Positions 1 through 64,000 of a DNA stretch of 64,000 nt are shown piece after piece; the stretch's first letter is position 1; each line of letters starts with the position of its first letter. Under the pieces are notes generated by a model. The model saw only the letters and a list, made by a program, of their open reading frames with translations. It searched no databases and was not told where the DNA came from. The position numbers and the translations under genes were made by a program. This stretch comes from Progne subis subis (taxonomy: Eukaryota; Chordata; Aves; Passeriformes; Hirundinidae): assembly GCA_022316685.1 (NCBI GenBank), contig JAKJHU010000046.1, positions 3,402,001-3,466,000 of the forward strand. The letters run 5' to 3'.

Positions 1-344
1 AGTGGTGTTTTTGGGTTTTTTTTTTTTTTAAATGTGTTTAGTTTGATTTCAAAATAATTGCCTGGACATATAAAATGAATTGCAGAAATAAATCTGTGTA
101 GATCCAGAGGCCTTACTAATCAATATATGTGTTCTTCTGGACTTGTTTTCTTCATATCTATTTCCAGAGTTGTAAATACAGGCTGTTTTGGTTTGAAATA
201 CCTTATGTGACTTCTGCAGTAAAGGGATTTCTCTTATGAGATGAAAGTTGAAACAATAATGACAATTGCAGTTTTAAGGGGCAAGTTTTAAGTGTCCTTC
301 TGGACAAAATGTCCAGCATGCAGCTGAAAAACCATTTTTTGGTT
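1..344. other. Non-coding, no gene seen
   Basis: A+T-leaning sequence with a T-run near 17-29. I see no open frame, repeat family or regulatory cluster that I can name. Confidence 0.6.
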
Positions 345-1369
345 GGTTGAGCACAGAGTTATGGTTAATGGGGTGACATTAGGCTGGTGACGTGTCACTA
401 GTGGGGTTCCACAGGGCTCCATCTCAGGCCCTGTGCTCTTCAGTGTCTTCATCTACAACTTGGACACAGGACCTGAAGGAATACTAAGTTTGCCAACAAT
501 GCTAAATTGGGAGGAATTGTCAACTCCGTTGAGGGCAGAGAGGCCCTGCAGAGAGACCTCAATAATCACTAATTGGGGCAATCACCAATCATATGAAGTG
601 TAAAAAGAGCAAGTGCCAGATTCTGCACCTACGGCAGCACAGCCCTGGTTGTGTGCACACACTGGGGAGGGACGGGCTGGAAAACAGCGCTCTGAAAAGG
701 GACCTGGGGTCCTGGTCCACGGCAAGTGGAACATGAGCCAGCAGTGCCCTGGCAGCCAGGGGAGCCTAACCTGTCCTGGGGGCATCAGGGACAGCATCGC
801 CAGCTGGGGACGGGAGGGGATTGTCCCACTCTGCTCTGCACTGGGGCCACCTCACCTCGAGTGCTGGGGGCAGTTCTGGGCACCACAATATTAAAAAAAC
901 CCAAAAACGTTAAGCTACTGGAGTGTCCAAAGGAGGGCCATGAGAATGCTGAAGGGTCTGTAAGGGAAGATGTATGAGGAGCAGTTGAGGCCATTTGGTT
1001 TAATCAGCCTGGATAAGGGGAAACCTCATTGTAGTCTCCAACATCCTTATCAGGGGAAGCAGAGGTGCAGGTATTGATCTTTTCACTCTTGTGACCAGTG
1101 ACAGGACTCAAGGAAACACCATGAAGCTGAATCAGGGGAGACTTAGGCTGGATATCAGGGAAAGGTTTTTACCCAAGGGGTGGTCAGGTGCTGGAACAGG
1201 CTTCCCAGGACAATGGTGATGGCACTGGTCAGATGGAGTTCAAGAAGTGTTTGGACAATTCGTTCAGGCACATGGTGTGACTCTTAGGGGTGTCCTGTGC
1301 AGGGCTAATAGTTGGACTTGATGAACCTTGTGGCTTCCTTCCAACCCAGCATATTCTGTGATTCTGTGG
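345..1369 (+). mobile_element. CR1 LINE, 5'-truncated, with intact 3' end
   Basis: This is the 3' part of a CR1 (chicken repeat 1) non-LTR retrotransposon. Near 427-455 the plus strand translates to a decayed reverse transcriptase stretch, GPVLFSVFI, followed by the usual CR1 text about the control of overlapping reads (stretches such as 'accatgaagctgaatcagggg'-like at 1120-1140 and 'gggcaccacaatat' at 877-890). Two perfect ATTCTGTG octamers at 1353-1360 and 1361-1368 form the diagnostic CR1 3' terminus. Frameshifts and stops break the frame, so the copy is dead. Short open frames at 613-977 on both strands lie inside the element and are not host genes. The 5' boundary near 345 is approximate. 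CR1 is the dominant LINE of birds, so this is a main support for an avian source. Confidence 0.93.
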
Positions 1370-2639
1370 TTCGCATCTAAAGCATTTCTGACATCACCTG
1401 ACCATTCAGATTCGCCTCTCTTTGGGACAGCTACATGTATCAGCATGCACCACTACACAAACCACACAGAATTTTAACAGCAGGCAATAAAAAAATACCG
1501 AAGCCTAGCGAATCATTCAGAGCTGCTTAAGTGGCTGGCTATTGTGGTTTGTGCTGGAGTGTGAAGAATCCAATGCTCCAACATCACAGTCCTTGTGTGG
1601 TGTCCAAGATGCGTAAAGCCTGCAGATGGTCAGGTTTGCCATTGCAGATCAGAGCTCAAAAGTCTTGCCATGGTTATGTGAAATGGAGGCTTGTGTAGAA
1701 CGGAGGCTGGTTTTAGGCTTAAGTCACTCAGAGAGGACCCAGTAGGACTGTTCTGTGACCTGGAGAAAAATGTGTTTATCTCATGGTCATTTTAAAATAG
1801 AGGGGCTTATGCAGGGAATCATGGGATTGGTTCTCATTGAAGTTAGCTTGCTCTTACTGCTATGCATAGGTATGAGCTCTTTTTAAACAGAAATGAGAGT
1901 AAGCTCGGGCTTATATGACTTTTTTGACTTGGAGTGCATAGCATATGTGTATCTGTGATTATATTGTTGCTCTGGAAGTGATTCTTGAAAAGGAACAGGG
2001 AGACACCATGTCCAGTCCAAGAGATCAGTCTGTGCAAGGACTCTCACTGACACCATAGGGTGTTCAAGCCAGTCTTCCTTTGTTATCATAGCATTTGCAT
2101 TCTCATTCTCGAACTTGTGTGGTTTTAGTTTTAAATTTCTGGTTTGTTGTGTTTTTTTCTGCTTATGAAAGACCTTTTCTGGCCTGCTTGTGCCCTTTTT
2201 TAAATTCTGTTCTTACTCTAACACTTTTTAGTAATCTTGATAGCCTGTTTCATGATTTCTTCTGTAGCTCACTGATTCAGGGGGACAGACTTTGTGCACT
2301 GCAGCAGGGCTGGTGACAAGCATCCTGCTTTCTAGTTTGAGGTTAGAAAGAGAACCCTTTGGTGGTAAGGAACAACCATGTCATTGAAGAATAACTTCGT
2401 ATCAGAAGGAAGTGAGAATTCTAAGCTCAGCAACACCAGCATATAGTAAAGTTGGAGAAATTGCTCTACATTTATATAGAGGTCAGAGCTTGAGTCTTTA
2501 GAGGAATACTTGCCTAGGAAAAAAGCCTTTAACTTCAGTTGATTTTCTAAAATTGGAATTTTGTTCTACTCTACTATTTTGGGGAAATTCTCATCTGCAT
2601 GTGGCAGTGACTGTGCAGCCACACTGGTGCATGCTGAGC
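1370..2639. other. Non-coding, nothing recognised
   Basis: Mixed-composition unique sequence. Open frames of 60-75 codons occur on both strands without splice-site support or recognisable motifs. Confidence 0.5.
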
Positions 2640-2990
2640 CTGTGAGAATGTATACATCAGGGTGAGACCACGATCTGTGGGCTGTGTGTAGCTGAGTGTG
2701 AGAGGAGGTGTACCTGGCTGGTGACACTGAGGCTGTTGAGTCCCTGTGGGGGGGTCACATCTGATGGTGTGACTGTGTGGTGTGCATTGTGCAAAGGTTC
2801 AGCCCATCTGTGTATTGGTATTGCTGCACAAGTGATTGCACAAACATCTGAGTGAAGCACAGATGTGAATGTGTGTGAGCATAGGGAGACCATAGCCATG
2901 AATGCGTACGTGAGCATGAGTGCAAGTATTAATATATTTCTAAGTGCAGAACATATAAATAAATGTATGTAAGTGAAATGTGCATATTAC
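2640..2990. repeat. Degenerate TG-rich low-complexity stretch
   Basis: TGTG-containing words (for example gtgtgtg, tgtgtgag and ctgtgtgg) recur every 10-20 bases over about 350 bp, without a fixed period. The run looks like an old, decayed dinucleotide or minisatellite tract. No coding frame is supported. A similar stretch occurs at about 33.72-34.05 kb. Confidence 0.45.
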
Positions 2991-5900
2991 CAGATGATCT
3001 TAGATGGAGAGATCCTGTGCCAGGCACGGCCTCTTCTCTGTTCTGTCCATTTCTGTACATGTGTTGGCTTCAAAGATGAAAAGTGCCCCAGCTTGGCTTT
3101 AGCCTGGGCAGCAGTTGCTCTGCCAGCTCAGTGTGTTTGTGTGCTCTTGTGAGAGAGTTGGTAATTGTGAGCGCTCCCTAAGAGAATCTCTGGGGCCAGG
3201 GGATACAATAGGCAAGGGTCTAGGGTCTGAAACTGTAGACTTTAATAAAGCCACTGACAGCAAATAAGAGCCTGACATGTGAGTCACATTACTGACAACA
3301 AGGGCTGCTTTGTAGTCCCATCTGCACCCTGATCGGGTCCCGTACAGTAACTGAAAGGACAGAACAAACTGCTGCTGCCTTCAATAAATACAACAGTGCC
3401 ACAAAGGCGGCCGAACAGACCAACTTTGTGTAGCTTTGCTGCAGCTGAGCTACTCCCCTGGTTCTCTTCCTCGCCTCCCCCACCAGTGAAAATGACGGAC
3501 GTTACCTTTCACGGGTTGCTCGTGAGCCCTGACTGTGTGCTGGTCCCCATGGCAGTCATTACATATAGCCCTGTAACTTCTTTCTTCTCTGCCATCCCTT
3601 GTGCCCCTTCATAGCCTTTCCCTTTCTCTGCTCTCAGTGACTGGGAGAGGCCCAGAGTCTCTGCTCATGAGCCTTGTCCCCTGGACCTCATGCCCCTGCC
3701 TGGGCTAGCCAGCACTGGGAGCTTAGCAAAACCTTACATCAGGCTGTGAGCATAGTTACTTTGATGTCATAGTGACTTGAATGGTTACTTCAGACTCCCA
3801 CTGGAGTGGTCATGATGAAAGAGTTGGACTTGCCAGTACAGTAACTTGAAGGCCTTCCAGATCCTTAGTGGTTGGTCACCTCCCTAAACCAGGTAGCATC
3901 AGGGAACAACAGTGTTTTCTGTTTATCCAGGTGGCACCCAGCAGAGTCAGAAACCTTTTCTGCTGGCTGCCCTCAGAGCCTGATACTCTTCCCTCTCTCT
4001 GGGCCTCTCCCCTTTGGCTTGGAGACTTTCCCAGTGAAGAGCTTTCACATGGAGCAAAAAAGCCAGCAGATTGACCCCTCTTCAATGGGAATTTGTGCCA
4101 CTGTTGTGTTTGTCAGTGCTTTTCTGGCTACTCTTTTTTAGTTTGTCCCAATAGCCCTAGAGAAAGGGCCTTAGTTGGACTGCGTGTGTTATCATGTGCT
4201 GAAAGAGTTATAAACTGTGGAAAAGATCACTAGGTTATAAATCAAAATATAAGCCTGTGGTTGCCAAAGGGGTGATGCTAAGTATCAGGATAATATCTGT
4301 GATAGTGTAGGCATGCCTGTGTTTTCTGTCCTAGCCTATCGCATGTCAGTCCACCTAACAAAAAGTCTAAATTCTTCTCTGCTTGAAAAAAATGGAAAAT
4401 CAGACTCAACAGTTTGTCTGTCAGAACCTCTGTGTCCTCCTGTACCATGTAGTGCACACAGAGCTGAATTCCCTGGAGGTTAGGGTGGGAACCCCACCGT
4501 TTGCCCTGTGATTCCACAGCATGCAGTAGAGCCTGTAGCCTGCCCTGTCAGTGTCTAATTGACACTGTCTTCAGACAAGAGGATCTCACTCATAGTGATT
4601 TGTTCTTAAGATATAAGACTTACCTGCTTTAAAGGTCAGATTTTTCAGCTGGCAAATAGCATATTGCAGCTTGTAGGAACATAATGTGGTAGAAGTGGGA
4701 ATGCAGCAGATCTTACATTGAAAAGGAGAACAGACTTCAGGAAGCAAACAAATTCAGTTTCTGAGCATCTTTAGGAAATCCTACAATATAGTCTTCTGTG
4801 AAAAATGCCTCCCTGTGATTTTACATCTCCTTCTGTTCAAGTAACCACTTCAGATAACATTAAACAAAGTACAGACCAGCATAATACAAATCAGCAAGCA
4901 AGAGGACGCAGGATCTCCTACAGAGATGTATGCAGAAGAGAGAGGAGAGAAGGATTTCACTGGTGTCACATTGAAAATGCCCAGATCCTATAGGGTTTAT
5001 AGGAACAACTTGTGATGATGATTTGCATAACACAGTGATATTTCTTAATCTCTGGAGCTTCTGCTAGAGATTTCTGTTCTCTCTGTATCAATAATATATA
5101 AAGGATTAAACACCACTGTTTTGAAGTGACCTACATAGCTGAGAAGCAGTACCAGAAACTTTAAGTCCTGCGGAAAATGTGGTTGGTACTTTTCAGGGAA
5201 ATGCCTGGAATTTTTGAAAATAAATTTAGAGCATCTTATGGCACTGTTAAAGGGGAATGCAGATTCCCCCACATCTGTCTCACTGTTTTGATCACATAAC
5301 AAGCTTCCCTTTTGCTTTTGTGTTTATGCTAGCAACTGGCCAGGGTGAGGCTAATAAACATGCAATCATGGGTTTTGATGGTGGGTGTCAGTTCCCTCAG
5401 TCTTCACCTGTGGTCCCTGCTTGTAGAGGCTTCAGCTGAGGCACAGCTGGCAAAATGGGAAATTACTCTTAAGCAAAGAGTCTACAGCAGCAGCACTTGT
5501 ACTCTTCTCTGGAGCCCCTCCATTTCTTGAACAGGCAGGAACTGATTCCCATTTCTAGTAGTTTGATACCTGAAGAGAAAATTGCTTCCTAGAAGGAGAT
5601 GGAAGGATGGGAGCCCAGAAGAACAGGAATGGACTTGGCACAGACACGCTAGATTGCATGTTACTGCAGGGAGTAGGAAGCTGCTCACTGTCCCAGCTGT
5701 TCTGTACCAGGAAATCTGAGAGGAAAGCTTTAAATTCTTCTTGCTATACCTTTGTGAAAGGTGCAGTTGGTGATTATTTGAACTCATGTTTTTTCAATTT
5801 TTTTTTTCTCCTTTCATTGAAGAGCTGGTTGGTTAGGTCATCAAAGTAAGCATTTCTGGAGAAGCATAACTCACTGAGTGCCAAAGTAGTTTAGTTTAAT

Positions 5901-7925
5901 TTTCCAAGGTTTCTGAGTGGGTTCTCAAAGTGATCTTTGCTAGTGGTCCCTAAAGATTGAACCTGATTCTATCTGTTGTTAAGCAAAGCCTGTCAAAATT
6001 GCTATAATAAACTGTAATGGAAAGCTGAGTGCAAACATATATATATAAATAATTAAAAAAAATCTTAAGGCCAACAGAACTCTGGAAAAGAAAAGCTGTG
6101 AAAGGCATTGGAGATTACTTTTACACTTTCCTCTGCTACAGCTGAAGCCTAATTCAGTTCTCCCTGAATGCAGAAAAGAACCTGGACTGTATTTGGCAGC
6201 CTATGAAGTATGGGCTTAGTCTGGACAGCCTCATCTAGTATACCAGGGAGTGAAGGACAGGATAGCCAGATTCAGGCTAACAACTTAGAGAAGAGCATAC
6301 TAGTCTCATCACTCTCTTTCTAAAATTTACTTCCCCACCCTTACAAGAAATGCTCACTTGCACACTAATGACTTTTGTTAAAAAACTGATGTCTTGGATA
6401 CCCAAGGCTGAACTGGGTGGAACTTCATGGCTATCCTTCACCAGCTACTAAGAAAAGTAGAGACCAACTCCTGCAGACCTTCTCGAAAGTGGCAGCCTAG
6501 ACTCTCAGAAGGTCTAGAGCATGCACAAGAGTCAAAGAAATCCTCCTAGTATTTGTCAGCTCCTCTGATCTTGTTTTGGGATTCTAATTTTTCCAGGCCA
6601 TGGCCAAATCTTGGAGATTTGAGAGATAAAAGAAACTAAGTTCCAGAAAATCTCAGAGCCTTAGCAGATCTGACCAAATAAGGCTGTACCTTATGGCTGA
6701 GGTCCAGTCCTGTTCAAGATAGCTTATTTAGGACTATGGGGAAAAGTAGTAACCTTCTGGGGAAGACAGTTTGGTCCTAAACTGTCAGCCATTAAAGACC
6801 AAGAGTATTTTGCCGGCAGAATAGGAGAAGCTCCCTCCAATAAAGCCAATCAAAAGTAATTTCCCTGCTGAAAGGTGGCCTACCTGAGACAGAGCAGCCT
6901 GCACCAGCTGCACGCCACTGCTGTCAGACTTGGCCGGGTCTGTCAATTAAGGGAACACAGAGCAATCTGTGAGCGCTGAAAGGGATCCCTTCAGAGCCCT
7001 CGGTGGCTGAGAGACAGGCCCATTGTCTGCATGCATGTCTCACATAGTTTCAGAGTCCTGATAAGCAGGCATGCCATGAAAAACTACATTATATGGTGAG
7101 CTCGGGAATACTTTGTCTGGGGGGTAGATGACATGGGGGGTGGGAGAAGAGGTAACAGTGCACCTTTGCATTGTGGGAGGTGGGGCAATGAAAGACGTCG
7201 CGTTTGGTGGTCCCCCAATGTAACCTGCTTTCTCACAAACTCTTGTTGAATGATGAAGTCGTAGTTTCCTCTAATTCCCCTCCTCCCCTCCATCCTTGTC
7301 ATTCCTTCTGGAGTTCAGAAATCAGTCGGGAAATTGGAAATTCCTGCAGCACTGAGAACACAAACAGCTTAACCACCTTCAGCGGCTGCCTTGCCACATA
7401 TTGAGAGTCCTTTTCCCTGTGAATCTGGGACCCCCAGGGTCTATAAGTCTGTGGGCAGGAAAGAATGAAGACTTCAGACTTTAATGCATGTGTTGTAGAG
7501 AACTTAGAACAGGACATATAGACACAGCTCCTAGGGGAAGGAGTAAGAGGTTCCCTCTTAATAAGAGGAATAACAATTCCCACACCAGCTGCCAGCAAGG
7601 GTTTGCTTTAGTTTTACTCAGCTTATAGCCTGGTGCCTGGATCCCTTGGTGCAAATGGGTCCTTTCATTCCCTAGGTACAGACCCAGAAGAGCTGGTGCT
7701 CTTGGGTGGGCATGTCTTAATCTACAACAGGATGTTCTCTTAGATTCCACTGCTTGAGCTTGGGAGTACATAAAAAGGTTAGTGCGTGCAAAAATGCCTA
7801 CATAACAAAGCAAATAAAACCAATCTCTTAAGTTGCTTTTATACTACCTTTTTAGGCCATTCTGCATAGAAAGAGAAGGTTCAAGCACAACTCTCTTTTA
7901 AATAGAATATCCACTATGTAAAGCT
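2991..7925. other. Non-coding, nothing recognised
   Basis: About 5 kb of ordinary unique-looking sequence. The open frames are short (at most about 100 codons), overlap each other on both strands and show no domain motif. Short A+T stretches such as atatatataaataatt near 6038 are present. I could not name any repeat family here. Confidence 0.45.
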
Positions 7926-7929
7926 AGTT

Positions 7930-7953
7930 TCCATATTCTTGGGAGAATATGGA
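7930..7953. repeat. Short hairpin, 10-bp stem
   Basis: tccatattct (7930-7939), loop tggg, then agaatatgga (7944-7953). The arms are perfectly complementary. It is probably incidental. Confidence 0.6.
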
Positions 7954-8803
7954 GACTGTACTCTGTGTGATAGGATGCAAAGAAATGTATAAATGGGAGC
8001 AAGCAACTCTTACTAAGGCAGGAGAATAGATTTGGAAAGAACCAGTGCTGTGGTTAAACCAAGAACATGAAGGATGGCTCACAAGTGACTTTTCCTAACA
8101 CTTTTCCTTTCTTTTTGAGGTCTTTTTTTTGCATTCACTGAAACTTGATGGTCTTCATGTTTAATTTTAGTTGCAGGCACTCTAGATGATCTTCACTCAG
8201 TGTTTAAGCCAGAGTTTATTGTGGACCATGCCTAGTTTTGACTGTCACAGACGTGTTGGACAAAAGCCATTTCTGATAAGGCAGTTAAATTTGTAGACCT
8301 ACCAAGGGATGAGCCTGGCCCATATTCTTCACTTTTCATGTCAGTTTTTTGTCAGTACAGAGGGCTGCCAAAGAGAGGATTGGATTTCTGATCATTCAGT
8401 CTTTAGTCTTCAGCAGATACACCCTTGTCAGTGATTTGTCTGCAGCTCACCCAGTGTACAGTGACACCCCAGGAGATGGCAGGTCCTCGTCTTTCCCAGT
8501 CGGGGGAATATGTCTTGGCTCAGCATATTTGATAAGAAAAATTAATGAATTTGTTATGGGATGGAAGCTCCTCTTTCATCTCTGACTTGGTGAGGCTCAT
8601 GGAAACCCATCTTTCTTTTCATGTTAAATAAAGCTCCCACCATGGTGCCAAATCCTACTGTCTATTTTCACATTCTTCACTGCATGCACACTTGCACCAT
8701 ATTGTCAGTCCTGGATAAAGTTGTTGTGCTGACATATTTGACTTATTTTCAAAGATTTTTGAATTCTTGTGTTTATCCTGTATTTTAATTCTTTCTGGGT
8801 TTA

Positions 8804-8836
8804 TGTGTGTGTATATATATATATACACACACACAC
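8804..8836. repeat. Compound self-complementary microsatellite (TG)n(TA)n(CA)n
   Basis: A TG run passes into TA and then CA, so the whole tract is close to its own reverse complement and could fold into a hairpin or adopt Z-DNA/cruciform structure. It is likely length-polymorphic. No gene is adjacent. Confidence 0.9.
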
Positions 8837-8839
8837 TCT

Positions 8840-10620
8840 TAAACTGACAAGAGAGACTGGCCTTGCTTTAATCTCTCTTCCTCAATTCTTCAAACCAGAG
8901 ACCTTGTTAATGTCCATGTTAGCTTCCTAAAACTGTGTGTTTCCCCTGCATCCTCACATAAGGGCAATTCATGACCTTTCTCCCAGCCAAATGCTGGCAG
9001 ACCCTTTTCTGAAGCACACCAGGAGCCCACAGCATCCACTGAGTCACAATGTAGGCTCTGGAGGGCACCTTGAAGAACCTCATAACTTCCTTTGCTTTGT
9101 CTCTCTTGATGATGTTTTTTTGGGCCTGTTGAATCTGAGTCATTTTTGATGAGAGAAAGATAAGTTGAGGCATCCCACGAAACTGCCACCTCTTTTCAAC
9201 AAAATGAACTGTCTCTTTTGAGCGGCTTATATAAAGAGAGTCCTAGCACAATCGTCACACTGCATTTTTACTTGCTTCGAAGAACAGTGGACTAATTAAG
9301 TGAAGATATTTAGCAGATTGTCATCAGGAGGCAAGTGAGCCACTCGGAGATGAATGGGGTAGTTTGTGCTTCTTGGAATTGTTGTTTCAACATCTTGTCA
9401 GGCTTGAGCAGATACCAATGGCTTCAGGAGGGGTACACATTCAATCTTTCATATGTGTTCATATATGAAGAGCAGAAGGGTAGGTGTCAAATTGATTCCT
9501 GGTGTATCCTGCTGTAATTTCAAGGTACAGAAGCCCATTTCTCCTCCTTGCTGTGCTATTTGTACCCGGTTTATGAGCCAGTGCTCCACCTTGTAGCTGT
9601 GTATCACTAGCTCTGTGTAACAATCTTCACCTGCTCTCCTCAGTTTTTGCTGTTCCTCCTACAGGGTGTTTTTGTATCTTTTGGATATGTACACAGTATC
9701 TAACAGGAAATGTTTTCCCTTCGACCACTTATTGCAGAGGCTGCGCAGTCTTGGTGTCTAGCAGAAGGTATATTGCTAGACATCTGCTCCTTGGAGCCCC
9801 TGGGACCCCTCTGTGGTTTAGAAAGAGGGGACCTTTGATCTGTGGTTTGTGTGGGAGAGGTAGATGATGCTGTGGTTTGCAAACAGCCGATGGTTCTCTT
9901 GCCTTCAAAGAAAAAAGTGTTGGTGTGTGATGATGCAGGACATCATGTGACCAGTCAGGAGCACGCAGTATGATGTGGTTTGCTCTGCAAGCTGCAGTTC
10001 ACCAGTGTCATGGTATAATTTTAAGAAAAGTTGACAGTGTTGGTTGTGTATTTAAGCCACAAGTCTCCTTTAGGGGCAGCAGGGAATGGCCCAAAACCAG
10101 CAATAAAACCCCATGAGCTGAAAATTTCCTTCTGCATCTCTCCAGGGCATATAGCAGTTGTTCACCCCAGGCAAAAGTGCTCTCCCTTCTTACACTGACA
10201 TGTCTGTAGAAGAGATACTTGTCCATGGGCACCTACCCCATCAGGGGTCCTGTGGCACTGCCTACTGCAAGTTTAGAGTTCACAGGATTATGACTGCCAT
10301 TATCTGTAATGACCCTGGAGGTTATGTTCAGCAGTTCGGGTAAGGACTGCTGAGAAAATGCTGAGTTTGAGCAGGGACTGCTGTGTGAATATTTGTGTCC
10401 ATCTGGGGAGGGTGTCACTCAGAGTATACAGCTCTGAAGGAAAAGAGTGAAGTTGTGCTTGTGCCTCTACAATTTTGTGTTAAATGATGTGCAACAGTCC
10501 AGTGCTTAGAATATAAAAATCTGGTGCACCGGACTAACCAAATACCCAACTTCCATGTGATTTGGTCTCCCTACAAAGTGAATATATAAGGAAGGGAATA
10601 AGAACAGGAAGCATATTTGG
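8840..10620. other. Non-coding, nothing recognised
   Basis: Unique-looking sequence. Two overlapping minus-strand frames at 8890-9189 and 8919-9173 show no recognisable domain and no splice-site context. Confidence 0.45.
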
Positions 10621-10633
10621 TGGACTCTCTGCT

Positions 10634-10655
10634 CTCTGATTTCTAGAAATCAGAG
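10634..10655. repeat. Perfect 22-bp palindrome
   Basis: Left arm CTCTGATTTCT and right arm AGAAATCAGAG meet with no loop. Imperfect complementarity continues outward to about 10624-10666, giving a stem of about 20 bp per arm with a few mismatches. Function unknown. Confidence 0.9.
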
Positions 10656-10666
10656 TGGAGAGATTT

Positions 10667-11640
10667 CTTGAAATGGAGAATATATTGGACTCATAATGGC
10701 TGGTATTCACCTCCGGATTAATATCATCCCTTGGACACCCTTGTCACAATTGCCTTAGGCTGGCAAGTCTGGCAGCATTTGAAAGCTAAGAGGGAGAAGC
10801 TGTGTTTGTAGGGGAGGAACTAGTGCTGGGACCTGTAACAGTGTGAGTGCTGCCAGGCATGCCAAACTGGGACACTCCAGCTGGGGAAGAATAAGAAGTG
10901 AAAACATGTAAATCGGCTAGATCCAAGAAACTATAAATACATTGGAAACAAAGCCACACAACTGTGAGACTGAAAGTTTGATGTGGAACAGGTATTCCTT
11001 ATAGGTGCTATTTTTGTTTTGGCTCAATGTTTAAGAACCTGATCCATTTCCCTCTGACCTCTTGTATCCTGTGATCTCATGAGGTGGCCTCACTCACAGC
11101 AGCTTAGGATGACTGGGCAATGTTCTGCCATCTTCAGTAGTGGGCCCTTGAACAGTACTGCTGCAGCCCTTTCAGCAGTAGCCTGCAGATACAGGACACG
11201 TGGTTCTGCATGTGGCCCAGGGACCAGGCACTGCAGCAGCTTGCTGGAGCCATTTGCCACAGCGTACCTGTAGCTTGTGTGAGAAAGGCCTGTCTCTTAG
11301 GATCTAAAACCAGAGTTTGATGCCTTCTAGAGGCATTGCCAGAGTGAGCAGAATGGGATTCTTGTAAGAACTTTGTACAGCCTTTTTTGTTTTTTCTTTG
11401 TTTTTTCTTTTTTTTTTTTTCTTCCCATCAGTGGTGTGTGCTGTAAAATCCCACCCTCAGGGCTTACGTGTGAGTAAGGAGTAGAGCCCTAGAATTTTTG
11501 AATATGTTTTTTGTTAAATCCTGTAATAGCTATGTGACTACTACTTATCATTGCTTCTTCAGAGCTGCTGACATTTCCAAGGAACACTAGCAGGTCAGAA
11601 AGTCAGCTTGGAGAAGCCGAGCTGCTTCTTTACAACATTA
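10667..11640. other. Non-coding, T-rich tract at its 3' side
   Basis: Unique-looking sequence followed by a T-rich low-complexity run at about 11392-11422. A 64-codon frame at 11079-11273 shows no features of a gene. Confidence 0.45.
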
Positions 11641-11649
11641 TACTCACCC

Positions 11650-11960
11650 AGCCTAGTGCTTTATAACTCTGTCTTTAATGATTTTCTCAGCTATTTTTCC
11701 TGGTACTGGCGTAAGGCTCACTGAGGTCTATAATTCCCATGATTGCCCTTAGCACCTCTTTTAAAAGAAGTGCAGAGTTTTGGCTCCAGTCCAACTTGAT
11801 GGGCGAGTGGCTCTTTTTAATGATGAATTGAATGATTTTGTTAGTAACTTCTATGAACTTTGATTTTTTATTTTGGTTTTTTTTTAGGGTGTTTGCATAG
11901 ATGCCATCTGGTCCTGGAGGTTTCTTATTTCAATTTTCAAGTTTTGTTATTATGTCCTTT
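11650..11960 (-). mobile_element. Decayed CR1-like LINE reverse transcriptase fragment
   Basis: Read on the minus strand, 11920-11899 gives PPGPDGI, a motif found at the start of LINE reverse transcriptase domains. Further along, about 11740-11695 gives GNYRP and, after a small deletion and frame change, VSLTPVPGKIAEKI. That matches the conserved GNYRPVSLT-VPGKI-E-I block of CR1 reverse transcriptases. The region between contains stops and an A-rich insertion (T-rich on the plus strand at 11863-11886). The spacing and order of the two motifs agree with one old, internally damaged insertion. No 3' terminus is visible. A related L2/L3-type LINE cannot be excluded. Confidence 0.7.
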
Positions 11961-11969
11961 TTCTTCCTT

Positions 11970-12815
11970 TTGAGTCTCTATCTGTCCTCAATAAATCTGG
12001 CTTTGTGTGTCCCCTACTACTATTGTTGCTATTTGTGGTTAGTGTTAATATAATGTGGTCAAGGTACCCAGATCTCACACTGGAGACCTTTTTATGTTAA
12101 GTAGTTTACATGTATCCAAACGAAGAGTTATTACCTAGGGGACTTTGTGGGCAGGGTAAAGATAAATCGAGCCTTTATCTAATTTTCTGTCATGGGGCAA
12201 ATGGGAAAAGTTTACTCAGATCATCTAGGCCAAAAACAACCTTGTGCAAACGTATCTGAGTTCAAGACCACTGCCTGCTGGTAGCAGTCCAGAGTGAGGG
12301 GTCACAGGCCTAGGATTCCACAGCTGTGATGTTCTCATATTCTAGTCCAGTATTTTAACTGCAACACCACATTTACCAGACTCATTCTGTTTTTCTGGAT
12401 AGTTTGAAAATCTTGTTTCCTGTGGCTCATACCCCTGTAAATGCATCCCTCCTTACGATCTTGTATTTCTGACTGTGTCAGAGGAATAAGGTACCCAAAA
12501 TATCTTCAGTCAATTGACATTGTTTAACAACTCACTCTCATTTCTTGGGAGAAAGTCTAGGCTTCCCTCTCACACAGTTTCTGACACCTCACCTTACTCC
12601 TGCTGTCAGCATCTTTCTGAATAGAGTTTGCTAGGAGAGATTGAGCCCTACCCCTTTCTCTTCTCTTCCCCGCTCCCAGCAGGCAGGCAATATGGCAGAG
12701 TGCTGTCTCCAGTGTCCCTTTAGTCACTTCTCTGCTGTCGGTGTCATAGGGCTAGTGTTTAAGCATTTTCACGCTGGATTTGAAATGAGATTATAGACTG
12801 GTCCACTCAATTGAC
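11970..12815. other. Non-coding, nothing recognised
   Basis: Unique-looking sequence. The segment next to 11960 may still be part of the decayed LINE, but I cannot align it by eye. Confidence 0.4.
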
Positions 12816-12819
12816 TTAA

Positions 12820-12985
12820 TGGATTTTAAGAAACTAGATCCTATTAATGCAGTCAGTGCCCCAGGGTGCCTCTCCTACTGCAGACAAGATAATCTGCCAT
12901 GCAAATTAAATCCTGCCTCAAGATGCAGGGCCTGCTTAATGTGATCCATTACACAGTTTACTTGTTTATATCTAATATTGTAACA
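12820..12985. promoter_or_regulatory. Candidate conserved non-coding element
   Basis: A compact block combines a GATAA word (12888-12892), a perfect octamer ATGCAAAT (12899-12906) running into TTAAATCC, and a TTAATGTGATCC-like segment downstream. The clustering of POU, GATA and homeodomain-type words in otherwise plain sequence is typical of vertebrate enhancers. There is no coding potential. Conservation is not measured, so the call is inference. Confidence 0.3.
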
Positions 12986-12989
12986 GGAA

Positions 12990-14855
12990 TAGGCTTACGA
13001 GCAGCAGGACTCAACTGAATAGAAGAGTAAATTACCAGGAAAATGAGGTTTTAGAGCCTCTCTCTCTTCCTTTCTCTCAATCCCTCCTTTCTTCACTCCC
13101 TCTCTCTTTCACATGTGAAAACACATTCCTCTTCTGCTTTTTGCAAGTAGGGAGTAATCAAGGAAAATAATATTCATGTGAGTGATGGATTCTGCTTTTG
13201 TTTACAGAGGTGCAAATGGGGAACTTAGCCAGGAGAAGGAGCTCAAAAGGATCAACAAAACCTTTATGGAGAGATGAATCTTTCTCTCTGTTGTCCAGTC
13301 TGGATGGGATTTTGAAATGGGGTATTCTGAGTATTCCCTTTTATTTCAGAAACTAATGGGTCAGATTTCATCTTTCTCCAGTGAAATCACCAGAACAGAT
13401 GTAGGTGGCAATGGTGGATAGGAATACAGAGACTAGTTAAACTGGAGGATTGGGTTTGAATTCAGGAAAGAAAAAGCAGGGATATCAAGTTTGGGAATTC
13501 TGGGGGAAAGAAGTCAGTACAAGGAGAAGTGGTTCAGCAAGGTCACAGGCTTCTAACAGAAGTGACTCAGGTCTGTGTAGAGATAAATGCCAAGGAAGAT
13601 TCTTGTATAAGTGAATCTTTCAAGGGCAGGAGGATGTATTATCTGATCTCTCACTTTTATGATAAGCTTAAGGATCTTGAGATTGGGATCCATAAGTTTA
13701 GGAACACTGACATTACATTGGAAGAGAAAGCTTTTTGTATTTGACAAAGTCACTGGCTTATCCTGGAGTTCCTGGGATGAGGATGTGGAGAATCAAAGTA
13801 ATGTGGCAGGATCCACAGCATGAATAAAAAAGAGGAAACGGATGGAAGGGTCTGCTTGAATATTTCAAATTGTAGGTGACTGCTTATTAAGAATAGATGA
13901 AGGTCTGAGTCCCCTTTGCCTTTGTCCAATGGCAAGTGAAGTCTCAATTAATTTCCATAAAGAGATCAGTTTCCTGGTAGGGGGATATCAGCAGACTGCT
14001 TTGAGTACACACAGACTTGTGTAAGCTGTCATACAGCCACCGTCCCAACAGAGTGTGAGTGCCATGCAGGAACGGTGTGGCTGTGTTGCTTTAGGGGCTG
14101 GAGGTGCAGTGATGAATTGTCCTCCCTTCATATTCCTAAAGGAAATGAATGGTTGTGATATAGGAATGTAGTCCTGCTGTGATTTTGGGCAATCCTAAGA
14201 TCTGTGGGATTTCTGAGTGAAAGAAAAGTCTCGTGTCCAAGGCAGGGCATATTTGGAGTGATTCCTTAGGACATGACACCATCTGTAGCAATAGAGGAGT
14301 GGCTGTCTGCGAAGACATGCTATTGACAGACCCAGAACCTGTCCCTTGTAAAGGGAGAGGGAAAGTGCACCAGGCTACTTCACTTTCACTATAGCTTATT
14401 TGATCTGTTTCTACAGTGACGGGAGTCATCTCTGACAGATGAAAGATTCAAACAATAATTTGCTATTCCTGTCACTCACATAGACTTTCTCATTTATCTC
14501 ATGTGAACCAGTTAGTTCACAGTCTGTAGCAGTGTGATCTCTTCAGTCTTGTCTGCGCTCATGCAGCCCCAGCATGGGGACAGTGCCTTTGATAGTACCT
14601 AGAGCTAAGTGTGTTACAGCTGGGGCCCTGCACACCCAAATGATCTTGGCAGAGGGTTTATTCCCATGGACAGTGGAGAGAGGTAGGTGAGCCCCAGCAG
14701 AATACATGGTGTTGCATGGTCGAGGCCTCGTGAGCTGGTGCTGCCTTCAGAAAAACTTTCCATGCCAGGGAACAGCACTGCCTTGAACCAATGCTTTTGC
14801 CATCTCTACTGATAGCACCTCACGCAGGAAGAGAAGTAAGGGGAGGAGGGAAGGG
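12990..14855. other. Non-coding with a polypyrimidine tract
   Basis: A pyrimidine-rich run (CT/TC words) lies at about 13055-13113. The remainder is unique-looking. Open frames at 13529-13744 (+) and 14136-14429 (-) show no recognised motif and no convincing splice sites. Confidence 0.45.
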
Positions 14856-14859
14856 AAGT

Positions 14860-15110
14860 GTTGTTTTTTTAACTTAATTTAAAGCTTTTTATGAGATTTT
14901 CACAGCTGTGATCTTATCAGGGTTTGGCTATAGAAATTAAAGCGGCAATTATATTTTCCCCTTCCTGGAATGTAAAATAAAGTCTTGTGTAAAATGCATT
15001 AAAAACTGGAATGTAAAAGTGTAATTAATGTGGAGCAAAAAGCACATTGCGTCATTAACTTTTTTATTAATATTCTCACGCAGTGCAATTTCAAAGCTCA
15101 GTGCCACTCC
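14860..15110. promoter_or_regulatory. Candidate conserved non-coding element, A+T-rich
   Basis: A+T-rich, low-repeat sequence with clustered homeodomain-type words (taattaatg near 15021, ttaattt near 14874, cattaactttttt near 15053) and a GATAA word on the minus strand (ttatc near 14915). No coding frame. It resembles enhancer-type conserved elements, but conservation could not be tested. Confidence 0.27.
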
Positions 15111-17025
15111 ATTTCCCCCAGTGAAATATCTCCCACTCTTTCATTGCAGCTACCTTTAACCTCATCTTTAATGGGATGACAGCAGCTTTTCTCTGGAATT
15201 ACATCTCTGCTCATCCATCTGTCCCACTAGACCCTTTCTCCTTCCGCTTAGGGTTCCTATCAGATTAGGGTTCAATTTTGTTCCTAATGGAAAGAGAGAG
15301 GGACAAAAGCATGAGATTCATTTGACATCTGTAAAGCAACAATGGAGATGCTTGCTTATCTGGAGGAAGGCTAAGGGATAGAATTTTTCCTTCTGCTGAG
15401 CTGGAGGAGCAAGGCTTCATCTTCCAAAGGTGCTGCAAGATGTCTTGCTTGCAGCTCACATCTCTAGAGGTTGTTCTAGATCTATTTACTCTTGCTGTGT
15501 TAAGGCCTAATCCTGTATAAAATATTTGCTAGGTGCCATCTGGGTACTGACTTAGTTTCCCTTATCTTCTTGTTGCTACATGCACAAGTATTTTTCAGTT
15601 GCTTCTGTGTGAACAGAAGACCCCTGCTTTCCCAGAGATGTCAATCCAAGCTCTTTGTTCTACCTTTATAGCATTGATGAGAAGGCATGGTTCATTTTCC
15701 CAGTGTCAGCCAATGGCAAAGAAGGAAGAACAGGGCTGTAAGCAATTCTTGCTGAAATCAGGAGGAGTTTGAGCAGCAGAACTTTAGTCTAATATGTAGG
15801 AAGCAGACTGAAAGGTCTATTTGCAGTGAAATAATACACTCATCAGTTGTAGTGTGTCATGTGCCCTGCATTGTTTTACAAGAGAGGACAAGGGTTGAAA
15901 AAGATCTAGATTCACCACTCAATTCTTTCTCATTTTTCTGGGCTCCATTCAGCTCTGGAATGGGCAGACATCTCTCAAACTTGTCTTTTGAAAGCTTTTA
16001 ACAGTTTGCCTGTCAGAGTGCAAATGATTTGTTCCCTGGTTTCTAAGCTTAGCTCCTATATTACTCTCATTTCATTCTAATTTGATGCTAACTTACAATT
16101 GAAAATCTGAGTTTTAGTCCCTGCTAGGGACTAAATTATGGCTAGGATTGAAGTAGAAGAAAGACTTTAGAGCTACCAGCTCTTTGCTTGGTTTCAAAAT
16201 AAGAGTTTAGCCTAGGGTATCCATGTATGTATTCACAAATGGTTCATGATATCAGATCCAAAAGATTCTGCCTGTGTTTCCTGGTAAAGGTGGGATGTGC
16301 ACAACACCTAGACTGTATTAAGTAAAATAGGACATTTACTGCATCTGATGACTTTATCAGATCCCTGATGGATATTGTAGGATGGGAGTATCTGCTCATC
16401 CATCCATCCATCCCTGTAGAATTCCAGAGCTCACAAGTTGTTTAGGTCTTACCCTGGTCCTAGGAAATGGTTGACAATTTGCTTGTATCTCACTTGAAGT
16501 ATTTATGATGTGACTATGGCATTTTGAGTTAGGTCACAACCACTAAAGTGGAGGTGTATGAGTTGCCTCACATCAGAAAGGAGAAATTTGGAGAAAGGAA
16601 TTTTGGCCTCTCTGAGTGAACAGGTGTAATTTGGATGCTGTGTATAGAAGAGAAGCCCTTGGTGAGTCTCAGAAAATGCTTTCCCAATTCTCACCTACAC
16701 TGCCATGAAAGGGTGTAAGGCCATGGCCATGAGTTTCCTAGCACAGTAATGTGTAAAAGAAAAATAAAAGATAGGCTAGTCCCAGAGATCTTATAAAATG
16801 CTCTATCTGGGGAAAATTCCCTTGAAGTACGTGATCAATGCTTTACTGTAAACTAGGCTTTCTCCAAAGACCTGAAACTGCTAATGAAGAAAAGCTGTCC
16901 TTGTTTGTTGGCCTGCGGTAGAATCCTAAAATCCACTTAGTATGAGCTGGTATTCATTGTGATCTGCTGTTTGTCTGAAGAAGACATCTGATAGTGTCAA
17001 TCAGACTTCCCATTTATTGATTTTT
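15111..17025. other. Non-coding with a short (CATC)n tract
   Basis: Unique-looking sequence with a small CATC tetranucleotide run at 16397-16413. No gene is supported. Confidence 0.45.
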
Positions 17026-17029
17026 CAAC

Positions 17030-17200
17030 TGCTTGCTGAACAAACCCAATGCATTTCACAATGCATTGCCAATACTATCAGCATCTTAGCGGGAGCTGTT
17101 GTTCACATTTTGACTGAAATTATTATTGCAATTGCTTTGAAATTATAAAAAATTTAATTTAATGAAAACCATCTCTATGGAAATTATACTGGATTTCAGA
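17030..17200. promoter_or_regulatory. Candidate conserved non-coding element with paired AATGCATT motifs
   Basis: CAATGCATT at 17047-17055 is followed 3 bases later by CAATGCATTG at 17059-17068, so two palindromic ATGCAT cores are spaced 12 bp apart, about one helical turn. An A+T-rich block with attattattgcaattgc and taatttaatg follows. This arrangement suits cooperative binding of POU or C/EBP-like factors. That is inferred from motif shape only. Confidence 0.3.
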
Positions 17201-18395
17201 TTAATTATGTATGTATTTCACACATCTGTGATTTTGAGGTCCTGTACTATCAATTTAATAATTCCTTTTCTTAAGGCTTTTTCTGCAAAAAATGTCAGGA
17301 GGTAAAATGAGTGTTTACTAGTCATCTGTCACTTCACTTTTTTTCAGGTTGTTGATTGAGTTGATGTTTACCAGCGTCCTGGGACTAGACTTGGGGAGAA
17401 CTATGCACTGTGTACTTGCCCGGTACTTTACTTCATAGTGCTTGAATCCTTGTAATCCCTTGTCAGTGAGTGCCAGCTACCTGTCAGTTGTTACTACATC
17501 AGGTACACCAGGATTAGAAAAAATTACTTACAGCGCGAGTGTTTAGCTTTAGTACGTGCTCATAAAACTAAGTGTGGGGTGAGGAAATGTTTGGCTTCAA
17601 ACATATGATGTTTTTTACAAGATGGTTATGTTATTCCATATCATCCACATTACTGCTTGTCATAGCACTTTCCTTTTCCCCCCCCACTGGAATTCTGCTC
17701 ACCTGTGGCCTATATAAAATAATTTAGAGATGCTTTTAAGATTTCTCAGCTCCCAAATGAACAATACAATTCTGATAGTACAAAGACAGCACAGTATCTT
17801 GGGCACCAATTTTAGAGAATCCCCTTTAGTGACAGAAGTGCTTTACCTTAAACTGTGCTTGTGGTTGGAAACATGGATTCCCAAACTCTGCATTAATATC
17901 AGTGAAAATGTAGTCTTTCCTCCAGGACATCATTGTCTAGAATGTGAGACAAAGTGATTAATTTTAAAATGAGGCTGAGATACTCACAATTCAGCTCTGG
18001 ACTTCTGTTAAATGCCCTGGAGATTGGCTCAGTGGCCAGCAGAGCCAATACTGCTATACTGCTTCATTTAAAGTATGTCTTTACTGTAAGCGTTTGTTGG
18101 GGCAATGGCAAAATGGAATTATTGGTTACTTCAGAGAGCACATATTAGAAAACAAAAAAAAGTTAAAGAGAAAGTGCACCTTGTCCCATCATCATCTTGT
18201 TGCATCCATCTAATTTTTGTTGTGCCAAAGAGGCATATGCTGCTCTTTTCAATATTAAATGTTGTGCTGTAAAATGACAATGTCACTACCCTCTTTAAAA
18301 TTGCCACTGACGTATTAATTCTGTGCTTACTGTCCTAATGCCTACAGGGGAATTGCCTTTGGGTCTTTTATTTTCATGCTGTTTTATTGAGATTT
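17201..18395. other. Non-coding; possible further decay of the adjacent gypsy relic
   Basis: Unique-looking sequence. This side is downstream of the minus-strand reverse transcriptase relic and would hold RNase H and integrase if the element were complete. I could not recognise either motif. Confidence 0.35.
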
Positions 18396-18399
18396 TTGT

Positions 18400-18905
18400 T
18401 TTATGTTCTTTGGACAGTTCTGCAGAGTGGTGCTGTAGGGTACTGGCCCACACAGCTCATTTGGGAATGTATTCCTTGCAGTTTACCCTTTTTATGCTGA
18501 AGGATGGATATTGATGATGATTTCAACTTTATCATGATCTACCTGCATGCTTTTCTGCTTTTGCTGGAGGGTATGTTGTCTCTCTTAAATGGGATTTACA
18601 TATTTCATGCTCCTTCAGCCCAGCAGCTTTTGCTCTCTTCATAATTGCCTTGAGCCTTTGATCATTTTCTTCTGCTGTTTTACCCCAGCTTAAAATGCCA
18701 TCTGTATCCATACCATCAACAGTTTGTTGTTCTAGTAACAGCCCAAATGGCAGTCTGCAGAAACAGCATTTCTCTAAAGGAGTGTGCAGTCTGCACAAGC
18801 GAGAGCAATGCTTTTTGAATACCACTGATGAATTTACTGTAGATTGTCAATTTTTTTCTTTCTGCAATACTTTTTCTCTTGCAGACAAGAAAATCTATTC
18901 CTTTT
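18400..18905 (-). mobile_element. Fossil Ty3/gypsy LTR-retrotransposon reverse transcriptase
   Basis: A minus-strand frame is open from a TGA at 18849-18847 down to a TGA at 18534-18532. In order it shows CRLHTPLEKCCFCRLPFG (the gypsy block FNTPFGRY-F-RLPFG), then after a gap GMDTDGILSWGKTAEENDQR (the catalytic VDDIL-WGKT-EEHDQRL block), then LKAIMKRAKAAGLK (the RARAAGLKLN helix). A shift to the next frame near 18555 gives KSMQVDHDKVEIIINIHP (18560-18500), matching the gypsy G-(V/M)-PDPDKVEAI-NMPP segment. The order and spacing follow a gypsy reverse transcriptase from fingers/palm to thumb. The region between RLPFG and the active site is deleted and the catalytic YxDD-type box is damaged (DTDG), so the enzyme is dead. 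An in-frame TGA closes the upstream side, where only weak similarity continues to about 18905. No LTRs, RNase H or integrase were found. Retroviral reverse transcriptase is less likely because the EEHDQRL and PDPDKVE blocks are gypsy-type. Confidence 0.85.
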
Positions 18906-18909
18906 TACA

Positions 18910-21900
18910 TTGTTAGTTACCAGTTAGGTCTCTACAGTAGTAAAAGGTTCTTCATCCTTGTCCCACAAAATCAAGGAGTTTCCTAATTTTGATGATTCTT
19001 CTGGTTACCTTATGATTCATAGTTAAGTTTAGCTTTTGATTTAGTGGTCATAGAATTTGAGACAGCACAGCTTTTCCACTTGTATTACTTACTGTGCTCA
19101 TTCTGACTCCTTGTAATAGATCTTTGACACTTCTTTGGTAGTTTGGCTTCCTGGCTCTCCAGTTAATATATTTGCCATGTAATATCCAAGACCGTACTTT
19201 TTTGTATGTTATCATGTGCTTTTTTCATTGGTGTTGTTGCAATGAATACTGAAAGTTGTATTCTTCCCAATTCATGATTTTTCTATATGAACCTGCCTTC
19301 ACTTCCCCCCATCTCTGTTTTTTGGCCTTTAAAAGGAGTTATTTATGGTGGTTTTGATAATATATTGGCTTAAGCTCATCTGTCCAGCTGAAGACTATCA
19401 AATATCTCAATTGTTTTGAAGCTGGTAAAGCATTCATGTTAAACCTTGTTGTGTCCATACCCACCTCGGAGGATTTTGGAGGGCTCTGGTGGTACCCTCC
19501 TGTCCCTGCCTGTTGCTGGTGGCTGCTTTGTCTGCTGCAAGGACTAATCCAGAGCCACACAGTGGGTCTGTGCTATGAGAGGTAGCCTGAAACCTGGCTT
19601 TGGGTGGGAGGTTGGGCATCACCCACAGACAAGCAGGGGTGATAGAGCTCATTGCAGCAGCAGAATGGTTGTGCCAGTCTAATACAACATAGCAAAACTC
19701 TTGTTTCTTATACTGGAAAGCAGTGTTGACCAGCTACTTTGCCATTCACTGTTCTCTCTCCTTCTAACCCTTGGTGGAAATCAAACTTTAGGGCACAGAG
19801 CAGTATGTCTGCCTGCACCAGCTGCCTATTACAACTCTGGTGACAGCCATACCCAGCAGACACAAAATCTGTAAGAAGGGGCCTGTCTGATGGAGGCAGT
19901 GGTTGGGGATGTGCTGGCGGAGAGGTGGCCTTTTAGAGCAGGAGTAATCAAATGCTTATTAGGTTAAAATGGCCACCTTCAGATGCACTTGGGAGCAGAT
20001 GGGAAGCTGGTACAGTACCCAGAGGACAGGTGGGCTGTGCTTATGCCAGGTTGCTCTTCTAAGCAGGTGACTTGCTGTGTCTGGACTAGCTGAGGCTCTC
20101 CAGGGGTCTTTGAGGTGTTTCACTGTTTCTGTCCTAGCAAGAAGGAAATAGAAACCATGTATACACAGTGCAAAGCTGCATTAACAGCTAGGCAGACAGC
20201 TGCCTGCTTTCAGACTAGCGCTGTCCTGAAATGAGCAGTACACTGTGCTTCCAGCAGGGCAGCTCAGCGTAGAGCACTTGCTGCTGCCAAAGGCTGGGAA
20301 CTTCCTTGGTAGGGCTGTGTATTTGTACTTCCTCAGCCGAAGATCAGCAATGGCCTTGGCAAGGAAGGGGCTCCTATTAATGCAGCCTTGCTGTGTAACC
20401 ATTTGTGAACTGCCAGCATTTAGGGCCTTGTCCAAAATCCACTGGGACTGGAGGAATTTTTTGAGCTTTTTTAAGTAAGTGTTTTAAAGCAGGTTCCCTG
20501 TGCCTGCCAAGTTTCCTGGAAGAGAAGCAGCAGTGCTTTCCAGGTTCCAGTGTGCAGCTGCAGGTCTGAGCTGTGCTATGTGCCAGGGTGGCTCCAGCAT
20601 GCAGTGGTCAGATGGCCTGGAGGTGTTAAATATAGACCTGTCAGTGGAGAACAAAACCAAGATAAAGGGATGCTTTGTGGCCAAATCATTTTGTAGCTAA
20701 ACCCACCCACTGCCTGGGAAATACATGCACTTTTGAGGCCAAGTTCTGGCTTCTGAGCAAAACCTGTGCTCCAGACACTTGAAAAATGTCTGGTCACTGT
20801 TTTTCATTAGTAAGAGTCATAATACCTTCCAATTTACATCATGCTGAGATACATATGCTCAGCTCAGTAGCTCCATAAATGAGGATGGGGAGACTTAAAT
20901 GGTAAAAGATTTCCATTTTCCTTGTCAACACTCGCCCCCAAAGAACCCTCAAACAGATTGAAATTATGTGGAAGAGAAAGAGGGGTTTGTGGAGAGGAGC
21001 TGGTTCTCTTTACAGGGTATATGGTGAGTTGGGTTTTGTTCAGGTAGGAAGAAAGCTAAATGTTCCCACCCACCTTGTCACATTCAGAGCTACAGGGACA
21101 ATTACTGATAGCTAGTCTTCCCTCAAAGACTAAGGACATCTGGAAAGGAAGAATACCCTGTCAGAACAATTCATTAAAAAAAAGATAAAATTCTTCAAAA
21201 CCATTAACCAGACACACTGGTAATTGGTTGAAGACATTTTCCTTACTTGGTTTCCAGCTCTCTTAAACTCAAGAGGTAGCCCTCAGGAACAGACTTGATA
21301 CATTGAGATGTACTTGGCTCAGACACAGTTACTGCTTTATCTTCTCAGTGGTCATCAGGAAGATCTACTTCATCATCTGCATGACCAGTAAAGTGGGTGA
21401 TGGAAACTTTGGTTCAAAAAGCAGCACACATGGGTGAATTCTGTTTCTAAGAACTTGAAATAAACTGTTATGCTGGATCTTCTGTCTGTTCTGGCTGTTC
21501 TTGGTGGAACAAGTAGCTTCTAAAGAAACAGTTCATCTTTGCGTATATAAAATCTCTTTGATGCTTCTCTCATTTTCTTAAAACAGTCTTAAAACTGAGG
21601 AATAAATTGAACCCATAGGATGGGGAGCTGCTTATGGTCTCATCCTGTGCTATGCTTATTAAGCGTTTTCTAGAGTAGTAGGTGCCTTCACATTATTAGA
21701 GAAAACAGGATGGTTATGGGGTCACCAGGTCAGTATGCAGTCTGTCACAGCCACCACCTAAACTTGAAATAGACTGTGATATACTTTGAGACACAGAAAA
21801 TACAAAATGAAGCAGAGTTAAAACTCAGCTGAGCAAGAAAGGCTGGTAGAACCTCTTTTTCCTTCTCTGTCCCAGATGAAGATCAACAAATAACACCTGT

Positions 21901-22425
21901 TATGCTGACAACTACTTTTCCTCTTCTCTCTTTCTCTCCTTTCCCCTTTCTGGTCAGATACTTAATTTGCTTGTACAGAAATGTACTTGGCAAGAGTCTT
22001 CCGGCAAGAAAGCACACCTTTTTCTCTAAGGCAAACTCCTTGATTACTGTGAAGTCGTTTCCTTTGAGTCTGTTCTGAAGTGCAGTGGAAGATTTGTCTG
22101 TGGCCAGACTCCAAGTCCATGGTGAATGCAGACAGAGAGGATGGAAGGGCAGATTGAGAGAAAGAGGAAAGGAGGAAAAGGGAGGCACTGTGACCCCTGC
22201 ACCGAAGCCTTGTGAGCGTGGCAGAGGCTTCTGTGTGTTTGTGTGGAATGGTGGCTGTTTAGATAAACAGATGGCAACAAATGGCATAAAATTATATACC
22301 CATAATGTCAGTTCATAACATTTTGTTCGACATACTTGATTTAATCGCTTAGCTGACGATTTTGCTTTTGGGCCCATATGGTGGCAAATGGCAAATGAAC
22401 CCTCTTTACACAGCAACTCCAATCT
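18910..22425. other. Non-coding, nothing recognised
   Basis: About 3.5 kb of unique-looking sequence. Several 60-85 codon frames overlap on both strands, for example at 19339-19652 and 20181-20797, with no domain motif. The upstream part of the gypsy relic might extend here but is not recognisable. Confidence 0.4.
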
Positions 22426-22429
22426 GGCA

Positions 22430-22790
22430 CTTTTATCACTGAGACTTAGAGAAGAATCCAGGAGGAGAGAGATGCAGATGGAAAACGAATGAGCAAGCAG
22501 GGTGGGGTACATGTGTGGGAAGAGAAGATTTTGAAGGTGCAGCCAGGAGAGTGCTCTTGGGAGATGGAATTGGGGGGTGGTGGTAAAATGAGGAAGGGAG
22601 GGCTGGGGCAAAAGAAATCAGGATGTGCTATTTTTAAGAACATCTAAGAGATGAAACAAGGAATTTAGAAGGGAGTATTTGAGAGAGAATCTGTGGAGAG
22701 AAAATACACAAAAATATAAGGAGAATGGTGCCAAGAAGAAAGGAGAGAAGTAGACGAGGTGGGGATGGTAGCAGATTTTTAGGAAGTGTA
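22430..22790. repeat. Purine-rich (plus strand) low-complexity tract
   Basis: The plus strand is strongly purine-biased, with GAGGA/GGAGAGA words, while the minus strand is pyrimidine-rich. Stop codons need A and G, so the minus strand is depleted of stops. This largely explains the 242-codon minus-strand open frame at 21883-22611, which is rich in Pro, Ser, Leu and Phe and has no recognisable domain. Confidence 0.6.
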
Positions 22791-23505
22791 TTCAAAACCA
22801 ATCTCCAAACATAAGTGAAATGAGTGCAAAACCAAGAGAACAGATTGATTGACTGGATTCTTCAAAGGGCCCAGGAACAAAGTCATAGGAAATGTACTTG
22901 ATGAAACTTGGTTTTCCTGTGCTATTATCAATGTGGTACTCCTGAGAAGAGGTATCTTGACAAGGGGAATGTGACAGTGATGACTGAGTTCCCATGGCAG
23001 ATGACTTTGTCACCAAGATTGTGGTAGTATCTGGCATGACTACTGTGTATTACAGTATTCTGACTTAGTAATTGCTTTCTTCAACTTAGCTTTTCCTAAA
23101 GTAGTGAGAAGGCTGAACCTTCACTTTGAATGTTTTTTCAGCCAGGGTGTGGTCTTGCAAAATGTTGAGGACTGTAAATTGCCTGTCAGTTAGTGAACAG
23201 GGCCGTTCCCTCAGCCACATCCGATGTGCCTTCATGTATTCACTGTGTGATGGGGATTTTCTTTTGCATGTGCCAAGGAGAACACAGAAGAGGCAACCTT
23301 TGAAAGATGCTGCTTCAGTGACTAAGAAATAATCCTCAGTAGGATGGAAGTGATATGATCAGGCAAGACTGAGACGATGGAAGCCAAATGAAGTTGAATA
23401 TATACATTTTGATAAGACATTTTTCCTGGTGTATCAGCATATTCATTGCTTATAGTGCAGAATGAAAAAACCAAAAAAAGCTCAAACAAACAAACAAAAA
23501 AAAAC
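22791..23505. other. Non-coding with an A-rich run
   Basis: Unique-looking sequence ending in an A/C-rich simple stretch at about 23466-23507 (caaacaaacaaacaaaa type). No gene is supported. Confidence 0.45.
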
Positions 23506-23507
23506 CC

Positions 23508-23543
23508 AACAAAAAGCACTCACCAAACAAAAAGCACTCACCA
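23508..23543. repeat. 18-bp tandem duplication (two copies)
   Basis: The 17-bp word aacaaaaagcactcacc occurs at 23508-23524 and again at 23526-23542, giving a period of 18 bp. It directly follows an A/C-rich simple repeat and looks like replication slippage. Confidence 0.85.
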
Positions 23544-23544
23544 A

Positions 23545-24535
23545 AATCCTCACTGAATCCAAAGAATTGGTCAATAAGGCTGTGGGAAATACATTCCCTG
23601 TGATTCTGGGATATACGCTGCCAGTGAAATTTCATCATGGCACGATACGTGTCTCAGCATAATGATACAAATAAAAAGTCTGAAGATTACAAGAAATTTA
23701 TCACAATTTAGGCAAAGCTTCCTCTAATGCCTCTTCCCCTTTTTTTGTATTCTTTTCTGACCCCTGTTCAGTTGAGAAATGCCAGGCTGGTTCTGCTCAT
23801 CACTGCTGTGTAGATCAGTCCAGCAGCTGACTTGAATCTGATTTGTACCATACTTGGGGTAGTGAAGAGGGCTAGCTGCTGAGGAGTTTATAGCTCTTTA
23901 TAGGAAAGTTGGATTCTTCTAACCTACTGCTGTATATCTCTAATGACTGGGGGATCCGGATGTAGAAATTGAACTAGGTCCAAGTTTCTTCTGAGATGTA
24001 CTGAGCACTCAGTGTCACTCTATTTCTTCTGAACATTACTTCATGCAGCTGTGGCTGGGACCTCCACACTGTTCAACTAGTTAGCTTGTGACCAACTAGT
24101 ACCAGTTAGCTTAAGACTACTTGTTTGATTGAGACTTGCTGTAGTTCAGTCTAGATGTGGCTTGTGTCTATCAAAAGGTTGGGGTGACTCTAATATTTGT
24201 GGTACAAACCATCTCTTTCTGACAAAAATTAGTGCTGCCCCTTCTGCCCAGCTTTCCTTTTTTCTTCTGAGCAACTGAAACTGTCTCCCAAACAATGCAG
24301 CACAGCAGGCAGACATGTAGCAGCAGTTGGCTGTGGACTGTGCTGTTCCCAGCCTCATTGGATCTGGTGGTGACCAGGTGCTAGGTAAATCCCAAGTTTG
24401 CTGTCGGAATCCACATTGGAGGCTTACGGGCTTCCAGGGTAAGCTCTGGAGCTTGGAGGCTGGTTTCCCTTCTTTCCCTCCCTGTCTTATGTGTTCAGTT
24501 TCAGTCTCTGCAAACTACTTTGACGCAGCTCCCTT
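23545..24535. other. Non-coding, nothing recognised
   Basis: Unique-looking sequence. A local motif containing actagt and agttagct recurs at about 24076-24112 (aactagttagct, aactagtaccagttagct), a small imperfect repeat. Confidence 0.4.
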
Positions 24536-24540
24536 CTTCT

Positions 24541-24569
24541 CCCTTCCCCCCACCCCGTTCACACCCCCC
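24541..24569 (-). other. G-quadruplex-capable G-runs on the minus strand
   Basis: C-runs of 3, 6, 4 and 6 on the plus strand, separated by 2, 1 and 7 bases, give four G-runs on the minus strand with short loops. The GC content rises again at 24650-24850 without a clear gene signal. Confidence 0.6.
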
Positions 24570-24994
24570 AGGCTCTTTACAACTAAACAGTTTGTCCTTT
24601 TCCCAACGTTTTGGAGAATCTGGGAATGTAAGTGCTCCAATAACTCATGTCTGAGCTCTCATTTACCCCCTGCCGGCGTGGGGATGCTGCGCACCAGCCT
24701 CTCAGAATGCCAAATGAGTCGTGGCTGCCGCCTTGTCCCCTGCGCTCGCTGAGGCCACCGAGCGGGACCCTCAGCCTTGCTGGGGCTGCTCAGGGACAGC
24801 CGGCTGGGCATCCCCACCCGCTCCTGACTGTGCCAGCTCTGGAACTGGGAGGGCTATGTGCAGGACAGGTGACACCACTATTTTAACTTTTTGGATGTGG
24901 GAAGAGAAAGGAGAAAGTCAGGTCTCAGAGCTTAAGAAAGAAGAGTTTTGTAGCTTGGTTGGTAAGGGGAGGCTTCATGCAGGGAAATAGACCT

Positions 24995-25195
24995 TTTAAG
25001 TTCGGCTCTGCCACTGATATGTCACATTGTCTTGGCTCAGTCACTTAGCTTCTGTCCATTTCGGTTTCTTGCATTATCTGAAGGACAGAAGAGCATTTTT
25101 TCCCCATCATCCCCATGCAGCTGTGAGGTTTACACTGAGAACTGATGCAAAATGTTTTGAGATCTTTGATTTGAGCAGAGCAGACAGTGATGAAA
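24995..25195 (+). mobile_element. MIR-type (CORE) SINE
   Basis: The sequence ggctctgccactgatatgtc (25004-25023), then cagtcacttagcttctgtcc (25039-25058) and cggtttcttgcattatctg follow the MIR order: CTCTGCCACTTACTAGC, then AAGTCACTTAACCTCTCTG, then CAGTTTCCTCATCTG. Downstream aaaatgttttgagatctttg (25149-25168) matches the AAGCGCTTTGAGATC tail of amniote MIR elements. The copy is old and diverged. Confidence 0.75.
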
Positions 25196-25199
25196 ACCA

Positions 25200-25585
25200 G
25201 GATAGGAAAACACATCAACAGCTTTTGGAAAAGTGGGGATGCTTCTCATGTGGTTTGGCTTTGCAGTTGATGGACTGGATAGCTCCTAAACGTCCTTTGA
25301 AATCAACTGAGGATGATTTAAGGTTCAAATCCAGTCATGGTAGGGCTTGTTTTTAATCTGAAGGAGAAATTTGGAATTGTGGGTGTTTCCTAACACCGTA
25401 TCTTCCCTCTGGCTCTGACTACATCAGCTACTTTTCATTTGTATTCATCCTACTGTGTATGTCTCCCCTCCGCTGTTCTTCGAGTACGCTGGTGTTCTCC
25501 CCAAATGGTAGGTTTTTGGTTTGATTGTTTGTTTTTGAAATTGGCACAGGTTTCACTGCCCACCCAGTTCATGAGGCTGTGTCTG
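25200..25585. other. Non-coding, nothing recognised
   Basis: Unique-looking sequence between two MIR-type elements. A 109-codon frame at 25027-25356 overlaps the SINE and is not considered a gene. Confidence 0.5.
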
Positions 25586-25589
25586 TTCA

Positions 25590-25715
25590 TTTAAGGAGTA
25601 CTATTCCCATTTTACGGAAGGAAGCATGGCATAAAATGGCCCGGCTCCATTAGTCTCCTCTGGTCTCTGCCCGAAAGCAGTGATTGCACTAGGTAGCTCT
25701 CACTCCTGTGAACGC
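25590..25715 (-). mobile_element. MIR-type SINE fragment, reverse orientation
   Basis: tactattcccattttacgga (25599-25618) followed by ggaagcatggcataaaatgg corresponds to the reverse complement of the MIR centre, where the consensus reads ACTATTATCCCCATTTTACAGATGAGGAAACTGAGGC. Only the core is recognisable. Confidence 0.55.
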
Positions 25716-25789
25716 TCAGCGTGGTGTTACCAGCACCGTCAGGTGGGTCATCAGCGGTATGGTCCCTGGATGCCAGGCCCATTCCCTGT

Positions 25790-26640
25790 CATCCTGTGTT
25801 CGGGCTGGCCGCTCGAGTGCGTGGGACCCAGCCCCGACCTGCCTTCCTGAGGGTTCGTGGCGGCAGTGAGCGCTGACCCTGCGGCTGTCGGGTTTTGTTG
25901 CATGAGGAGGTGGCTGTGCTCCCTCCCTGCACGTTTCGCAGCTCCCTCCCCGCAGGGGTGCAGGTGCTGACAGGGCTGTTGGGCGAACAGCCTGCTCCCG
26001 GGTCTCCCGGGGACGGGATGAAGCTGGCACTCCCTGGAGCCTGGGGAGAGAGCGGATCAGAGGCGGCTGCCTCCAGAGCCCTCGCTCAGGCTCCTCCCTG
26101 CTCTTTTTCCAGGATTCCCTCGGGGGCGGGGAGGTGCTCAGCGGTCCGGGCATCATTCCGCCCGGGAGCGCCGCAGACCTCGGGGCTGGAGCCTCGCCGC
26201 GGCGTCGCTCACGCTCCTTCCTCCTTTCGCGCTCGCTGCCTGTGGCCCTGGCAGGCGACGGGAAGTGCCAAGGATGAGAGCAGGTCCCTGGTGTCTCCTT
26301 TAGCTGCCATTGCAGTTAAATTAGAACAGAGACCTGCGAATAAAGCACCCCCTCCCCTACCCCCCCCTCCCCGCTGCCAGAAGCTCTGCATTTCACTCAA
26401 GTGCCCACCGGGGAATTTGCCCATTTACTCTTGTTATTTGCATGATAAAGGCTGTTCTGCTGCCTTTCCTGCAGCCTGCCTTAAAAAGGCAGGGAAGTTG
26501 GAGCAGACGGCTAGGAGAGCCGGAGAGGTCAGGGCATCCAGCCCCGAGCCCTCCGCCCCCGGCAGAGCCGCCGAGGGTGCTAGGAAGGAGGGAGGAGGAA
26601 GGCTTTCCCCAGCCCGAGGTTTTGCTTTCCAGTTTTGTTC
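25790..26640. promoter_or_regulatory. Orphan CpG-rich island, candidate promoter
   Basis: GC content and CpG frequency rise sharply against a CpG-poor background, with many CG dinucleotides at 25800-26000 and 26100-26270 and again at 26500-26580. This is how unmethylated bird and mammal promoters look. No TATA box or obvious first coding exon is visible, as expected for a dispersed CpG promoter. A GC-driven 250-codon plus frame (25895-26647) and a 146-codon minus frame (25716-26156) overlap in the island and carry no domain, so I do not call them genes. A possible splice donor, aaag|gtagct, lies at about 26805-26812 on the plus strand. Orientation of any transcript is unknown. An exapted GC-rich enhancer is the alternative. 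Confidence 0.55.
26348..26372 (-). other. Strong G-quadruplex motif inside the CpG island
   Basis: Plus-strand C-runs of 5, 4, 8 and 4 are separated by 1, 2 and 1 bases, so the minus strand has four long G-runs with minimal loops. It lies about 65 bp before an ATTTGCAT octamer (about 26437-26444). Confidence 0.8.
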
Positions 26641-26644
26641 TCAT

Positions 26645-27715
26645 TAGTGGCTCCGTGCATTCCCTTCGCTCCTCACAATGACGCTTATTCTGGCACAGAA
26701 ATGTGCCCTCTGGGATTTACTGAGAGAGAAGGAGCGAGGGAGAGAGAATAGGCGTTTATCCTGCTGCATCCAAGCTGCCTTAGCTGAAACTCAGGATGGA
26801 AGCGTAAAGGTAGCTGTAAACCGTTATGGCTGCACCACCCCAATCGTGGATTGATCACCTGGAGCAGTCTCCGTGTTTTGCTAGCTTTGGCCTGGCATCT
26901 TCTGCCAGGTGTTTTTGAAATGTAATTTTCTTGGAATAAGATGAAGTGGAAATATTCTGCAGTGATATGCCACTATTGGTTCAGTTTTCACCCTGGTTTT
27001 GACTTAGATGAAGAACCTCATGTCCCTTGTGACTAAGGAAAATTTACCAAAATGAAAACATGACTTTGTAGAAGCAGCACAAATTTTGAGACCTAATCAG
27101 CAGTTAGGAAATTATAGTTTGGCTAGCTTTATGGGGCAAGGATGCCTGGTGCACAGCACTGACCCATTCCCATGCTTTCTGGCCTGATGATGTCTGTGAT
27201 GCCTTTCTTGTGCCTGTGATGAGGCCAGTTGGCCACACAAGAGCTGCAGTAGTGACACTTTACCTCTTACCAAGACAATCCCCTGCTGCCTGCTGAGCTG
27301 GCATCGCACGTACTTTGTGGTTGTGGAACTCTCTCTAGCCAGGCCAGAGTCACGTACCATAGTGTGGGCGCACCCTTAAGAGTCTGTCTCGCTCAAACAC
27401 CTCTCAGCCAGTGACCCTCCCTGTCAGCAAGTGCCACCAACCCCAGCACTCAGTCTCTGAAGCACTCTAGCTGTGTTGACTATAGCTGCCCTCAGCCTTC
27501 TCCCAAATGCTACAACAGAAAGAAACTAAAGGCTATAGAGATGGTCTGGAGAAAAATGTCCCCTCTCCTGTCTAGGGTGTGTTGAACTGTGTCATGTGAT
27601 CTTTTTTCTATGTTTTCCTTCCCTTTTTATTCTTCTCTTTTATTTTTAAGTGGCTTTGCTGCATACTGTGCGTACAATGTGACTGAAATTTGGAAGCTAT
27701 CTTCATTCATTGTGC
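26645..27715. other. Flank of the CpG island, non-coding
   Basis: GC content falls quickly. The first 100 bases (26645-26745) are a non-repetitive block that may belong to the regulatory element. No exon is assigned. Confidence 0.4.
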
Positions 27716-27722
27716 TCCTCAG

Positions 27723-27837
27723 GCTTGGATGCGAATACTACTTGATGAGGAGTCCATATGGAATGCGGTGTAGGACTTCTTATAACTGGTATTGGACTGA
27801 CAGGGCATGCAGAAGAAGAGACTATTTGGAGTCCTGA
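27723..27837 (+). CDS. Weak terminal-exon candidate, unknown protein
   Basis: A plausible splice acceptor (cattgtgctcctcag, ending 27722) precedes a frame that runs 38 codons to a TGA at 27835-27837. The peptide is rich in Cys, Tyr, Trp and Arg; it includes GCEYYLMRSPYGMRC and ends WTDRACRRRDYLES. The composition is unusual for random bird sequence. I do not recognise the family, and no upstream exon or polyadenylation signal ties it to a gene. The frame also continues upstream to 27589, so the acceptor may be irrelevant. It is probably chance and is recorded only as a candidate. Confidence 0.15.
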
Positions 27838-28750
27838 TGTAGAGATGCAGTAAGATCTTTTTGAAGATACTCTTTTCCTTTTGTCCTTTCTTTTTCATGA
27901 TGCTCCTCCGGAGAGAAACATTGCCCCAGAGTGATAGGCCACAATCTGTGGAAAATTTCTGATCTGTGCATAGGATCTTTTTGAAGTAAGTTACACCTCA
28001 CTTGGACTCTAAAGCGAGTTGAAGAGATCCCAAGGGCTGTCCACCCAGGAGCATCCCAAACTGGTGTTGTGTGTTGTGTGCTGTTCTAGTACCTTTTTAA
28101 GCAGTTTTAAAGAGGCAGATGCAGGTATGGGTGTGAGGCTCTGCCCTCGGCACCTCAGCTGGAATTTTCCACTGAAGAAAGCAACACTGCACCTCTAGGT
28201 TTTGAGGTTTTACACTCTATCAATAACCTTTGTGAAAAGAAATAAATATTGCTGTGCATTATAGCCTTCTAAAAATCTTGCAGATGTTTCAGGATGGGTT
28301 CCAAAATCATATTTTTACTTAATATAGGTGTCTGGAGGGATTTAATGATCCAGAACTTCACAAGCAGAATTTGATCAGTGTTTCCACATTTCCCAATAGT
28401 CTGCGTTCTGACTGCATCCGCTGTGGGCTTGAGAGCCCGGATGCTGCTGGAGTATGGTGATGCTAGAACATGGAGTGAGACAATACTATTGCAGAGCCTG
28501 GGACTAGTCCCATTGCAGTTTCTTACTGCTGCTCAGGATGGGTTCCTGAAACAAAGCTCTACAAGCTTGCATTAAATTAGGGAAGCAGCTTTCTGCAAGC
28601 TTGTGGCTGGTTGCACAGTCAGGATTCTGGCATCCTAAATAGGTTCTGGAGCCAGCAGTCTCTGGGAGCTTGTGGCCGCTCAGGGCTAGCGCACGAGAAA
28701 GGTTCCAGGATGAGGTCTCAGTGACATACTCTTGTTTTGCTTGTTTGTGT
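27838..28750. other. Non-coding, nothing recognised
   Basis: Unique-looking sequence. The word ggatctttttgaag recurs (gatctttttgaagatac at 27853, ggatctttttgaagtaag at 27974), a small local duplication. Confidence 0.4.
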
Positions 28751-28756
28751 CACTTT

Positions 28757-28780
28757 TGAACTTGTTGATCAACAAGTTCA
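28757..28780. repeat. Perfect 24-bp palindrome
   Basis: The left half TGAACTTGTTGA is directly followed by its exact reverse complement, with no spacer. The centre is TTGATCAA. A perfect dyad of this length in otherwise unique sequence could be a dimeric protein-binding site or a cruciform. No nearby gene explains it. Confidence 0.93.
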
Positions 28781-28784
28781 GAGT

Positions 28785-29770
28785 GTCTGTTCTCATATCT
28801 GAACTCTGTATCTGGGGGCCTTTAGCATTTTCAGCATGGGTAATGATAACAACTCCATCCTCTCTTCTTGTCCGAAGAATCAGAGCTACAGCCCTACCTG
28901 TTGTTTGAGTGCTCCTTCCCAGCTGCAAAGCTCTGAATCTTCTGGAACAGGATCAGTGTGGAAATTTCTTTCATTGTCTTAGCAGTATCTTTGCTCCCCA
29001 GGTCCGGCTTTCCCTGGTACACTGATGCCAGCATTACATCTCAGAATAAATATTCCTTCTGAGATTTGTAACTTACTTTTTGATGGTATTTGTTGCACAG
29101 TTGACCTAATGGAGGCATTCACTTTAACAAGGGGCTCTTAACTTTCTGGAAGGCCTGTCAGTCTCTTCTGATGGCTTTCATCTTGTACTATTTGTAGATT
29201 AAAATTCATTTGAGATGGCTAAACAGGGGTTTACTTATACACTTCCCTTGGCATCAAGAAGACTGGGCATAGTGAGAGGGCTTGGCTGTGTCTGCTTCTT
29301 GCACCTGGAAGGCACCGTGGGAAGGATGACAGAGGGATGTTGCAGGCATGTCCAGTAATAGTCTGGCTGAGGAAGGCACTGCTGAGGGTGTTGGGCAGGT
29401 CTGTCTGATTAGTGACATCCAGAAACGTGGAATCAGAATGCAGAGGCTAAAACTGTAACTCTTGGCACTTTCCACTGCATGCTGGGCAACTGCAGCATAT
29501 TTTATGTGGCTAGGATGTCTTCAGGTAAGGAGAAGCAATTCTTTATTTGAGCACAGACCTCTTATGTAATTCTGACAAAACCACTTGAGGTAGGGTTTGT
29601 CTTATCTTGCTTTAAATGTCTGGGAGCCATTTTGTTCTAGGATATTTACCTACACAGTAGTTACCACCTGTAATTACACAGTAAGTTACTACTTGGACAT
29701 GTTCATGCTCTCTCCATTGTCTATAGAGGGCCTACGTAGATGAAACTCTAGGTGTTTTTTAGGCAGAAAC
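28785..29770. other. Non-coding, nothing recognised
   Basis: Unique-looking sequence. A minus-strand frame at 29254-29475 carries no motif. Confidence 0.45.
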
Positions 29771-29774
29771 CTGG

Positions 29775-29985
29775 TGAGATTAGTCCCTCTGAGTCTCAGT
29801 TCTTCATATGTAAAATGGAAATGGCAGCATGGCATAGTGAAATGACTGCAGGGTTAGACAGTGAATGGCATAATGGGCTAAGGTTCTGCATTGGCAGGAG
29901 AGGAGCAGAGGAGGTGTCTGTGGAGTGGTTTACCTGTCGGTGTTCTGTGACCCTCTGGCATTTGGCCCTATACAAATGGAAAGGG
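29775..29985 (+). mobile_element. MIR-type SINE, old copy
   Basis: gagtctcagttcttcatatg (29788-29807) followed by taaaatggaaatggcag matches MIR order CCTCAGTTTCCTCATCTGTAAAATGG. Flanks are too diverged to place exact ends, so the limits are approximate. Confidence 0.6.
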
Positions 29986-29989
29986 GTTT

Positions 29990-31260
29990 AGATAATTCTG
30001 ATAAGCCTTATGAAACCTCATTTATGTTATTTTCCTCCAAAGCCATGTTTAGGTTGCTTAAGCTGCATTATCTCCAGCTATCTCTTGGCTTTTCCTGGAC
30101 AATGGTCAGACAATGAAGGATACAATATTTCCATCAACTTGGGAAACAGCATCATGAATAACTCAGCTGCTGATTTGTTTAGAGGCCTCTGGACTATTTT
30201 TTCACTTTTTCAGGTTTCCTCCTGAAGTTTTCACTGCCCAGAAGTGTAGCCATTATGGGCTTCTGCTCTCTATTGTTATGGGAAATGTTAAGAAAGTAGA
30301 ATGAAACAAGAATGAAAGCACTTCTTAGTCTCTTCCTCACTGCATTAGGAGGCCAAAGGTTATGAAAGGAGAGTTTATGCTGAAGACATTCTTTGAAAGC
30401 CCTCTGAAGCAAGTGTTCTGCTTTTTATTACTGGTTTGAATTAAGATTGATTTTCCTCAGATTCCTGGTCTCCCTCCTGGGACCAGCTCCAAAAACCCTG
30501 AGGCTCAAATGAAAATGGAAGGTGCTAATTAAAAGCACCATTTATCTCTCTTTGAAAATAGACCCCATAAGTATGTGGGGATTGGTGGGGGGTGCTCCTG
30601 GAAATAAGCTGCTCTCCTGCTTGATGTTGCAGGTGTTCAATGCTAACAGGAGTGTTAAGAATCATATGCTAGGGTCAGAGATATGTAAAATATTATCTAT
30701 GAGCCCTAGGTCTGTCTCAGCACAGCCACAGCTTTGGGGTCTCAAGTACATATGACCTTTGGCCAGTGTTGGACAGGAATGACAGGAGGAATTGTGTATC
30801 CAGGAGATGTGTGTGTTATGTCCCCACTGTACGTAATGTATAGTGTCAGAGTTGAAGTGCTTGCTGTTAGCCTGAACATCTTAAATTCATTTTCTAGAGT
30901 ATTAGCCAAACAGGGCTGTCACACTTTAGCACCTTAGGACAGAGACCATCCTCTGGCTGTCTGCCTTGTTCTCCTTTTCTATCCCCTACCCCAGCAAGCC
31001 TTGGAATAAGTTATGTTGGCACACTGAGGAGGTGGAGCCGCCAGGGACTGATAATGAGGAAGTGATCCAAAACCTTCCCCTCCTTTGAACTCAACTGAGT
31101 GCAACCAAACGGTCAGTTCACTTATTCTTCTGTCAAATAGACCTGATCCAAACTGCTGATCTACTACCAGGATGATGCTGATGATGCTACTATCACTTCA
31201 CAAAGTGTATAGAGCTAGGGCTGTATTAACTCCTCATTGGAACAGAACTGGGAGTCTGCT
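29990..31260. other. Non-coding, nothing recognised
   Basis: Unique-looking sequence with short overlapping open frames only. Confidence 0.45.
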
Positions 31261-31264
31261 ATGT

Positions 31265-31388
31265 AGAATCATGGAATTGTTTAGGTTGGAGAGTTCTGAG
31301 ATCATTGAGTCCTATGATTAACCTGGCACTGCCAAGTTTGCTACTAAACTCTATTCCTAAGTGCCACATCTACATATATTTGTACTGC
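31265..31388 (-). mobile_element. CR1 LINE 3' fragment
   Basis: agaatcatggaattgtttag (31265-31284) with ggttggagagttctgagatc is the reverse complement of a CR1 3' end (GATTCT terminal word, then the GGGACCTT-CCAACCC region). The continuing text aacctggcactgccaag and taagtgccacatctacat fits the CR1 subfamilies whose 3' region contains an AGCACTGCCAAG/CACCACATCTAC word. The copy is 5'-truncated and short, as most CR1 copies are. Confidence 0.85.
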
Positions 31389-31389
31389 A

Positions 31390-32805
31390 GAAGATACATG
31401 GGAAATTAATACAAATAGGAGTTAGAAGCCTTTCTTACATTTATTTTGCTTGCTTTAATTCACATGTTAAATTCTAGGCATTTAGTTAAAAGGGTCAAAG
31501 TAAGAAAGCCTAATTGTTGCTATTTAATGTGATATCAAAAAAAGACTGAAAGTTTGGTATGAGACTCCTACAGGAACCAAAAAGGCATGCCTACCTACCT
31601 TTGGCTTAGTGGATATTCCTAGTCTGACCATAGATGTCTAGAGTTGTTTGGATGAGGTGCTTCCATCTCATGGTGATTCTCCAGGGTGTTATCCCTACCA
31701 TACTACTTTCAACAGACAGGTTATCCTCGTAGTGCTGAGTTTAGTGCAGCCTCTTTGTTCTTGTTATACATACCTAGAAAGTATATGGATCATTTTGTGA
31801 AGGCAGAACTTAAAAATTCTGTCCTTGAGAGGCTTCCAACCCATTTTGAAGAGTTCAGAGAAAATATAGGTGAAAGGGGAAGTATCATCCCTGATCTATT
31901 GCCTGCTTCTTACTGTGGGTAGCTAAATGCCTCTTGGAACTGGTGATAGGTAGGAAGTCTTTTGCTTTTTATCATTGGCTGCTCATGCCAGTGAACAGAA
32001 GTTCCTGATTTCTGCAACCTGACACGGAAAGTGCAAGAAATAAAGAGCTGGAAGCTGAATGTGGTTTTGGACCTATATAAATGACAAAAGAGTAAATGCT
32101 TTTCTAACAGTGATAGAGGATGGACTAAGCTCTGGATCAAGGAGACTGGTGGGCACTGTTTCTTTCCAGATCTGGAGGAACATACGCTGTTCTTAGCTAG
32201 CAAACTCTTGCTTTGGCGACAAAAAAACCCCCAAACCAAACCATGATGGCTGGCTTCCCTGTCTTTCCCTGTATCTGTTGTTGGTGACTAGGAGAAAGTG
32301 GCCACAGTTTGGTTGTTGTGGTGTCCCAGCAGCCAGAAGAAAATGGAATCCTTTTGCCATTGCAAGGAGAAGCTTTACCATAGAAACTTGGCAAGCTGGT
32401 CAGAGGGGAAGTGAGAAAGCATCCCTGGTATCTATCAAGGGGTTAATGTTGATAGTTTCAGTACAAATGGTATCCTGCACGTAAAACTGCAATTCCTATG
32501 CCTGTTGTTGATTTCTGGGCTATAGAAACTTCTCTGGAATGCTTGTGCCTGTGTTTTCCAGGCCTCTGTTGGCAGTTTCTGTGATATACCCTATACCAAC
32601 CCCATTGCTCCCAGGCTGATGTATTCCCAGAGTTAGGAGTCTGTTTTCTAGTATTTTCGTAAGAAACACCTGACTTTCTGGCTTATTATTAGACTTCAAA
32701 CTAGATACATTGCTTTATGCATTTTATTTTCTCTACTAGAGAAAGAGTGATAAAGTTACCGTTGCTCCTTGCACAGCGTTTTCTTGGCCTGAAGCAGAAG
32801 GGGGC
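31390..32805. other. Non-coding, nothing recognised
   Basis: Unique-looking sequence. Open frames at 31686-31922 (+) and 31910-32239 (-) have no identifiable domain. Confidence 0.45.
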
Positions 32806-32809
32806 TCCT

Positions 32810-32867
32810 GACACCTTCATGGAGAGACAGACAATGGAGACACCTTCATGGAGAGACAGACAATGGA
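32810..32867. repeat. Perfect 29-bp tandem duplication (two copies)
   Basis: The unit starting gacaccttcatggagagaca occupies 32810-32838 and is repeated exactly at 32839-32867. The lack of divergence suggests a recent duplication or an ongoing minisatellite. Confidence 0.95.
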
Positions 32868-32869
32868 GG

Positions 32870-33135
32870 CAGGAAACCCACCACGGGATCACCAACAGCC
32901 CAGATGACACAGGCAGCATCCAGGAGATTTCCCTGTCTCATTCCAGAAGGGAGATGTAGGTGACACCTTGGAAAACATTTCATAGCAACTTGGCCTGGAG
33001 CAACACAGGAAAGCACTTGAGTGTGCTCCCCGCTGTGTGTCCCAGGGCCCTGTGCAGCATCTTTGGCTGTTGGAAACCAGATCTGGGCAGCGTGGGGCAG
33101 CCAGAGAGGAGGAGATGGGAGCGTGTAGAGCGCCC
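32870..33135. other. Non-coding, moderately GC-rich
   Basis: Overlapping frames on both strands (32846-33169 minus, 32960-33208 plus) have no domain. They reflect the lack of stops in GC-rich sequence. Confidence 0.45.
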
Positions 33136-33139
33136 TTGG

Positions 33140-33480
33140 GGCTGCCAGGCACCTCTCATTAGAATACATTTGTTCCGCGGTATTACAGCCGGCTGGTTCG
33201 TCTCCTAGTCTCTTTGCAAGGCTGTTGCTTACAGAAGGTAGAGGCAGGGACTTGGTCTGGGTCCAAACTCTGGTGCTGCTCTGCCTCTCCTCTCCTCGGT
33301 CTCTCGCTGTGCGCGGAGCCGGGCTCCCTGCTGTGCCCTCGCCAGCTTTTACAGCCGCCCTGCCTGTCAGAACAAATGGTACGGCTCAGAAAATAAACTC
33401 ATCTCATTTGTATGACAACACGGCCCCTCCGGTTAGAATGCTGCACCACTGCTTTTAACAAGGCTTTAAGCTGTTCAGTT
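33140..33480. promoter_or_regulatory. Candidate regulatory block, locally GC/CpG-rich
   Basis: The segment combines an A+T part (cattagaatacatttgttcc at 33148-33167) running into a CpG cluster (gcggtattacagccggctgg), then a second CpG cluster at 33294-33350, then an A+T-rich stretch with ctcatttgtatgacaacacg (33403-33422). It is too small for a typical CpG island promoter but is compositionally sharp. No exon is recognised. An enhancer or a minor alternative promoter are both possible. Confidence 0.3.
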
Positions 33481-33484
33481 CAGA

Positions 33485-33715
33485 GATTGTTACAGCCCCT
33501 GGTTTATTGAAATACAAACCTTCTCCTACTCAGTCATCCTAGGCATGTCCCCTAATGTCTGACCCAGGCTAAGATGCCCTCAGTGCTCTGTGCCCTGGCT
33601 AAGGGTGCCCAAGCTGAATGATGCCACTCTTCTGCCTTCGGTGTAGCTTGAGTCCTACGTCCCGTGTGCTGCTCCCTTCAGGGGTGAAAGGAAAGATGAA
33701 AAAGACCTTTATTGC
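33485..33715. other. Non-coding, nothing recognised
   Basis: Unique-looking sequence. Confidence 0.5.
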
Positions 33716-33719
33716 TAAA

Positions 33720-34050
33720 TAGTGCAAGTGGCTGTGTATCTCCTCCTGTGCTGTATCGTGACTTCTTTAGTCTGTGTGTGGGGCGCTATCTGGATGTGGC
33801 TCTGGTTGTGTATGTGAATGTAGGCACTTTTCATTTCTGTGTATCCCCCATGCTGTGAGAGTCTGTGTTCATGAGGGTTGAGTTTGTGTGTTCCTGTTTA
33901 CCTGTGTGTATCTGCCTGTGTGTTCACGCCTTGTTTCTGTGTGTTTGATGTATTGGGTTTTAAGGATGCTTCTGCCGGTGCCTCTTTATGCAGCCAATGT
34001 TTGTGTGTATTTATGCCTCTCAGATGTGTATATGTATTCCAGTGAGCATG
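33720..34050. repeat. Degenerate TG-rich stretch
   Basis: Irregularly spaced gtgtgtg, ctgtgtat and ttgtgtgt words recur over about 330 bp. The alternating purine-pyrimidine character favours Z-DNA-like structure. The 90-codon plus frame at 33888-34160 is a by-product, giving Val, Cys and Leu codons from TG repeats. Confidence 0.5.
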
Positions 34051-34054
34051 CTTT

Positions 34055-37000
34055 CATAAGCCTTCTGCTTACCAGTACTGAAGGGTGTGCAAAGGTCTCA
34101 TTATGTTACACGTTTCCCCTTGGTGTGACACATTTCTGCAGTTCACAGGCAGGTGATTGACAGTGTCTGTTTCTTACATGCTGCTTGGAACAGAGTAGCC
34201 CAAAAAGGAATCCTGAAGCTTTAGATATGAACCTAAAGGGTGCCTTGTTAATAAGGAAGGAAAAAATTACAAGGATATGGAAATAAACATTCAGTATATA
34301 TTTGGTGGCATGCAGCTCTTGCTAAAGCACACCGTATGTTTTTTCCAATGATAAACAGAAGATCTGATCCTCTACTGTCAAAGTCAGTGGTAGATTTTCT
34401 TGGGGAAATGCTTGCAAAGTCACATATATAGAACAAGTGAAACTGTGCATTAGATAGAGATGCACATGTGTGCTTGTAGATGGGTCTCTTATTCTCCCTT
34501 TTCAGCACCCTTGCCATACAATAACTACTTAAGGTTCCTCTGTCTTCCATACCTATTCAACTTGTGGTGGACCAAGTGTGTAACTGTTTTATATTCTCAT
34601 TAGCACAAATGCTTAGAATCAAGACACCTGAATCCTTACTTTGGCACTAGTTTCCTATGTGTTAAAAAATTACTGTGTGTTTATGCCTCCTTCATTTGCA
34701 GGAAGGGCAACTCATAGTGGGTGATCCCACAGGGATGCCAGAGGGGTTGACATGGCTCACATATTTTGAGAACCCTGGAGTAAAGTGGTACTGGTAACCA
34801 CAAAGTATTTACTCTTTAACAATATTAGCATTCCTGATGACCAGACACACAATACACCCTTAAGCATGTGACAGATTTCTCTTAGGTAGAAGAGAATCTC
34901 TGTGACGTTGAAAGCAGAATCCTGGCTGTCAGTAAAACATGGGGTCTAACAGGGATCCAACTGGAAAGGTTAACAAACCTAATCCCTGACTGGATGATAG
35001 GTAGCAGATGCTGCGCTCCTTGATGAGCTGGGCTTTGTGAACCCAAGTTTCTGTCCCCAGATGTTGAGCATAGGGTAAGAGGCTCCCCCTGCATATCTTC
35101 TAATGCCTGCAACAGGGATTTCCATGGTGGAGAGGGAGCACTAATGGAGTGCACAGCCATTTGTTAGGCAGGGGCTTGGGGTTTGTGGAGCTGTGCACAT
35201 TCCTGCTGACGAGTGCAGAGACAGAGGAGTAAACAATGGCTGTTAGATTTACTGCTGCAGCAAAAATAAACCATTTGTCAAAGTGAGGATAACACAGGGA
35301 TGCCAACAGCTTGAGGCCACACCAGCTTGGGATGTGACCTGGTTATACCTTGCAAACAAAGCAGGATGGGATGGAAGTTCTACTGGGATTTAGCCTGCGT
35401 CCATTCAAAAATGGTTCCTCCAGAGAGTAGAGATGAGAGTGCTGAGGAGTTAGCAGGGTGTGCGCAAAATATTTCTTAATGCAATGTTGTGAAGTGCTGG
35501 CAAATAGCAGCCAAAGTAAACACTAGTGTTAGTCTAAACTCTATGCGCTAAGTAATTTGTCTTATAAATCAGATGCTCCCAAATAGAGTGCAAAAATGAT
35601 ACCTTTTAGTATTGACAAAAGATGGTCTCGAGGCTTTGCTGGGAATTCTACATTTTTTTGAGAGAACTGCTCTCTGCATGTGGTACAGCAGCATTGATCA
35701 GAACATTTGTGGTAATTAAAAACCCCATGGCAAGTTTCATCAGGGACAGGTGACAGGTCAGTTAATTATTTTTAGGAAGCAAAATTCCCTCTTCAATTCT
35801 GAATAAAAGAGAAAAGTAACAGCAAAATTAACCTTTCCCAGGGTGATATGATATTTCCATTAGTATTAGTAGAATATACTTCCCTTCATATTGGGCAAAA
35901 TTTTGGTGAATGGTAATATACAGAATACATGTGTTTGGCAAAAATTAGCAGGAGTTAGCAAAGAGTTTTAACCTGGAAAACTGAAGCTGATTTTATAACA
36001 AGAGGGGATGTCAATATAACCTGAAGTACAGATTTCTAGTAGCAGGAATAATGCTGGAAAGTAGAAACATTGATACAGGTCTGCCTGGTGGAAAGTTAGA
36101 TGCCAGGGTGTACAGCGATATGTCATGAACACCAGTTGTCTTCCCCTTGTATATTCATATTACAATACATTTGTAATATTTTCTTTGTAGTTAAAGTGGC
36201 ATTATACTGAAAGGGATTTGTCCCCTCAACTTTTCACTGGAGTTACTTACTCCCAGGTTGATAAATTAAAGGGACTAAGGTTTGGTAAAGGGCCAGGCTT
36301 TGCCTAGAGATTCAGCATGCCACAGTACTGCTGCAACAGTGTTCCTTTGTATAGGTCCTGGCAGATGCAAATTGAAATACATCGCTCCTATGAGCTTCAC
36401 AGCTAGGGTGGATTGTCCTGGAGTGCGAGGAGTTGATCCCACTCATACTCTGGATTGTGACTGGATGTAGAATAACGTGGGGTACTTCAGTACCAGGAGA
36501 GCATGATCAGAGAAAGAGCATAGCATAGCATGGGCTGAATATGCTCTCACTTGTAAGAGGATTGAAAGATGCCTGTTAAAATCTGAGGGAGCCTTCCAAC
36601 TTCCAACCAAATGAAAGAGGGAAGGAGCAAACATCCAAATGCTAAGTTGAAGTGGAATAAGGAAGATGGAGTGTAGAGTTCTAAAGTTCTGTGCCTAGTT
36701 CTTTTATGGCTGTAACAATTAAGATTAATAGTCTAATGTGAAGCTGCAGTTTTGTCATATGAGAAATTTAATGACTCCCAAAGATGAAACTTGCAGTTGC
36801 TGTTACAAGGGGATTAGCCTTTGATCGTCTTCATGGGCTTGGCACAGGGTAAATCTGAAGGCTAGTGACAAATGGGTTATTCTGGGAGCTTTTGTACCAC
36901 TGAAGAGCAAACACCACAGCACATTCTGGTCCTGTGTAGCAGAATTGGCTCACATCAGGCCCTTGGAAAGACTGATGTGATGCATGCACCCAATTGTCTG

Positions 37001-37095
37001 CCATGATCAAGGGAGCCATGCTTATCACTATAACATCCCTCTTCTGTAGGCTACCTACCAGCGCTACCAAAAACAAGAATGAAAGAAAGCCTAAA
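34055..37095. other. Non-coding, nothing recognised
   Basis: About 3 kb of unique-looking sequence. The block at 35460-35600 is non-repetitive and A+T-rich and could be another conserved element, but no motif cluster decides it. Confidence 0.4.
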
Positions 37096-37099
37096 AAAG

Positions 37100-37212
37100 T
37101 GAAGAAGGATTTTCATTATGAAGTTAATTAGCTTCTGAGCCAAGCTGCACCTTTTCAAGGGGAGGAATTAGAAGGATTTAATTGCTTTATCAGCCTTCTC
37201 TTTGATTTTCAG
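37100..37212. promoter_or_regulatory. Candidate conserved non-coding element with homeodomain motifs
   Basis: ttatgaagttaattagcttc (37116-37135) contains a TTAATTAG homeodomain core, followed by ggatttaattgctttatcag (37173-37192) and ctctttgatttt, a TCF/LEF-like CTTTGAT. The block ends in a good polypyrimidine tract and AG (37211-37212). It may therefore be an intronic acceptor region, an enhancer, or both. Confidence 0.3.
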
Positions 37213-37346
37213 CAATCAGGCCGATTCCATTTAATTTAACTGCCACAGATGAGAAGAAAATTGATGCACTCACCTGCCTTGAAGCAGAAAGAGAGAGTGA
37301 GAAAGAAAAGTTGGAGAAATTGGCAAATATAGTGTCTGCAGATTAA
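37213..37346 (+). CDS. Weak terminal-exon candidate, Lys/Glu-rich peptide
   Basis: After the acceptor-like ttctctttgattttcag, the frame from 37215 runs 43 codons to TAA at 37344-37346. It begins IRPIPFNLTATDEKKIDA and continues with a charged, helix-prone segment (EAERESEKEKLEKLA). That pattern suits a coiled-coil C-terminus, but purine-rich DNA gives such peptides by chance. I do not recognise the family and found no upstream partner exon. On the opposite strand a perfect splice-donor consensus CAGGTGAGT lies at 37276-37268, so a minus-strand exon ending at 37274 is an alternative. Confidence is low. Confidence 0.2.
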
Positions 37347-37349
37347 TGA

Positions 37350-39645
37350 AAACCAACAGCATTTGCTCACAATTGGAAATGATGTGCCTGCCCTGAGGTG
37401 TTTGGAGCTGTGCGTGTGCCGCTGTGCATGGTGATGTGAAACCCATGTTAATGGCACAGAACAGGGAAAAGCGGGTGGACCTGCCCTGGGGAGAGAGGGA
37501 GATATATTTGTAAGATGATCAGGGATCAATTAAAGACTGGATGTGCAGGGGGAAGAGAAGAATGGGGGAGGCAAGTGGTTGAAGCCTCCTGCCAGCAGAC
37601 ATGCAAGCAGAGGTCGATGTGCTGAGTGGGCTTGGTGTGATATCTGTTGTCATCCTCTACCAGTGAGATGTATCCTGCACTTTCTGGGTCAAAGGGTTGG
37701 TTCATGTCACAGGTAACTGATGTTTGTTTGCTTTACTGAGGTGCAGGGGAGAGGTTAGAAACTGCAATGTAGGTTTTTGGTATATATCATGTCTTTGCTG
37801 AAGCGCCTTTCCTTCTCTCACAATGAGATTCCCTGTTGCTTCTGTCAGTGTTTCTAGAAGCATTTAATGCAGGGGTGATTAAGACATGAAACCAATTGTT
37901 GTGCTGAAGAGAAAGAAGGTAAATAGATGTGGTGGGAGTAGCAGAGGATGGTCCGTCAAGAAGTGATGAGGAGAAAGTGGTGTGAGAAGGGCTGGCACCT
38001 GTAGAACTGTGATCCACAGGATGAGAGTTGATTTCCTCCAGCTAAGGTGTGCCTTTGCAGAGGGTCTGCTGAGCTTTAGTCACATGTTAAACAGAACAAT
38101 TGCCTGCAGCTGTCTGTAATCATAATAACAGTTTAGGAAAGATGTGTGGCTCTCAGACCCTTGCTTTCAAAAATGAGGACTCCTGGAGGTATCTAGAGAC
38201 AATCCTTCAAAAACGGGCTGAATTAATTTTTTTTTTTTTTTGAAGTCATGACTCAGAACTGTAATGTGACTGTACTGGACAGTCTGACTTTCAGTGGCAG
38301 AGTACTTGGACTCCACAATGCTTTGCTTTGGGAGCATATGAGCTAATTTCTTCACCCTTGCTGGACCCATTTAAGGACAGCCCTTCCCTCAGTTAAAGAA
38401 TGTTGGGCCAAAGTCTTGATTGGAAAACTGTGTCCTTTTGGTCTGTGGAGACGTCTACCTGGTTCTCTGGCCAAGTCTTCATTTGAGGGAAGATGGTAAG
38501 AGTGGGTAAATAAAAAGCATTCAGGAAGATGTCACTTCCTTTTTCTGTGTCCTCTCAAAAAAAGATAATTAAAGGAATGGATTGGTTTTAAAGGACTGTT
38601 TCCCACCAGAGAAGACTGTTTAACTGAAAAGAGAAGCTTATCTCTGAAATGTCAGATACTGATACTTTGTTTCATAAAAGTTTTTTGACAGAAGCCTGTT
38701 GGTAGAACTGTCGCCTTCCATTTCATTCCTTTGAAAGCAAAAGGTGTTTTTCTCTTTGAAATTACTTTTTTTTCAAAAATATATTTGATCCTGTAATATT
38801 CATAGGCGGTTTTAAATGAGAAAATTATTTTATTTTATTGAAATAAAACATTTTGATTGACTTTTTTTCTTTTTTTTTTTTGGGTCAGGAAATGTAGCCT
38901 ATTATAGATTTCTTTTTGTGTGGATTATTTCCAGTCCCATGCTAAACAAATTTCACAACTGGAAGTTTTTTAGGAAATGAGCATTTTCAATTTCTCTTTT
39001 ACCAAAACTGGGACTTTCTTCTCCTCTGGGATTATGAGTCTATTTTCTGTTTCAGGACTACATATTGAATTTAATACATTTCTTATTAAATAGTTTTTAT
39101 CCCACTGTTTAGACTTTGTATTATCTTTGGTGCCATCTGATTATGAGAATGATCTCTAATTATTTGTTGAAGTCCACGTTAAGTTTTGATCTGATTAGCT
39201 ACATTATGTTAGATCCTACTGGAACTCCATGTTAGGAAGTGGCATTTTCTCAGGCAGAAGAGTAGAAGCGAGGGAAAGGGAGGGTTGAGTGTCTTGGCCA
39301 GGACTTTGCAGTAGTGGAGAGTGGACTTGGAAACACTGTCCGTGTGTGTGGACCTGTAGGGAATTGCTAAAAGCTGATTGTCTGGGCTGTGTCTGTCGGC
39401 CCATTGACATTGGTCTAGACTAGAAGCAGGAGCATTTAGAAGCTGTCATTGCCCTTACAAATCTGTCTATAGGTCTTGTGAGATAGAGGTGGTTCTTTTC
39501 TGGAATATAACACCTTTAGGTATGGTTTTAGGAAGCAGCAGCTTTGTGGGCTGTAATTAAGACTCTGGAAGAGAGGTTTTTTCTGGTGATTCTCTTTGCT
39601 CACCCATAGCAGGTTAAATGAAGGGGTTAATAAGGTATTATTTCC
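37350..39645. other. Non-coding, T-rich runs
   Basis: Unique-looking sequence with T-runs at about 38227-38241 and 38863-38880, and an A+T-rich zone at 38700-39150. No gene or named repeat was identified. Confidence 0.45.
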
Positions 39646-39649
39646 CCAC

Positions 39650-39925
39650 AAAAGCCCTGACGGTGCATTTCCTCACAGCTTGCCTGCCAGGCTTGGCCTA
39701 GCTCTGTGGATCAAAGGCTGGTTATCGCTAATATTGAGCTGTTGTAACCTCTGTCCCCTTTGATTAAAGTGGCGCTGCTGTGAATTTCTCAGTTAATCAC
39801 ACCTTGGCTCACAGGGTCAGCTTGCAACTTGGCAAGTTCAGAAAACTACAGCGGAGGAGAGAAAGGTAAAATGTATTATGCAAATGCAATTATGATTGAG
39901 TCTGACTCCATCTGGCCAAGACCTT
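39650..39925. promoter_or_regulatory. Candidate enhancer with opposed TCF/LEF sites and an octamer
   Basis: ATCAAAGG (39710-39717) and CCTTTGAT (39757-39764) are TCF/LEF-type words in opposite orientation 40 bp apart. ATGCAAAT (39878-39885) adds a POU octamer, and agttaatcacacc lies between. A short exon is also conceivable, with acceptor ccttggctcacag ending 39819 and donor gaaag|gtaaaa at 39866/39867, about 47 bp, but no protein is recognised. Regulatory role is inferred from motif clustering only. Confidence 0.35.
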
Positions 39926-39929
39926 GTAC

Positions 39930-42115
39930 TGCTGGAGAGGCTGGAGGGAAAAGAATCAATATCCCATCCTTCAACAAGAGCCTCTCAGCAAAGAAAAGGC
40001 AATGGAACAGGAGGCTCTCCTTTTTTCTCCCTTGAACTTCCCACACCACTGAGGAGAACAGGGTTTTGAGGACCCTTAAGCCTTCAGCAGGTGCATTGTG
40101 TTCAGGGGAGAATGTGACCTCCCAGACATTTTCCATCCCTAGGAGCTATGATTTACAGTTTTTCCTTGGACTGTATTGAAATGGGAACTCTGCCAATGGG
40201 TTCAGGACTGCTAATTCTGTTTTCCACTCCACATCACTTTCCAGAGCCTCAGGATGAGAGGAATCAGCAGGCATCGTGGCAGTGTGGATCCAATTTCAAA
40301 GCACGCAGTAAGATAGGTGTGTAAGTCACCCGGTGTATGTGCAGGGCAAAAGATGAAGATTTGCACCCCAGGAAGGCCATAGAGTGGAATGTGAAATTCA
40401 AGACAGTTGGCAGTGAATTAGGTTAGCGAACACAGCGGCCTAACCTTGTTTTGAGGATCCTGAGGGATAGAGTTGCTGAATGGAAAGAAGAGATCATGAG
40501 AGTTGAGCCTTTTAACGAAAATCACTCTTTCCTTTTCTGTGTTTTGGTTTTCTTACCTGCAATTTAGAATGTGTCAGACTGCCAGGCCAGATGGAGGTGG
40601 ACATGTGAGTTTCTCAGCACTCAGGGTATGGGTTATTTTTTATTTAGGAAGGTGCCCAATTCTTAGTAGCATTTCAATAGTCTATAGATTCAGTCTGTCA
40701 AGAACTGGGCTATCTGCAGGCATGTGGTAAAGCCATATGTACATGCAGAGATTTTAATGATGTAGAAACACCAGGATGACACACCAGTTTTGCAACCACA
40801 ACGGAAAAGCTTCACTGAGCTCTGTAGTGAATCCAAGTGAAACCAATTATGGCTATAACTCCACTTTTTGCTGTTATTATTGATCTTCAGGTGTGGTTCT
40901 GCCAACCATCTCTTTATCAGGGTTTAAATCCTCCTCTGCAGAGTTGCTCCATGGGAGGTGTGCAGCCTAGGAAAGGTTATAGGTGTGGTGGAGTGACAGC
41001 CGTGGTAACGAAAAGTTCAGTGGCGTATTCAGGAGCAGAATCATGTGCCCACAGCTACAGCCCTCATGTGACAAAATTCACACTTCTGGTGGCCCTAGCT
41101 GACTTTAGCATTGAGTCTGAGATTCAGGAAGTTGCCTCCAGGCAAAGGGTATTTGCCATTTCCATTGACCTGGCAGCATCTTTCCTTATCAGTACGCAAT
41201 CTGTTGGGATCCCAAATTAATCTGCTAAAACATCACATTCCTACCTTTCTTCCTATTCCTAGGGAGAGAGGTGTTTTCCTGTCACTGCTGAAACCTGTTG
41301 TGCTTTCTGGCTGTGATTGTGAGGAGAGGGAAGGGAAAGAATTTGATGTTTCTAGGGAGACTGGCATTCCGGGGTGCTGGTTAAGGGGGCACAGGGAGAT
41401 GTTTTGGCTCCAGCTGTGCTTCAGAGCTGAACTGGTGAGCTGAGGTGAGGGGAGCAGGCAGCACAGGGGCCTCTACTGCCTGCAGTGTGGGTCTGAGCAG
41501 AGTGCCAAGCGTGAGTGGAGAGAACTGGAGGAAGCATGAGCATGGCAGGGCATTCTTGATCAGACCCACTAATTAACTGCTTGCTCTTATTTTATTTACT
41601 CCAGTCTTTCTATTTTTGCATGATTTGTTTCCTTATTCAAGTGAAACAGTGGGTAGCTTTTTAAAATTTAAATTCAGAAGTGCTGGAACTGAGTTTCTGC
41701 TGGGAAGAAAGTCCTGGAGCTCTGTTCCTGATGGCTTTTGGGAACGTTTTCATTGTCTCACTCCCTTCCAAAAGCAGGTACCATTCTGCTCGGTTGGGGC
41801 ATGTGGTTCTTACTGTTATGAAACCTCACATACATGGGAACAGAACCACGGTGCCTGCTGCTGTTTCAAAGACCCCCTAAGCTTGAATTTTAGTAGGTAA
41901 GGCATATAGGCATCTTCACATTGTGAGTTTTCCCTCACTTAATGTATATCTTTCCCTTGTGTGCTTCTCAATCCCCTTGCACAATTTTGTTGCTCTGAAT
42001 TCCGAATTATATGATTGTTCTGACTGTTTTTAGAGATGTCAAAGGTACGGTCTACCTGGCTCAAAGGTGTGACATGGTCCTGAGGAGGATTTTAATTTAA
42101 AAATGCCTTTAATAA
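39930..42115. other. Non-coding, nothing recognised
   Basis: Unique-looking sequence. A 127-codon plus frame at 40837-41220 and a 110-codon frame at 41111-41443 overlap each other and show no domain, signal peptide or splice context. Confidence 0.45.
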
Positions 42116-42119
42116 AATA

Positions 42120-42310
42120 TAACAACAATAATAATGCTAAATTACAGCTTTTTTTGTCAAAGTGCTTTAGAAAGGTAACAGCAGAGGCACTGCTGTCTCC
42201 ATTGAATGGTGAAATTGTCTGGGAGAAACGACTCACCCAAGATCATGGGTGAGGTTTGTACTAGAGTCAGGAGGTGAATAAGTGTTCCAGATAGTCCATC
42301 TGTTCTACTG
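42120..42310 (-). mobile_element. MIR-type (CORE) SINE, reverse orientation
   Basis: caaagtgctttagaaaggta (42159-42178), then aaacgactcacccaagatca and actagagtcaggaggtgaat follow the reverse-complement MIR order: AAGCGCTTTACAAA, then AAGTGACTTGCCCAAGGTCA, then the GGATTCGAACCCAGGTCTG segment. All three blocks are in order, so this is one of the best-preserved MIR-type copies here. It is flanked by an A-rich ataacaacaataataatgc stretch on the tail side. Confidence 0.75.
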
Positions 42311-42319
42311 TGTGCCTCC

Positions 42320-42790
42320 TTCCTACAGAAAGTTTGTTTTTCCTCCAGCTTTTGTTTTCCCATGTGCTGAATCTCCCTCTGTTTTTTGCTCAAGACTCCA
42401 AGAGAAGAAACTGGCACTGTGCTGCGAGCCAAGGATTAACAGACTTTGCTCAGGCCCAGACTGAGTGATTCAGTCTAAGCACTTACAGGTTTGCTGTCCA
42501 GGAGATAGTCATGAAACACACAGCCAGTGAGACTGCTCCTCAGGTCTCGGGGGTCAGTAGGGCTCTGTAGAACAGTAGCTGCACCTTGAACTTTCTCTGT
42601 AAACTAATGCAACTGCGAATGAAAGTGTGGGATGGGCCAAGAACAAAACCCTTAAATCTCTGCTTCTCATCCCACACACATTATTTCCCCTGGCAAGAGT
42701 GAGGACCATCAGCCCAGATGAACCTTTCAGCATCCTTTATGTGGTTTCCTTTGCAAATCTGGATCATCTGTAAATGTGATCAGTAAAGTA
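42320..42790. other. Non-coding, nothing recognised
   Basis: Unique-looking sequence between old repeats. Confidence 0.5.
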
Positions 42791-42794
42791 ACTC

Positions 42795-42865
42795 AAGGAA
42801 ATTAGGCTCCCAGGTCCTTTTGAAATCCAGCGGAAGCTGGGCATCTCTAACTAAATTCACTTAGT
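42795..42865. repeat. Possible ancient amniote interspersed repeat fragment
   Basis: aaattaggctcccaggtcct, then tttgaaatccagcggaagct, then gggcatctctaacta resembles a widespread reptile/bird repeat with the text TTAGGCTCCTAAATCCCTTTTGAAAATCAATGGAAGTTAGGCACCTAA. I cannot name the family with certainty. Confidence 0.4.
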
Positions 42866-42869
42866 TAAA

Positions 42870-43365
42870 AAATTCTCTGGCAGGGACATACAATGGGCTT
42901 ATCAGAACAGGCTTCTTTGAAAGATTTAATGCCATATTTCTGTAGTCATTGGTACCTGATCTCTGGGATGCTGGACCCCCCAGCAGTGCAAATGCAATCG
43001 ATTCAGCTGTGGGTACAGCTGGAACTTCTGTTTAGTGTGATGGAGCACTTGGTAGTTTTTCTAGGCATGCAATGCTTTTAAGCTTTACAGAACATGCAGG
43101 AGAATTATGCCTGGGCAAACAGAAGTCATGGTGTGATGGGTGTGTGACTTGGGTCATTACAGATTCTTTTGAAGAGATATTTCTATGGACAGTTCTTTCC
43201 ATTAAATATAGCATTCCTGAAACTGCTCTGATGTATTCCAGTTTCCCCCTGCAACAGCCCAGTATACCAAAATTACACAGGAGGTAAACCCCTTTAGTTT
43301 AGAGGTCCAACATAGAAGCTTATTCTATATTTACTTAATTTTATTTTTTCAGTGGTGCCTGTCAC
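42870..43365. other. Non-coding, nothing recognised
   Basis: Unique-looking sequence. Confidence 0.5.
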
Positions 43366-43369
43366 TTTA

Positions 43370-43462
43370 ATGTCCTGCTTTCTTTCCCTGCATCTTTCCT
43401 TTCCTCCTCCTTCCTCTTGCCCTTCTTTTCCTTTTCCCCTCAGCCCTCTACTTCCCTGCCTC
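43370..43462. repeat. Polypyrimidine tract of about 90 bp
   Basis: An almost uninterrupted C/T run (tttcctttcctcctccttcc and similar) includes ttttcccctcag, which would score as a splice acceptor at 43441-43442. Only a few purines interrupt it. No coding exon follows in any frame that I recognise. Confidence 0.65.
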
Positions 43463-43760
43463 TTGATTAAAATGTTGACTTTAACTTGGAATTAACCTGA
43501 TTAATGTAATTGAAAGTAAAAGTCTGCTGCTCAGCACTTTGGGTGATGAGTGGAGATGGATTGAGAAAGAAAGCTTTCAGATTGAATACACTTCTCTCCT
43601 CTGGCTGTTAATTGCACCGTTTACTGGTACCTGACTCACTGACCGTCAGTGTTTAGTCCAGTTAATGATGATACACAGTCCATACTTTCCAGAGATAATT
43701 AAAAAACATTCCAGCAGACACTGCTGCAGAGAGCTTTTCTATCTGTCGCAGTCAGCAGGC
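43463..43760. promoter_or_regulatory. Candidate conserved non-coding element
   Basis: Non-repetitive block with many homeodomain-type words: ggaattaacc and gattaatgtaattg (43490-43512), gttaattgc (about 43606) and agttaatgatg (about 43660), with agataattaaaaaac further on. Density of TAAT cores is high relative to the flanks. Coding potential is absent. Confidence 0.33.
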
Positions 43761-43849
43761 CCCAGGGGTTAGGGGTTCTAGCGTGTAAAGTCAGAGTTCT
43801 CTGGGCAGAGTTGAGCTGGCCTTGGCTATGCAGGCATTTTGAGGAGTGT

Positions 43850-43905
43850 CATAGAATTGTTTGGGCTGGAAGGGATCTTAAAGATCACCTAGTTTTGCCC
43901 TCCGT
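43850..43905 (-). mobile_element. Short CR1 LINE 3' fragment
   Basis: catagaattgtttgggctgg (43850-43869), then aagggatcttaaagatcacc and tagtttt is the reverse complement of a CR1 3' end (GATCTTTAAGGTCCCTTCCAACCCAAAC type). Only about 55 bp remain. The sequence beyond is GC-richer and unrecognised. Confidence 0.85.
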
Positions 43906-43909
43906 GTTG

Positions 43910-44625
43910 TTGGCAGCGATGGCTTCCGCAGCTGTGAAAGGTGGATGGTCCAGCTGTCGGGCTCACACACACAGCCCGCTCAGCTGCTGTCTCCGTGCCA
44001 GTCTCCCTAGTCGCTGACTGTTGCTCATACAGACCGTCACACTGGCCAGGACTTTCCAGGACCCTGGTAGCTGATCCCCCTGATCTGGAGAGCTGTTCCC
44101 AGTTGGCTTGTGGCTGTTGGTTTCACAGCTGGAGCCTGGAGCTGATGAAGCAGGACGGTAGCTCCTTCACATGTTGGCTTTAGTGTGTCTGTCTCTTTGG
44201 CTCTATGATGTAGTGTGCAGGTGAGCATGGAGGCTCTCTGGAGCTGCGAGTCTGTTTTTGTATTTCTAAAGCACTTTGCCTAACACATAAAATTTTTAAG
44301 TAGAGTGCTCTCCCTGCAGTCATTCGAGATCTTATCCATAAGGGATAAGAATTCAGTGAGAGTTAGACATTTAAATACTTTGTGCATCTGGATGTAGGTC
44401 CCTTGTGGCATACTTGTACATCTGCAAAATAAGTATGCTCAGACTTCCTTATAGGTGGGGCACTCTCAAATTACTCTGGACAGAAATTTACAGAAAATGC
44501 CTTGGCTAACGTATTCTGGAGACACACACACTGAAGTGATAGTAGGAAGAAAATTCTCTAAGTATGAGAATCCATTAGGAAGCAGACAAAGGGTGTGGTG
44601 AGAAATCTCATGTTGCTGAAAGAAG
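43910..44625. other. Non-coding; possible old repeat pieces
   Basis: The stretch 44330-44400 (agagttagacatttaaatac) resembles the same ancient repeat family as 42795-42865, and 44264-44290 contains a gcactttgcc word like a MIR tail. Both are too diverged to call firmly. Confidence 0.35.
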
Positions 44626-44629
44626 TATT

Positions 44630-44720
44630 CAGGCAAAACAGGCAATCTGTAACAATGCCAGAATTGGTTAATATATTTGTTAATGATCTGAAAAAATAAT
44701 AAACATACGTAAGAGGAACT
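44630..44720 (+). mobile_element. CR1/L3-like LINE reverse transcriptase fragment
   Basis: Plus-strand 44641-44697 translates as QSVTMPELVNIFVNDLKK, matching the GSVLGP-LFNIFVNDLE block near the C-terminal part of CR1/L3 reverse transcriptases. Sequence after it decays quickly. The match is short but the NIFVNDL core is specific to this enzyme class. Confidence 0.55.
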
Positions 44721-44834
44721 TGTAGGTGTGACAGTTTGGCATGCTGATCAAGATCAGGAAGGACAATAAGGATCATGTGAGGGACTGATGGCAGTGAACA
44801 AGCAGGTAACAGATAAAATAGATTTGCACTCAGA

Positions 44835-44930
44835 AGGAATCCTGAAATAATCTACTTTGACCTCCTGAGACACATATTGTAGAGTTTACATTAAGAGAGT
44901 AAGAACTCACTGTTTCAGTTGATACTTTGT
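44835..44930 (-). mobile_element. CR1-L3-like 3' tail, reverse orientation
   Basis: aataatctactttgacctcc (44847-44866) followed by tgagacacatattgtagagt resembles the reverse complement of the L3-type CR1 tail (ATCATCTAGTCTGACCTCCTG-ATAACACAGGCCATAGAATTTCAC). It is opposite in strand to the reverse transcriptase piece at 44630, so the two are separate insertions. Confidence 0.55.
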
Positions 44931-44934
44931 TTCA

Positions 44935-45940
44935 ATAACTAATCACAGTAAATTAAAACAGAGGGTGTATTTTTCATCTGAATTTGTCCTATCTTCTAAA
45001 CCACTGGTTTTTGTTAAGCTTTTTTCTGCTAGACTAAAAAAAAAAGCCCTTATATACATTGGTTTTTTCCTCTGTTCAGATACTTCTCTGTTAGACTCAA
45101 TGCATGATTATGCACACCCAAAGCTATGATTTACATTTCTTGTATGCTTTATGCTGTCAACTCAAGAAAAAAAAGCTAGGTGTCACTGTGACCAGCTCAA
45201 TAAACATAAGTATTCAGCATGTCCTCATCCACCCTCTCTTGTCCTGCTGCCATTTCCCTTTACACATGGGCTATGTTCAGTGACCTGACTACGAGCAGTG
45301 TTGAAGCTCTGGGGAAGAAGATGAGATTTTAATGAGAGGAGTGGGGTTAGTGTTTATATTACAATAGCAATGAAAGGCTCTCGTGAGATCAGAGCCCCTG
45401 TCATGATAGGATTTGTCTCTTGTTTAAAAAAAAAAAAAAAAGCTAGCAGATAATAATTTGGCTTTGTAATCCAACTGATCTGAAATTTGGGAAGATTGTA
45501 TCCTCACACGTAGGAAATCAAGTATGTGGGTTTTGAGCCACAGAGGGGAGCAAAATGAGAACTGCAATGCAACCCTCACGTCTTGCCTGTTAGTCCACCG
45601 CTGCTATGGCAAGATCCTTCTGCGTCTTGGGCACCTTTTATATTGGTATTTGAATATAGAAAAGAGTAAGATGGTGTTTTTTCTATACTGTCTCCTATTT
45701 CCAAAACTGTAAGTCTGTATGTAGTCATGGTATATTTTTATACAGTGAAATGAAACTCCAGTAGTGGTTATTGTAAATGTTACGGGCTACAAGACTCTTT
45801 TCCTCTGATCAAGTGACTCCTCTGGGGGATTTTCAAGCATTTAAACCTGGCCTGTTCCAGACAGTGTCAGTCAAGCATCAGTGTAGATACCTAGCCAAAG
45901 CATCCAAAATTACAGAATCCTACTTCTCCATCTAAAGGCA
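44935..45940. other. Non-coding with an A-run
   Basis: Unique-looking sequence; a poly-A run lies at about 45425-45441. No gene is supported. Confidence 0.45.
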
Positions 45941-46036
45941 TGTGTTATTTTTTTTGTTTGTTTCTGTTTTTTTTTTAATGTTTTAAAAATTGTTGTTGTT
46001 TGTTTGTTTGGGTTTGTTTTGGTTTTTTTTTTTTAA
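45941..46036. repeat. T/G-rich low-complexity stretch
   Basis: T-runs alternate with gtttg and gttgtt units (for example tgttgttgtttgtttgtttg at 45991-46010) and end in a 12-base T-run. Confidence 0.85.
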
Positions 46037-46039
46037 GTA

Positions 46040-46335
46040 GAAACTTTGAAAAATCTCTGGGAAATCCCAACTTTAAAGAAAAGAAAAAGACAAGACATCA
46101 GACTATGAATGAAGAGCTGTATTATGACTCTGTTCCACAAACTTTACTTTTTTAATTTTTTACTTTCCATTCCTAGATCTGCTTTAGCATTTGTTCCTCA
46201 ATCTTTTCTACAGTTATCCCATCTTCTCTGATGCATCTTTCTCTGTTCTGTATCACAGCTGCTTGTACACTTCCCAGCAGCTGCAAAGAAATTTATCTTT
46301 GTCCATAGCCCCAGATTATTTATCAGATATACCCT
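46040..46335. other. Non-coding, nothing recognised
   Basis: A+T-leaning unique-looking sequence. Confidence 0.5.
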
Positions 46336-46339
46336 CAAG

Positions 46340-46480
46340 GCCATCCCATAGAGTATAAGAAGCACTTTTGTCTCCATTCAGCAACAGAAAAAACAAGACT
46401 CAGAAGAGCAAAGGGACTTGGGTAGGACCCACCTAGCAAGTGTTTGCTTGGTTTGACCAGCCTCTAGGACCAGGGGTACT
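46340..46480 (-). mobile_element. MIR-type SINE, reverse orientation
   Basis: agactcagaagagcaaaggg (46398-46417) followed by acttgggtaggacccacctagcaag follows the reverse-complement MIR core (GAGGCTCAGAGAGGTTAAGTGACTTGCCCAAGGTCACACAGCTAG). The ends are not resolved. Confidence 0.6.
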
Positions 46481-46484
46481 TAGT

Positions 46485-47260
46485 CACTTAAGAGCTGGAT
46501 AACCTTCCTCTACATTTTTAGTGGGATTTTTCTTCACTGAAATTTTTTCCATCATAGAAAGAATGCTAAGGTGAAAAGAGGGATCATTTCCTCGCAGTAA
46601 GCTGGTTCCTGCTCCTGACTGAGCTGTGCCTCTGCAAGTGGGACACAGATTCACCTGAAGGCATAACTAGTGTCCTTGAGACCTGGCCACAGGGTGAGTT
46701 TCCAAAGGACGTTGACCTGTCACAGTAGAGAGTAGTCCTGCTCTGGGTTGCCTTGGGCTTGACTTGGATGCTGCAATGAGTTTTTGGTGGTGCCTGAATG
46801 TGGCTGGTGAGTGAGGTTTGCTGAGGCAGAGCACAGAAAGAGGATATGCTGCCATGGGACCAATTGTGCTGGCACCTGTGAGGAGGCCAGGCTGGCTGTT
46901 GTTTGCTATTCCCTGCACACACACAGGGAGCCTCGTGCACTAAGTGACATCAAGGCTCATTATTTTCATCAGATGCCACATTTGTAACCTGTTACCAAGT
47001 AAATTGTGATAAAATAGACTGGAGCAGCCCAGAGTCTGACACTCTGTGCTGAGATGGCTGCTGTGTGCACAGCAGGCAGGTACAGAGCTTTACAGGACTG
47101 CTGGCTTCAGCATCCTAAAGCAGCAGAGAGCTCTCATGGATAACAGAGAGCTCAGGTCAGAATCAGCATATACTGCATTTTTTTTTTTTTGGAGATAGTG
47201 TGCTTGGGATGAGGGTGAGCTATGTCCTTCTAGTGGTTCCAGGAGGTATGTCTTTTACCT
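46485..47260. other. Non-coding, nothing recognised
   Basis: Unique-looking sequence with a T-run near 47178-47190. The 118-codon minus frame at 46584-46940 has no domain. Confidence 0.45.
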
Positions 47261-47264
47261 CCCT

Positions 47265-47385
47265 CCTTCTTCTTGCTTATGAGGAAACTGAGAAAAAGCG
47301 AAAAGAAGTGACTCACCCAGTGTCACACAGTAAATCTACAACTTCATATTGTAGTTCTTGCCTCTGTGCTTAGAGCCGAGTATGC
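47265..47385 (-). mobile_element. MIR-type SINE, reverse orientation
   Basis: tgaggaaactgagaaaaagc (47280-47299), then aaaagaagtgactcacccag and tgtcacacagtaaatct match the reverse MIR core almost word for word (GAGGAAACTGAGGC, then AAGTGACTTGCCCA, then GGTCACACAGC). This is the clearest MIR-type core in the window. Confidence 0.82.
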
Positions 47386-47389
47386 AATC

Positions 47390-47710
47390 CAAATGGTAAG
47401 GTGAACAGCAATGTATCTGCAGTTTTCATATTCTCTTTCCTCCAAGCTGGAGTTCAGATGATGTGTGTGACTTGCAATGACATCTGAGAGCACAGGAAAA
47501 AAACCCAGCTTATTACTGGAGTTTAGTTTTCTGTCTTTAAAGATTCTTAAAGTCTGCTCAGGTTGTTCACACTTTTAAAGAGGAACTCAGTGTGTTTCTG
47601 TACCAGGAGATACCAGTTGCTTTGTCCTCCCAAGCCCCTGCCTGCTCCACAGGCAGAGGCAAATATATTTTCCTGACAACGTATTTTGAAGCTGTATTAA
47701 GTAATATCTT
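47390..47710. other. Non-coding, nothing recognised
   Basis: Unique-looking spacer between two MIR-type copies. Confidence 0.5.
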
Positions 47711-47714
47711 CAGT

Positions 47715-47825
47715 TTGTATGTGCGGAAACTGAGGCAAATGGGAAGCTAATCGGTGTCTCAAAGGCACAGAAGAATCCTTACAGAGTTAGAAAGCTGGGA
47801 GTAGGAGCCTCTCCAGAGCTCCCCC
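47715..47825 (-). mobile_element. MIR-type SINE, reverse orientation
   Basis: gcggaaactgaggcaaatgg (47723-47742), then aagctaatcggtgtctcaaa and ggcacagaa, then agttagaaagctgggagtag follow the reverse MIR core and its GGCAGAGCTGGGA segment. Moderately diverged. Confidence 0.68.
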
Positions 47826-47989
47826 CACTCTGCAAGATTTCTGGCCTGTTTCTGACATACACAGAAGAGCATGCTGTGGTTTTAAGGAACAAATGGGACT
47901 CTTAATGGAGATCAAATCCTCCAGTGCTGTGCACGTACAGAATTGAATGAACACACTTTATTTGGCTTCAAAATGAATATCTGTTTTAC

Positions 47990-48420
47990 AGGACTAATAG
48001 ATGCTGAATAGGAAATAGTAAAATGCTTCTCATGTGAACAGTATGTGGTGCTGCCGTGGAACAAGCTGGAGGTAGTCATAATGATATTTGTAAATAGAGA
48101 GTTTCTTAATAATCAAAAGTATTCTGTTATCCCTAACAGTTGGAGAAGTTTGGCTAAACAAGAATGAAGCTATTTTAATAGCAATGTAAATGCTTCACTT
48201 TGGCAGAATTAAGATGATATTAATTTTAGAGCCTTTTCTGTATTTTGGTGTTTTACAAATAGAAGAAAATGTTAAAGTGAAAATGTTTTTAATAGAAGTA
48301 CAAACATTTATCAGAAAAGAAACTGGTAATATTTGCTTCCAGGCTTTTCATTAAAAATACCTTTGGCTAAATTATGAAATATTTTATTGATATGAAAGGT
48401 ATATTGAGGAGTGAAGGGAG
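47990..48420. promoter_or_regulatory. Candidate conserved non-coding element, A+T-rich
   Basis: About 400 bp of A+T-rich, non-repetitive sequence with clustered words such as cttaataatcaaaag (48104-48118), gatattaatttta, gtaaatg and attttattgatatg. No simple repeat or TE explains it, and there is no open frame. The length and texture fit a vertebrate enhancer core. Conservation is untested. Confidence 0.3.
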
Positions 48421-48529
48421 AGTACATGAACATTTTTTTTAACTTTAGCTTTGTGCATCTGGACTCTGGTTACCACCTAACTAGCTCTTTACTGCAGCAC
48501 TTCTTTAATGCTTACTGATCTTTTATAAA

Positions 48530-48760
48530 TATAATAGAAGGTGTGCTCTACTCTCTGCCCCAAAGGTCTTACAATTTAAATTGGCAGTTCAGAAGAATTA
48601 TCTCCCTATTTCAGGAACTGGAGCATAACAAGATCAGTGATTTGCTCAAGGTGACATGGAATGTACAAAAAACCAGCACCAGCTCATTCCACTGTCCGGT
48701 TGAGATCCATCCTCCAAGTTACCCCTCACTTTGGGAGCACTCTGACACCTGAGCTGTCTG
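48530..48760 (-). mobile_element. MIR-type amniote SINE, reverse orientation
   Basis: ctctgccccaaaggtcttac (48552-48571) with aatttaaattgg, then aattatctccctatttcagg and gatttgctcaaggtgacatg follow the reptile/bird MIR-type text CTGCCCCAAAGAGCTTACAATCTAAA, then ACTATCCCCATTTTACAG, then GTGACTTGCCCAAGGTCACA. The three blocks are in order with natural spacing. Confidence 0.72.
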
Positions 48761-48764
48761 GCTT

Positions 48765-49890
48765 TGCTGCCCTAAGGCTTGAGGTGTGGACATGGTCCGG
48801 GGCTGGGGATGGGAGTGGCGGGCCAGCTCTGCTGCAGCTGTCGCTGCTCTTCGATGACAGTTGCTGTAATCCATGGTGCCTGCTTTTATGGTGCTAATTA
48901 ATCTCTTTTAATTAATGAAATCCTTCTACTTCATGTTCCTCCCCTTCTTTTCCTCTTTGCCTCTCTTCAGCTTCCACAGCTGAAACCTACAGTCCTCCTT
49001 GAGCAGGGGCTGATAAAATCTCCAGCCTTTAAACATCTCTGTGTACTCATCTGTGGCAGTGCTGGTGGCTCCATCTGCTTTCCTCCTTTGGTGCGGTAGC
49101 AGTTTAATCTTCATGGCCTGTTATCTTTGAAGCACACTTGATTTCTCAAAAGAAAAACAGCTAAGCGTTTTAGCACCCGCTGCTTTCCTTCATAGGCTGC
49201 TACATGTCATGTAGCTGTTTAATCGTGGCCTGAGTTTGCAAACACTGTGTGTATACAAAGTATTCCTTTGAATAGACTTTTGAGCTCAATTGGGTCAACA
49301 CATGCAGATGATATTGCTTGCCTGCATCGTTGCACTCCAGGACTGTTTATTTTCTTCCATTTGATCCCTTAAGTCCTACTCTAACCTTTCCTCTTTCCTC
49401 AGGGCACAGGTTCCAATTCTTGCCCTTACACTATGAAACTTGTAATTCCATGTCAGGTATCACTTCTGGTATTCCTGAAAAAGTGAGGACTAGAGCACAT
49501 TGCCAAAGCAGTAACACACAACAAAATATAGTCTTCATTCTGAAGGACATTCAGTTCATCTTGGGACACAGGCCACATTTCTGGACTCACAGATAAGTGT
49601 CACTGCTTGGTTGAACGGTGATAGAAAATTCTAGGGAGCAGAGCCATCAGCATTACAAAAGGAAGTTTCCATACTTCTGCACATTCTACTGCTAATCTTT
49701 CCCTTTGTAACCCCTGCCAGGTAGTTCTCTGTTTACATTTTTTTTCATCAGCTTCCTTACCTCTCTCTATATCTAAGTTTACAGTGCCTTTCCCCCAGCT
49801 CAAGTGGCTGATTTACATACAAAAGTGATCAGCTGTGGGAGAAACAGTCTAGCGAATCAAATAATAAGTGACATTAAGTGGCATCTAAAT
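48765..49890. other. Non-coding, nothing recognised
   Basis: Unique-looking sequence. An agctaattaatctcttttaattaatg word at 48892-48917 holds two TAATTAA cores and may belong to a small regulatory site. Confidence 0.42.
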
Positions 49891-49894
49891 GACA

Positions 49895-50015
49895 TTACTT
49901 CGATTCTCTGCTGAGCTATGAGTTGCAGTGTGACCATGCACACAGTAATTAATTCCTATGCCTCAGGTCCCCAGCTGTAAAATGGGCAAGGTTCTGAGCT
50001 CCTGAGAAGTCCTGT
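49895..50015 (+). mobile_element. MIR-type SINE, plus orientation
   Basis: cagtgtgaccatgcacacag (49927-49946), then aattcctatgcctcaggtcc and ccagctgtaaaatgggcaag follow MIR GTGTGACCTTGGGCAAGT, then CTCTGTGCCTCAGTTTCC, then TCATCTGTAAAATGGG. Good match over about 90 bp. Confidence 0.75.
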
Positions 50016-53000
50016 GTTAGCCTGGAGTCAAAGTGAGCAGTGCCTTTGCAGAACTGAGGAGCTGTGCTGGTGGGGTCCATTCAAACATGTCCTTAGAAAG
50101 CTGCTACAAAGGCAGTTACAGTGAATGGAAAGAATTATTTGTGTCTTGTCTACATGGCAGAGCAATGCTTTTATATGAAACAGGGACTGCATAGGGACCC
50201 TCTCGTTATATTAACTTGTGCTTTTTTTTTTTTCCCTATTCATCCCCATCCTTTTCTGTCGAAACATACGAACAGTTCAGTGAAAAGTAGAATTGCACAT
50301 TGACTCATTAACACAGTGGAGGTCCAGCCCCACAAAGCAGTATAGGGGAGATATAGTGAAATCAGAAAAACTTCCATGGCTCATATTAAATTTAATAGTT
50401 TAGTCAGAGAGAGAAAGAGATAAGAGACAGAAAGCATGTTTAAAGAGTGATCACAGAAAAGGGACTGTAAAAAATCGCAAACAAAATCAAATAAAAAATT
50501 CTATCTTGCGGAATGCATCAGCTCACACTCTATGATTCTCACTTTCCTTGTGGACTTACAGCTGTAAATCCAGAATTATTCTGTTAAAGTCAACAAGAAT
50601 AAAATAATTTCCAGTGTATATTTTCCACGTACTTGAACAAAAGCAAACTGGAAACTCTAAATACACTATGAAAGGCACATGCTTTTTTAAGAGTAAAGGA
50701 CTAGATTCTTTTCCTGATTGGGCTCATATATATCACAGATGATCTTTTTCAGGTCAGGATGAACCCTGACAGTCTGAATAAAGCCTGATCAAGATACAGA
50801 ATTACCTGGAAAAGGAAGGGAGTAACAGGGAGACCACAGAGGCTTGGTAAAAGCTCCTTTCATCACCTTCTCTCATAGCTGCACACAAAACACCTATCCC
50901 CACTTGGACCGTCCCAAAAATACACCCCAAGCATCCCTTGCAGAAACCTTTGCCTCTGGATCAGGGGCAATTTCAGCCAAGCAGTGAAGTGGACATACTG
51001 ACCTTTTCTCTCCCCAGGGACAATCTCATCCATCCTTGAAAGGAGACCTGAGCAGCAGCATGCAGTCTCATGCCCCACCATGCTTCCTTAGTGGTAAACG
51101 AGTAGCACAGAGAGGGGCTGTGGGATCTCCACTGACACCAAACATGTCACTGAGCTGCCAATACAATGGGAGCTGGGGGAGTTGCTGGCCTAGGATCGGA
51201 TGTCAAGGAGAACTGGCAGAAGGTGAGAAGTGCCAGGAATACTGCTTCCCAGCTGGCTCTGGAAACAGTTTATACCTGTGTCCATCTGCACTCAGATCAA
51301 AGCCTCCCTGAATTATTCAGGTGCTCTTTGAAAATTCTCATCATGCAGAAAGTGAAGGCAACTTGGCTTTACCTGCTGGAAAACAAGTACTCATTGTAAG
51401 CTCCAGGGCCAAACCAAGGTTCCTCTGCTCACAAAATGACAGCAGCTCCTCCCACCTTTATGGCAGAGCTCTCTCCTCGTGTTACACCAGATTCTTACAT
51501 GTCTCACATGTGTGGGCCCTCAGTCCTTGCAGGCTTTAGTAGGTTCTTTGCGCCTAATTCAGCCCAGCCTTGCAGTCCTGATCCTGCCTTCTCCAGCGTG
51601 TTGGGCATGTGGAGATACATGTGCTTAAGAACAGCTACTGGCAAATGCACCTGGATGGTGTTGAGTGCTTCCAGCTGTATCAGTTCAGCCTAAAAAAATA
51701 TAAGATAACAATAACTTGAGATTTCCAGGAAGGCAAGGGCAACGTGTCATCTTTTGTGCTGGGATGCTGCAAACATTCTGTTGAAGTAATTGGGGCCTGG
51801 CATTCACCCCCACACTCTGAGAGCAGCAGCACACAGCAGCTTAAAATAGAAAAAATGGCCCGAGAAGGATGAGATTGAGTTAGAGCTCTCTACTGTCTTT
51901 TAAGCTACCAACGACTTCTTCTGGGGACTGAGTCCAGAATTCCTTGTGTTAGAAGAGCTGTTTTGGTGTCATGGGCAGATGCAGCTGTCTTATAAGGAGC
52001 GACTATGCACAGTCGTCATATTGCTTTCTGTGTATTAAGTCCTCTGCATATCCAAGGCTGGGATGCCTCTGGCAGTATAAACTGTGATGTCTTTGTAATA
52101 TTTTAGTTGTGTATTTTCTTTGAAATGTCAGCAGCAGGAGAAAAATTATTACCCTAAGATGGTAACTTCCACTTTAGAATGTAGTTTTACTAGCCACGTA
52201 ACTGAAAGGTGAAAAGGTTAAAAGGAAGATGGAAACAATCAGTTGTCCCTGTTGTTTTTTGCATTTGGACTTTTCAGGCTGTTTTCTATCTTGCTGAACA
52301 CTTGCAGATAGAAAGCCCCATTATTATGAAGCTCATCGGCCAAATACCACTTTTCATCCTCTGTTGTTGACTAAGTTAACAGCCTAAAGAGTCAGGCTGT
52401 TCTTACAGAAAAAGGTATTAGCAATAGTAGTGCTCATGATAGTCCACACTGGTCTCCTAGAATCACAGGATTCTTTTCTCTGATTGTCAGTATTAGTTAT
52501 ATTGCAAAGTCTATGTCCTTCGTGTGCATAGGTGTGGATGATGATGGTCTGTACCCTCTGAAATGCCCAGACTCCTCCTCATAAATCATTATCAGCTGCA
52601 TCACAGTGTAATTTCCCAGCAGACAGTGAAGTAGTTTGAAATTTTCACACTAGGAACTAACGAGCTGTTGTGTTTCAGCTTAGGCAGGTAAGTTACCACA
52701 CAGTACTAGAAGATACTTAGAGGACACATCCGTGCTTCGGAGAGAAAGTGATGATGCAGAGCGACGTCCACAGCAAAGCTGCAGTGCAGGGACACACACT
52801 AAGTGAATTTTTTGACTGGCAGAGGGAGTTCCTTGAGGCCAAAGTATCAAGCAAACTTATAACAGCAAAATACAGGATGTTCCTATAATGGAGACGTTGC
52901 TTGGAGTAAGCAAATGGAAGTCTAAAATATCTTTTCATACATGGAATGAAATCTTTATTGCCTATCTTTCTAGACAACAAAGGCAATCAGAATCTCCATA

Positions 53001-54705
53001 AGAAAGACTATCCAAGAGAAAAGTAAATTTTCTGACCTGTTATCAGGTACTCTACTATCAAGACTATTTCCTATCTGATTTCTTCTATCATGCCTGCTCT
53101 GTGAAAGGGTAATTTATTTCTGGTACCAGTAGGATTATTTTAAAATATTTTTCTGTCGTTTTTGTTATTTATAGTATCACTACCATATCTGAGTGACATC
53201 AGTAATACTTGTGGTTTCCAGAAATTCATGATTGCTAGTACAAAGAAGCTATAATTTACTGAAAATGATGTAAGTCAGATGCTCCATTCTGAATATTATC
53301 TTCAACTTAAGAGAATTAGTTTGCAATATGGTCCCTTTTCTGAATATCTGGAATATGAGGTTTTTGAAGGCCAACAAATGACAATTGTTTACTGAAGTTT
53401 CACTTTTTAAATTAATTGTTTTCCCCATCATATTTCAGATGAAGCCCAGAGAAGAAATGAACAGAACTTGCAGTGATTCCTGAGGTAATTGAGTTTGGTT
53501 TTTTTTCCCATTGGAAAATGACCAGGCTTTTTTTGGCTAATACTGTATTGTAATGATTATAAGAAGTGAAAACAGTGGTTACTATTTCTGCGTGCATACT
53601 AATACTTGCCCCACAGACAGCTACCTTAGAGTCAGTGGTAAAAATTACCACAGGCTGTACATCCTGCAGATCAGCTAAAATCATCTTTGCCCATATATAT
53701 TACTCATTAGATGAAATAAAATGTTATCTTCATTTTCTTACATGGAATTAAGGAACAGAAGATATTTTTTCATCTAAATTCCTCTATAAAATGTTGGTTA
53801 TTAGTGACAAACAGATGCTAAAAGGCACTCTTAAAGCCTGATTGAGAAACACTACCATGGTTGGTCCGTGGAAAGGATTTGTTAAGAATCCCGTGTGACT
53901 TAAGGAAACCTTTGTCAAACGAATTTCCTGATCAGACTGTACCTTTCACCACACACTAATGTTTTCCTGTTACTGAGTAATTACTGAGAGTGGAGCTGTA
54001 AATAAAGATAAATATGTAGATACAGCTTGCCGTTAGATCAGATGTTTGTTTCCTGTCTTTTGTTGTTCAAGATATGTTGTTTAGATATATTGTTGTCTCA
54101 AGAACAGGATAGATCTCTCCCCTGGCTTGTATAGAACACCTCTCTTAAGGAAATTGACACAGTTATTCCAATTTGTCAACTAACCTGTGATGCTGTAAGG
54201 TGGCTGTAGAATTGTAATCTTGGAAGATTGCCTTTGGGATAGGGATGGGTGCAAGGAAGCAGTCTAGTATAGCCCTCCAAGGTGTCCTCCCAAGCCTCAG
54301 AAGGATCTGACTGTAGTTCCAAATCAGGAGTGTATGTTTTTCTAGTTTGTAGTATTTAACTAAAGCCACTATGCCATCTGATGTGCTGGAGGATCTCTGT
54401 GTTCTCCCCTCTATATAGGCAGGACAAAGATTTCTGGCCATGAACAACTACACCATGGTGGGGTTGGGAGAGGTAAAGGCAACAGGTTTGTGCCGAGATA
54501 CAACTGCAGTGGTTCACCAACTCAGACTTTTGCTGTGGTGTCCCTATTGTGCTGATAAGAATGAAGAGATAGGTGTTTATCTGGAGAGACAGCTGCAGAA
54601 GAAATGCACTTCGGCCTTGTTCTTGAATATTCCCGAAGGTTAGGAAAATCCAGACCAGAAATCCAAAACTTTGAAGTATAGCTCTGTTTCTTCAGGCATC
54701 AGATG
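50016..54705. other. Non-coding, nothing recognised
   Basis: About 4.7 kb with no assignable gene or named repeat. A T-run lies at 50222-50233. Opposed frames at 53412-53684 (-) and 53566-53751 (+), and 54163-54447 (-) and 54440-54643 (+), show no domain that I recognise. Confidence 0.42.
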
Positions 54706-54713
54706 AAATATTT

Positions 54714-54846
54714 CAGAATAGTCTGACTTTAAAGAGTCCCACAATTATCATTGAGTCCAACTCTTGAGTGAATGGCCCATATAGAGACTGAAGCCACAAT
54801 CTTGGCATTATTAGCACCTTGCTCTAACCAGCTGAGCTGATCTCAG
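54714..54846 (-). mobile_element. tRNA-Ile-derived SINE with CR1-type tail (TguSINE1-like)
   Basis: Read on the minus strand from about 54846, the element has a tRNA-like head matching tRNA-Ile(AAT). The A-box region is GATCAGCTCAGCTGGTTAGA, followed by a GCTAATAATGCCAAG anticodon arm with AAT in the loop and a decayed B box at about 54783-54795. It then passes at about 54770 into GAGTTGGACTCAATGATAAT and TGTGGGACTCTTTAAAGTC, a CR1 3' tail (GGACTCGATGATCCTTGTGGGTCCCTTCCAACTC). A tRNA-Ile head joined to a CR1 tail is the known architecture of TguSINE1 of songbirds, which uses CR1 enzymes for movement. The head is too diverged, especially in the B box and acceptor stem, to be a working tRNA gene. 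Confidence 0.85.
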
Positions 54847-54849
54847 GGT

Positions 54850-55530
54850 CAGCTGGAAGGGTTCGACAGTGCAGTTCTTCACTGGACGTCAAGTGTGAAG
54901 GAAAAGTTGTTTCTTCTTCAGTGGGGTACTTGAAAGAGCAGCGCTGCTAGTGAGAGGTCCAAAATCTGTGATGCTAGTGCAGTATCATCACTGCCAGGAC
55001 TTCTTTGTTTTTAAGCTTTCTAATGGAGGATGAAAATCTGGTTCTACTGGCCCAATTGGAAAATGCATGTTCCGTTAGGTTAAACCAGAATGCATCCTGT
55101 TGTTTTATAAACAGGCAAGAAAATGTAAAGAGCAGCCCATGCATCATCTGTAAATATATACCCTGTGGTAGAGACATATTTCTGTCTCTTACTTAAAGAT
55201 GGAGATACATTTCAGGGCTTGGTTTGATGGTTTTTTGTGAGGGAATTGATGTTTTCAAATCCTAAAGCCATAGCAAGGTGAAGAGCAAAATGATATTGTG
55301 TAGCACTGAGGTGGACTGTTTTGAGAGGTTGTATAGCCTTTGTTGCTGTTCTTAAAAACAGGCCAGAAAAAAAATTTGGTACTTTGTCTGTGTTTGATCC
55401 TGCCTTGGCAAAAGCATGGTCTTATCAATCTCCTAAGGTCAACTTCAGCCTTATTTTCTGTAATTTTGTGAAAAGATAGAATTGTTTTTGTTATCATTAT
55501 TTCTGTTACTACCATTTGAGGAGCACTTCT
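54850..55530. other. Non-coding, nothing recognised
   Basis: Unique-looking sequence with short open frames only. Confidence 0.45.
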
Positions 55531-55534
55531 CAGA

Positions 55535-55640
55535 GATCAGGCATCACCTGGTGCTGCACTTGTGTGTGAGAGAAGGATGGTCTTGCCCTCAGAGAGCTTA
55601 CGAATATGAGCCAAGAAGCAATGGCTGGTACGGACAGCTG
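55535..55640 (-). mobile_element. Probable MIR-type amniote SINE fragment
   Basis: atggtcttgccctcagagag (55578-55597) followed by cttacgaata matches the CCTGCCCTCAGAGAGCTTACAATCTAA block of the same family as 48530-48760. Only this block is clear, so the limits are approximate. Confidence 0.5.
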
Positions 55641-55644
55641 AGGG

Positions 55645-56085
55645 AATAGAGTAAGGAGCAATGAGATGCTATTGATCAGCAGGATAGGCAGTACTCATAA
55701 TACATCAGCAGCCTAACTGCTGTCAGATTTTTGCAGGCATCATGGCTAAGGAGAGTTTGAAGGAGGATAATGAGGGAGCTTTGCAAATGAAATCTCCAGG
55801 CTCTGACCATCCCTGCTCCAGAGCCGGGCAGCAGCAGAGTAATGGTTTGCCTCCCACTTCTGACTGTTCTCGTGTCCCCACCTTCCACTGCCCACTCTCA
55901 GTGAGGGCACAAGTGGTCCTCTTCCAAACTTGCTTCTACCCTGCATTGTAGCAGGATGGCAGGAGACAGAGCCAGAAAAAGGCCTGGCCCTCTATCTCAC
56001 ATGCTGTGGGATCTCTTCCAGTGACAAGAAGTAAAGTTGATGAGTCTGTATCAAGACAGTGAAGTGACCCCCGTGCTGCTCCACA
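55645..56085. other. Non-coding, nothing recognised
   Basis: Unique-looking sequence. Confidence 0.5.
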
Positions 56086-56089
56086 TAAT

Positions 56090-56198
56090 TAATAAATAAA
56101 GCACTGGGGGAGTTTTTGCCATGCTGGCTGCTATGACAGGGCTGTCTACGGTGCACTTAAGCATTAAATGACCAATTTCTGTCAGACTAACTTCCCAA
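56090..56198. promoter_or_regulatory. Possible regulatory block beside a microsatellite
   Basis: Non-repetitive sequence (ataattaataaataaagcac at the start, cacttaagcattaaatgacc at 56154-56173) lies directly before a dinucleotide repeat. A similar block with ggaattaattggtccctgaa (56300-56319) follows. The call rests on texture and TAATTA words only. Confidence 0.22.
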
Positions 56199-56199
56199 G

Positions 56200-56232
<33 letters not shown>
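56200..56232. repeat. Compound microsatellite (CT)n(CA)n
   Basis: CT dinucleotides over about 56200-56216 switch to CA over 56217-56232. Perfect and therefore likely to vary in length between individuals. Confidence 0.95.
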
Positions 56233-56379
56233 AAGCTAGCTTCCTCGCTCCCTGCACTTGGAGTTTTTCAGCAACTGATGGCTCCTGGTTCATTTCTGTG
56301 GAATTAATTGGTCCCTGAATGAATTCTGTTGACAGGGCAATTTATCATGTGTTTGGGTTGACAGTGTTGGATACCGGTA

Positions 56380-56480
56380 AAGGGGGGGAGTGGTGTGTGA
56401 GGGGAGATGGACAGGATGGGGGTGGGTGGGAAGATGAAGAAGAGGAGGAGTAGAAGAAAGAAGAGGTGGAGGAGGAGATT
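56380..56480. repeat. Purine/G-rich tract with G-quadruplex potential
   Basis: The plus strand contains a G7 run near 56383, then gagggga, then atgggggtgggtgggaag (56417-56434) and a long gaagaagaggaggag run. Several G-runs of three or more could form a quadruplex, and the GA-rich part could form triplex DNA. The opposite strand is Pro/Ser-coding and stop-poor, which explains the 122-codon minus frame at 56290-56658. Confidence 0.75.
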
Positions 56481-56484
56481 GCTT

Positions 56485-58485
56485 AAAAAAATAAAATGAA
56501 AGGCAGAGGAAAATTTCTATTTGTTTTTGGAACTCTTCGTTACAACTCAGTGCAATGGATAATGCACAAGAAGGATTAGGAGAAAAAGGGGAGAGGAAGC
56601 GAGTGCCACTTGTCTTGTAATGTGAGTCAGGATGCTGCTTTTCCATAAATAGCACCATGGCTTGGGAGGAAAAAGAGCTTGTAGTTGTTTTGTGGTGTCC
56701 CTGGAGCTCAGCCAGAAGCCTCTACCTGTAATGCCTGCATATCTATTTCTCCCTCATACCAAAGTGAGTGGGAAGTTAGGGATACATCTGGTTATCCCTC
56801 AAAACTCTGATAGGTGCCCAAATACTGTTTCAGTAGGTACTGAGTGATGTCTAGAACCTCATGATGCATTGGGATCTGTCATTGTCAGGGACATTCAAGG
56901 AGGAATCACATCTTGCAAAACAAATTCTGTGATTTGGGTTCCCAGTTTTCTCTCAGTATGGGTCAGAAAGGGGTGCCTGGTCCCATATATGCCACTGATG
57001 GTCCCAGGTTACATCATTTCACGTTGTCCAAGATTGAGACAGTGCAGGACTTCTCAATATAGTAAAAATGACATCATCACTACATTTTCATTAAAATGTC
57101 ATGATTCTGGCATATGGATTCAGTTTCTAATCAGAGCAATGTAGATGATCATTTTAGTGCTTTTGACTCTGCAGCTTCTGAATGCAGAAGAGTGTGTATG
57201 CATGCATATGCTACAGCATGGATACTGTTAAAACCAACCAAAGACAGAAAGAAATTCAGTTTGGATGCAACAAAAGTACTTGCACAAACATTAAATGGAC
57301 TTTTAAATTATATATCTTCTAGAAATCCGAGTGTCCTAAAGAGATATACTACAGACTTGGTCGGGGTGAGATAAGTCTGTGAAATGTTGGTTGTACGCAT
57401 GGGTAGAGGACAGACTTCGTTATCTTCATCTTCACCTCAAACTCCTCCTGTGAACTTCTCTCCACTGCAAGTGGGATGTATCAAAATATTCAATGCTGAG
57501 CTCAGTGGAAGAGTTACCAGTAGCTTTCCTGTTCATCTCATTGCAAGCAGCATTAAGTCAGAGCTCAGCATTTCTGGAATGGCCATCCAGAGCTTTTAGC
57601 TGCCAGCTAGTGGGGCCTGGCTTACTTTTGGAGCACTGTGGCTTAGCTTAACAGCATTCAGTCATCATCTTTGTCTTGGGACCCAAGGTTTCATCAGTCC
57701 GGCTGTCAAAATGAGTGCCCATATCATAAACAGCCTGGAGACAGAACTGAATTTGAGTGGCAAGCCCCAGACTGGGGGTGGTAAAACACAACAGTGTGTG
57801 TAGTCTCTCTCTTATTTTGTTCAGTCATGTTAAATGCAAATGTAATTCTCGTCTGGTAAAACCTACTCAACTGAGCTTTGAGGAGACTGAATGCTTGTTA
57901 ATGGTTGCCTTTACGTTTCTGTTTTTACCCTGGGTTGGGTCGCTGTAGGCTGCATCCTGCTGGACAACATACGAGCATCAGAACTTGTAGGGTGCTAAAA
58001 CAAAGTAGGTTGGATGAGGTGATAGAGGAAGCCAGCAGCTATCATAGTAAAACTGCAAAGGATTTGAGAGAGTCTTTGTAGAGCCCCCAAGTTTTCTGCC
58101 ATTTAGAAAGGCATTTAAAGTTACTTGCTAAGAGCAAGTGTACAGGAAAGAACATAGGAGCTGTGTCTTACTTAGAGTGACTCCACTCTAAATAAAGTCT
58201 AAATTCAGATTATTTAAAAAAGTGATTATTTTTCCTCCTTAAAAATAAGGTTAGTAGTGTTACAGTTTATAAATAGGAACAAAAGTGAAGGACATATAGT
58301 TTGGTAGCAAAGAACTCTGTAACATAGTTCAATCACAGTTTTGTATCTGAGAAGCTCCAGCATCTATAAGTTGATACCAGGTAAATTCAACCAGAAAAAA
58401 ATGTGCATATTTCCAACAGTGCAGGTAATCAGCTGTCAAAATATAACAGTTAGGGTTCACTGTATTTTCCAGCACTTGAACCTTT
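56485..58485. other. Non-coding, nothing recognised
   Basis: Unique-looking sequence. Two overlapping plus-strand frames (56869-57144 and 57114-57374) are consecutive and of varied amino-acid composition, but I recognise neither and see no splice context. Confidence 0.42.
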
Positions 58486-58489
58486 ACAG

Positions 58490-58640
58490 CTGATAGCAAA
58501 TGTTCCTGAGAAAAAAGATTCTCCTACTTCAACTTTAGCTACTGGATCCACAGCAGGAATTAATTCAGAGCAGCCCTATGGGTATCTCATATCAGAGGCC
58601 AGACAGGATGATCACAGTGCACTAGGAGTCTCCTCTGGGG
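58490..58640 (+). mobile_element. CR1-L3-like LINE 3' end
   Basis: caggaattaattcagagcag (58554-58573), then ccctatgggtatctcatatc, agaggccagacaggatgatcacagtg (58591-58616) follows the L3-type CR1 3' text GGAATTAATTCAGGGAAGTCCTATGGCCTGTGTTATACAGGAGGTCAGACTAGATGATCACAATGG. The alignment by eye is continuous over about 65 bp. This family is old and shared by amniotes. Confidence 0.68.
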
Positions 58641-58644
58641 TAGC

Positions 58645-59685
58645 TGTGGCAATGAACTCGAAAACAGCTATCTTAGAAGTCAATGCCTGATTCCAGTTTC
58701 ACGTGCACACTGTTGACATGAATGTTACTCCTTTGACTTCAGAGGGCTGAGTGACAGTGGTGCAAACAGGAAGGCAAATCAAGCTTCTAAGAAAAATGGT
58801 TATGATCAAGCTGTCCCAAGCCAGTGAGGTGAACATGACATAGGACACATTAAAGGAGTAAATGGGCAAATTTTCTCCTATAACACTGAATCTTTAAGAC
58901 AGGAACACAAACAATTTTATTAAAAAATTACCCCTAAAAATTGAAAAGAGAAAGTAAAACCTGAAAATGTACAAATCTTTCTGCATTGTGCAATACAGAT
59001 GAAAAGCTTCTGTTGCTGAGGAGGCAATGATTCAAAACTGAACTCTGCATAAAATAGTGGAGACAAAATGAACCAAAATAACTTCTAAGAGGGTTGCATT
59101 TAGAACTAACCAGAATATAATATGTAGCTAAAACAGCAAGACAAATTACTTAAAATTATTCAATATGCAGCTCCTGTATCAGGCCCCACAATTAGAAATG
59201 CAAGCCAAAGTTGCAGGTTGTTTGCTCTCTTTTAATGGTATTTCTGTGCATTTAGAAGTGCAGGATTTGTAAAACAGGCTCATGTTTTGCCTGGTCAACC
59301 ATCTCTAGCAGTAATTTCAACCGATTCTTTACAGGAAGGTAGAACTGTGCAATGGCCAGACAAAGGAAATCTCCTGCACTTTTTTGTGAGCTCAGATAAT
59401 CTGTAGAATGCATGTTGAGTGCTCATAACCCTGGATTTCTTTCTGATTTATAAAGCTGTCCAGTCTTTTCTGGAATCTTGGTGACTTCCTGTGGTTACAA
59501 ATTCAGTTGGTCAAAATACAAACTGATAGGGAAAAAATTTAATCAGCTTTTAATTTGCTACTTTGTAATTTAATCAGTTGCCAACTTTTTCTTGTGTTCT
59601 TGTGACCTGCAGAGTGTGGTTCTGCTAAGGAAGCCTATGGCTTATCTTCTGGGGAGTGTTCAGGAACCATTTTAATGAATTCCAA
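58645..59685. other. Non-coding, possible old repeat at the start
   Basis: gaatgttactcctttgactt at 58719-58738 resembles an ancient amniote repeat with text GAGTAACTCCATTGACTTCAGTGG. The remainder is unique-looking A+T-rich sequence. Confidence 0.38.
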
Positions 59686-59689
59686 TTAA

Positions 59690-60145
59690 GAGTCTTTCTG
59701 ACACCAAGGGATGCAGAGGTCAAAGAATGCCCTGAGCAGCACAGCAACAGACCACGTGGAGCACAGATAAAGGTAAGAAAATGTCACAATTATAAATTTG
59801 AATAGAAAATTCCTGAAGACATGAAAAAGCATTTGAATTTGGAAGGATTTTTGAGTGAATTGTGTAGGTAAGATTTCTGCCTGGAACCTTGAAGAAATAT
59901 GTGAAGATTCTTGTATACTTGGTGGAGGAAGTAATAACAATGCTGTGCTTCATTTATGTAGTGACTAATCTGGAATGGAAGCTTACAGAAAGTTGTAGAT
60001 GGTCTAATCAGAAACACGAGGTTTTTATTCATGTGTGACTTGTAAGAGAGAATTATTGTGGTTGCTTGAAGATAAGAGATCCCTGAGTGCCTTCTGGTGT
60101 GCTTGTGATTCAAGCAGGAGATGGCAGTGGTCTGCATAGCAATTT
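59690..60145. other. Stop-poor minus-strand region, unassigned
   Basis: Three overlapping minus-strand frames (59686-59940, 59720-59953 and 59790-60137) lie just downstream of the cadherin-like stretch. No motif is secure in any of them. Confidence 0.3.
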
Positions 60146-60149
60146 GTTT

Positions 60150-60393
60150 TTAAGCAACTCTGTTTATGGCTAGTAAAACGGAATTAAGGGCACTAACTTC
60201 ATGGCCAAGCAGATACTCCATCAGGAGCAGAACTGGCAGATTCTCACTGACATTTATAGAGTCAACCTCTGTTTTTAGCATAGCACAGGTAATTTGTCAT
60301 ACCACTATTGCAGTGTTAACTAACACTGTTAGGAACAGTGATAGGAACTCTCCAATGAGTCTGTGTGAGTTAACCACCACATAGATGAACATC
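60150..60393 (-). pseudogene. Weak cadherin-like open stretch, possible pseudo-exon
   Basis: On the minus strand a long pyrimidine tract and acceptor (cttttctcaatcctgcag, ending at 60394) precede a frame from ATG at 60392-60390 that is broken only by TGA at 60299-60297 before a TAA at 60152-60150. It holds LSLFLTVLVN and, after the stop, SINVSENLPV and ALNSVLLAIN. VSENLPV followed about 13 residues later by -LNSVLL recalls a cadherin repeat (VSENLPVGT...D-D-GLNSVLLYSI). However, the calcium-binding DxNDN and DAD motifs are missing, and V-EN-P matches occur by chance in this much sequence. The complementary strand has a 72-codon frame (60166-60384) with no known domain. It may be a decayed cadherin/protocadherin copy or chance. 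Confidence 0.18.
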
Positions 60394-60399
60394 CTGCAG

Positions 60400-63185
60400 G
60401 ATTGAGAAAAGGTACAGAAAGGACAAAAAACCCAAAATCTCATTGTTCAAGTTGAGAACCATAACTGTATGTACAGGTTGGTTGCTATCAATATCATGTA
60501 TTTTCAAACATTGGAGTCATGCCTGAATTCACAGCAGAAACTTCTGTGAGTAAAAGTCTGCTACTTTGACAGCCCAGAGAGTAGCGTGAAGTTCTTCAGC
60601 ACTGTGTTTATTCAAGGGACATGAAGTCCTCCATGGAGGAGTTACGGCTGGTGCTTTTGCTTTTAAACTCTTTCCCCTCCTCCTTCTAATGACCTTTTTC
60701 TTCTCACTTGGGCTTCTTCAGTCTGGGCTGTACCTTAGGTGACTTGCTGAGCATTTAAATAAGAGGTTGACAAAATCTAATTTTGAGGGGAAAATATAAT
60801 GGGGATAGATGGCAGAAACAATGTTATTATATTGGCCCTGCTAACCAAAACTAGAAGCCTACATTTTTCTTTCAAGGTTGATCAGTTTAGGAGTAAGCCA
60901 TATTAGACAGACTGCCCACTAGTCTTGGGCGCTGAAGGAGAAGCAGTGTCAAGAAAAATGCTTTCTGTCTTTGCTAATCAAACCAGATGATCAGTGGCTT
61001 ACAGATTTACCGTGCTTTGAGATAGGGTTAATGGGACAAAGTGAGAGGACCTGCAACCACAACACTTAGGTCTGAAGAGAAGGAGCATAAGGAAGTTCTT
61101 GCATCTGTATGATTGCTGTCAGTATGTATCTCCTCTGGTAGCCACGTGGGGTATTTTAAACTGAGTGTATGTTTTGGCAAATTAGAACTATTCTGGAGCA
61201 TAAACCAAACTCATCAGCCTAAGCTTTCAGCTGCCTTCTGAGGCTTTTGGTTGGCCATTTAATGTGGGCTCTGATTCTCACTGTTAACATACACAGATAG
61301 ATACATATTACACAAAACCCATGTTCTGTACATAAGCAACAAAATAATTCAGGCTCAACTTTTCTGTGTTCTGAGTGGTTGTTCAAGGGAAGAGATACTC
61401 CAGAGCTTTGATTTTTCTGAATTAAATCCTTTGCAATTCAGAGATAACAAAAAACCCTAGTACCCTTGCCAATGCATGACTCATTTAGAAGGAAAGGCTC
61501 CAAAAGCCTTCCAGTCACCTTAGAATGGAAGACAAAAATGATGAGGCTCAGCCCTGTGATGACCTTGGAAACATCATCCGTTCCCTGCAGACTTATCACC
61601 ATGGGTCTCAAATGTTCTGGGGGAACAGATTATATCTGTGCTCATGCTCAGCTTGGGAGCACAACCAGGTCTCAGAGCAAATAAAAATGTTATTTCTTTT
61701 TGTTTTGTTTTGTTGTATTATCCAAGCAAAATACAAATGAAGATGTAAAACACATGAATAAGCAAACAATAATGAGTCAAAACAGGCAATCAATACTCAA
61801 AGACAAAACTAAAAAGGCACATTTGACAATATTGGAGATTGATAAAGACTGTGACAACTTTCCAGAAACAAAGACTATTCTGAGTTACTTCTAGTTTTGT
61901 TTCCATTCTCTCTCTTCCCTCTTCTGGTGGAAACTTCACATCTGGCACTATGACCCAGAGCAGGATTTTCCAGGAAGGCAGTAATTTCAGAAAATTCACC
62001 TCCAAGGGGAAGATAAATTCAGCATCACCTGGATGTTTCACAACAATGGTGTTTTGTGGCCTTTCCCCCAAAAGTATTTTGCTGTTCAAAATTTATTTTG
62101 TGGGAGCTCTTTGAGACTTCTGGAGGGGGCCAGGAGCCCACTATGGTACCTGCTGTTCAAACACAAAGCAGCAAGAGAATTTCAGCTGCAGATAGTAATA
62201 CCTAAATCTCACTAAAGTGAGAGTCACCAGCTGATACAGACAGAAGGGGGAGCACAATGAAATAGCTGGAGCACAGGGTATAATTTAAGTTTGTTCGGAT
62301 ATATACTAAAACCTAAAAGGAAGTTGAATGGTGAATATGCAATTGAGTTGGTAGAAGAACAGAGTGAGATTTTCCTAATCAACCCAAACCCCAGAATTTT
62401 CAGAGAAGAGCAAGTTAAAAATAAATTAATTATTTAAAGCTAAGGTATGAGTAGATAGAGATGAAAATAATGGATAGATTTTTCAGGGATTTTTAACAAA
62501 AATTTTTTTTAAAGCTAAAACTCAGCATATAATGTGCACCTGAGTGTCTGAACACTTTTCAAAGTCTTGTAGTAAAAATACTGGGCTGTACCTATTTGCA
62601 TACCTATCTCACATTTGGACCCTTTAGAAGAGCTGGTCACAGCTGAGCCTCTGGAATATTTTGACAAAGGTGAAATCAAATAACAAAAGATTGTGCAGTT
62701 CAGAATACTGCCCAGTTTCTTACAGCTGTTGGGCAGTGAACCTTCAGAGCAGAGTCCTGGGTGGGAATAAATCATGGAAGGAATTCCATTCCTGTGTGCA
62801 TCTGCAACAAGAAAAGATGCTCGTGACCCAGGAGAGTGCCAGGCTATTGGTGATTCTGGGAAACCTGTGGTGTTTTGTTAGATCCTTGAGTATGAGTTAC
62901 ATTTTACAGAGCTGCTTTTGGGAATCTTGGCTGAGTGTGTCCCAAAAATATGAAATTAATTGACAACTTCATGGCCGTTCTTTGGCCTATTGTTGTGCTT
63001 CTGTAACATCTCTGTTAGCACTTTATTTCCACAATGCAGCATTATAGAGTCTCCCTTTTATTTTGTCAGTGTTTTCCAATTCATTTGCTTAGACATTCTA
63101 TGTGGTACATGTGTGTATTCCCCTATCAGAAAATGATGCAGCAGGTAGAAAGCCTGTATTAAAGATTCATTATCTTTTCTTTCAT
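60400..63185. other. Non-coding, nothing recognised
   Basis: Unique-looking A+T-leaning sequence. Frames at 61466-61894 (+), 61790-62089 (-) and 62515-62963 (both strands) lack domains. Confidence 0.45.
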
Positions 63186-63189
63186 TTAC

Positions 63190-63430
63190 TTTCTCAAGAA
63201 TCTGTTTAAAGAAAAAATAAATAGCTAGGCTAATTGACGATGGCTCCCTTTGTTTTTATCCATACCTGCATAAAGGGCAGGAGGATCCAGTGTGCTGGCA
63301 GAGCTGGTGAGATTTATGTTTATGTGATTCTTTTGCTGTCAATGATCAGGTGTGCAGCACTGAATGAGTCACTTTCCCTTTCAGTTTTGTCTAATTATGA
63401 GTAAGCTGGTGAGGACCAGAATGATGTCTT
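63190..63430. promoter_or_regulatory. Possible conserved non-coding block
   Basis: Non-repetitive sequence with ctaggctaattgacgatggc (63224-63243), ccctttgtttttatcc (a SOX-like CTTTGTT word) and gtctaattatgagtaa near 63390. The signal is weaker than in the other candidates. Confidence 0.2.
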
Positions 63431-64000
63431 ACTGTGTACAGTATATAATGCACAGAGCCATTGTTTCAGTATCTGTAGGTGATATTAATATGTTTCATAG
63501 TCACAGTTTATAATGTGCCTTTCCAAGACTGCAGCCTTTGGCTATGCGACTTTGTGTGCTCACTCAGTACCCTGTAACCTGCCTGCTAAAAGCAGTCTTC
63601 TAGCAGTCTGTTTAGGACCTCATTGATGTTCAGATTGTATTTTGACTTTATATGTGTAGCCCAGAAGGTGTGTATATGAAAGCTAACTGGCATCTCCTGG
63701 TCAATATTTTACCAGATTTATCTCACATGAAAGTCTGTACTTTGTCCAGTTTGGCGAGTCTCAAACAGTAAGTAAGAATAATGACATGAGCTTTAATGTT
63801 GTAAAGAGCTTTTTTGCAGTTTGATTTTAAGCTTTTTGTCTTATGTTTTTGAGCCCGTAATTGACACTGGATGGTCACTAGAACCAAAAGAACCCACAAC
63901 TGTTTTAGGGAGGCTGAGTTTTCAGTCTTTAATCACATGTCCTTCTTGGAGCAAAAGCACAAAACTTTGAGACTCATAAGGTAACTGTCTGAAGCAGTGA
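63431..64000. other. Non-coding to the window edge
   Basis: A+T-leaning unique-looking sequence. No feature was recognised. Confidence 0.5.

What the first reader, a model, noticed from the sequence alone, without database searches (positions are those of the whole stretch)
18400..18905. Fossil Ty3/gypsy reverse transcriptase in a bird-like genome
The minus strand carries, in gypsy order, RLPFG, the damaged active-site block DTDGILSWGKTAEENDQR, the RAKAAGLK helix and, after one frameshift, MQVDHDKVEIIINIHP. Ty3/gypsy elements are generally regarded as scarce or extinct in birds, so a recognisable relic is notable. The roughly 105-codon stretch between stops is longer than expected for neutral decay of a very old insertion, so either the insertion is not so old or the sequence has been constrained.
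Basis: partly seen in the sequence, partly recalled or inferred. Interest (0 to 1): 0.8.

Follow-up and report, generated by a model that had tools for sequence, protein, structure and literature searches.

The report
Decayed Ty3/gypsy relic in bird genome
A bird genome carries a worn-out piece of an ancient jumping gene (a Ty3/gypsy reverse transcriptase); it is one of a small scattered family of similarly worn copies, and nothing here shows that it still does anything.

Summary
Window 18387-18905 (minus strand) encodes part of a Ty3/gypsy reverse transcriptase. The 104-codon frame is the only one of 1763 window frames to match a gypsy RT profile (E 4e-14; next 1.2). A gammaretroviral profile does not match that frame.

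The host has 1.17 Gb and 133 feather-type keratin matches: very likely a bird. The frame is single-copy. Eight near relatives lie in unnamed public contigs; seven cover and share its internal deletion, and all carry Gly for the second catalytic Asp.

New here: the genome holds at least 17 further loci of one decayed gypsy family, plus two more divergent gypsy relics. The window DNA matches this family, mainly in its 5' part.

The ORF-length argument fails: 28 window frames, this one included, are as long, and the window copy's branch is not shorter than its siblings'. A 56-residue core varies less among relatives than the segment after it, but that test was post hoc and blind to synonymous sites. 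Exaptation is unproven.

The parts
18387..18905 (-). Whole recognisable Ty3/gypsy RT relic
   Evidence: Upper end by DNA alignment with sibling loci; lower end by tblastn of P0005
18535..18846 (-). 104-codon open frame: remnant of the stretch before TP, RLPFG block, damaged YxDD block (second Asp read as Gly) and the following helix; about 13 residues (10-15 by alignment) missing between RLPFG and YxDD
18742..18756 (-). RLPFG motif
18655..18708 (-). DTDGILSWGKTAEENDQR: decayed catalytic block plus the following gypsy-type stretch
18498..18554 (-). Next RT segment (KSMQVDHDKVEIIINIHPS) in another frame; frame change near 18555
   Evidence: tblastn of P0003-P0006 and P0008, which are open across this point in other contigs
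18387..18500 (-). Further 3' stretch homologous to the end of P0005, with a gap of nine residues and two stops in the window copy
18735..18910 (-). 5' part of the relic, shared at DNA level with the dispersed family (64-73% identity to 11 family loci)
   Evidence: 10 of 13 loci compared are above all 200 shuffles

Best explanation
This is an inert fossil. A Ty3/gypsy LTR retrotransposon family was once active in an ancestor of this bird and scattered copies by reverse transcription and integration (inferred from the family, not shown). The copies then decayed by substitution, deletion and frameshift. The window copy is a fragment of about 520 bp from the RT domain. It lost part of its RT and its second catalytic Asp before the lineages represented by its public relatives split, and no LTR or other pol domain can be recognised beside it. 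Today it most likely does nothing and drifts.
For: Gypsy identity; not ERV. Second catalytic Asp read as Gly in the window and all eight relatives, and a block missing after RLPFG in the window and the seven relatives that cover it. The relic frame occurs once in the genome (2 candidates scored). A dispersed decayed family in the same genome: 10 places by protein, 14 by DNA, 17 in union, query loci included; two further gypsy relics. Window DNA 63-68% identical to 11 family loci over 379-532 bases (10 above all 200 letter shuffles, L031 above 199). No direct repeat of 30 nt or more brackets the relic in 8.4-28.9 kb, and no Pfam domain in three minus frames of 14-23 kb. ORF length ordinary for the window (28 as long, itself included). 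Terminal branch long, not short.
Against: Among the nine related sequences, residues 22-77 vary at 8 of 56 columns against 12 of 20 in residues 78-97 (p 1.8e-4, boundaries chosen after seeing the data), and the few core changes lean conservative (p about 0.06). Only the window copy keeps the post-YxDD segment recognisably (23 bits; the 13 other loci 3 or less), though the others were found by their 5' part. The DNA kinship is carried by the 5' part: for 18500-18734 alone only 3 of 13 loci exceed all 200 shuffles. Two loci, L014 and L017, do not match the window DNA.
Confidence: 0.83

Rival explanations
1. The core of the relic was exapted in birds, either as a short coding exon or as a conserved non-coding element, and has been held by purifying selection since; the flanks of the element decayed freely.
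For: Uneven variability along the nine related sequences and mildly conservative changes in the core; five of the eight relatives (P0003-P0006, P0008) are open across the point where the window is frameshifted. Ancient TE protein fossils, Gypsy among them, are reported to be strongly conserved and probably exapted in vertebrates (PMC9004415, abstract and passages seen).
Against: The relatives come from a database of predicted proteins, so open copies are over-represented. Predicted starts and ends differ among them. The window copy is not slower than its siblings overall. ORF length is ordinary. No DNA of the relatives could be fetched, so synonymous sites were not seen.
Confidence: 0.13
2. 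The stretch derives from an endogenous retrovirus rather than from Ty3/gypsy.
For: The genome is rich in RTs of which the one examined is gammaretrovirus-like. A profile of five of them has as its best window hit another frame overlapping the relic, at E 0.089.
Against: That profile does not reach E 10 for the relic frame, while the Ty3-type profile gives 4e-14. The A2 pieces are closest to Ty3 RT 4ol8 (1.2e-33), then 8r0s (8.6e-29, recalled as a caulimovirus RT), then 7ksf and 7o0h (4.5e-17, 1.5e-15, recalled as foamy virus RTs) and HIV-2 RT (about 1e-10).
Confidence: 0.02
3. Chance resemblance without homology.
For: No Pfam hit; direct database hits to generic RTs only E 0.045 or worse.
Against: Unique strong profile match, five gypsy references hit the same stretch, and DNA-level kinship with a dispersed gypsy family.
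Confidence: 0.01

Closest known systems
Ty3/gypsy (Metaviridae) reverse transcriptase, e.g. Ty3 RT (PDB 4ol8)
   Same: Order of the TP..RLPFG, YxDD and GKT.EE.D.RL blocks
   Different: A block of about 13 residues is missing, the second catalytic Asp is a Gly, there is a frameshift, and no LTR or RNase H was recognised (at Pfam sensitivity)
Dispersed gypsy relics of the same genome (17 places on C2, C1113, C2231, C2143, C224, C1112, C2764, C1224, C2109, C313, C2276, C2121, C1668, C391, C557)
   Same: 63-68% DNA identity of the window to the 11 of these 17 that were compared; similar decay
   Different: The loci compared keep mainly the 5' RT part; the window keeps the post-YxDD part as well. 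Six of the 17 were not compared with the window
Ancient Gypsy protein fossils of tetrapods (PMC9004415)
   Same: Short, degraded, scattered Gypsy protein remains in amniotes (passages seen)
   Different: Those are dated before the amphibian/amniote split by cross-genome alignment; this relic could not be dated that way. The genomes named there are human, alligator, turtle, coelacanth, chimera and frog, not a bird
MamGyp repeats of mammals (Repbase; PMC5753468)
   Same: Extinct Gypsy elements of an amniote class (passages seen)

Membership tests
Ty3/gypsy retrotransposon | RT domain closer to Ty3 than to retroviruses | tested here: met
Ty3/gypsy retrotransposon | RT catalytic motif YxDD intact | tested here: not met
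   Second Asp is Gly in the window and all eight relatives: a dead derivative
Ty3/gypsy retrotransposon | LTRs on both sides | tested here: inconclusive
   No direct repeat of 30 nt or more brackets the relic in 8.4-28.9 kb; that tool can miss copies under about 65% alike or with indels
Ty3/gypsy retrotransposon | RNase H and integrase downstream of RT | tested here: inconclusive
   No Pfam domain in three minus frames of 14-23 kb, but Pfam also misses the RT itself
Dispersed gypsy family of this genome | DNA similarity to several copies elsewhere | tested here: met
   Of 13 loci, 10 above 200 of 200 shuffles, one (L031) above 199, two (L014, L017) not; for the 3' part alone 3 of 13
Endogenous retrovirus | Match to retroviral RT profile | tested here: not met
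   No match of the relic frame at E<=10; an overlapping frame at E 0.089
Exapted TE gene or element | Purifying selection (dN/dS below 1 or conservation above neutral) | not testable with these tools
   Relatives available only as proteins; amino-acid pattern suggestive only
Exapted TE gene or element | Conserved start, stop or exon ends | tested here: not met
   Predicted starts and ends differ among the relatives

The most novel reading that the evidence does not exclude
Birds inherited a Ty3/gypsy family that may be missing from avian repeat lists (not checked here), and one copy, this one, had its RT core captured for a host use (coding exon or regulatory element) early in bird evolution. 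That would explain why residues 22-77 barely change among relatives while the rest decays.
Probability: 0.1. Interest if true: 0.62.

Novelty: new member of a known kind. Interest (0 to 1): 0.36.

Why it matters
Bird genomes are described as low in retrotransposon diversity (PMC5486457, passages seen). A set of about twenty gypsy relics in one bird genome is direct evidence that Ty3/gypsy elements lived in the bird lineage or its ancestors and died out there. It also supplies markers for orthology dating against crocodiles and turtles. If the core proved constrained, it would be a rare host-captured gypsy RT fragment.

Tried and rejected
ORF length as evidence of constraint: rejected, 28 frames in the window, this one included, are as long.

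Pfam and PDB searches with the relic or its A1 profile: no useful hit. DNA of the relatives: scans of viral contigs and genome contigs for peptide patterns confirmed none, and the metagenome collection has a cap of zero, so it was not asked. A longer query headed by P0005 found no further relatives. Host identification by a cytochrome b fragment and a lysozyme exon was not decisive (the best solved matches were lysozymes whose species the listing does not give, then human ones); feather-type keratin was. Rfam on the window: nothing. Searches read L014-L016 on the wrong strand; one search replaces that part, and the ERV profile part stands. No structure prediction was run. The gene around the relic was not identified.

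Full report
Observation. The frame 18846-18535 has 104 codons between stops, and the MQVDHDKVEIIINIHP piece lies in another frame at 18548-18501. Significance was tested in three ways. A profile (A2) of five Ty3-type RT pieces, searched against all 1763 stop-to-stop frames of 25 residues or more in the window, gives E 4.3e-14 for this frame and 1.2 for the next. Profile-profile comparison of the relic and its relatives with A2 gives probability 98%, E 1.7e-13. tblastn of each of the five pieces against the window finds the same stretch (E 2e-8 to 1.6e-6). The A2 pieces were picked as the five hits that followed the near relatives in a search with the relic profile, where they scored only E 0.045 to 4.9, so the later E-values are optimistic. 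All five are RVT_1 by Pfam. The A2 profile's best solved structure is Ty3 RT (4ol8, 1.2e-33), followed by 8r0s (8.6e-29, recalled as caulimovirus), 7ksf and 7o0h (4.5e-17, 1.5e-15, recalled as foamy viruses) and HIV-2 RT (about 1e-10). Pfam itself finds nothing in the relic.

Anatomy. Reading with A2: the remains of the stretch before TP, then TPLEKCCFCRLPFGL, then a gap of about 13 residues against the references, then DTDGILSWGKTAEENDQRLKAIMKRAKAAGLK. The second Asp of the catalytic pair is a Gly. P0005, a relative from another contig, carries the homology on to 18387, with a gap of nine residues and two stops in the window copy. DNA of sibling loci carries it up to about 18905. No direct repeat of 30 nt or more brackets the relic in 8.4-28.9 kb, and no Pfam domain was found on the minus strand at 14-23 kb (a weak test).

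Relatives elsewhere. Among 5.8 billion predicted proteins, 8 of 9 candidates match, at 82-91% identity over 49-92% of the query. They sit in unnamed contigs (sources lgn, jgi, ena), presumably other birds; their species is not shown. The seven that cover the deletion share it, and all eight share the Gly. In the window genome the frame occurs once (2 candidates scored), so these are most simply orthologues of one dead insertion. Two profile searches found no further close relatives.

The host. The genome has 1.166 Gb in 2896 contigs and 133 matches to the feather-type keratin family (150 of 163 candidates scored). The window has one perfect pair of the octamer that I recall as a CR1 tail mark, at 1353 (0.27 matches with up to two mismatches expected by chance). 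A bird is very likely; the species is unknown.

A family, not a singleton. Gypsy RT queries found other relics: C2498, and C2675, C2 and C1113 (150 of 1722 candidates scored). Their A2 scores are 63-80 bits. A piece of the C1113 relic found 10 places, itself included, of 28 candidates. The DNA of the C2 relic found 14 of 14, itself included. The union, counted by me from the two tables, is 17 places; with C2498, C2675 and the window there are 20. The matches are all partial. Stops inside the 10 protein matches number 0 (the query locus), 1, 0, 2, 2, 5, 2, 2, 1, 0. Of 13 loci whose DNA was compared with the window, 10 exceed all 200 letter shuffles, L031 exceeds 199, while L014 (25 of 200 reach it) and L017 (60 of 200) do not. 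The kinship is carried by the 5' part: 18735-18910 alone exceeds all 200 for 10 of 13, but 18500-18734 alone for only 3 of 13 (L026, L029, L037; L027 is reached by 1 of 200). L014 and L017 do align above shuffles with some siblings, so they look like more distant gypsy relatives. The first gypsy query also brought 104 matches at E 5e-8 to 2e-6 and 45 weaker ones. One of the 104 was examined and is close to MLV-type RT (E 4e-43), and a profile of five of them does not match the relic frame.

Age and constraint. Pairwise JC distances between family loci, for the pairs that pass the shuffle test, are about 0.28-0.53; the window to eight of them is 0.36-0.47. With a neutral rate near 2e-9 per site and year (recalled, not from a call) that is very roughly 70-130 million years, and local alignment biases it downward. 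In a tree of nine loci the window has the second-longest terminal branch, and its midpoint depth of 0.572 ties for the greatest (others 0.377-0.466, L030 0.572; supports only 29-38). That alignment is mostly the 5' part. So there is no sign that this copy evolved more slowly than its siblings overall. ORF length is ordinary: 28 frames in the window, this one included, have 104 codons or more. Against this, among the nine related sequences (seven to nine per column), residues 22-77 vary at 8 of 56 columns and residues 78-97 at 12 of 20 (p 1.8e-4; limits chosen after the fact). The eight core changes are somewhat conservative (p 0.056-0.063), while those after the core are not (p 0.77-0.81). The window is also the only one of 14 loci that keeps the post-YxDD segment (23.2 bits; best other 2.9), but the others were found by their 5' part. 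These hints cannot be settled without the DNA of the relatives, which the scans made did not give.

Literature. PMC9004415 (abstract and passages) reports Gypsy protein fossils of tetrapod age with strong conservation, from genomes that, in the passages seen, do not include a bird. PMC5753468 (passages) lists MamGyp and says that BEL and DIRS have not been detected in bird genomes. PMC5486457 (passages) names Gypsy among the LTR clades of reptiles and fish and reports low retrotransposon diversity in birds. PMC5006616 (passages) screened chicken with Gypsy Database references; the passages seen do not report a gypsy element there. PMC3424704 (passages) covers GIN genes, which are integrase-derived. 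Passages of PMC8310711, PMC7561263, PMC7922186, PMC4299795 and PMC9025612 did not bear on gypsy relics in birds. Six answered searches listed no paper that I recognised as describing this bird family. This does not show that none exists.

Verdict. A real Ty3/gypsy RT fossil in a bird genome, one of a small decayed family, most likely inert.

Noticed in passing
L017 (G000:C2498:1455201-1455500): Another gypsy RT relic, 100 codons without a stop; best solved matches 8r0s (recalled as caulimovirus) and Ty3 RT. Its DNA does not match the window but aligns above shuffles with some siblings.
   Followed up: partly
L014 (G000:C2675:8218565-8218876, minus): A further gypsy RT relic that keeps an APNIFQRK block, with three stops.
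   Followed up: partly
L003-L013 and 93 further places: A group of 104 RT matches of which one examined is MLV-like; open frames of 234 to 1183 codons suggest recently active ERVs.
   Followed up: no
window 25501-27000: CpG-island-like stretch (CpG observed/expected up to 0.66, GC up to 0.69), a possible promoter about 7 kb from the relic.
   Followed up: no
window 1353-1368: ATTCTGTGATTCTGTG, which I recall as a CR1 3' tail mark.
   Followed up: no
window 32810-32868: Perfect two-copy tandem repeat of a 29-base unit.
   Followed up: no
L018 (G000:C2120:12563303-12563494): The only cytochrome b match in the assembly (11 candidates scored) is a short fragment with stops, apparently nuclear.
   Followed up: no
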